A DNA stretch of 33,823 nt from Syntrophaceae bacterium (GTDB lineage Bacteria; Desulfobacterota; Syntrophia; Syntrophales; Smithellaceae): contig JAFGKC010000058.1 of NCBI GenBank assembly GCA_016928765.1, positions 1-33,823 of the forward strand, given 5' to 3'. The position numbers were made by a program, and so were the translations under genes. Within the stretch, counting starts at the first letter, position 1. Each line of letters opens with the position of its first letter. Positions 1 through 33,823 of the stretch are shown in pieces. The notes beneath the pieces were generated by a model. That model had not been told where the DNA came from, searched no databases, and was given only the letters and a program-made list of their open reading frames with translations.

Positions 1-2
1 AT

Positions 3-386
3 GGCGTTAAAGATTATTTGAATAAGGCGGGATACCAGGTTGCCGATAAAATCGCGCTTTGGGATTTAACCGAAGAAAACATACCCGGCGTGACGGCAAA
101 AATTCTTGTCGGCGGAAGCATTGACGAAATGGAAATCATCTGCCGCCGGGCATTTCCTACAAACAGCTACGCTGCTAATATTAAGTTAACCATTATTTTC
201 GCGGATGTATCAGAAGGCCATGTAGTTTATACGCGCCGGGTGGAAGCAACATCGTCGCACGAGCACGTTTATTTTTCCGAGGAGCGCATGAGCGATTACA
301 TGAGCACCCTTCTGGGCGAAGCCATCCACAATGTTTTTGAAGACAAGGCCGTAGCGGCAAAAATCAGAGAAGTCACCGCGCGCTAG
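3..386 (+). CDS. YajG-like lipoprotein, C-terminal part (5' end outside window)
   Basis: The frame is open from the first bases of the window (position 3) to the stop at 386, so this is the C-terminal 127 residues of a longer protein; the TTG at 18 is an internal codon, not a start. The visible pattern is a helix ending in AGYQV, beta strands containing AANIKLTIIFADVSEGHVVYTRRVEA, broken here as AANIKLTIIF and GHVVYTRRVEA, and a C-terminal helix with SDYMSTLLGEAIHNVF. This arrangement resembles the YajG family of periplasmic lipoproteins of unknown function, but the lipobox would lie upstream of the window and cannot be seen. The neighbouring gene at 482 is convergent. The family call is a resemblance judged by eye; it could be another small envelope lipoprotein. 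Confidence 0.55.
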   Translation, partial: GVKDYLNKAGYQVADKIALWDLTEENIPGVTAKILVGGSIDEMEIICRRAFPTNSYAANIKLTIIFADVSEGHVVYTRRVEATSSHEHVYFSEERMSDYMSTLLGEAIHNVFEDKAVAAKIREVTAR

Positions 387-416
387 GCATAGTTTTTGGA
401 AGGGTTAATAATCTTT

Positions 417-432
417 ATTGCGAGGCGGCAAT
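417..432. repeat. Short hairpin (ATTGC / GCAAT) in convergent gap
   Basis: ATTGC, a 6-base loop and GCAAT form a small inverted repeat between two convergent genes. The same ATTGC...GCAATCTC ends occur in the longer repeat at 1601-1630, so this looks like a short or decayed member of the same dispersed element. It has no T-tract and is not a convincing terminator. Confidence 0.4.
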
Positions 433-481
433 CTCTTTCGCGCGGCAGCAGTTTAGCTGAGCTTTTAGCCTAAGTTATACT

Positions 482-979
482 TTATTCTAATCTTCTGAAT
501 CTAATTTCGCACTTATCGTAACCGTTCGCGATTGTTTCACCCAATTCCAGCTTGCAGCCGAAGGAGCTGGCAATGCCTCTATCGCCCTGCATTGCTATAT
601 CGCAAAGTTTCGCAATCTGTTCATCTGTAGCTCCCTGTGCTTGCCAGGCCGCGACCAGCGGGCAATGGTAAAAGTCAATATCCAACTGATCATCGGTACA
701 GGCTAGTATTTTCATTTCAAACACAAGGCGCGCCGGCAGATTGAAAAGTGTTTTTTTCAGGCCTTTAAGACTTTTTGTGCCCGCTTTATCCGCAAGCTGG
801 CTGCCCTGAAAGCATCCGCATCTCATAACGGCCTTTTTCGCGAACTCGTCACTTTTTAAGCCGTGCTTTTGCGCTTCATCAAGCAAGAGATATAACCAGG
901 CGGCTCTATGCTCAAGCGTTCCTCTTATCGCCTTGATAAGCTTATTTTTATGTTTCGGCTGATTTTTAATATTGGACAT
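482..979 (-). CDS. L-2-amino-thiazoline-4-carboxylic acid hydrolase family protein
   Basis: A 165-residue soluble protein with no signal peptide. It matches the ATC hydrolase family pattern: an N-terminal helical part, a Cys pair (MRCGCF, residues 52-57), then FYHCPLVAAW and further on KLCDIAMQGDRGIA near residue 130-140. The founding Pseudomonas enzyme opens the ring of 2-amino-thiazoline-4-carboxylate on the way to cysteine, but many anaerobes carry distant homologues whose substrate is unknown, so function here is inferred only at family level. The start is set by an AAGGAG ribosome-binding site 7-8 bases upstream of the ATG. It lies 41 bp downstream of the PPC/DUF296 gene in the same direction and may be co-transcribed with it. 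Confidence 0.75.
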   Translation of the reverse strand: MSNIKNQPKHKNKLIKAIRGTLEHRAAWLYLLLDEAQKHGLKSDEFAKKAVMRCGCFQGSQLADKAGTKSLKGLKKTLFNLPARLVFEMKILACTDDQLDIDFYHCPLVAAWQAQGATDEQIAKLCDIAMQGDRGIASSFGCKLELGETIANGYDKCEIRFRRLE

Positions 980-1020
980 GGCTTTATCTCCTTATAAAAT
1001 CAAAATTACGGATAAACATT

Positions 1021-1452
1021 TCATAGTGACCACAAGGACAATCCGGTTTCTTCATCGAGGCAACGGCTAAATTCCGGCCCTTCAAAAGCTTCCAGGATAA
1101 ACTCACAGGCAAATACAATTGTGCCTTCCGCGAGATGCCCGCCGCAGGATTTGCCCGATTTATTAGCCAGCGTTATGTGCGCGTGGACAAACGGCTTGCC
1201 ATCTTTCATAGATATATTTCCGGCTAATTTTACAATTTCCTGGGGCTGGTCAAACAAATGAAACTGATATTTGCGGGTTTTTTGATTATAGAAACCAATG
1301 CGCGCTTTTTGCACCGCGCCTATCGCTTCAATTCGTCCCAATCTGATACCGCTCTCGGTGGCTACTTTAGTCAGTTCTTCCAGCAGGTCGCATCCAAAAC
1401 TTAGCTTGCCCATCATAATTTTCTTGGGAGTGACTGCCTTAAATTTAGTCAT
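1021..1452 (-). CDS. PPC (PCC/DUF296) domain protein
   Basis: A 143-residue protein that consists of one PPC domain. The hallmarks are GVxxAxIGFY-like text at 45-55 (GAVQKARIGFY), FVHAHITLAN at 88-97 and GGHLAEG at 104-110; the three histidines (H90, H92, H106) are where family members bind a metal ion. In plants the domain accompanies AT-hook DNA-binding motifs, but bacterial stand-alone members are trimers of unknown function and no AT-hook is visible here. The ATG is preceded by GGGGGA at suitable distance. It is the first gene of a probable two-gene unit with the amino-thiazoline hydrolase. A 66-residue open frame on the opposite strand is a shadow. Confidence 0.85.
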   Translation of the reverse strand: MTKFKAVTPKKIMMGKLSFGCDLLEELTKVATESGIRLGRIEAIGAVQKARIGFYNQKTRKYQFHLFDQPQEIVKLAGNISMKDGKPFVHAHITLANKSGKSCGGHLAEGTIVFACEFILEAFEGPEFSRCLDEETGLSLWSL

Positions 1453-1600
1453 TTTCTTATTCCCCCATTATGTTTATTTTAGCGGCATACTAATATGAAA
1501 GCGCGATAGTGTCAATTGAGTGTATGACAAGCCGATGTATAGCAATTGCATTTGTCATTGCGCATGAAGTTATGATGCGAAAGCCCTGCTTTTTGTGCCT

Positions 1601-1630
1601 GTCATTGCGAACGCAGTGAAGCAATCTCAT
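1601..1630. repeat. Dispersed repeat GTCATTGCGAACGCAGTGAAG...
   Basis: The sequence begins GTCATTGCGAACGCAGTGAA and ends GCAATCTC; ATTGC (1604-1608) pairs with GCAAT (1621-1625). Closely similar short elements are scattered between genes in many bacterial genomes. A degenerate copy appears just upstream at about 1554-1583 (GTCATTGCGCATGAAG...), and the hairpin at 417-432 is probably related. It is non-coding. Confidence 0.6.
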
Positions 1631-1657
1631 GCGATATTACCTTCAGCCGGTGCGAAG

Positions 1658-1673
1658 TCCGGCGAATGCCGGA
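1658..1673. repeat. GC-rich perfect hairpin
   Basis: TCCGGC, loop GAAT, GCCGGA: a 6-bp perfect stem with a 4-base loop, lying 28 bp upstream of the promoter at 1702-1730. It has no T-tract. It probably belongs to the same intergenic repeat cluster as 1601-1630. Confidence 0.4.
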
Positions 1674-1701
1674 GCCTTTAGTCTTCAGCCATTTTTGTTT
1701 C

Positions 1702-1730
1702 TTGACACACAAGCGCCTGTTCTCTATGAT
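1702..1730 (+). promoter_or_regulatory. Sigma70-type promoter for the DUF5362 gene
   Basis: TTGACA at 1702-1707 and TATGAT at 1725-1730 are separated by exactly 17 bp, 11 of 12 bases matching the consensus. Transcription would begin near 1737, giving a leader of about 74 bases before the ATG at 1811. Together with the repeats above, this accounts for most of the 358-bp gap 1453-1810. Confidence 0.75.
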
Positions 1731-1810
1731 TCATTTGCCTTTGGGCAGTTCTTGTAAAATTTTCACAGAAGCACAAAAAATAGTTAAATAAAAAAAGGGG
1801 GAGAGTGTTT

Positions 1811-2266
1811 ATGAACGAACAGCAAATCGGAACTTCAATTTTGAAAGTGAATGAACAAATGATTCAGTCGATGATTTCCACAAAAACCTGGACTAAATTT
1901 TTATCTATCATGGGTTTTATTACGGCAGGGTTTATAATAATTATTGGAATAATATTTGTGGCATTTGGAGGCGCTATATTAGCGAAAGAAGCAGAAGCCC
2001 CGTATGCCGCTTTAATAGGAATAGTGTATATCCTGATGTCGCTATTGTATATAATTCCATCTCGATATCTTTTTATGTATTCTTCGGCGCTTGGCCGTTT
2101 CCTGGGCGCTAAAAGTGAGTTGGAACTGGAATCCGCCCTTTCATATCAAAAATCATTTTGGAAATTCTGGGGAATACTTTTTTTGATTGGGATTATAATT
2201 GGCATTATCGGAATTTTTGCGGCAATTACAATTCCATTACTTATTGGAACAGGATTTAGAAGTTAG
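1811..2266 (+). CDS. DUF5362 family membrane protein
   Basis: A 151-residue integral membrane protein. After a polar N-terminus of about 30 residues come hydrophobic stretches near residues 31-55, 66-85 and 119-148, with a soluble loop (residues 92-115) containing FLGAKSELELESALSYQKSF. That organisation, with the WTKFL entry and ALSYQKSFWKFWG before the last helix, is the DUF5362 pattern; no function is known. The ATG at 1811 is chosen over the GTG at 1805 because the AAGGGGGAG ribosome-binding site ends about 7 bases before the ATG and would abut the GTG. It has its own strong promoter (1702) and a terminator (2279), so it is a single-gene unit. Confidence 0.75.
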   Translation: MNEQQIGTSILKVNEQMIQSMISTKTWTKFLSIMGFITAGFIIIIGIIFVAFGGAILAKEAEAPYAALIGIVYILMSLLYIIPSRYLFMYSSALGRFLGAKSELELESALSYQKSFWKFWGILFLIGIIIGIIGIFAAITIPLLIGTGFRS

Positions 2267-2278
2267 ACCAAAAAATAT

Positions 2279-2316
2279 ACCGGAGCCCGTGTGTTTTAAC
2301 CGCGGCCTCCGGTTTT
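2279..2316 (+). terminator. Probable rho-independent terminator after the DUF5362 gene
   Basis: ACCGGAG at 2279-2285 pairs with CTCCGGT, extended by a further CCG/CGG pairing inside, and is followed by TTTTC. It lies 13 bp after the stop codon. The loop is long and the T-tract short, so strength is uncertain. Confidence 0.5.
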
Positions 2317-2410
2317 CACATCGGCGTGGGCGCGTTAAGTAATTCTGAGTTTTGGCAATCATTCTGTAAGAAAACGGCGCAGTTACAATTATCTTTTATG
2401 CTTACTTTTG

Positions 2411-2497
2411 AATAATGATTTGCGCCGGAGTGATAAACTGGTTTACGAGCTATACGATTTAAAGCTTGAAGAAATCGCCATCGTGGAAGGAAAATAA
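2411..2497 (+). pseudogene. Remnant of a type IIG / TaqI-like restriction-modification protein (extreme C-terminus)
   Basis: In this frame the DNA reads NNDLRRSDKLVYELYDLKLE followed by EIAIVEGK and a TAA at 2495-2497. The string DKLVYELY(G/D)LxxEEIAIVEG is the characteristic tail of Eco57I/TaqI-like adenine-specific methylases and fused type IIG restriction-modification enzymes. Only about 25 codons remain: upstream of 2411 the frame stays open but shows no recognisable methylase sequence, and no start or ribosome-binding site is present. I read it as the last scrap of a deleted gene. Family recognition is by motif only. Confidence 0.55.
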
Positions 2498-2500
2498 ACA

Positions 2501-2558
2501 TGTAGGGACTGTTCCCCGAACAGTCCGCAATTTAACGGCGCGTTTAGGGAAACGCGCC
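2501..2558. repeat. Two perfect hairpins in tandem (TGTAGGG element)
   Basis: TGTAGGG at 2501 leads into GGACTGTTC / GAACAGTCC (2506-2514 and 2518-2526, loop CCC), then GGCGCGTTT / AAACGCGCC (2537-2545 and 2550-2558, loop AGGG). Both stems are 9 bp and perfect. The block begins 4 bp after the stop of the restriction-modification remnant. The style is that of REP- or MITE-like intergenic elements. Confidence 0.6.
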
Positions 2559-2588
2559 CTTTAATAAGATGGTAATGCCGTTGTAATA

Positions 2589-2692
2589 TGTAGGGATTGA
2601 TCGCCCTGGCAGGAACTTCAGCGCATGCGGGATGCGTCGGGCAGGCTATGCAATCCGTAAACTAGCGGCGTGTTTGCGAAACACGCCCTACA
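2589..2692. repeat. 104-bp element bounded by TGTAGGG / CCCTACA with internal hairpin
   Basis: TGTAGGG at 2589-2595 is the inverse of CCCTACA at 2686-2692. Just inside the right end is a perfect 9-bp hairpin GGCGTGTTT / AAACACGCC (2667-2675 and 2679-2687, loop GCG), closely similar to that at 2537-2558. The left end repeats the TGTAGGG of position 2501 in direct orientation. It contains no coding frame. With 2501-2558 and the remnant it fills the 501-bp gap 2267-2767. Confidence 0.5.
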
Positions 2693-2767
2693 TTAAAGTA
2701 AAAGAAAACGGGACAGGTAAAATTATTTTCAAATAATCAGAGGCAATAAAATTTTAAAGGAGTCCAT

Positions 2768-2965
2768 ATGAATAAAAGAATCATTAAAGTAACAGGGCTG
2801 ATGCTGCTTTTTGCAATGTCAATTTCATTTCAATCATGTACCGATGCTAAATGCATGATCGATAAACAGAAGTGCAATTTTGATTGTCCTTCAACAGTTG
2901 GAATAAAACAGGCTTGCGAACAGAAATGTAATCTTATGTATGATCTTTGCAGAAATAAAAAATAA
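2768..2965 (+). CDS. Small Cys-rich secreted lipoprotein with twin CX3C pattern
   Basis: A 65-residue protein with a good AAAGGAG ribosome-binding site. Residues 1-23 form a signal peptide ending SISFQS before C24, a plausible but imperfect lipobox. The mature part has six further cysteines at 29, 36, 40, 50, 54 and 61. Their spacing is symmetrical: C-x6-C-x3-C, nine residues, C-x3-C-x6-C, which predicts two short helices joined by disulfides as a helical hairpin. I do not recognise the family. It would act in the periplasm or on the outer membrane, where disulfides can form. It stands alone between non-coding DNA and the YkvA gene. Confidence 0.65.
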   Translation: MNKRIIKVTGLMLLFAMSISFQSCTDAKCMIDKQKCNFDCPSTVGIKQACEQKCNLMYDLCRNKK

Positions 2966-3127
2966 TTGCCGGAGCTGATAAATCTCTTTAGATAGTAATT
3001 GGACGGTTCTGTTGCGTCATAAAAAGTTCCGGGCGTAGTTCCCGAAAAATAGCTTAACCTTCCTTCTGAACGATAGGTTTATACAGGCCGTATCAAAGTG
3101 TCAGTATTAGGTGTGGAGGTAATCAAA

Positions 3128-3511
3128 ATGCCGAAATTTAGCGAACAGCAGGCAGAAGAAAAGCTAAACAGGGACGCCAAAGCGGTCACCGAATATGACC
3201 TTAAAAAGGTGGTCGATAAGCGTGAAGAAATTGAAGAAAAGTTTAAAAGCAACGGGTCCCTCGGGAGATTTGTCGCGGATTTGAAACTTTTATTTTCTAT
3301 CATACAGGATTACCTGAAAGGTGAATATAGAAAAGTACCATTTTGGACAATCGCCGCAATCGTCGCCGCGCTTCTTTACGTGTTAAATCCTTTTGACCTG
3401 ATACCGGATTTTATTCCCGGCGTTGGCTTTGTAGACGATGCTTTGATTATAGGGGCATGCCTGGCATTGATAGAGAAGGACTTGCAAATCTACAAAGATT
3501 GGAAGAATTAA
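3128..3511 (+). CDS. YkvA family (DUF1232) membrane protein
   Basis: A 127-residue protein with a charged, helical N-terminal part (residues 1-70, rich in Glu and Lys) and a C-terminal DUF1232 domain. The diagnostic motif NPFDLIPDFIPGVGFVDDA is complete, preceded by a hydrophobic helix (WTIAAIVAALLYVL) and followed by a second (LIIGACLALI). The family is widespread and of unknown function. The ATG at 3128 is chosen because GGAGGT lies 7 bases upstream; an in-frame GTG at 3098 would add ten residues without a ribosome-binding site and is unlikely. It is a single gene; no clear promoter or terminator was seen. Confidence 0.88.
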   Translation: MPKFSEQQAEEKLNRDAKAVTEYDLKKVVDKREEIEEKFKSNGSLGRFVADLKLLFSIIQDYLKGEYRKVPFWTIAAIVAALLYVLNPFDLIPDFIPGVGFVDDALIIGACLALIEKDLQIYKDWKN

Positions 3512-3740
3512 CACGTACAAATCTATCCGTAATTTTAGCAAAAATAGTTTCAGTTAGGTTTCTCTAAGCAAGGGGAGGCAAGAAAACGTGTCAGGTACGA
3601 ATATCTTGTAAAAAGCAATTTTGTTCAGCCTTATCCGCTTCCGCCAAATTTTGAAGAAGTTAATCGTTAATTGATAAATTTTTATTACAAAATCTGCTAT
3701 ATTTACGATATAAAACTTTAATATAAAAAAAGGGGGAAAT

Positions 3741-4013
3741 ATGCTTAGCCTGACATATCCAGCATTTACAAAATTTTTAAAGAATTGCATAGGGCGTATT
3801 GACATCATCGGTGTTCCCGAAAGACAAGCCGTTGCTAATTATGTAAACGCGATAAACGTATCAGAAAAAGAAATGTTAATTGAGGAAACAAGTAAAGTAA
3901 TCAGTGATATTGAAAATCATATTGATGATATCGCGAAAATTGGAAACGCGAGTTTCGCGGATGTTAAAACCGCAAAAGAATATTTTATTTCTTTAGTGGA
4001 GTATATGCGATAG
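3741..4013 (+). CDS. Hypothetical 90-residue soluble protein
   Basis: Translation is supported by an AGGGGGAAAT ribosome-binding site immediately before the ATG and by a TATAAA box at 3709-3714 with a weak TTACAA box 18 bp before it. The product is 90 residues with no signal peptide or membrane helix. From about residue 40 it is predicted helical with alternating acidic and hydrophobic residues (MLIEETSKVISDIENHIDDI), ending YFISLVEYMR. I do not recognise a family. It could be a small helical regulatory or binding protein; nothing in the neighbourhood points to a role. Confidence 0.5.
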   Translation: MLSLTYPAFTKFLKNCIGRIDIIGVPERQAVANYVNAINVSEKEMLIEETSKVISDIENHIDDIAKIGNASFADVKTAKEYFISLVEYMR

Positions 4014-4036
4014 TATTTGAATGGTGGTGTTTTTTC

Positions 4037-4068
4037 TGGACTCCCGCTAAGAGCCCGCGGGAATGACG
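4037..4068. repeat. Degenerate copy of the GGATTCC...GGAATGAC hairpin
   Basis: TGGACTCCCGC and CGCGGGAATGACG surround a short centre. Ends and layout match the exact 30-bp copies at 6343 and 7919. It lies between the 90-residue gene and the PKD gene, 24 bp after the former, and might also help end transcription, although it lacks a T-tract. Confidence 0.5.
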
Positions 4069-4215
4069 CACAGGGGCTGGATTCATCTTAAGAGCGTGCT
4101 AAAATGAAGAAGGGATAAGGACTTTGGCTTAAGTAATATTGTGCGTATTCAAAACAGCAATGAAAATTAGTTTTAAAAATGAAATTTATTTAATTCATCA
4201 AGGGAGGGCAAGAAA

Positions 4216-4986
4216 ATGAAAAAGATTATTTTTGTAGTCTTAACAATTAGTATTTCTCTTCTGCTTATTGGTGCCGGTCCTAGATCCGTATCCGGGCCTA
4301 ATCGCGCGCCGGTGGCCGTTGCTGGTATGGACAAAGTTGTGCCGCGTTACGCAACTGTTTTTCTAGATGGGAGTAAAAGCTATGATCCCGATGGAGATAA
4401 AATTACCTATGAATGGCAGGTTATTGCTGCGCCGCAAAACACATCGCCCAGAATATTTGCCGGCCAACGCACGATGAAAAACTGCCGTTTCCGCTCGGAT
4501 ATTCTCGGCCAATACCTGGTCGCCCTCACGGTTTATGACGGCAAGTTGGCTTCCCAAAGGGATGTTATGCAGATTCGCGTGCAGGATCCCCCGGGCGACC
4601 CCAACGCGACAGTCAACGAACAGGATGTCCATATTATCGCGCCGGTAAAAATTGGAAAGGCTAATCTCCGTCCCGCGCCGGAAGGCTCTAAATTCATTGT
4701 CGCGCCGGATAAGTTCAATATGTTTGTCAAGTTCATGAACCCCCTGCACGCCTACTTTAAAACAAACGCCTCGTTTATCTACGACTGGACACCTATCAAG
4801 GCTGATGGTGAAAACAAAAAACTTTTTGGGTTTCTCCTGGAAATAATGGGTGTTCAGATGATTACGCGCAATTTCGGCCCCTTTGACAGCCCGAAGAAAA
4901 AAGAATTTAAAACGCTGGCGATTCTGCGCGAGCACGAAAAGGGCTATGACGTTCTCTATACAGTCCAGATTAAACCTGATAGATAA
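4216..4986 (+). CDS. Secreted PKD-domain protein
   Basis: A 256-residue exported protein. Residues 1-20 are a signal peptide (MKKIIFVV... ending LIGAG). Residues about 30-123 are one PKD/Ig-like domain: NRAPVAVAGMDKVVPRYATV, then LDGSKSYDPDGDKITYEWQV, then GQYLVALTVYDGK. Such domains mediate binding in cell-surface and secreted proteins. The C-terminal half (about 135-256) is not recognised; it contains several aromatic and basic residues and no membrane helix. The start has AGGGAGGG 8-9 bases upstream. A long open frame on the opposite strand (to 5049) is a shadow. Periplasmic or surface location is inferred. Confidence 0.8.
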   Translation: MKKIIFVVLTISISLLLIGAGPRSVSGPNRAPVAVAGMDKVVPRYATVFLDGSKSYDPDGDKITYEWQVIAAPQNTSPRIFAGQRTMKNCRFRSDILGQYLVALTVYDGKLASQRDVMQIRVQDPPGDPNATVNEQDVHIIAPVKIGKANLRPAPEGSKFIVAPDKFNMFVKFMNPLHAYFKTNASFIYDWTPIKADGENKKLFGFLLEIMGVQMITRNFGPFDSPKKKEFKTLAILREHEKGYDVLYTVQIKPDR

Positions 4987-5042
4987 ATTATTATCTGACA
5001 TGGCAGTAGTCTGGCAATGTTGATCGCGACTGTAATTATCGA

Positions 5043-5071
5043 TTGACATAAAATAGCGGTTTGCCTATATT
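5043..5071 (+). promoter_or_regulatory. Sigma70-type promoter for the Pro-rich lipoprotein
   Basis: TTGACA at 5043-5048 and TATATT at 5066-5071 are separated by 17 bp. Transcription would start near 5078, leaving a leader of about 43 bases before the ATG at 5121. This is one of the clearest promoters in the window. Confidence 0.75.
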
Positions 5072-5120
5072 GCACCGGTAAGAGGAGATTTTATCAATAA
5101 CAAATAGAAAGGAGTTGGCT

Positions 5121-5408
5121 ATGATTAAAATAACGCGTTTCATGTCTATTGGTTTGTTTTTATTTATATTTATCATTGGCGGCTGTATAATTCAGCCCCG
5201 TCCGAGGCCTGTAGTAGTGCAACCAGCTAATCCTCCGCCGCCTGTAATAGTTCAACCGGCCAATCCTCCCCCGCCTGTGATAGTTCAGCCACCACCTCGT
5301 GTAGTGCGGCCGGCCAATCCTCCTCCGCCGGTAGTGGTGAAGCCCCCACCGCCCAAAGTAGTGCAGCCAGTTAAGCCCCCGCCACCTGTAATAGTGCATC
5401 CAAGGTAA
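5121..5408 (+). CDS. Proline-rich repeat lipoprotein
   Basis: A 95-residue protein: residues 1-21 are a signal peptide with lipobox IIGGC (C22 lipid-modified), and the rest is Pro/Val repeats with the unit VIVQPANPPPP. The first two units are exact 11-mers (33 bp) and later ones vary from 8 to 10 residues, with Gln giving way to Lys, Arg and His. Such a sequence should adopt an extended polyproline-type rod, as in proteins that span the periplasm or decorate the surface. The ATG at 5121 is preferred over the TTG at 5115 because AAAGGAG lies 6 bases upstream of it. It has its own promoter (5043) and terminator (5458). I do not recognise a specific family. Confidence 0.75.
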   Translation: MIKITRFMSIGLFLFIFIIGGCIIQPRPRPVVVQPANPPPPVIVQPANPPPPVIVQPPPRVVRPANPPPPVVVKPPPPKVVQPVKPPPPVIVHPR

Positions 5409-5457
5409 GGTTATTAACCAAAAATCTACGCGGGAGAATAATTATTTTTTAAACATG

Positions 5458-5490
5458 AATCCTCCCCTCGCCACGAGGGGAGGATTTTTT
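5458..5490 (+). terminator. Strong rho-independent terminator after the Pro-rich lipoprotein
   Basis: AATCCTCCCCTCG (5458-5470), loop CCA, CGAGGGGAGGATT (5474-5486), then TTTTAT: a perfect 13-bp stem with T-tract, 50 bp after the stop codon. Confidence 0.9.
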
Positions 5491-5577
5491 ATTTCAGCAA
5501 CAGTGCCAAAGGAATAAGTTAAAACAGCCAAGGGTAAATTAAAAATTTAGCTGAATGAATCTTTTTAAAGCAATAAA

Positions 5578-5606
5578 AAAAGGAGCAGATACAATCTGCT
5601 CCTTTT
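5578..5606 (-). terminator. Rho-independent terminator after the LEA-like gene
   Basis: AAAAGGAGCAGAT (5578-5590), loop ACA, ATCTGCTCCTTTT (5594-5606). Read on the minus strand the stem is followed by a run of T, and it lies 26 bp beyond the stop of the gene at 5632. It may also work in the opposite direction. Confidence 0.85.
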
Positions 5607-5631
5607 GAAAAAACATGTAAATAATTTTAAA

Positions 5632-6054
5632 TTACTTCTGAGAAGGAGAAGCGGGCACAGCCGGAGTTGCAGGAATTACTTCTTTAGCTTTGCCCTTGGC
5701 TTTGTCTTCTGCACCTTTTGCCTTATCTTTAGCTTTGTCTTCTACGCCTTTAACTTTGTCTTTTGCTTTATCATCCGCGCCCTTAACTTTATCTTTAGCT
5801 TTGTCTGCCTTATTTTTGGCGTCGTCTTCTACACCTTTAACTTTATCTTTAGCCTTATCCTCCGCGCCTTTAAGATGTCCTTTCGCTTTACCCTGAGCCT
5901 TGCCTTTTTCCACATTGGCTTTATCCTTAGCCGTCTGTACAGCTTCTTTTGCTACAGTAGATGCAGGTTCAGCGGGACCAGTTTTATCCGCGGCAATTAC
6001 AACGGTGGAAAACGCAAATACTAAAGAGACAACAAACAACACTAAACGCTTCAT
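5632..6054 (-). CDS. Secreted Lys/Ala-rich LEA-like repeat protein
   Basis: A 140-residue protein with a clear signal peptide (residues 1-21, cleavage after VVIA/A). Residues about 62-127 are tandem 11-residue units of the type DKAKDKVKGVE, with variants NKADKAKDKVKGAD and DKAKDKAKGAE. The 11-residue spacing and Ala/Lys/Asp composition resemble group 3 LEA proteins and other amphipathic 11-mer helices, which are disordered in water and fold on drying or on membranes. The tail is VIPATPAVPASPSQ. The start has AGAAAGGAGGG upstream, and promoter and terminator are both identifiable, so it is a well-supported single-gene unit. Role in the periplasm (membrane or protein protection) is inference. 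Low-complexity homology searches will be misleading here. Confidence 0.8.
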   Translation of the reverse strand: MKRLVLFVVSLVFAFSTVVIAADKTGPAEPASTVAKEAVQTAKDKANVEKGKAQGKAKGHLKGAEDKAKDKVKGVEDDAKNKADKAKDKVKGADDKAKDKVKGVEDKAKDKAKGAEDKAKGKAKEVIPATPAVPASPSQK

Positions 6055-6100
6055 ACAAAACCCTCCTTTCTAATTTACAAATTATTTTTACCTCTTACCA

Positions 6101-6118
6101 CTAGAAACGCTAGAAACG
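6101..6118. repeat. 9-bp direct repeat at the start of the LEA-like transcript
   Basis: CTAGAAACG occurs twice in tandem, lying just downstream of the predicted transcription start of the minus-strand gene. It could be a regulator site; no known operator is recognised. Confidence 0.3.
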
Positions 6119-6125
6119 AGAGAGA

Positions 6126-6154
6126 TATATACTCCTCGGAAAGACGAGCGTCAA
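6126..6154 (-). promoter_or_regulatory. Sigma70-type promoter for the LEA-like gene
   Basis: Read on the minus strand: TTGACG (6154-6149), 17 bp, TATATA (6131-6126). Transcription would begin near 6119, with a leader of about 65 bases. Confidence 0.65.
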
Positions 6155-6502
6155 CTAAATTAATGTTTAATAATACCTGATAGATATATTATGTCCCTTC
6201 TTTATTTTGATCAAAATAACTGGCTTTTTATCAGCAAATAAGAAGAAAAAAGGAACGATTCTATTAAACTGCAAGGCGAAAGGATAAAGAGATTGCCCTG
6301 CAGGAATTCCGTTGCATGAAAAAGTTATGCCCTTGAGAATTCTGGATTCCCCGGTCTCGCCGGGGAATGACACAAGGGAGAGATGGATTTCTGTTGTTTG
6401 CTTCTGCGTATGCCGGATGCACAGGAATAAAAAAGGAAGGGAAGGATTCCCGCTAGGATTGTTCAGGAATTACAGAGGAGGGAATAGCTTTTTTCTCTAA
6501 TA
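6155..6502. other. Non-coding stretch with one dispersed hairpin
   Basis: No supported gene lies between the LEA-like promoter and the hydrolase promoter. The only clear structure is the 30-bp hairpin at 6343-6372. A 62-codon plus-strand frame (6312-6500) and a 68-codon minus-strand frame cross that hairpin, lack ribosome-binding sites and are judged not to be genes. Confidence 0.5.
6343..6372. repeat. 30-bp dispersed hairpin repeat, copy A
   Basis: TGGATTCCCCGG, centre TCTCG, CCGGGGAATGACA. ATTCCCCGG pairs with CCGGGGAAT. It is identical over 30 bp to 7919-7948. Confidence 0.8.
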
Positions 6503-6582
6503 TTGACATTTATGACGCATTGTTATTGTTAATGGCTTAATAACTGAGACGAATTATTTATTATATGTCGAGAAAAGCATAA

Positions 6583-7347
6583 ATGCCTTTTGTAGAAAAC
6601 AATGGCGTAAAAATATATTTTGAGGCGCGAGGGCAAGGCCATCCTATTGTTTTATTGCATGGCTTTACCGGCAATCTTCAGCAATGGAAGTTGGCCGGCT
6701 ATAGTTCTCGCCTTGAAAAATCCTACCGCGTAATACTTATTGATCAGCGCGGACACGGTCAAAGCGATAAACCCCACGACGCGGGTGCGTACAGCCTCAA
6801 CAAAAGGATGGAAGATGTCATCAGTGTTCTTGATCACCTGGATATTAAAAAAGTTATCTTGTTTGGCTATTCCATGGGCGGATGGCTTGCGTTCGCTCTT
6901 GCCGTTTATTTTCCTGGACGGGTAGCCGGTTTGGTTATCGACGGAGCGCATCCTTTTGAGGATAACGTTGATGAATTTACCGGCGTTGATGGTTCAGATA
7001 GCAATATTTTCCTGCGTGCGCTAGCGTCTTTCATAGGCGAGGAAATCGCGCCGGAGTTCCAGCCCATCATTCTTCAAAATGATCTGGTCGCGGTTTCTGC
7101 CGCGGCACAGCCCAGAGAATCCCTTGAAAAACAATTACCCTGCATAAAGGCGCCATGTTTACTTTTTGCGGGGGAAGCCGATAAGCGGTTTGAAAAAATA
7201 AAACTTTGTGCCGAAAAGTTGCCTAATGCCAAGTTTCTTATGGTTCCTTCAGCCGGGCATGCCATGGCGCTTTTTAAGGCGGATGTTGTGCTGCCTGCAG
7301 TAATTGGTTTTTTGAAGAGAAGCTTTCCCACCAGACAAGGCAGTTAA
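6583..7347 (+). CDS. Alpha/beta hydrolase
   Basis: A 254-residue cytoplasmic protein with the complete alpha/beta-hydrolase pattern: HGFTGN oxyanion loop at 26-31, IDQRGHGQSDKP at 53-64, nucleophile Ser97 in GYSMGG, probable acid Asp200 in FAGEADKRF and His226 in PSAGHAMA. It is closest in feel to the MenH/BioH/esterase group, but the substrate cannot be told from sequence. The ATG has only a weak purine run upstream. TTGACA at 6503 with a poor -10 box could be its promoter. No signal peptide is present. The thioesterase 125 bp downstream has its own promoter and need not be functionally linked. Confidence 0.9.
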   Translation: MPFVENNGVKIYFEARGQGHPIVLLHGFTGNLQQWKLAGYSSRLEKSYRVILIDQRGHGQSDKPHDAGAYSLNKRMEDVISVLDHLDIKKVILFGYSMGGWLAFALAVYFPGRVAGLVIDGAHPFEDNVDEFTGVDGSDSNIFLRALASFIGEEIAPEFQPIILQNDLVAVSAAAQPRESLEKQLPCIKAPCLLFAGEADKRFEKIKLCAEKLPNAKFLMVPSAGHAMALFKADVVLPAVIGFLKRSFPTRQGS

Positions 7348-7393
7348 TGAAGAAGGAAAGTATTACGCGAGGTAGGTTGTTGTGCAACGTCTA

Positions 7394-7422
7394 TTGACAC
7401 ACGCGGTAAATATTTATATCTG
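7394..7422 (+). promoter_or_regulatory. Probable promoter for the thioesterase gene
   Basis: TTGACA at 7394-7399 is perfect. The -10 box is less clear: TATCTG at 17 bp (7417-7422) or TATATC at 15 bp. The leader would be about 45 bases. Confidence 0.55.
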
Positions 7423-7472
7423 ACTGATTATGAATAAAATACTAAACGTTATATTTCACAAGGAAGTTTAAA

Positions 7473-7901
7473 ATGCCAAAGTTTGATGAAAAAGCTATCG
7501 CGGAATTCAGGCGCCCCTTCGAAGAGAAAGGCGGCGATATTTTTATCGCGTTAGGAATCACGCCGGTGGAAATCGATGAAGGCCGCGCAGTTATGAAAAT
7601 GCCCTTTTGCCCCAACACAAGTCAATTTACGGGAGTATTCGCCGCGGGAGCTTTGATTTCGCTTGCTGATATAACCGCTACGGCGGCTTGTAGAAAAGAT
7701 GACGGTACATTTCCCTTCTCCATACAGCTAAACGCTAATCTCCTGCGTAACACAGACGCTGGTGACGTAACTGCAGAAGCGCTGGTGGTGCATTCCGGGC
7801 GCACGGTAAAAGTTGTGGAAACCACAGTCAGAGATGAAAAAGATCAGGTGCTGGTGCGTGTGACAACAACGCACCTCATTGTATCTTCAGCGAAGAAATA
7901 A
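7473..7901 (+). CDS. PaaI-type hotdog-fold thioesterase
   Basis: A 142-residue single hotdog domain. The typical long-helix segment is FTGVFAAGALISLADITATA at 52-71, where Asp66 sits at the usual catalytic acid position; the customary HGG at the start of this helix is replaced by VFAAG. The strand pattern that follows (SIQLNANLLRNT, then VTAEALVVHSGRTVKVVETTV) is characteristic of the PaaI/YdiI-like family that hydrolyses acyl-CoA thioesters. Substrate unknown. AAGGAAG precedes the ATG at 9 bases. No membrane segment. The gene ends just before the second copy of the 30-bp hairpin. Confidence 0.88.
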   Translation: MPKFDEKAIAEFRRPFEEKGGDIFIALGITPVEIDEGRAVMKMPFCPNTSQFTGVFAAGALISLADITATAACRKDDGTFPFSIQLNANLLRNTDAGDVTAEALVVHSGRTVKVVETTVRDEKDQVLVRVTTTHLIVSSAKK

Positions 7902-7918
7902 AAAACCGCGGGAAATCT

Positions 7919-7948
7919 TGGATTCCCCGGTCTCGCCGGGGAATGACA
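7919..7948. repeat. 30-bp dispersed hairpin repeat, copy B
   Basis: Identical over 30 bp to 6343-6372, and 18 bp beyond the stop of the thioesterase gene. It could assist transcript ending or stabilise the 3' end of the mRNA. Confidence 0.8.
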
Positions 7949-8108
7949 AAATTAAAATATCAAAAAACTTGCAAAATATTTCTGAATGCATAAAATTACC
8001 AGTATTAATGATTTTGTATTTTTGATAATAACATTGCTAAATAAAGCGCAGTTATTTAAAAAATAAATCACACTGTTTATTAATGAGACAGAAGGAGAAG
8101 TTGTTATT

Positions 8109-8324
8109 ATGAGCGATGAAACCGAAGAGGAAATTTTAGACGCGGAGTTGACGGATGACGCGCTGGAAAAGACAATGAAAAAGGCGGAAAATGAAGCCGC
8201 CCGTATATTGAATCAATCAAGGGAATTGCTGAAGACGCTCAGGCCGGAAACAGTGAAGCAGGAAGAAGAAAAACCGGAAGAAAATGAAGCGGCGGGCGAA
8301 AGCGAAAATATGGAATCATCGTAG
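8109..8324 (+). CDS. Small acidic hypothetical protein
   Basis: A 71-residue highly charged protein with AGAAGGAGAAG upstream (about 8-10 bases from the ATG) and a terminator 25 bp after its stop. Residues 16-45 (DDALEKTMKKAENEAARILN and following) look like a single amphipathic helix; the remainder is Glu-rich and probably disordered. No family recognised. A weak promoter (TTGCAA at 7969, 16 bp, TAAAAT at 7991) lies upstream. Function unknown. Confidence 0.6.
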   Translation: MSDETEEEILDAELTDDALEKTMKKAENEAARILNQSRELLKTLRPETVKQEEEKPEENEAAGESENMESS

Positions 8325-8349
8325 AATTGATAAAAGATGTATTTTAAAT

Positions 8350-8384
8350 AAAAGAGGCTTGGATTTTATTTCCAAGCCTCTTTT
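8350..8384 (+). terminator. Bidirectional terminator between convergent genes
   Basis: AAAAGAGGCTTGGA (8350-8363), loop TTTTATT, TCCAAGCCTCTTTT (8371-8384): a perfect 14-bp stem with A- and T-rich flanks, usable by the gene ending at 8324 and by the minus-strand gene ending at 8418. Confidence 0.85.
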
Positions 8385-8417
8385 CTGTCTATGGTCCATA
8401 TCGTTGTCATTTTTATT

Positions 8418-9401
8418 TCAGGGCAGGTTAGGCCGCGCCGGACGCACACCGGTTCGGGGAATCGATTTTAAAGCGGTTGGCAGCGTTATTCTTTGACCAG
8501 TCCCTCCGCTTAAAGAAAATATTATTGTTTCCAGTTGGATGCCTGCTATCAGCAATTGGCGGGCTGTGCGCGGACGCTCGGTGCCGCATACAGCCGGGAA
8601 AGCTATATCGACACTGTAATTCATGCGTGCGGGCACCAGCTCAGAGCCTAATGTTGAGTGCATTGCCTCAACAATATTTACCAAATTACGGCCAGGATTT
8701 AAGATTGAGGATGTTTGCAGCACAGTGCGTCCATCTCTTAATAAGTAAAATGTGGCGCTTCCTCTTGCTGTTGATGTGTAATCCATGTTTAATCCCAAAT
8801 TCAGCACGTTAGAACGGAGAGGATCTGTAACCGGTTCCAGATTCATCGGGGGGAAAGAGGCATTTATTCCAATAACAGTTCCTCCCACGATTGTGGGAGC
8901 GCCCGGAGCGTCACTACTGCGGTAGGCCCCCTCTGAAACTCTGTATCCTGTACCGCGATTACCCAGACGAAGCCGCGCGTTCAGACAGGCGTTGTTAATA
9001 AGAATAGCGCTGCCTAGGCCGGTTCCGGGGAAATGCGCGTACACATTGAAACACTTTCTTGCCGGAGCGGGATTAGGTATTAAGTAAGCCGCGCGGATGG
9101 TAAACGAACGCCCAGACGTGTAAGAATGCCCGCTAAGGCTTGGCCGGGCGGGATTAGGAGTTTCTGAAGCATCAACAATAGAGAAGTTTATCGGGATAGG
9201 GTCAGCAGAGGGGCTCTCTATATGAAAACGAATATCCGCAAATACCGTTTGTCCCGGTCTTGCGTCCGCGGGGGTAAAGGTTATGCCTTCTCCCACAACA
9301 ACAGTTTGCGCGGGAGAGTTTACCGGCAATAAAAATAAAACACACGCGATGAAAATAATAACGGAAATGATTATTTTGGAGATTATTTTATTTTGTTCCA
9401 T
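8418..9401 (-). CDS. Secreted protein of unknown function
   Basis: A 327-residue protein with a long signal peptide (hydrophobic residues about 8-27, likely cleavage near SPAQT at 29-33). The mature part is rich in Ser, Thr, Asn, Gly and Pro and predicted mostly beta. The start, EGITFTPADARPGQTVFADI, resembles the opening strands of CARDB/Ig-like secreted domains, but no catalytic or binding motif is recognised. Two cysteines (CFNVYAHF and NNACLNARL) may form a disulfide and a third (AVCGTE) is near the C-terminus. AGGAGGG lies upstream of the ATG at good distance. No clear promoter was seen. It shares a terminator with the convergent gene at 8109. Confidence 0.7.
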   Translation of the reverse strand: MEQNKIISKIIISVIIFIACVLFLLPVNSPAQTVVVGEGITFTPADARPGQTVFADIRFHIESPSADPIPINFSIVDASETPNPARPSLSGHSYTSGRSFTIRAAYLIPNPAPARKCFNVYAHFPGTGLGSAILINNACLNARLRLGNRGTGYRVSEGAYRSSDAPGAPTIVGGTVIGINASFPPMNLEPVTDPLRSNVLNLGLNMDYTSTARGSATFYLLRDGRTVLQTSSILNPGRNLVNIVEAMHSTLGSELVPARMNYSVDIAFPAVCGTERPRTARQLLIAGIQLETIIFSLSGGTGQRITLPTALKSIPRTGVRPARPNLP

Positions 9402-9682
9402 TTTGATATTCCCTCCTTTTTATTTATTTCCGGACTTTTAATGAACCTTTATACGGGTGCCTGTAAAACTTATAAACGGGTTTATGCAACAGCACGATTG
9501 AGATTAATATAGGAAAAGAATGATCAAATATCCATGTATTTTTAATCCTTTTTATTAAGCGGGAACATGTCTGAAAATCGTCAGAATTACTCAAATATCC
9601 GCCCAAAATAATAAAGTGACTATTTATAATCCGAATAAATTTTCGCTTAAGAAAATAAAATATAGATATTTAAGCTTAAATC
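9402..9682. other. Intergenic stretch, no gene seen
   Basis: Apart from the ribosome-binding site of the 9401 gene this AT-rich stretch shows no coding frame with a ribosome-binding site, no convincing promoter and no repeat. It should contain the promoter of the minus-strand gene at 8418-9401. Confidence 0.4.
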
Positions 9683-9717
9683 AAAGAGGCCCGGAGATTA
9701 CGCTCCAGGCCTCTTTT
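9683..9717 (-). terminator. Terminator after the Trp/Arg-rich secreted protein
   Basis: AAAGAGGCCCGGAG (9683-9696), loop ATTACG, CTCCAGGCCTCTTT (9703-9716), with one mismatch in the stem. It lies about 38 bp beyond the stop at 9755. Arms and right flank (CCTCTTTTCTGT) closely resemble the terminator at 8350. Confidence 0.7.
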
Positions 9718-9754
9718 CTGTTTCAGGGAGGGATTTTTTAATATATATATTTTT

Positions 9755-10327
9755 CTATCTTCTGCGGCCTCTTCTGGAATTATCCCTTTTGTGTATATCG
9801 CCACCTCTTTTGTAATCATTTCTTTGTTGGTAATTATATCCTTGCTGCCTTTGCCGTGTATCCAGGCCGCGCACGCCCCAGTAATTTTGTTTTTCCCAAT
9901 GCCTGTCTTTTTGCCAGCCGCTCCAGTTTCGTTCAACTTCATGATGAGGAACGCGGCGCTGCTCCCATTGATGCCCTTTCCAGTGTTGCTGGTTATAGTT
10001 GGTGCGCCAGTCTGATGGAACTCGTCCGTGAAATGACGGTGTGCCTTTATAGTATGCCCAATCTCTGTCGTGATGACGAGAACGGTACCAGCGATTCTGC
10101 CAAGGGCGCCACCACCAGCCGCCATAAAAAAAGATCTCTTCTTGGATATCAGGAACGGTATAAACATCTGTTTCTGGAATAACTACCAGCCACGGCGGCA
10201 CCGGAAGCAGAAGCGGCGGCGGCAACGGAATTCTGACGCCCACGTCAACATGTCCCATTGCCAGCACCGAGGTAGGCATAAGAACCAGCAACAAAAATAA
10301 AATTGTTTTAAGAAGTATCTTTTTCAT
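9755..10327 (-). CDS. Secreted Trp/Arg/Gln-rich protein
   Basis: A 190-residue protein with a signal peptide (1-23, ending SVLA/M) and GAAAGGAG before the ATG. Residues 30-50 are Pro/Leu-rich, followed by the aromatic core FYGGWWWRPWQNRWYRSRHH at about 67-86. The segment WAYYKGTPSFHGRVPSDWRT and the repeated HWKGHQWEQ / WSGWQKDRHWEK suggest relation to a group of proteobacterial secreted proteins with a YWYRPYRGRWY-type core. The C-terminus is a basic Gln/Arg/Asn-rich tail ending RRGRRR, probably disordered. Function unknown. A 163-codon frame in another phase across the same DNA is a shadow. Confidence 0.7.
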   Translation of the reverse strand: MKKILLKTILFLLLVLMPTSVLAMGHVDVGVRIPLPPPLLLPVPPWLVVIPETDVYTVPDIQEEIFFYGGWWWRPWQNRWYRSRHHDRDWAYYKGTPSFHGRVPSDWRTNYNQQHWKGHQWEQRRVPHHEVERNWSGWQKDRHWEKQNYWGVRGLDTRQRQQGYNYQQRNDYKRGGDIHKRDNSRRGRRR

Positions 10328-10614
10328 TTTTCTTTTCTCCTTTCAGGATGGTTTTAAATCACCATGATTTTATTTTGTTCCGCCTTTTACCGGTAATTAA
10401 GAGCAAGCACTATGCCAACCGTAAAATTTATAAGGTAACATATTGTAATAATAGATTTATTGCTGATTTTATTGAGGCCGCGATTTTTTTCAGAAAAAAA
10501 CGAGTGGATACTAATTATCCAAAGGTGTTATTCCGACTGCTAAAATATTATCCAGTTGATGATACTAAAGAGTCAAAAAGAAATAGTCTGTGTCCACCGT
10601 TTTCCGCGCGAGAG
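10328..10614. other. Divergent intergenic region, no gene supported
   Basis: Lies between the minus-strand secreted protein and the plus-strand SHOCT gene. A 109-codon open frame (10348-10677) runs through it but has no ribosome-binding site, crosses the promoter at 10615 and has an unconvincing composition, so it is not accepted. The stretch presumably holds the promoter of the 10327 gene, which I could not identify. Confidence 0.4.
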
Positions 10615-10644
10615 TTGACAAAAATAGCATCAATTGCCTTATTA
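10615..10644 (+). promoter_or_regulatory. Probable promoter for the SHOCT lipoprotein gene
   Basis: TTGACA at 10615-10620, 18 bp, TTATTA at 10639-10644 (or TATTAT one base later). The leader would be about 25 bases and includes the GGAGGGG ribosome-binding site. Confidence 0.5.
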
Positions 10645-10676
10645 TTTTTAAATAAAGAAGGGAGGGGAAAAGCGTG

Positions 10677-10991
10677 ATGAAAAAAGCATTTACATTTGCA
10701 GCTTTTTTGTTGCTGACAATATTGGTCGCTTCCTGCGGTCCCTACGGACCAATGCACCGGTGGGGGGATGGCCCGATGATGAATTATGGTTTCGGATACG
10801 GAGGGATGTTTATGTGGATAATATTTTTGATTATTCTGGGTGTGGCGATTTATTTTATTGTCCAGACCTTGAAGAATAAAAATATAAGCGGCGATGTTCA
10901 GGAAACGCCCCTGAGCATTCTGAAAAAAAGATACGCCAAAGGTGAAATTACAAAAGAAGAATTCGACCGCATGAAAAAAGATTTAGAGTAG
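10677..10991 (+). CDS. SHOCT-domain lipoprotein with one membrane helix
   Basis: A 104-residue protein: signal peptide with lipobox LVASC (C20), a Gly/Met/Tyr/Trp-rich stretch (MHRWGDGPMMNYGFGYGG), a hydrophobic helix at about 46-66 (MWIIFLIILGVAIYFIVQ), and a C-terminal SHOCT motif (PLSILKKRYAKGEITKEEFD, then RMKKDLE). SHOCT is a short helical oligomerisation motif found at protein ends. If the Cys is not lipidated, the protein would have two membrane helices instead. GTG at 10674 and ATG at 10677 are both possible; ATG gives the usual MKK opening. It is a single gene and the role is unknown. Confidence 0.82.
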   Translation: MKKAFTFAAFLLLTILVASCGPYGPMHRWGDGPMMNYGFGYGGMFMWIIFLIILGVAIYFIVQTLKNKNISGDVQETPLSILKKRYAKGEITKEEFDRMKKDLE

Positions 10992-11002
10992 GCGCGTAGA
11001 CA

Positions 11003-11034
11003 CTTATCATTCCCGCCTGGGCGGGAATGATAAG
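11003..11034. repeat. Perfect 15-bp inverted repeat between convergent genes
   Basis: CTTATCATTCCCGCC (11003-11017), spacer TG, GGCGGGAATGATAAG (11020-11034). The core CATTCCCGCC...GGCGGGAATG is the same type as the 30-bp hairpins at 6343 and 7919. It lies between the ends of the SHOCT gene and glpC and probably forms a 3'-end hairpin for both transcripts. Confidence 0.8.
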
Positions 11035-11040
11035 CTGCGT

Positions 11041-12228
11041 TTATTTTTCATCGGTAATGCCCAATGATTCACAGATGATTTCTGCGGGATCAAGCGCGTC
11101 CATGCCGGAAAGGCCGCCCAACTGCATGCGGCAGGAGCCGCAGTCGGCCATAATATTTTCCGCGCCGGTTTTTTTAATCAGGGAAACGGCGCGCGTACCC
11201 AGTTGCACCGCTGTTTCTTCGTTTGTTTTTTTAAATCCGTAACTGCCGTTGAGTCCGCAGCAGGTGTCGTCAAATATTTCGTATTCCAGGCCCGGAATCA
11301 TCGCCATGATTTTCGCCGCGGGATAACCAATGCCCAGCGCGCGCAGGTGGCAGGGAATGTGATAAACAATTTTACGCTTTACTTCTACGAATTGCGGCTC
11401 AATATATCCGTCATCAATCAGTCCAATGATATATTCATGCAGATCATAGGTGTTTTCGGTAATTTTTTTCGCCAGTGATATTTCCAGGATGCCGGGATAG
11501 TCATGCATCAGGCACAAGCCGCAGGAAGTGCAGGTGTAAATTACATCGTAGCCCGCGTCGATGTAATTGGATAAAGACGCGGCGTTTTTTTGGGCGAAGT
11601 AGCGCGCAATTGCCAGGTTACCATTGCCCAGCGCGGGCAGGCCGCAGCACCATTGCTCTGGCAGAACTACATCAACGTCAAATGATTCCAAAAGTCGGAT
11701 TATTTTTCTGCCGATGTCGGGACGATAAAAATTTATGAAACAGCCGTAGAAAAAAGCCACTTTTTTTATTGCTTTGCTTTTCTTTTTCTTCTCACTTTTC
11801 ATAGTCTTAAAACTGAATTTGGGAAAAGGAATATAGGTCGTGATGCCCATGGCGTGAAATATTTTCTTGCCGATTTTGGTACTTGCCACTTTGTTGGCAA
11901 CGGGAGCCGTAAGCGATCCCAGCGCGCTTAAATAATAATTGTTGGCGAAAAGCAGATGAGCCAGAGTGCGGGGATGCTGCAGGCCGTATCTTTGCTGTGC
12001 CTGCAGGATAATTTCCGCCGGATCAACGCCGCAGGGGCAAGCCATATTGCAACGCTTGCACTGGCTGCACAAAAGCACCCAATTATCCACGGATTTTTCT
12101 TTTTCCATGCGAAAACGCTGCGCGTCCGGCCCCGCCTGTTTCGGACCGGGAAAATCAGGATTAACGCGGAACACGGGGCAGTTTTCCACGCAAATTGTGC
12201 AGCGTATGCAGTGCTCAAAATTAATCAT
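11041..12228 (-). CDS. glpC: Anaerobic glycerol-3-phosphate dehydrogenase, subunit C
   Basis: A 395-residue protein, almost the same length as the Escherichia coli subunit. It carries two 4Fe-4S binding sets near the N-terminus (C7, C10, C13, C17 and C54, C57, C60, C64) and two CCG domains (WCCGLPALG and TCCGLNGSYG), typical of subunits passing electrons from the flavoprotein pair to menaquinone at the inner membrane. The ATG at 12228 overlaps the glpB stop (ATGA); the open frame continues further upstream but that part overlaps glpB and is not homologous, so the shorter start is chosen. Last gene of glpKABC. Confidence 0.93.
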   Translation of the reverse strand: MINFEHCIRCTICVENCPVFRVNPDFPGPKQAGPDAQRFRMEKEKSVDNWVLLCSQCKRCNMACPCGVDPAEIILQAQQRYGLQHPRTLAHLLFANNYYLSALGSLTAPVANKVASTKIGKKIFHAMGITTYIPFPKFSFKTMKSEKKKKSKAIKKVAFFYGCFINFYRPDIGRKIIRLLESFDVDVVLPEQWCCGLPALGNGNLAIARYFAQKNAASLSNYIDAGYDVIYTCTSCGLCLMHDYPGILEISLAKKITENTYDLHEYIIGLIDDGYIEPQFVEVKRKIVYHIPCHLRALGIGYPAAKIMAMIPGLEYEIFDDTCCGLNGSYGFKKTNEETAVQLGTRAVSLIKKTGAENIMADCGSCRMQLGGLSGMDALDPAEIICESLGITDEK

Positions 12229-13421
12229 TTTATATACCCCATGCAGGAAGCTGCCGCGGCGTGCCCGGTGGCCAGAGCCATACCGTGCCCGCAGCCGTTT
12301 TTCAAAACATCCGTGTGCGCGATAATGCCGCCGCAAACAAAAACGTTTTCCCAATCCGCTTCTTTCGGGCGGAAAGACGAATCGACGATTATTCCCGCTT
12401 TGCCGATGCCGTGATTCAAAGAAAAATAATCGCTGTCAAACCAGTTGTCTCTCTGCCCGGGAACGAGGACGGGCAGGTTGAAAATATTTTCCACGATCGT
12501 GTCGCGCCGCGCCGTCAGGCCGCCGCCGACAAAAGAACCGGAAGCAAGAATAAAAGCTTTCGCGTTGAGGCTTTTGGGGCGTCCCTCTGAAGGAGAGGTT
12601 ACCGCCTCAATTATTTTTTTTGTTTTCTCCACGCCGCTCACCGGCCAGCTCCAGTAAATCATGCCGCCCTTTTTTCGGAAATAATCTTTCAGCGCGTTGA
12701 AAAGCCTGCGGCCGGGCATGGAAGGCGGAATGGTGGGGATTTCAAAAACCTTACGCCCCAGCCGCTCTTCTATTTTTTTTGTAATCATTCCCGCCGATTC
12801 CAGTCCTAAAACAGCGGGGAAGGCGATTTTCCCCTCCCGAATATTCAGTTTTTCCAGCCATGAAATAAATTTCTCCAGAAAATCTTCCCGCTCAAAATTT
12901 GTCGCCAAGCCCATGGTGGTGGACGCGCCCGCGTCATATGTCGAAAAAGAAGCGTTCTTGCGCCTAGCGGTTATGTAGCTTGGATAAAAATCTTTCAAGC
13001 CGGAAAAAGTTATTATATGCAGATCATCTTTTTCATCCTGTGGCGCGGCGGCCATGGTGGAAGGCACGAGGCATGTTGTCTTGAAAGTTCCCAGAGCGGA
13101 AAGAACATAGCGGTTGGTCTCCGGGGAACCAATATAAGAAAATCCCATCTGCGCCATTGATTCTTTGAATTTTTCAATCGATTCGCGTATCACGGCGCGC
13201 GAGACAAGATGATAAGGGTGTTCGTCGGGGAGATGGCTTACGCCGTGCAGCGGGTCATGATCGAGAGAACAAATGTCAATACAGCCTGTGGAAAGACACG
13301 CGGTAGGTTCTCCTTTGGCGACTAAGGCAACATTGTAACCTTTTTCCGCCAGAATAGCGCCCGCGGTCAATCCCGCCACACCCGCGCCGATAATAATTAC
13401 ATCATGCTGAATTACGCCCAC
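12225..13421 (-). CDS. glpB: Anaerobic glycerol-3-phosphate dehydrogenase, subunit B
   Basis: A 398-residue flavoprotein. It begins with a Rossmann motif (VIIIGAGVAGLTAGAILAEK) and has the GlpB hallmarks CLSTGCIDI and, near the C-terminus, VFVCGGIIAHTDVL and GCGHGMALATG. With GlpA it forms the catalytic dimer that oxidises glycerol-3-phosphate to dihydroxyacetone phosphate. The start is taken as GTG at 13421, which shares a base with the glpA stop (TAGTG) and has GAGAGGAA upstream; the open frame extends 25 codons further but that would overlap glpA deeply and has no counterpart in the family. Translation is probably coupled to glpA and to glpC. Confidence 0.9.
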   Translation of the reverse strand: MGVIQHDVIIIGAGVAGLTAGAILAEKGYNVALVAKGEPTACLSTGCIDICSLDHDPLHGVSHLPDEHPYHLVSRAVIRESIEKFKESMAQMGFSYIGSPETNRYVLSALGTFKTTCLVPSTMAAAPQDEKDDLHIITFSGLKDFYPSYITARRKNASFSTYDAGASTTMGLATNFEREDFLEKFISWLEKLNIREGKIAFPAVLGLESAGMITKKIEERLGRKVFEIPTIPPSMPGRRLFNALKDYFRKKGGMIYWSWPVSGVEKTKKIIEAVTSPSEGRPKSLNAKAFILASGSFVGGGLTARRDTIVENIFNLPVLVPGQRDNWFDSDYFSLNHGIGKAGIIVDSSFRPKEADWENVFVCGGIIAHTDVLKNGCGHGMALATGHAAAASCMGYIK

Positions 13422-14920
13422 TATTTCCTCTCCAACGCTAGAATGCCCATATAGATATATTCCACCAGTTGTTCTTCGCGCAACTGGTCGCCCCAAAGAC
13501 AGAATCTAATACCGCGGAAACGCCGCTGCAGAAAATCACGCAAAGCATTCATCGATTGTTCCGGCGAGATGATGCTTTTTTCATGCATTATTCCCAGCGC
13601 GCGGAAAGTGCAAAAGCCACCCTGACAGGGGCCCATACCTAGGCGCGTCCGGTGCGAGATATCTCCAACGTAGCGGGTGCCGGTCTGTTTGATAATTCTT
13701 TCTACTTCGGCGCGCGAGACCAGTTCACATTCGCACACAATATTTTTCATATCCGCTAATCTTTTGGCCAGGGGATAACCGCTGAGTTCTTCCTGGCCTT
13801 CCAGTGGTATTTCGGCTGTTTCGCACGGTTTTTTCAGCTTGAAATAATCCATGATCGTATCGACCATTTTTTCCGCCATCAAACGGAAAGTAGTAAGCTT
13901 TCCCCCGACAATGCTGTACATGCCGTCGCCGTGATTGATAATCTGAAAGCCGCGAGTGATTTCGCGGCTATCGGCTTTTGCTGATTTAAGCAAAGGGCGG
14001 ACGCCGGAAAAAGCGCGAATAATGCGCGTGTCGTCAAAGTGTGGAATCATTCTGCCCGCTTCGCTGATGATAGTATCCACTTCATGTGATTCGATGCGGA
14101 TTTTATCGGGGTCTTCCACCGCGATTGATGTCGTGCCGGCCAGACAGACGGCTTCGTTAGGAACAATAATATCACCATCCGCCGAGGGACGCATTCTGTT
14201 GACGACCATATTCGTGAGACGATGGTTGGTAATCACCAGACTGCCTTTGGAAAGAGTAAGCGGCACTTCGTTTCCCGCCAATTGAGCGACAAGATGAGAC
14301 CAGGCGCCGGTAGCGTTGATAATAACGTTGCCGTGGATTTCTCTGATCTCGCCGGATACCTGATCAGCGGCTTTCACTCCCACACAACGTCCATGTTCCT
14401 TTAATATTTCTGTTACCTTGTGGCGGATGAAAATTATTCCGTTTCTTTTCTGCGACGAGATTATGTTGAGCATGCACAGGCGGAAAGGGTCAATCGAGCA
14501 ATCCGGAACCTTTACCGCTTCTTCGATATCCGGATTGAGATTGGGCACCAGATCCAGCGCTTTGGTGGAAGAAATTATTTCGGCAGGTATGCCGATTTTT
14601 TCACAGCTTTTGAGAAAGCGATCACGATAGAGCTTGGAATCGCCGGGCAGACGCACAAAAAGGCCGCCCGTCTGTTCCACGCATTTTTCGCCGATTCTTC
14701 TTAAAATAATATTTTCATCGTAACATTCTTTGGCGGAGTGTGGGTCGGAAACAACATAGCGGCCGCCGCTGTGTAAAAGACCGTGGCAGGCTCCGGTAGC
14801 TCCCGCGGCAAAATCGCCTTTTTCGATAAGACAGTGAGGAATGCCGCGCAGCGCCAAGTCGCGGGCAATGCCGCAGCCGGTAGCGCCGCCGCCGATGATG
14901 ATTACATCTGTTTTAAGCAT
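13421..14920 (-). CDS. glpA: Anaerobic glycerol-3-phosphate dehydrogenase, subunit A
   Basis: A 499-residue FAD-dependent dehydrogenase. The FAD site is DVIIIGGGATGCGIARDLAL at 5-24; the DAO-type core continues through GACHGLLHSGGRY and SIVGGKLTTFRLMAEKMV. The C-terminal part holds a BFD-like iron-sulfur region: CEC near 392-394 and, about 35 residues on, GMGPCQGGFC. This domain marks GlpA and separates it from the aerobic GlpD. It is somewhat shorter than the E. coli protein (about 540). It starts 5 bp after glpK and is clearly in the same transcript. Confidence 0.93.
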   Translation of the reverse strand: MLKTDVIIIGGGATGCGIARDLALRGIPHCLIEKGDFAAGATGACHGLLHSGGRYVVSDPHSAKECYDENIILRRIGEKCVEQTGGLFVRLPGDSKLYRDRFLKSCEKIGIPAEIISSTKALDLVPNLNPDIEEAVKVPDCSIDPFRLCMLNIISSQKRNGIIFIRHKVTEILKEHGRCVGVKAADQVSGEIREIHGNVIINATGAWSHLVAQLAGNEVPLTLSKGSLVITNHRLTNMVVNRMRPSADGDIIVPNEAVCLAGTTSIAVEDPDKIRIESHEVDTIISEAGRMIPHFDDTRIIRAFSGVRPLLKSAKADSREITRGFQIINHGDGMYSIVGGKLTTFRLMAEKMVDTIMDYFKLKKPCETAEIPLEGQEELSGYPLAKRLADMKNIVCECELVSRAEVERIIKQTGTRYVGDISHRTRLGMGPCQGGFCTFRALGIMHEKSIISPEQSMNALRDFLQRRFRGIRFCLWGDQLREEQLVEYIYMGILALERK

Positions 14921-14925
14921 TTGAA

Positions 14926-16458
<1,533 letters not shown>

Positions 16459-16476
16459 TTAAAGTATGAAGAAAAC

Positions 16477-16496
16477 GGCAAAGCGCCAATTTTGCC
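16477..16496 (-). terminator. Weak terminator or operator between the OmpA-type gene and glpK
   Basis: GGCAAA (16477-16482), 8-base loop, TTTGCC (16491-16496). Read on the minus strand it is followed by GTTTTCTT, so it could end the FecR/OmpA transcript 52 bp after its stop. It also overlaps a poor promoter candidate for glpK (TTGGCG, 17 bp, TACTTT on the minus strand), so an operator role for a glp regulator is an alternative. Confidence 0.4.
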
Positions 16497-16547
16497 TGTC
16501 CAATGTGCTTTGGAAAATGGGAAAATAAAAAATTTAACAAATATCAT

Positions 16548-17177
16548 TTAGCGGACAGTTATTTCCACCCGGCGATTTTTTGGTTCAGCCACGCCATCCG
16601 GCCTCTTTACCAGCGGATATTTCTTGCCGAATGATGTAACTTCGATACTTTCGCGGGGAACGCCTTTCTCCACCAAAATATCCGCAACGCTGCCGGCGCG
16701 CTTTAGCGAAAGTTTTTCATTATACCAGTCCAGGCCGATGGCGTCAGTATGGCCGACAACAACGATATTTTTTGAAGCGCGCGATTTTATGGTCTCTAAA
16801 ATAGCGGGTATTTGTTTTAAAGATTCATCAGTGGGAGCGGCTCTGCCGCTGCTGAAATTTAAAATGTAAGTAACAGGCTTTGGTGGCTGCGCCGCCAGAG
16901 CCTGGCTGAACATTGATTTAACTTTTTTCTCATCAAGAACTTTGGGGGTTCCCGGCGCTCCGGTAAGCGGAGATGTTTTTACCGACTGCCAAGCCTGGTC
17001 GATTTTCTGTGTTTGTTTTCCTTCGGGATCAGAAACTTCCAGTTTACCAACGCGGCCATCCGCGTCCGGCAGAAGAACAATCTGTGTTGTTGCTCCGCAG
17101 GAGCAAAGCGTAAAAATCGCGACAAGAAGAATTGATGTTCGTACCAGAGTTTGCAGGTAAAATATATTTTTTTTCAT
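16548..17177 (-). CDS. OmpA-family peptidoglycan-binding lipoprotein
   Basis: A 209-residue protein: signal peptide with lipobox LCSC (C27), a linker to about residue 100, and a C-terminal OmpA domain with the ligand-binding signature VVGHTDAIG, LSLKRAGSVADIL and PKNRRVEITVR (conserved Asp and Arg that grip diaminopimelate). The family anchors the outer membrane to the cell wall. A middle stretch SPLTGAPGTPKVL is flexible. It follows the FecR-domain gene by 73 bp in the same direction and probably shares its promoter at 17771. Confidence 0.85.
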   Translation of the reverse strand: MKKNIFYLQTLVRTSILLVAIFTLCSCGATTQIVLLPDADGRVGKLEVSDPEGKQTQKIDQAWQSVKTSPLTGAPGTPKVLDEKKVKSMFSQALAAQPPKPVTYILNFSSGRAAPTDESLKQIPAILETIKSRASKNIVVVGHTDAIGLDWYNEKLSLKRAGSVADILVEKGVPRESIEVTSFGKKYPLVKRPDGVAEPKNRRVEITVR

Positions 17178-17250
17178 ATAGTCCTCCCGCTTTTGCCAAT
17201 GTTTATCGCGTAGTTTTGCTACCCGTATTATTTTTTATTAAAAATAACGG

Positions 17251-17712
17251 CTATTTTTCGTCAGGTGCGTCAACTTTTATGGCAAATTGCGTTCCGCGCA
17301 CGCCGCAAACAGCGGTGGGTGTTTCAAAGCGCACCGCTTTATTGTTCATTTTGGCGATTAAACCCGTCAGGTAAACGACGGTACCTTTTTTAATTTTTGC
17401 CACAAATGATAATTTATCCCCAACAGGGTCGAAGGAAAACTCGCTTAAATCGACACGCGATTTGGGGCCCAGCGACAAGACACTGTTGTCCTGAAGAATG
17501 ACGCCGAGAGAACCGTTGTCTCCCGTGATCAGATTATCACTGGCAAAAAGTTTATCGTTGGCTTTGGCGGGAATCATCACCTGCGCCCGGCTGATAAAAG
17601 CCTGGCCGGAAACATTTTTGATAAAACCGATATCTTTTCTTTCCGCCGCCATCGCCGAAAATGTGCCGGCAAGAAGAAAAAGACAACAAAAAATAAGTGT
17701 TATTTTTTTCAT
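17251..17712 (-). CDS. Secreted FecR-domain protein
   Basis: A 153-residue protein with a signal peptide (1-22, ending AMAA) and a FecR domain over about 28-147: GFIKNVSGQAFISR, NDKLFASDNLITGDNG, VILQDNSVLSLGPKSRVDLS and the terminal TPTAVCGVRGTQFAIKV. This is the stand-alone periplasmic form, unlike FecR anti-sigma regulators, which also have a cytoplasmic segment, and there is no sigma factor gene nearby. Such proteins often accompany OmpA-type lipoproteins; the role is unknown and might be polymer or cell-wall binding. Transcription is divergent from tetR, with a promoter at 17771-17799. Confidence 0.85.
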   Translation of the reverse strand: MKKITLIFCCLFLLAGTFSAMAAERKDIGFIKNVSGQAFISRAQVMIPAKANDKLFASDNLITGDNGSLGVILQDNSVLSLGPKSRVDLSEFSFDPVGDKLSFVAKIKKGTVVYLTGLIAKMNNKAVRFETPTAVCGVRGTQFAIKVDAPDEK

Positions 17713-17770
17713 AGGGCCTCTTTGAAGTTTTGATGGTTATCGAGCTTTTTTCAATAAAATCTACATGATT

Positions 17771-17799
17771 ACTTTACGTAAACAGGGTTTAGATGTCAA
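17771..17799 (-). promoter_or_regulatory. Promoter of the FecR/OmpA pair
   Basis: Read on the minus strand: TTGACA (17799-17794), 17 bp, TAAAGT (17776-17771). The leader to the FecR start codon is about 50 bases. It lies back to back with the tetR promoter at 17845. Confidence 0.65.
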
Positions 17800-17844
17800 G
17801 GCAATTAAGGGTTTAGCCGGCATTTTTAAATAATATGAAATTTC

Positions 17845-17872
17845 TTGACATATAAATAAAATACGATAATAT
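17845..17872 (+). promoter_or_regulatory. Promoter of tetR and the efflux operon
   Basis: TTGACA at 17845-17850, 16 bp, TAATAT at 17867-17872. The transcription start would fall near 17879, inside the first of two palindromes described separately. Confidence 0.6.
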
Positions 17873-17904
17873 GAACGCATATTCAAAATCTGAACGGTGG
17901 TTCA
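17872..17904 (+). promoter_or_regulatory. Tandem palindromes, probable TetR operator
   Basis: Two inverted repeats with the same half-site: TGAACGCATATTCA (17872-17885) and TGAACGGTGGTTCA (17891-17904), centres 19 bp apart. The first overlaps the last base of the -10 box and the start point; the second is in the leader, 28 bp before the tetR start codon. Position and symmetry fit autorepression by the TetR protein encoded next. Confidence 0.6.
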
Positions 17905-17932
17905 TAAATCGTAGGGAAAGGCTCAAGTTTAA

Positions 17933-18550
17933 ATGCGGGCGGAAAGAAAAGAGCGCGAATTTAATTTCAGGCGGGCGGCTATTTTAGAGCAGGCGGAAAA
18001 GATATTCTCCGCCAAAGGATATTATAACGTGACCATGGCGGAGATTGCCGAAGCCTCCGGTTTTGCCATTGGTTCTCTATATCAGTTCTTTGAAAGCAAA
18101 GAGGATCTTTACTCCAGTATGATATTGGAAAAATTCGATCTGATGAGTGCCGCGATCCGCCAGGAAGTGAATACCGCGAAAGATGTTACCGGGAAAATCG
18201 AAGCTTTAATTGCCGCGCAGCTGCAGTTTGTCGAAAAAAACGCGGACTTCTGCCGGATATTTTTGCGTGGGCAAAGCGACGCTTTATCGGAAACAATGAC
18301 CGCGCTAAACCAAAAGATAATCGATGGTTATTTTGATAACGTAATATTTATTGAAAATATTTTAAAAGCGGGAATAAAGAGCGGAGTTTTGCGGAAAGTG
18401 CCGACGCGTGACGCGGCATCGGCATTATTTCACTTAACCAGGTCGGTTACCATCGAGTGGTTATTGAAACCCACAAAAGAGTCAATTGTATCCAAGAAAG
18501 ATTTTATTTTAGATATATTTTTTAACGGGGTGAAAAATTATGATCAATAA
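17933..18550 (+). CDS. TetR/AcrR family transcriptional regulator
   Basis: A 205-residue protein. The N-terminal helix-turn-helix is canonical: ILEQAEKIFSAKGYYNVTMA, EIAEASGFAIGSLYQFFESK, EDLY (residues 17-60). The C-terminal ligand and dimer domain is all-helical and not assignable to a known effector. It overlaps the TolC gene by 11 bp, so regulator and pump are translated from one message, and it probably represses that message by binding the palindromes at 17872-17904. The ribosome-binding site is weak (AAAGG at about 17919-17923, 9 bases before the ATG), which would keep repressor levels low. The inducer is unknown, presumably a pump substrate. Confidence 0.93.
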   Translation: MRAERKEREFNFRRAAILEQAEKIFSAKGYYNVTMAEIAEASGFAIGSLYQFFESKEDLYSSMILEKFDLMSAAIRQEVNTAKDVTGKIEALIAAQLQFVEKNADFCRIFLRGQSDALSETMTALNQKIIDGYFDNVIFIENILKAGIKSGVLRKVPTRDAASALFHLTRSVTIEWLLKPTKESIVSKKDFILDIFFNGVKNYDQ

Positions 18551-19859
18551 AAAATATTTGGTTGCTTTTTTTACGCTGATATTTTTCATCGTTTCGTCTA
18601 GTGTCGCTATCGCTCAGACTCCTCTCACTTTGGAAGAAAGCGTCGACATCGCTCTTAAAAACAGTTTTGTGCTCAATATAGCCAAAGAAGGAACAAAAAG
18701 CGCGACGGCGCAGAAAAGAGAAGCGCTGACCGGTTTTCTCCCCAAGCTTAGCACTTCCTATAGCTATAGGCGGTTAAACGAAGAACCCTATGTTCAGCTT
18801 CCGTTTCCACCCGGTGAGATGACCACGGGAACGAGAAATAATTATAACTGGAATATAGAAGCAAGGCAGCCAATTTTTGCCGGCGGCGGAATTATTGCTA
18901 ACTATATGGCAAATAAAATCGGCGAAGATGTCGCGTCAATAGAAGAGAAAGCCCGTTATCAGGATGTGGTGCAGGAAGTGAAAATCGCTTACTTTGACGT
19001 GCTGCGGGCGCAAAGGGTTCTTGAAGCGGCGGATCAGTCCGTTAAAATGCTGGAGGCGCATCGCAATGTCGCTGATAACTATTTTCAAGTCGGCTTTATC
19101 GCTAAAAATGATTTATTGCATGCCGAAGTAGAACTGGCCAACGGCAGGCAAACTTTAATCAGAGCGCAAAACGCTGTGGATATGGCAAAATCCAAGTTTA
19201 ATACATTGTTGAAGCGCAGAATATTTGAACCCGTAGAAATTGTTGATATATTGAATTACCAGCCGCTGGAACAATCCCTGGAAGAATGTTTGGCAATTGC
19301 CAAGGAGAATAGACCGGAGCTGAAAGTAGCCGCTCTAAAAGCGGAACAGGCCTCAAAAGCGGTATGGATGGCCAGAAGCGAATTATTTCCGTCTTTGAGC
19401 CTGGTCGGCAATTACGCGCGATTTGGTGATGAGGCTTCTGTTTCCGGCAGCCGTTATCAGGACGCGGAAAGCTGGTACGTAATGGCGGTAGCCAGCTGGA
19501 ATTTCTGGGAATGGGGCAGAACAAAATTCCGTGTCGATGCCAGCAAAGCAAGAGAAAATCAGGCCATTGAATCCTCAAAAGAGATTAATGACCAAATTAC
19601 ACTGGAAATAAAAAACGCCTATCTGCTTTTGCGCGAAGCTGAAAACCAGATTGTGGTTTCCGAAAAAGTTATCGAACAGGCCGAGGAAAATTTTCGTATT
19701 TCCGAAGAAAGATACAAGGAAAGAGTATCCACCTCAACAGAAGTTCTTGACGCTCAGACACTTTTGACCAGAGCGAAATCGCAGTATGCCAACGCGCTTG
19801 GTGACTACAACATCAATTACGCCAAACTGCAAAGAGCGATGGGGATTATCGCGCCTTGA
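18540..19859 (+). CDS. TolC-family outer-membrane channel
   Basis: A 439-residue protein with a Sec signal (cleavage after SVAIA at 25) and no lipobox. The mature protein opens with LTLEESVDIALKNSFVLNIA, the usual TolC helix, and shows the internal duplication: the second repeat begins LEQSLEECLAIAKENRPELK. YQVGFIAKNDLL-like text (YFQVGFIAKNDLLHAEVELA) and RISEERYKERVSTSTEVLDA are the conserved coiled helix segments. It forms a trimeric beta-barrel plus periplasmic tunnel that docks to an RND adaptor. GGGGTGA serves as the ribosome-binding site inside the end of tetR. A 99-bp gap separates it from the adaptor gene. Confidence 0.92.
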   Translation: MINKKYLVAFFTLIFFIVSSSVAIAQTPLTLEESVDIALKNSFVLNIAKEGTKSATAQKREALTGFLPKLSTSYSYRRLNEEPYVQLPFPPGEMTTGTRNNYNWNIEARQPIFAGGGIIANYMANKIGEDVASIEEKARYQDVVQEVKIAYFDVLRAQRVLEAADQSVKMLEAHRNVADNYFQVGFIAKNDLLHAEVELANGRQTLIRAQNAVDMAKSKFNTLLKRRIFEPVEIVDILNYQPLEQSLEECLAIAKENRPELKVAALKAEQASKAVWMARSELFPSLSLVGNYARFGDEASVSGSRYQDAESWYVMAVASWNFWEWGRTKFRVDASKARENQAIESSKEINDQITLEIKNAYLLLREAENQIVVSEKVIEQAEENFRISEERYKERVSTSTEVLDAQTLLTRAKSQYANALGDYNINYAKLQRAMGIIAP

Positions 19860-19958
19860 TTTTTTTATGTGGTATATTTAAGAGGATTAATTATAGAAGG
19901 AAAATAAATATAGTTATTCAAAAAAAGGAATTATTCATTAAAATAAATGGGGTGAGAA

Positions 19959-21110
19959 ATGGGTAAAAAAAATAGAGACATATTGATGATTGCAACATCC
20001 GTTTTTATTGCGGGTCTAATATTTTATGGTTGTTCGGATAAAAAAGCCGGACCGGGTATGCTTCCCGAAGTTGCTGTCTTAACGGTGCAACCGAAACAAG
20101 TAGAAATGACCACGGAATTGCCTGGTCGAACATCCGCTTATCTTATTGCCGAGGTAAGGCCGCAGGTCGGAGGCATTATTCAAAAACGCATGTTCAGGGA
20201 AGGGTCCAACGTCCGAGCCGGTCAGGCCCTGTTCCAGATAGATCCCGCTCTTTATCAGGCAACACTGGCCAGAGCGGATGCTAATCTTACGTCTCTTCAG
20301 CTAAGGGCGGAACGTTTAAAAGAACTGGTCGCGGAAAAGGCGGTTAGTCAGCAGGAATACGATGACGCGACAGCGGCATTTAAGCAGATTCAGGCGGAGG
20401 TACAGACAGCGCAAATCAATTTAAGATATACGACAATTAGCGCGCCTATTTCAGGACGCATTGGGAAATCCAGCGTTACCGTGGGAGCCCTGGTAACGGC
20501 TCATCAGCCCACCGCTTTGGCTACTATTCAGCAGATGGACCCAATGTATGTTGATGTTACCCAGTCTACTTCCGATATTGCGCGTTTAAGGCGTCAATTT
20601 AAAGAAGGTCAGCTACAACAAAAAAACAAGAAACAACAAAAGGCTAGTCTTATTTTGGATGACGGCACCGAATATCCTCAGAAAGGTATTCTTCAATTTC
20701 GTGATATAACCGTTGACCCAACAACAGGTTCGGTTATTTTACGCATTGTTTTCCCAAATCCCAACGGAGTTTTGCTGCCAGGTATGTTTGTTCGTGCCGT
20801 TTTGCAGGAAGGCATTAACGATAAAGCGATTTTGGTTCCCCAGCAGGCGGTATCGCGTGACCCTAAAGGTAATCCTTATGCATTAATTGTGGACAAAGAA
20901 AACAAAGTTCAGCAACGCCCTCTTATACTTGATCGCGCTCTTGGGGATGCCTGGTTGGTGACAGCGGGTCTTGTGCCCGGCGATAGGGTAATTGTGGAGG
21001 GGATGTTAAGGGTAAGACCAGGTATTCCTGTGAACGTCGTTCCCTTTGAGAAAACCAAACAAAAAGATGAGAAAGCGAATGACCCAAAACCGCCTGTAAA
21101 AACCAAATAA
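19959..21110 (+). CDS. RND efflux periplasmic adaptor (AcrA/MexA type)
   Basis: A 383-residue lipoprotein: lipobox IFYGC with C25, then the HlyD/AcrA layout. VRPQVGGIIQKRMFREGSNV and AGQALFQIDPALYQATL form the first lipoyl half, the helical hairpin runs over about 105-150 (EYDDATAAFKQIQAEVQTAQ), followed by TTISAPISGRIGKSSVTVGA (second lipoyl half), a beta-barrel domain and the membrane-proximal domain with VVPF at the end. The C-terminal tail is Lys/Pro-rich. It bridges the inner-membrane pump to the outer-membrane channel. The pump gene starts 12 bp downstream. Confidence 0.95.
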   Translation: MGKKNRDILMIATSVFIAGLIFYGCSDKKAGPGMLPEVAVLTVQPKQVEMTTELPGRTSAYLIAEVRPQVGGIIQKRMFREGSNVRAGQALFQIDPALYQATLARADANLTSLQLRAERLKELVAEKAVSQQEYDDATAAFKQIQAEVQTAQINLRYTTISAPISGRIGKSSVTVGALVTAHQPTALATIQQMDPMYVDVTQSTSDIARLRRQFKEGQLQQKNKKQQKASLILDDGTEYPQKGILQFRDITVDPTTGSVILRIVFPNPNGVLLPGMFVRAVLQEGINDKAILVPQQAVSRDPKGNPYALIVDKENKVQQRPLILDRALGDAWLVTAGLVPGDRVIVEGMLRVRPGIPVNVVPFEKTKQKDEKANDPKPPVKTK

Positions 21111-21122
21111 CGGGAGACTGTA

Positions 21123-24100
21123 ATGTTATCTAAATTTTTTCTTAATCGTCCGGTGTTTGCTTGGGTCATCGCCATTATCATCATGTCGGTTGGTATGCTG
21201 GCTATTTATAATCTTCCTATTTCTCAATATCCTCAAATGGCTCCGCCTACTATTGCTATTTCTGCATCCTACCCGGGAGCTTCGTCCGATACCGTGGAAA
21301 ACAGCGTTACTCAGGTAATCGAGCAGAATATGACCGGCTTGGATAATCTGCTGTATATGTCTGCTTCCAGCGATTCGGCGGGTTATTCACGCCTTGAATT
21401 AACTTTCGCTCCGGGGACGGACCCAGACATTGCCTGGTCCAAAGTACAAAACAAGGTTCAGGCCGCGATGCCGGCCCTGCCCGATGTTGTGCAGGATCAA
21501 GGAGTTGATGTCCGCAAATCCACGCGTAATTATCTGATGATTGTCGGCCTGATTTCACAAGACGGCAGTATGGACGGCACTGATTTAAGAGATTACGCCA
21601 AATCTAATCTGGAAAAAATTCTGGCGCGAGTTCCTGGAGTAGGTGAGGTGCAATCGTTTGGTGGCGGATATGCCATGCGCGTTTGGCTCAATCCCGAAAA
21701 ATTAATAAATTATAACCTTACTGTTGAAGATGTATTGGCGTCGCTCAGAGCGTATAACGTCGAGGTTTCTGCGGGACAATTCGGCGGCGCGCCTGCCGTC
21801 GTAGGCCAGCGTTTAAACGCGCCAATTGTTGTTCAAAACATGCTTTCGACTCCCGAACAATTTGCGGCCATTCCCTTACGCACAAGGATAGATGGTTCCA
21901 TCGTGCGTGTTGGTGATGTAAGCCGCATTGAATTGGGTACTGAAGTTTATGATATTTTGGTAGCCGCTAACGGTAAGGCTTCGGCAGGTATCGCTATTCG
22001 TCAGGCCCCCGGCGCTAACGCTTTGGATACGGCTGACGCGGTGAAAAATAAAATGGAAGAGATGAGCCGGTTTTTCCCCGCGGGAATAAAAGTTATTTAT
22101 CCTAATGATTCCACGGTATTTATTAAAGTGGCTATTGCTGAAGTTGTTAAAACCCTGGTCATAGCGATTTTTCTGGTTTTCATGGTTATGTGGCTTTTTC
22201 TTGGCAGTTTACGAGCTACTTTAATACCAACTATCGCGGTGCCAGTAGTTATCCTTGGTACCTTCGCTGCTTTATGGCTTTTTGGATTTAGCATTAATAT
22301 GCTGACCATGTTCGCGATGGTTTTGGCTATTGGTCTTTTAGTTGATGACGCGATAGTAGTAGTCGAAAATGTGGAGAGAATAATGCGGGACGAGGGTCTT
22401 TCTCCAAAAGAAGCCACGGCTAAATCTATGGAACAAATTACCAGCGCGCTTATCGGCATCGGCCTGGTTCTTTCCGCTGTTTTTGGACCGATGGCTTTTT
22501 TCCCCGGTTCCACGGGAGTTATCTATCGCCAGTTTTCTATTACTGTTATTTCGGCGATGCTTCTTTCAGTGGTTGTAGCGCTGATTCTGACGCCAGTACT
22601 TTGCGCCGCTTTGCTAAAACCGATTAAACCGGGGCATGATCCTTCGGAAAACACAGTTTCTTTTCTGCGTCCCTTTTTTATCTGGTTTAATAACACGTTT
22701 TTTAAATTTCGTGAGTGGTACGTGGGATTAGTTAAAAACTCTTTTTCCTATAAGACGCTCTATTTGCTTGTTTTTTTGGTTGTTATTGGATTCATGGGTT
22801 ATTTGTTTATGCGTATGCCCACGGCATATCTGCCTGATGAAGATCAGGGTATATTATTTGCTCAGGTGATGATGCCGACTGGTTCTACGTTGGAACAAAC
22901 CGGGGAAGTCGTCAGGCAAATAGAAACATATTTTAATGAAAGAGAAAAGGAAGCGGTTGAAACAGTGATGGCAATTCAAGGCATGGGCTTTTCCGGCCGG
23001 TCACAAAATAACGGTATGTTATTTATCAGGCTGAAAGATTGGCATTTGCGTGACCGGGCTGATCTAAAAGCGAAAGCTATAGCGCAAAGAGCTATGGGCG
23101 CTTTTTCCGGTATCCGCAACGCCATGGTGTTTGTCTTTCAGCCTCCCCCAGTTGTTGAATTAGGTATGTCCATTGGTTTTGATTTTCAGCTTCTGGATAG
23201 AGGAAATCTTGGCCAGCGAGCGTTGATGGCCGGGCAGTACCAGTTACTGGGTATTGTGGCCCAGGACCCACTTGTAACCAAAGTTCGCCCCAACAGTCTT
23301 CCCGATGTGGCCGAATACCGTATTGATGTGGATTGGGAAAAAGCAGGGGCTTTAGGCGTTCCGATCACTTCGATTCACAGGACCATATCGACATCATTTG
23401 GCAGTTCTTATGTTAATGATTTCACGCATGGCGGACGTGTTAAAAAAGTTTTTCTTCAGGCGGACGCTCCTTTCCGTATGTTGCCCAAAGATCTGGAAAA
23501 AATTTATGTTCGCAACACTCAGGGGAAAATGGTGCCTTTTTCTTCATTTGCCACTGGCCGGTGGGTATCAGGACCTCAGAAAAGAGATCGTTTTAACGGA
23601 TTTCCATCTATTAATATCTGGGGTGAACCAGCGCCGGGTAAAAGCTCAGGTGAAGCTATGAAAGCTATGGAAGAAGCGTTGAAAAAACTTCCCAGCGGCT
23701 TTGGTTTTGACTGGAGCGGGCTTTCATATCAGGAACGTATGGCCAGTACTCAGGCGCCTCTGCTTTACGCGTTCTCCATTTTTGTTATCTTTCTGTGTCT
23801 GGCCGCTCTCTATGAAAGTTGGACTGTTCCTATTTCAATTTTGATTGTTATTCCTTTAGGAGTTTTAGGGGGAATTATCGCGTCCAGCGCGAGGGGATTA
23901 AATAATGATGTTTATTTTCAGATAGGCCTTCTCACCACTCTAGGCCTCGGTACCAAAAACGCGATTCTGATCATCCAGTTCGCCAAAAGCGGACTGGAAA
24001 AAGGAATGGGAATCATCGAAGCGACGATTGAAGGAGCCAGGTTAAGATTTCGGCCGATTATCATGACATCGCTCGCATTTGGTTTTGGTGTTCTGCCGCT

Positions 24101-24365
24101 GGCGCTTTCGACAGGCGCGAGTGCTGGAGCCCAAAACGCTATCGGAACAAGCGTGCTGGGAGGAATGATTACCGCCACTATCTTTATTGTTGTTTTCGCG
24201 CCCCTGTTTTATGTTTTGATTGAAAAACTTTTTGGCAGACAGCAAAAGCAAGAAAAACCCAAAACAAAAAACGCGAAACCTTTCTTTTCGACGTTAAGCG
24301 AAAGCCTCGCGCGTAAGTTGGAACAATGGAGATTGGACAGAAAGAAAAAAGTTTCTCAAAGGTAA
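21123..24365 (+). CDS. RND multidrug efflux pump (AcrB/MexB, HAE1 family)
   Basis: A 1080-residue pump starting FFLNRPVFAWVIAIIIMSVG, standard for the HAE1 family. Twelve membrane helices surround two periplasmic porter loops. The proton-relay residues are intact: Asp408 and Asp409 in AIGLLVDDAIVVVENVERI and Lys945 in LGLGTKNAILIIQFAK. The text GASSDTVENSVTQVIEQNM and the sequence FSGRSQNNGMLFIRL are typical of hydrophobic-drug rather than metal exporters. The C-terminus extends about 40 charged residues beyond the last helix. It expels amphiphilic compounds using the proton gradient. Stop is 6 bp from the second outer-membrane factor gene. Confidence 0.96.
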   Translation: MLSKFFLNRPVFAWVIAIIIMSVGMLAIYNLPISQYPQMAPPTIAISASYPGASSDTVENSVTQVIEQNMTGLDNLLYMSASSDSAGYSRLELTFAPGTDPDIAWSKVQNKVQAAMPALPDVVQDQGVDVRKSTRNYLMIVGLISQDGSMDGTDLRDYAKSNLEKILARVPGVGEVQSFGGGYAMRVWLNPEKLINYNLTVEDVLASLRAYNVEVSAGQFGGAPAVVGQRLNAPIVVQNMLSTPEQFAAIPLRTRIDGSIVRVGDVSRIELGTEVYDILVAANGKASAGIAIRQAPGANALDTADAVKNKMEEMSRFFPAGIKVIYPNDSTVFIKVAIAEVVKTLVIAIFLVFMVMWLFLGSLRATLIPTIAVPVVILGTFAALWLFGFSINMLTMFAMVLAIGLLVDDAIVVVENVERIMRDEGLSPKEATAKSMEQITSALIGIGLVLSAVFGPMAFFPGSTGVIYRQFSITVISAMLLSVVVALILTPVLCAALLKPIKPGHDPSENTVSFLRPFFIWFNNTFFKFREWYVGLVKNSFSYKTLYLLVFLVVIGFMGYLFMRMPTAYLPDEDQGILFAQVMMPTGSTLEQTGEVVRQIETYFNEREKEAVETVMAIQGMGFSGRSQNNGMLFIRLKDWHLRDRADLKAKAIAQRAMGAFSGIRNAMVFVFQPPPVVELGMSIGFDFQLLDRGNLGQRALMAGQYQLLGIVAQDPLVTKVRPNSLPDVAEYRIDVDWEKAGALGVPITSIHRTISTSFGSSYVNDFTHGGRVKKVFLQADAPFRMLPKDLEKIYVRNTQGKMVPFSSFATGRWVSGPQKRDRFNGFPSINIWGEPAPGKSSGEAMKAMEEALKKLPSGFGFDWSGLSYQERMASTQAPLLYAFSIFVIFLCLAALYESWTVPISILIVIPLGVLGGIIASSARGLNNDVYFQIGLLTTLGLGTKNAILIIQFAKSGLEKGMGIIEATIEGARLRFRPIIMTSLAFGFGVLPLALSTGASAGAQNAIGTSVLGGMITATIFIVVFAPLFYVLIEKLFGRQQKQEKPKTKNAKPFFSTLSESLARKLEQWRLDRKKKVSQR

Positions 24366-24371
24366 AATGAT

Positions 24372-25784
24372 ATGAACAGAAAAATAAATCTTTTATTGAT
24401 TGTTTTTACGCTTTTTCTTGGTGGATGCACGCTCGCGCCCAAATACACACGTCCGGAAGCGCCAGTTCCTGCTGAATGGCCTGCCGGCAAAGCCTACAAG
24501 GAAAAAACAGCTGACGCGTCAGCGCCGGCAGCCGCAGAGCTGCCGTGGCGGGATTTTATAACGGATAAAAAGTTGCAGGAGGTCATTGAGATCGCGCTGA
24601 AAAACAACCGTGATTTGCGTGTGGCCGCCCTGAACGTGGAACAGGCGAGGGCGCTTTACGGTATTGGAGAAGTTTCGATTTTACCTTCGGTCAACGCGAT
24701 CGGCAATTGGTATAAAGAACGAGTTCCGGCGGATCTTTCTGCTACGGGAAGCAGGCATACAACTGAAAAGTATAGTGTTAATCTTGGTATTACTTCCTGG
24801 GAAATAGATTTTTTCGGCCGTATCCGCAGCCTGAAAGACAAAGCACTGGAAGAATATCTGGCCTCGGACCAAGCCCGTCGCGGTACGCAAATTATGCTTA
24901 TATCCACTGTAGCGCAAACATATCTTACCCTGGCCGCGGACAAAGAAGCCCTTCAATTGGTTTCCTCCACTCTAGATGCACAGGATGCCGCGTATAATCT
25001 GATTCGGAAACGTTACAATGTCGGCATGGCATCAGAGTTGGATCTTCGCCGGGCGCAAAGCCAGGTGGACATAGCCAGAGGCGATGTTGCCCGTTACACG
25101 CAATTGGTCGCGCAGGATGAAAACGCTTTAAATCTGCTGGTCGGTTCTCCCATTCAGGAGGAATTGTTACCTGAACATTTGGCAGATATTAGCGCTCTCA
25201 AAGATATTTCGCCCGGCCTAACCTCGGACCCGTTATTATTGCGTCCAGATGTATTGGCGGCGGAACACAGGCTCAAAGCGGCTAATGCTAATATAGGCGC
25301 CGCCCGCGCGGCTTTTTTCCCCCGAATCTCTTTGACCACTACAATTGGAACCGCAAGCGCTGATCTTTCCGGTCTTTTTAAATCCGGATCAGGTGTATGG
25401 AGTTTCGCGCCGCAGATTGTGATGCCGATTTTTGACGCCCGTACCTGGTTTGCCTATGATGTCTCCAAAATCGACAAAGAAATATCCATTGCCCAGTATG
25501 AAAAATCAATTCAGGCAGCTTTTCGTGAGGTAGCGGACGCGCTGGCTGCAAAGGGAACAATTGGCGAGAGAGTCGCGGCGCAGCAATCATTAGTTGATGC
25601 CTTTACGGAAACATATCGTCTTTCACAATTGCGTTATAATCAAGGTATCGACAGTTATCTTTCAGTTCTGGACGCGCAGCGGTCTTTATATGGCGCTCAG
25701 CAGGGTTTGATTATGCTGCGCTTGGCTGAGATTAACAACATTGTCACGCTTTACAAAACGCTAGGCGGCGGCAAAGAAAATTAA
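24372..25784 (+). CDS. OprM/NodT-type outer-membrane efflux lipoprotein
   Basis: A 470-residue lipoprotein with lipobox FLGGC (C19) followed by LAPKYTRPEAPVPAEWP, the characteristic start of the OprM/CusC/NodT branch. The double-repeat structure is complete: ALKNNRDLRVAALNVEQARA, LRRAQSQVDIARGDVARYTQ, then LLRPDVLAAEHRLKAANANI and QLRYNQGIDSYLSVLDAQRS. It forms a trimeric outer-membrane tunnel. It is the second outer-membrane factor in this operon, the first being the TolC-type protein at 18540; the two are only distantly related. It is 6 bp from the pump gene, so it is surely in the same message, and is probably the preferred partner of the pump. Confidence 0.94.
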   Translation: MNRKINLLLIVFTLFLGGCTLAPKYTRPEAPVPAEWPAGKAYKEKTADASAPAAAELPWRDFITDKKLQEVIEIALKNNRDLRVAALNVEQARALYGIGEVSILPSVNAIGNWYKERVPADLSATGSRHTTEKYSVNLGITSWEIDFFGRIRSLKDKALEEYLASDQARRGTQIMLISTVAQTYLTLAADKEALQLVSSTLDAQDAAYNLIRKRYNVGMASELDLRRAQSQVDIARGDVARYTQLVAQDENALNLLVGSPIQEELLPEHLADISALKDISPGLTSDPLLLRPDVLAAEHRLKAANANIGAARAAFFPRISLTTTIGTASADLSGLFKSGSGVWSFAPQIVMPIFDARTWFAYDVSKIDKEISIAQYEKSIQAAFREVADALAAKGTIGERVAAQQSLVDAFTETYRLSQLRYNQGIDSYLSVLDAQRSLYGAQQGLIMLRLAEINNIVTLYKTLGGGKEN

Positions 25785-25807
25785 AATTCCAGAAAAAAAG
25801 GATTTTT

Positions 25808-26866
25808 TTGATAAAGATGAGATACTTTCTATTGTTCATGTTCATTTTTTTAAATTTTTTTTCCCTTCAGCCAGTTTTTGCCGCTGATGAAAAAGCAAGA
25901 AACGCGGATACCTTAACTGTTTATTTAGAAAACGATCTTTTTGGCTTTAAAAATAAAGATCGTTACTATACTCACGGAACAAAAATATCATGGGTTTCCC
26001 GCGACCTGACAAATTATCGCGATGCTTTACCCGCGCCACGATGGATCCACAGGATGATTGAACGATTGCCTTATCTTAACGATCCCGAAAACCTGCGCAC
26101 GGTTTCTATATCGCTTGGCCAGAATATTTATACCCCTCAAGATAAAGAACGGGAAGATTTAATCAGGGATGATCGTCCCTATGCCGGATTTACTTACCTG
26201 GGACTCGGCCTTCACAGTCGAAACAAGCGGTATATGGATACCTTTGAATTAAATTTGGGAATTGTCGGACGCCATTCGTATGCGGAAGATTGTCAAAAAG
26301 TGATTCATGAATGGATTGGTTCGGTAGATCCTAACGGCTGGAAAAACCAGCTTCATGACGAACCTATCCTAAATTTTTATTTAGAACGTAAATGGAAAAT
26401 ACTGCAAAATAGAAACAAAGAAGGGTTTGGGTTCGATCTCATCCCTCATATTGGCGCGGGTATCGGCAACTCTTATACGGGTGCTAACTTGGGCGGACAA
26501 TTGCGCTTTGGCTGGAATATCCCCAATGATTTCGGTACGTATCTTATCCGTCCAGGTTCCGACAGCAGTGCTCCTCTTGATGATAATGATCCACGGTTTT
26601 TTATTCCCTTTCACCGTTTTGGCATTCATTGCTTTTTGGGTGCTGATGGAAAAGCAATCGCGCGTAATATTCTTTTGGACGGAAACACGTTTCGCGATAG
26701 TCATAGCGTGGACAAAAAGCCTTTTGTTGCTGATTTTATCGGAGGGATAGGAATAATTGTTCATCAGGTAAAAATAACCTATTCTTATGTATATCGTACA
26801 AAAGAGTTCGATGAACAGAAAGAAGAACATATTTTTGGAGCTGCCTCTGTATCATTTACTTTTTGA
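25808..26866 (+). CDS. LpxR-like lipid A deacylase family (DUF2219) outer-membrane protein
   Basis: A 352-residue protein with a signal peptide (ending PVFA/A near 25) and a beta-barrel-like remainder ending in an aromatic strand (ASVSFTF). Conserved DUF2219 blocks are present: YLENDLFGFKNKDRYYTHGT (39-58; N42 and D43 match the catalytic pair of Salmonella LpxR), SLGQNIYTPQD, DDRPYAGFTYLGLG, GRHSYAEDCQKVIHEW (candidate catalytic His) and WKNQLHDEP. LpxR removes the 3'-acyloxyacyl chains from lipid A at the cell surface. Start: TTG at 25808 is 5 bases from an AAAGGA site; ATG at 25817 is also possible and would shorten the signal by three residues. It follows the second outer-membrane factor by 23 bp. 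Confidence 0.85.
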   Translation: MIKMRYFLLFMFIFLNFFSLQPVFAADEKARNADTLTVYLENDLFGFKNKDRYYTHGTKISWVSRDLTNYRDALPAPRWIHRMIERLPYLNDPENLRTVSISLGQNIYTPQDKEREDLIRDDRPYAGFTYLGLGLHSRNKRYMDTFELNLGIVGRHSYAEDCQKVIHEWIGSVDPNGWKNQLHDEPILNFYLERKWKILQNRNKEGFGFDLIPHIGAGIGNSYTGANLGGQLRFGWNIPNDFGTYLIRPGSDSSAPLDDNDPRFFIPFHRFGIHCFLGADGKAIARNILLDGNTFRDSHSVDKKPFVADFIGGIGIIVHQVKITYSYVYRTKEFDEQKEEHIFGAASVSFTF

Positions 26867-26970
26867 TAGAGGTGATATACCAAAAAAATATTTGGTTGTG
26901 ATTATGGCCGTAATTTGAAACCAGAATAAATTATAGAAAAACAATTTATTATTGTTTTGGAGGCAACAAA

Positions 26971-27264
26971 ATGAAAATGTTTTTTATCATTTACGCCGCG
27001 TATTTTGATAAGCGTATAACAGACGCGCTTAAAAAAGCTGGTTACAAAGCTTATACGAAAATGCATGATGTAACGGGTGAAGGAGAAGAAAGCGAGCCCA
27101 AGCTGGGCACATCTTACTCGCCAGGTAAGAACAAGACAATTTGGATGGCGGTGCCGGAGGAAAAGGTTAAGCATCTTATCGAGCTGGTAAGAAAAATAAA
27201 AACTGAACATCCAGGCGCCGGTTTACGCGCTTTTACTTTTCCTTTGGCGGAGGAAAAAATTTAA
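26971..27264 (+). CDS. PII-like transporter-associated protein (PG0541 type)
   Basis: A 97-residue soluble protein with ferredoxin-like PII layout: FFIIYAAYFDKRITDALKKA (strand and helix), YTKMHDVTGEGEESEPKLGT (T-loop region), IWMAVPEEKVKHLIELVRKI and a final strand AFTFPLAE. The pattern matches the small family typified by PG0541 of Porphyromonas, which from memory is found beside RND transporters; that is the context here. True GlnB signature residues (the T-loop Tyr context and C-terminal PII signature) are lacking, so it is not a nitrogen regulator. GGAGG lies 8 bases before the ATG. The 104-bp gap to lpxR leaves open whether it has its own promoter. Confidence 0.75.
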   Translation: MKMFFIIYAAYFDKRITDALKKAGYKAYTKMHDVTGEGEESEPKLGTSYSPGKNKTIWMAVPEEKVKHLIELVRKIKTEHPGAGLRAFTFPLAEEKI

Positions 27265-27310
27265 AGTGAAAATGGTTGGTCAGAAAGTAACGCGCAGACA
27301 GAAAGATATT

Positions 27311-27327
27311 TCCCGCCTCCTGCGGGA
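27311..27327. repeat. Small GC-rich hairpin between convergent genes
   Basis: TCCCGC, loop CTCCT, GCGGGA. It lies 47 bp after the PII-like gene without a T-tract; it may end that transcript with or without Rho. Confidence 0.35.
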
Positions 27328-27424
27328 GAAAAAGCACAATCCTGCCCGCCATTCTTTTAAAAGAGAGCGGTTTCCTGTAAAAAAACGGGATAATTGAAAA
27401 CAAATATTTGCTTGTTTTGATTAG

Positions 27425-27694
27425 TTATTTGCGGGATAACAATAAACCGAGAGTAATACCGATTGCCGCGCCGATAACCGCAATGGTCATCATGTTGTTG
27501 AAAGAAGATTGCGCCATCGGAACCAGCACCTGTTCCACGCCTTTAAGGTTTGCTCCTCTGGTTATTACAGTGCTAAAAGGCAATTGGCCAATGATGAGTG
27601 CCGAAGGGCGGTACAGAAAACCGATTAAACCGCCAGTGATCAAGCCGACAATGCCTAATTTTAGCGTCAACCAGCCGGAATCTTTTGAGGCCAT
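27425..27694 (-). CDS. Small two-helix membrane protein
   Basis: An 89-residue protein with two hydrophobic helices, about 10-27 (LKLGIVGLITGGLIGFLY) and 68-86 (MTIAVIGAAIGITLGLLL), both with Gly-zipper spacing. The loop between them reads ALIIGQLPFSTVITRGANLK and is likely periplasmic, with an LPF and TRG that look conserved-type, though no named family is recalled. It is the last gene of the minus-strand unit, 44 bp after rlmN. Function unknown. Confidence 0.65.
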   Translation of the reverse strand: MASKDSGWLTLKLGIVGLITGGLIGFLYRPSALIIGQLPFSTVITRGANLKGVEQVLVPMAQSSFNNMMTIAVIGAAIGITLGLLLSRK

Positions 27695-27738
27695 ATTCGC
27701 ATCCTTTTGTTAAAATATATTTTAAATTAAAGAGAAAA

Positions 27739-28797
27739 TTATTGCGAGTTAATTTTTTGCGCGCCGCTGAGCTGACCGCAGGCGGCGCAGATGTCCGCGC
27801 CGCGGCTGGCTCGCAGTATTGTGGTAAAATGGTTTTTGATGAGTATCTCCTGAAAAAGATGAACATTCTCCGGCGCGGGCGACTTGAATTCAGAACCGGG
27901 GAATTCATTGAATATGATCAGGTTTATTTTACAGCGCTGATTCTTTAGGAGCGCGGCCAGTTTTTCCGCGTCTTGTTCGGAGCAGTTTACGTTGTCAATC
28001 AGGATGTATTCGAAAGTTAGCAATCTTCTGCCGGGCATGGGATATTTGCGGCAGGCGGCAAGCAATTTATTCAACGGATACTTTTTGTTTATCGGCATAA
28101 GCTTGCTTCTGGTTGTGTCGTCCGCGGCGTTGAGCGATACGGCCAGATTGATGCAGACATCTTTTCCCAATTGAATAATTTCCGGCGCCAGCCCGCAAGT
28201 GGATACGGTAACTTTTCTGTTGGAAAAGGCCGCGCCAAAATCAGAGGTAAGAATTTGTATCGCTTTGAGCGTGTTTTCGTAATTGGCCAGCGGTTCACCC
28301 ATGCCCATCATCACGATATTCTTAATGTCATTGCCTTCCGACGTTCCCCGTTTCAGCGCTATAAGCTGGCCAATGATTTCTGAAGGAGTCAAATTTCTTT
28401 TGAACCCCTGACGGGCGGTAAAGCAAAATTTGCAGCCCATGGCGCAGCCGACTTGCGTTGATATGCAGATTGTCCAATGGTTTTTTCCTGGAATTAAAAC
28501 GCTTTCGATGAAGTATCCGTCTTCGAGGCGCAGTAACGCTTTTTTTGTAGTGTCCTGAGATGTTTGAATTTTTACAATTTGTGGCAGAGTGATGCGAGAA
28601 ATTTGAGATAGTTTTTCGCGAAAATCACGGGAAAGAGTGGTCATCTCTTCAAAAGATGATATGTTCTTCTGGTGCAGCCATTTCATAATCTGCCGCGCGC
28701 GGAACTTTTCTTTTCCCAGTCCGGTGATAAAAATTTCCATTTCTTCCAGCGTGAAATCAAGAAGATTGGGGCGGGAATTTTCGGCGTTTCTAGGCAT
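27739..28797 (-). CDS. rlmN: 23S rRNA (adenine-2503-C2) / tRNA methyltransferase RlmN
   Basis: A 352-residue radical-SAM enzyme. The cluster motif is C118AMGC122KFC125, preceded by [13 protein letters not shown]-binding [10 protein letters not shown] follows. The methyl-carrying and resolving cysteine near the C-terminus is in [11 protein letters not shown]. These features separate RlmN/Cfr from other radical-SAM proteins; Cfr is less likely because Cfr genes are rare and mobile while this one sits in a housekeeping operon. It methylates C2 of A2503 in 23S rRNA and A37 of some tRNAs. Its start overlaps the end of the isocitrate dehydrogenase gene by 8 bp, so translation is coupled. Confidence 0.95.
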
Positions 28798-30013
28798 GAA
28801 GTTTTTTACTCAGGTTTTCGGCAATGGTGTCGATAAAGCCCTGTGTGTTCACTTTTTTATTGGAAGACTTTTTATCGGCCAGAGCAAGCAAATCGCCGGT
28901 CATCGTTCCGCCTTCCACGGTGCCCAACGCCGCTTTTTCTAGCTTGTCGGCAAAATTAATAACTTCCGGAGTGCTGTCGAGTTCGCCCCGCTTGCGCAGG
29001 CCGCCAGACCAGGCAAAAATTAGTGCCATAGAATTGCTGGATGTCTCTTCGCCTTTCAGATGTTTGTAATAATGTTTCTGAACCGTGCCGTGCGCCGCTT
29101 CATATTCATACCAGCCGTTGGGTGAAACAAGAACCGATGTCATCATGGCCAGCGAACCACAGGCGGAGGCAATCATATCCGACATGACGTCGCCGTCGTA
29201 ATTTTTTAGAGCCCAGAGCATGCCACCTTCGCTTTTCATGATGCGCGCGACGGCATCGTCAATAAGAGTGAAGAAATATTCAATTCCATTATTTTTGAAT
29301 TTATCTTTCCAGTTCTTTTCAAATTCGACGTCAAATATTTCGCGGAAACCCGCGTCATAAATTTTGGAAATAGTGTCTTTGGTGGAGAACCATAAATCAA
29401 TTTTTTCGCTAAGCGCGTAGGTAAAACAGGCGCGGGCAAAACTTAAGATGGATTTTTCCAGATTGTGATTTACCTGAATAACGCCCGCCGAGGGAAAATC
29501 GAATACAGGAATATTCTGCGGGGTGCTACCGTCGCGCGGAGTAAAAACAATTTCCGCCTTTCCCGCTTGGGGAATTTTGAATTCAAAATTGTTATATACG
29601 TCGCCATAGGCGTGACGGCCAATCGTTATAGGTTTTTTCCAAGAAAAAACAGCGGGTTTGATATTAGTGACCAAAATAGGCTTTCTGAAAACCGTTCCGT
29701 CTAGAAGCGCACGAATAGTGCCGTTCGGGCTTCTCCACGCTTTTTTTAAACTGTATTCCTTCACGCGGTCTTCATTGGGTGTGATTGTGGCGCACTTGAT
29801 TCCCACGCCGTACTTTTGAATGGCGCGCGCCGCGTCGAAAGTTACCTGGTCATCAGTATCATCGCGATGTTTGACGTGAAGGTCATAGTAATCTATATCC
29901 ATGTCCAGATAGGGGAAAAGAAGTTTTTCCTTAACCATCTGCCACATGACGCGGGTCATTTCATCCCCGTCCATTTCGACAAGTGTGGTTTTAACTTTTA
30001 TCTTTTTACTCAT
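28790..30013 (-). CDS. icd: Isocitrate dehydrogenase (NADP), type II dimeric
   Basis: A 407-residue enzyme of the eukaryote-like subfamily, opening with [14 protein letters not shown]. The isocitrate site [19 protein letters not shown] and the [14 protein letters not shown] block (Arg equivalent to R132 of human IDH1) are intact, as are the Asp residues for the metal in [16 protein letters not shown]. The NADP segment is [14 protein letters not shown]; the position that is Arg in human IDH1 is Lys here, which still suits the 2'-phosphate. It converts isocitrate to 2-oxoglutarate in the TCA cycle or in the reverse, reductive direction. It lies 23 bp after the aconitase gene. Confidence 0.95.
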
Positions 30014-30036
30014 AAAACAATTTTGCTCCGGTAGAT

Positions 30037-31971
30037 TTAATTTGTATCGCGAAGATTAAGGGCGCCGCCGGCCAGAATTATTTTTCTTTGCCGGGCAGAC
30101 AAGGCGCATGATGTATTAAAGGATATGCCTTTAGTTTTGTTTTGTATCAGAATGTGGCCGCCGGAAGAAATGATATCGCGGATTGATGATATAATCAGTT
30201 CGTCTTCCTGCTCTAATTTATCATAGTCTTTTTCGGCAATAAAAGTAAGCGGCAAAATACCAAAGTTTACTAGATTGGCGGCGTGGATTCTTTCGAATGA
30301 TTTGGCGATAACCACGCGCACGCCGAGATACATAGGGCAGATAGCGGCATGTTCCCGCGAAGAACCCTGTCCGTAGGACAAACCAGCTACAATAATATTT
30401 TGTTTACCCAATTCTTTAATGTGGCGAGCGCGTGAGGCAAAAGAAGCATCAACGTTTTCAAAAACATACTCCGCGTACTTAGGAATATTTGAACGGTATT
30501 TCATCCGCGCGCCCGCGGGAATAATATGATCAGTCGTTATTTTATCACCGACTTTTATAGTTATTTTAGCTTCAATGGTTTCTGGAAGTTCAGTATTTTT
30601 TGGCGGCGCGCCGATATTGGGGCCGCGATAAACTTTTATCGAATGGTTGTTTTTTTTTGGCCATTCGATAAGCGAATCGTCAACAAGAAATGTTTTTGGC
30701 ATCTTTACTTGAGGATATGGTTTTTTCAAATCGCGCGGATCAATGAATTTACCGGTGAGCACCGCAGCTGCGGCTGTTTCGGGGCTTACAAGATAAATAT
30801 CCGCGTCCTTCGTTCCGGAACGGCCCAAGAAATTACGGTTTGATGTGCGCAGGGATACAGCGCCCGATTGCGGGCTCTGGCTGTTGCCGATACAGAAACC
30901 GCAGGCATTTTCCATCAGCCTGGCGCCGGAAGAAATAAGCATTGCCAAATAGCCTTCTTTTGCCAGGTTTTCTAAAACCTGTCTTGAGCCGGGTGCTAAA
31001 ATAAAACTCACCTGCGGATGGGCGACTTTGCCTTTTAGAATTTTGGCCACAGTAACCAGATCTTTATATGAAGAATTGGTACAGCTTCCCAAGCATACCT
31101 GATTTACCGGCAGTTTTTTCATGCTTTTTACCGTGGCGATATTTTCCGGACTGTGCGGCTTTGCTGTCAGCGGTTCTATTTTGGATAAGTTGATTTCTAC
31201 AATCTTGCTGTAATTCGCGTCTTTATCCGCTTCCAGTTTGATGAAATCTTTTTTTCTTTTTTGTGATGCCAGAAATTTCAGTGTTTGCTCATCGCTGGGG
31301 AAAACGGATGTCGTCACGCCGCATTCTGCTCCCATATTCGCGATAGTCGCTCGTTCGGGAACGCTCAGTGTTTTCAGTCCGCTTCCTCCATATTCGAATA
31401 TGGTGCCCACGTTTCCCTTGGTGGTAAAAATTTGTAGAATTTTAAGGATGACATCCTTGGCGGATACCCATGGTTTGAGTTTGCCGGTGAGATTTATTTT
31501 TACTACTTTCGGGCAGGTCAGGTAAAACGGCTTGCCGGCCATGGCCAGCGCGACATCCAGGCCGCCCGCGCCGATAGCAATCATGCCCAGCGCGCCTCCG
31601 GTGGGTGTGTGGCTGTCCGAGCCGATAAGCGTTTTGCCCGGTATGCCAAATCTTTCCAGGTGAACCTGATGACAGATTCCGTTTCCCGCGCGCGAAAGAA
31701 CAACGCCGAATATTTTCGCCACCGACTGCAAATAACGATGATCATCGGCATTCTCGAATCCAACCTGAATTGTATTGTGATCGATATAACTGACCGATAA
31801 TTCGGTTTTTACTTTCGGCAGATTCATGGCTTCGAACTGTAGATAAGCCATGGTTCCCGTGGCGTCCTGCGTGAGGGTCTGGTCTATAAGGATGCCAATT
31901 TCTTCTCTGTGAACGAGATTTCCGGAAAGTAAATGGCGCTCCAGAATTTTTTCAACGAGGTTTTTCCCCAT
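30037..31971 (-). CDS. Aconitate hydratase, short (Aquifex-type) form
   Basis: A 644-residue aconitase, far shorter than AcnA (about 890) or AcnB (about 865), matching the Aquifex-type class. The 4Fe-4S ligands are in CLGSCTNSS and [10 protein letters not shown]; substrate residues include [15 protein letters not shown]. The swivel domain follows within the same chain ([33 protein letters not shown]). It isomerises citrate and isocitrate, feeding the dehydrogenase encoded next. It starts only 3 bp after the stop of an OmpA-type lipoprotein gene, with AAGGATTAA inside that gene's end as ribosome-binding site. Gene symbol is withheld because acnA and acnB denote other forms. Confidence 0.93.
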
Positions 31972-31974
31972 TAG

Positions 31975-32646
31975 TTAATCCTTAGGCAAAAGAATTATGG
32001 CAATGCGGCGGTTTTTCGCGCGTCCCTCCGGCGTGGAATTATCCGCGATAGGCTGATATTCTCCGTAAGCTGTCGCGGAGAGAATGCGCGGATCAATCCC
32101 TTTTTCCTGTAAATATCTGGTGACGTTAATAGCGCGCGCGTGAGAAAGTTCCCAGTTTGTGGGATATCTCTGCGCTAATCTGCCGACGATAGGCACATTA
32201 TCCGTATGTCCTTCTATGAGAATATTCTTGTCTTTCACGTTCTTTAAAATATCCACAACTCTTTGCAGAACGGCAAGGCCTTCTTCTTTTACCTTGGCTT
32301 CACCGGAATCGAAAAGGATTTTATCCACCACATCCATGGTAAGTTTTCCCTTTAGTTCCTTAATCGTAATTTGCCCTTCGTCGATTTCCGCCTTCATTTC
32401 CTTAAGCAGTTGTTGGTAAGTGCTACTCGTTTCTTCGGCTTTTTGCGCTAACTTGGTTGTGTTTTCTTTGAGTGCCAGATTTTGTTGGGTCAGCGCTTGA
32501 TTTTTTTCTCTTTCCAGAGCCAGTTCCTGGGCCAGTTTGTCGGCCTCTTCTGATTTTTTAATGTATTTATTTTCCGTAACCAGGCATCCGTTGAGAAAAA
32601 ACGCTATGATCATAATTGAGGTAAAAGCAAAATATCTCTTTTCCAT
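31975..32646 (-). CDS. OmpA-family lipoprotein with coiled coil
   Basis: A 223-residue protein. Signal peptide with lipobox FLNGC (C21), then a heptad-rich coiled coil at about 30-98 (KSEEADKLAQELALEREKNQ, QALTQQNLALKENTTKLAQK), and a C-terminal OmpA domain: KILFDSGEAKVKEEGLAVLQ, LIEGHTDNVPI, WELSHARAINVTRYLQEKGI, GRAKNRRIAIILLPKD. It resembles Pal/YiaD-type anchors of the outer membrane to peptidoglycan. A strong AAAGGAGGG site precedes the ATG and the leader contains a hairpin (32670-32700). It is the first gene of the unit that continues with aconitase, icd and rlmN. Confidence 0.9.
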   Translation of the reverse strand: MEKRYFAFTSIMIIAFFLNGCLVTENKYIKKSEEADKLAQELALEREKNQALTQQNLALKENTTKLAQKAEETSSTYQQLLKEMKAEIDEGQITIKELKGKLTMDVVDKILFDSGEAKVKEEGLAVLQRVVDILKNVKDKNILIEGHTDNVPIVGRLAQRYPTNWELSHARAINVTRYLQEKGIDPRILSATAYGEYQPIADNSTPEGRAKNRRIAIILLPKD

Positions 32647-32669
32647 TTCTAACCCTCCTTTTTGTTTAA

Positions 32670-32700
32670 GCTTATTCTCCGTCCGGAGTCGAGTATAAGC
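32670..32700 (-). promoter_or_regulatory. Leader hairpin before the OmpA/aconitase operon
   Basis: GCTTAT (32670-32675) pairs with ATAAGC (32695-32700), and inside it CTCCG (32677-32681) pairs with CGGAG (32684-32688). On the minus-strand RNA this forms a stem ending about 12 bases before the ribosome-binding site. A poor promoter (TTGATA at 32754-32749, 17 bp, TATGTA) lies upstream of it. Confidence 0.45.
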
Positions 32701-32765
32701 AAAAGTTTAATTAAATAACCTGTAATACATATAATAAACAAAGGGTATTATCAACTGGCAAAAAA

Positions 32766-32818
32766 GTATCAAACAGGCAATAAAAAGATTAAATATTCAG
32801 ATATTTTGCGTTTGATAC
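32766..32818. repeat. Separated 9-bp inverted repeat with inner palindrome
   Basis: GTATCAAAC (32766-32774) is the exact inverse of GTTTGATAC (32810-32818), 35 bp apart, and between them is AAATAT-TCAG-ATATTT (32791-32806). It lies upstream of the OmpA/aconitase operon promoter candidate and also upstream of mtgA, so it could be a regulator-binding pair for either. Confidence 0.4.
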
Positions 32819-33106
32819 ATTAATTGTCAGGTACAGTCTGCGGCAAGCCGTTTTGCGCGCACAGTGCGCTGAAATCTTTTCTGAAAATAAGGGCTATCCA
32901 GGCTGTCTATGCGGATGATTTTACATGTATAAGAGGCATGAACAAACTGATTGTTGCCGGCATTGTTTTTTTCAACTTGGAGGGCTTTTTTACTAAAAAA
33001 GTTTTTATCTGTCAAATATATTTTGCAATCTCTTTCAAAAGGGTATAGGAAACCACAAAAAATAATTTACTAGATGCGCAGAAGAAAAAAAGACAAGGTA
33101 TTTATT
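32819..33106. other. Intergenic region before mtgA, no gene supported
   Basis: Two short overlapping frames (plus 32824-33048, minus 32827-33015) lack ribosome-binding sites and recognisable products, so none is called. A weak promoter candidate for mtgA is TTGCAA at 33023, 15 bp, TATAGG at 33044. Confidence 0.4.
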
Positions 33107-33823
33107 ATGCAGCGCTGGGAGAAAATTGTATCGATCATATTAATTCTGATCGTGGCCGCTTTTGTTATTGATATCGGCCGCTATTTTTTTTATCCTGATA
33201 TAAAATATTTAAAAAAATATAATCCCGAAAAAACAGCTTTTATGAAGTACCGGGAAATGTCCTGGGAACAAAAAAAAGTGAAAAGAAAAATCAGAAAGGT
33301 GTGGGTGCCGCTTTCCCAGGTGTCTCCGTATGTGAGCAAAGCCGTGATTATCTCGGAAGATCATAAGTTCTGGACGCACGAGGGATTTGATTTTGAAGCC
33401 ATGCAAATGGCGCTGGAAAAAAATATCAAGCAGAATAAAGTGAAGGTGGGCGGAAGCACGATTTCACAGCAATTGGCTAAAAATATGTTTCTTACGCCTG
33501 ATAAAGACCCAATAAGAAAAATAAAAGAAGCTATCCTGACCTGGCGTCTGGAAAAGCACTTAAGCAAACGAAGGATTCTTGAGCTTTATCTGAATGTGGC
33601 CGAATGGGGAGACGGAATATTCGGCATTGAAATGGCCGCGCGTCATCATTATGGTAGAAGCGCGTCTCAATTGACCGCCCGGGAGGCGGCGACTTTGGCG
33701 GTTATTTTGCCAAATCCCAGGCTTTACCGCACGGATGGATCATCGCGATATGTGCAAAAGCAGGCCGATAGAATTTACCGGATTATGGTGCGCCAGGGTG
33801 TTGTCAATGAATATGAAGATACG
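33107..33823 (+). CDS. mtgA: Monofunctional peptidoglycan transglycosylase (3' end outside window)
   Basis: The frame is open to the window edge, giving 239 residues. A single membrane anchor (IVSIILILIVAAFVIDI, residues 6-22) is followed by a GT51 glycosyltransferase domain: SEDHKFWTHEGFD with catalytic Glu84, GGSTISQQLAKNMFL, then RLEKHLSKRRILELYLNVAE and WGDGIFGIEMAARHHYG. No transpeptidase domain can have begun, and family length is about 230-260, so the gene is nearly complete; a bifunctional protein is unlikely but not excluded. It polymerises lipid II into glycan strands at the inner membrane. ATG at 33107 has AAGG 8 bases upstream; ATG at 33074, with no such site, would add 11 basic residues. 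Confidence 0.88.
   Translation, partial: MQRWEKIVSIILILIVAAFVIDIGRYFFYPDIKYLKKYNPEKTAFMKYREMSWEQKKVKRKIRKVWVPLSQVSPYVSKAVIISEDHKFWTHEGFDFEAMQMALEKNIKQNKVKVGGSTISQQLAKNMFLTPDKDPIRKIKEAILTWRLEKHLSKRRILELYLNVAEWGDGIFGIEMAARHHYGRSASQLTAREAATLAVILPNPRLYRTDGSSRYVQKQADRIYRIMVRQGVVNEYEDT

Follow-up and report, generated by a model that had tools for sequence, protein, structure and literature searches.

Does a PII-like protein encoded downstream of a multidrug efflux pump control that pump? The question is raised by a small gene on a contig of a Syntrophaceae bacterium (JAFGKC010000058.1; the whole stretch of 33,823 nt that was analysed is here called the window). By its named relatives, the genome belongs to the Syntrophaceae/Smithellaceae of the Thermodesulfobacteriota. 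The initial annotation regarded the gene product as a free-standing PII-like protein of the PG0541 type, proposed that it directly controls the adjacent RND pump or adaptor, and combined it with six neighbours into a seven-gene envelope-defence cassette. To our knowledge, post-translational control of an RND efflux pump has not been demonstrated for any cytoplasmic signalling protein. Small proteins that bind RND pumps and modulate them include AcrZ and WatS1 (PMC10710835). A literature search (PG0541; PII-like together with RND) yielded no experimental study of PG0541-family function.

In a neighbourhood of 60 genomes the usual gene order around PII is TetR-TolC-TolC′-MFP′-RND′-PII, and RND′ denotes the permease of this order throughout. 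The features of the window are as follows.

17933–18550, plus strand: TetR-family regulator of the ancestral TetR-TolC...PII locus (Pfam TetR_N, 54.8 bits; synteny).
18540–19859, plus strand: TolC-family channel of the ancestral PII locus (Pfam OEP; orthologues of 65–72% identity adjoin RND′/PII in the family).
19959–21110, plus strand: MFP adaptor of the incoming AcrB-type module (TIGR01730, 265 bits; best models MexA/AcrA; orthologues in PII-free loci).
21123–24365, plus strand: AcrB-type RND permease, incoming (TIGR00915, 1493 bits; in a clade apart from 60 of 61 PII-linked RNDs).
24372–25784, plus strand: NodT/OprM-type channel of the AcrB module (TIGR01845, 384 bits; 3′ of AcrB in PII-free loci).
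25808–26866, plus strand: LpxR-like outer-membrane lipid A deacylase of the AcrB module (Pfam LpxR, 354 bits).
26971–27264, plus strand: PG0541-family PII-like protein of a derived clade lacking a tryptophan, the W-less clade (NF045581, 72 bits; Pfam P-II, 34.6 bits; PII fold; clade support 100/92).
27073–27129, plus strand: T-loop of the PII-like protein, residues 35–53 (TGEGEESEPKLGTSYSPGK; pLDDT below 50 at residues 38–51; column counts).
27272–27397, plus strand: basic microprotein reading frame of 41 aa directly 3′ of PII (tblastn hits at the locus in at least 17 relatives).

All six neighbours named initially (TetR, TolC, MFP, RND, a NodT-type channel and LpxR) were thus recovered on the plus strand, with NodT and LpxR standing between the AcrB-type pump and PII. 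Since PII is co-directional with the pump genes and follows across a 104-bp gap without a terminator-like site, its co-transcription with them is likely. A palindrome 5′ of PII (AAAACAATTTATTATTGTTTT) was considered as an operator and dropped, as it is not conserved in sister species. The microprotein, which is unannotated and starts MVGQKVTRRQKDISRLLREKK, gave no significant match in Pfam and NCBIfam; it is kept at the RND′/PII locus in at least 17 relatives, among them G001 and G017, both without PII. Between PII and RlmN, a small membrane-like protein of 89 aa with a weak DUF4064 match is encoded on the minus strand (27425–27694); the same position is kept across the genus, and in G023 the gene is located elsewhere.

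The PII reading frame extends from an ATG at 26971 to a TAA at 27264, encodes 97 aa and has a GGAGG ribosome-binding site immediately 5′ of it. It matched the NCBIfam model NF045581 ('PG0541 family transporter-associated protein') with 72 bits (cut-off 45, E 3e-20) over model positions 1–90 of 91, which places it in the PG0541 family, and Pfam P-II with 34.6 bits (cut-off 25). An AlphaFold model, computed as a single chain from 22 aligned relatives, had a mean pLDDT of 80.8 and PII topology, with the order strand-helix-strand-strand-helix-strand and a disordered loop at residues 38–51. Searched against the PDB with Foldseek, this model matched GlnK, GlnB/GlnZ, CPII and PstA best (probability 1.00, E from 2e-6), and a PDB sequence search gave weak matches to CPII. 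The ferredoxin-like topology with a T-loop, together with the Pfam match, places the protein in the PII superfamily, and the initial assignment to a free-standing PII-fold protein of PG0541 type is borne out. Canonical GlnB and GlnK proteins carry a uridylylation site, Y-[KR]-G-[AS]-[AE]-Y, and a C-terminal signature, GDGKI. Neither pattern occurred in any of 87 family sequences, and the window protein is not a canonical GlnB/GlnK. Because its orthologues in sister species are 81–90% identical and interspecies dN/dS within the genus is about 0.1 (NG86; 0.14–0.25 by YN00 where computable), the window PII is a real gene under purifying selection and still in use. Four species of the genus carry an intact copy, as do members of the W-less clade outside it.

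For the analysis of the family across the phylum, 395 genomes were sampled, of which 62 contained a PG0541 match; 40 loci were fetched, and as one of these stops at a contig edge, 39 were evaluable. A same-strand RND gene was located upstream of PII in 37 of the 39, including two loci where an MFP-like gene intervenes and two where 0.9–1.1 kb separate the genes. Two Bacteroidales records showed the order TetR-TolC-MFP-RND-PG0541. The association proposed initially between this family and RND genes is therefore strong in a broad survey, and the absence of association that was to have refuted it did not occur. This link is already known from the NCBIfam name 'transporter-associated' and from the PII-NG literature; as cited in PMC7726332, a 2009 description has PII-NG proteins clustering with CzcABC. 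A second MFP-like gene sits between RND′ and PII at loci L143 and L145, from two genomes of a single family. Open frames of 627–1186 aa around PII in three genomes were considered as PII-RND fusions and proved to be out-of-frame translations. A C-terminal 'YDxFDDW' tail of the RND′ clade was likewise rejected as a docking site, as RND′ proteins without PII also have it and the second PII-linked RND clade lacks it.

The linked pump is not of the type seen in the window. In the RND phylogeny, 60 of 61 PII-linked permeases fell into two clades, that of RND′ and a second one, both apart from the AcrB-type permeases, which include the window's and form a separate branch with a support of 100. The sole exception (L174) is a long branch near, but outside, the AcrB clade. 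Among the loci surveyed, no AcrB-type pump adjoined a PG0541 protein in the usual operon arrangement outside the window's genus. The window PII thus departs from the usual, though not defining, context of the family, in which the gene directly follows an RND of the usual clades. RND′ is 26–29% identical to the window pump and has a different best RND model. In many relatives RlmN, isocitrate dehydrogenase and aconitase are located 3′ of PII, and the same genes follow in the window. A side observation was made at locus L032 (G029), where RND′ is in two pieces by frameshift or stop beside an intact PII.

Co-occurrence across 59 genomes separated the two pumps. Outside the genus, RND′ and PII occurred together in 28 genomes, PII only in 2, RND′ only in 4 (one of these, G008, cut by a contig edge) and neither in 18 (Fisher p = 3e-8); for all 59 genomes the counts were 28, 7, 4 and 20. 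The corresponding counts for AcrB-type pumps and PII outside the genus were 19, 11, 14 and 8 (Fisher p = 1). The contrast between the two tests carries more weight than either p-value, since shared ancestry inflates both equally. Moreover, orthologues of the window AcrB (65–88% identity) were found elsewhere, in PII-free loci. By type, the MFP, RND and NodT genes of the window correspond to those of AcrAB-OprM/MexAB-OprM type multidrug pumps, and in relatives this type of module stands alone, with PII no part of it.

The history of the locus was followed within the genus, whose genomes are MAGs of 84–95% completeness, so that absence calls rest on MAGs together with synteny. No RND′ orthologue was found in G000 and six sister genomes (best match 28–32%). 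In three genomes, including that of the window, the interval from TolC to PII is taken up by the AcrB module. NodT runs into PII in G000, with LpxR, and in G003. The G004 locus is split inside NodT over two contigs, the first with TetR-TolC-MFP-AcrB-NodT, the second with NodT-LpxR-PII. In G001, NodT-AcrB-MFP are found at the same place, PII is absent and no remnant of it was recognisable; in G006, TolC and PII adjoin directly and MFP-AcrB-NodT-LpxR are on another contig. As G006 has PII without an adjacent AcrB and G001 has AcrB without PII, each of the two can stand at the locus without the other. The AcrB module either entered once and left again in G006 or entered after G006 had branched.

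Of the 59 relatives, 16 carry LpxR, which in 10 of them was located near an AcrB-type module (by coordinates), and for this reason it is assigned to the AcrB module and not to the PII locus. Its position beside the module (window 25808–26866; L065, L072) may reflect a real link between lipid A 3′-O-deacylation and an AcrB-type pump. Further, broken LpxR copies are present in G023. The seven genes are consequently a recent composite, in which TetR-TolC...PII is fused with MFP-AcrB-NodT-LpxR. As a conserved envelope-defence cassette the set did not hold up: it is complete only in the window and in G004, the nearest sister species, there on two broken contigs, and other members of the genus lack LpxR, PII or an adjacent pump.

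A change in the PII protein itself accompanies the loss of RND′. At residue 50 of the window PII (27118–27120), located at the T-loop end in the model, the usual WPG motif of the T-loop, which is not defining for PG0541, reads SPG. Of 78 distinct sequences outside an eight-member clade, 77 had W and one had Y in this column; inside the clade it held S (five) or A (three), giving SPG or APG, and it was the sole column of more than 90% conservation with a different commonest residue in the clade. The W-less clade consists of the window PII, three sister-species proteins and L063, L064, L091 and L105. It is nested within the RND′-linked PIIs (support 100/92; 95/88 without column 50), and no close RND′ was found in the genomes of its members (best 33%). 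In L031, PII is located away from an RND′ that lies elsewhere in the genome, and the W is kept. The T-loop is the part by which GlnK reaches its transporter (PMC10710835). A link between the loss of the tryptophan and that of the pump is suggestive, resting on one evolutionary event and thus a correlation with n = 1.

Taken together, these data favour the reading that the window PII descends from the last gene of a TetR-TolC-TolC′-MFP′-RND′-PII operon and is now decoupled, which we consider probable. In the ancestor, PII would have been the last gene of this operon; in the genus, RND′ would have been lost, and a previously separate MFP-AcrB-NodT(-LpxR) module, seen in three genomes, would have come to lie between TolC and PII. 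For the family, the fold, the linkage to RND genes and the precedents of GlnK and SbtB suggest that a homotrimeric PII may dock on trimeric RND′ from the cytoplasmic side via the WPG tip of the T-loop; by analogy with GlnK on AmtB and SbtB on SbtA, docking may be ligand-dependent and tune transport. In the window protein, the contact with RND′ may well have been lost along with the pump, and the protein would now act on another target as a stand-alone ligand-binding PII-like protein. The neighbouring AcrB pump would then not be controlled by it via the family mechanism. Counting against decoupling, with E below 1e-60 required, an AcrB-type permease was the sole RND recovered from G000, G004 and G006, and AcrB is therefore the candidate partner if the window PII still serves an RND.

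The alternative that survives best, which we nevertheless regard as unlikely, is that the PII-like trimer was retargeted and gates the adjacent AcrB-type pump or adaptor on a nucleotide or other ligand. It would account for the adjacency of the two on a shared strand, for the 104-bp gap without a terminator-like site, for AcrB being the sole RND in those three genomes and for the purifying selection on PII. The derived features of the protein (a YFD motif and the loss of W50) are, however, older than the adjacency, because they are common to L063, L064, L091 and L105, which have no AcrB-type pump in an operon with PII. AcrB and PII also show no co-occurrence, and sister species have one without the other at this place (AcrB without PII in G001, PII without adjacent AcrB in G006). 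Control of the adjacent pump or adaptor, as proposed initially, is thus possible but unsupported: the two genes occur independently (p = 1) and part both ways. Neighbourhood alone is no proof of pump control here, as an unrelated pump now stands where the original one has disappeared.

It is quite improbable that the window PII is a relic which survives the loss of RND′ only by recency and will decay. A PII truncated at both ends in G033, of another genus, where the RND′ interval is deleted, would fit this reading, and the loss in G001 without a recognisable remnant would fit as well; against it, four species of the genus keep an intact PII of 81–90% identity at a dN/dS of about 0.1, and the gene is intact in clade members outside the genus. 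Equally improbable is a metal-sensing PII of the PII-NG or CutA-like kind reporting cytoplasmic metal to an RND exporter or regulator, as proposed for GSU2134 and CzcABC in Geobacter: PII-NG clusters with CzcABC in an operon that is cobalt-induced in Geobacter sulfurreducens (PMC7726332), and the second PII-linked RND clade is nearest a query scoring relatively high with the CusA/CzcA model, but the ancestral RND′ scored highest with the multidrug model (932 bits versus 439 bits for CusA/CzcA), a conserved Cys/His metal-ligand set was not seen in the alignment, and H48 is S in the window PII.

The decoupled PII can be placed among known systems. The PG0541 family shares with it the full-length model match above cut-off, and the position after an RND is common to the ancestral locus and the Bacteroidales; the window differs in its AcrB-type pump, in the replacement of the T-loop Trp by Ser, and in NodT and LpxR between pump and PII. 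PII-NG (Sant'Anna 2009; GSU2134 with CzcABC in Geobacter sulfurreducens), as portrayed in citing work, likewise has a PII domain, is encoded together with a tripartite RND pump and is regarded as a sensor; it was compared with PG0541 by this description, and its pump is CzcABC, that of the window AcrB-type. GlnK-AmtB and SbtB-SbtA, in which a PII-fold protein is encoded beside a trimeric membrane transporter, serve as the working model for the family, in contrast to which PG0541 proteins lack the uridylylation site and the C-terminal PII signature and have an RND pump as putative partner. CPII of Thiomonas intermedia (PDB 5d4o) has a PII-like fold, matches the window protein weakly in sequence and strongly in fold, and binds ADP/AMP and bicarbonate according to PDB titles.

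A further and tentative generalisation, possible but doubtful at present, is that PG0541 proteins plug or gate RND pumps in the manner of GlnK, with the near-invariant T-loop Trp-Pro-Gly as contact, and that the window clade has naturally lost its partner as well as the contact residue and so become free to serve a new target. PG0541 proteins are good candidates for the post-translational control of RND pumps, and the present data point to RND′, not AcrB, as the candidate pump, to Trp50 of the T-loop as the candidate residue and to the W-less clade as a natural control. Adjacency in one genome can mislead, as here a pump was exchanged beneath a regulator; the uncoupled clade and the near-invariant tryptophan bear directly on the mechanism of the PG0541 family.
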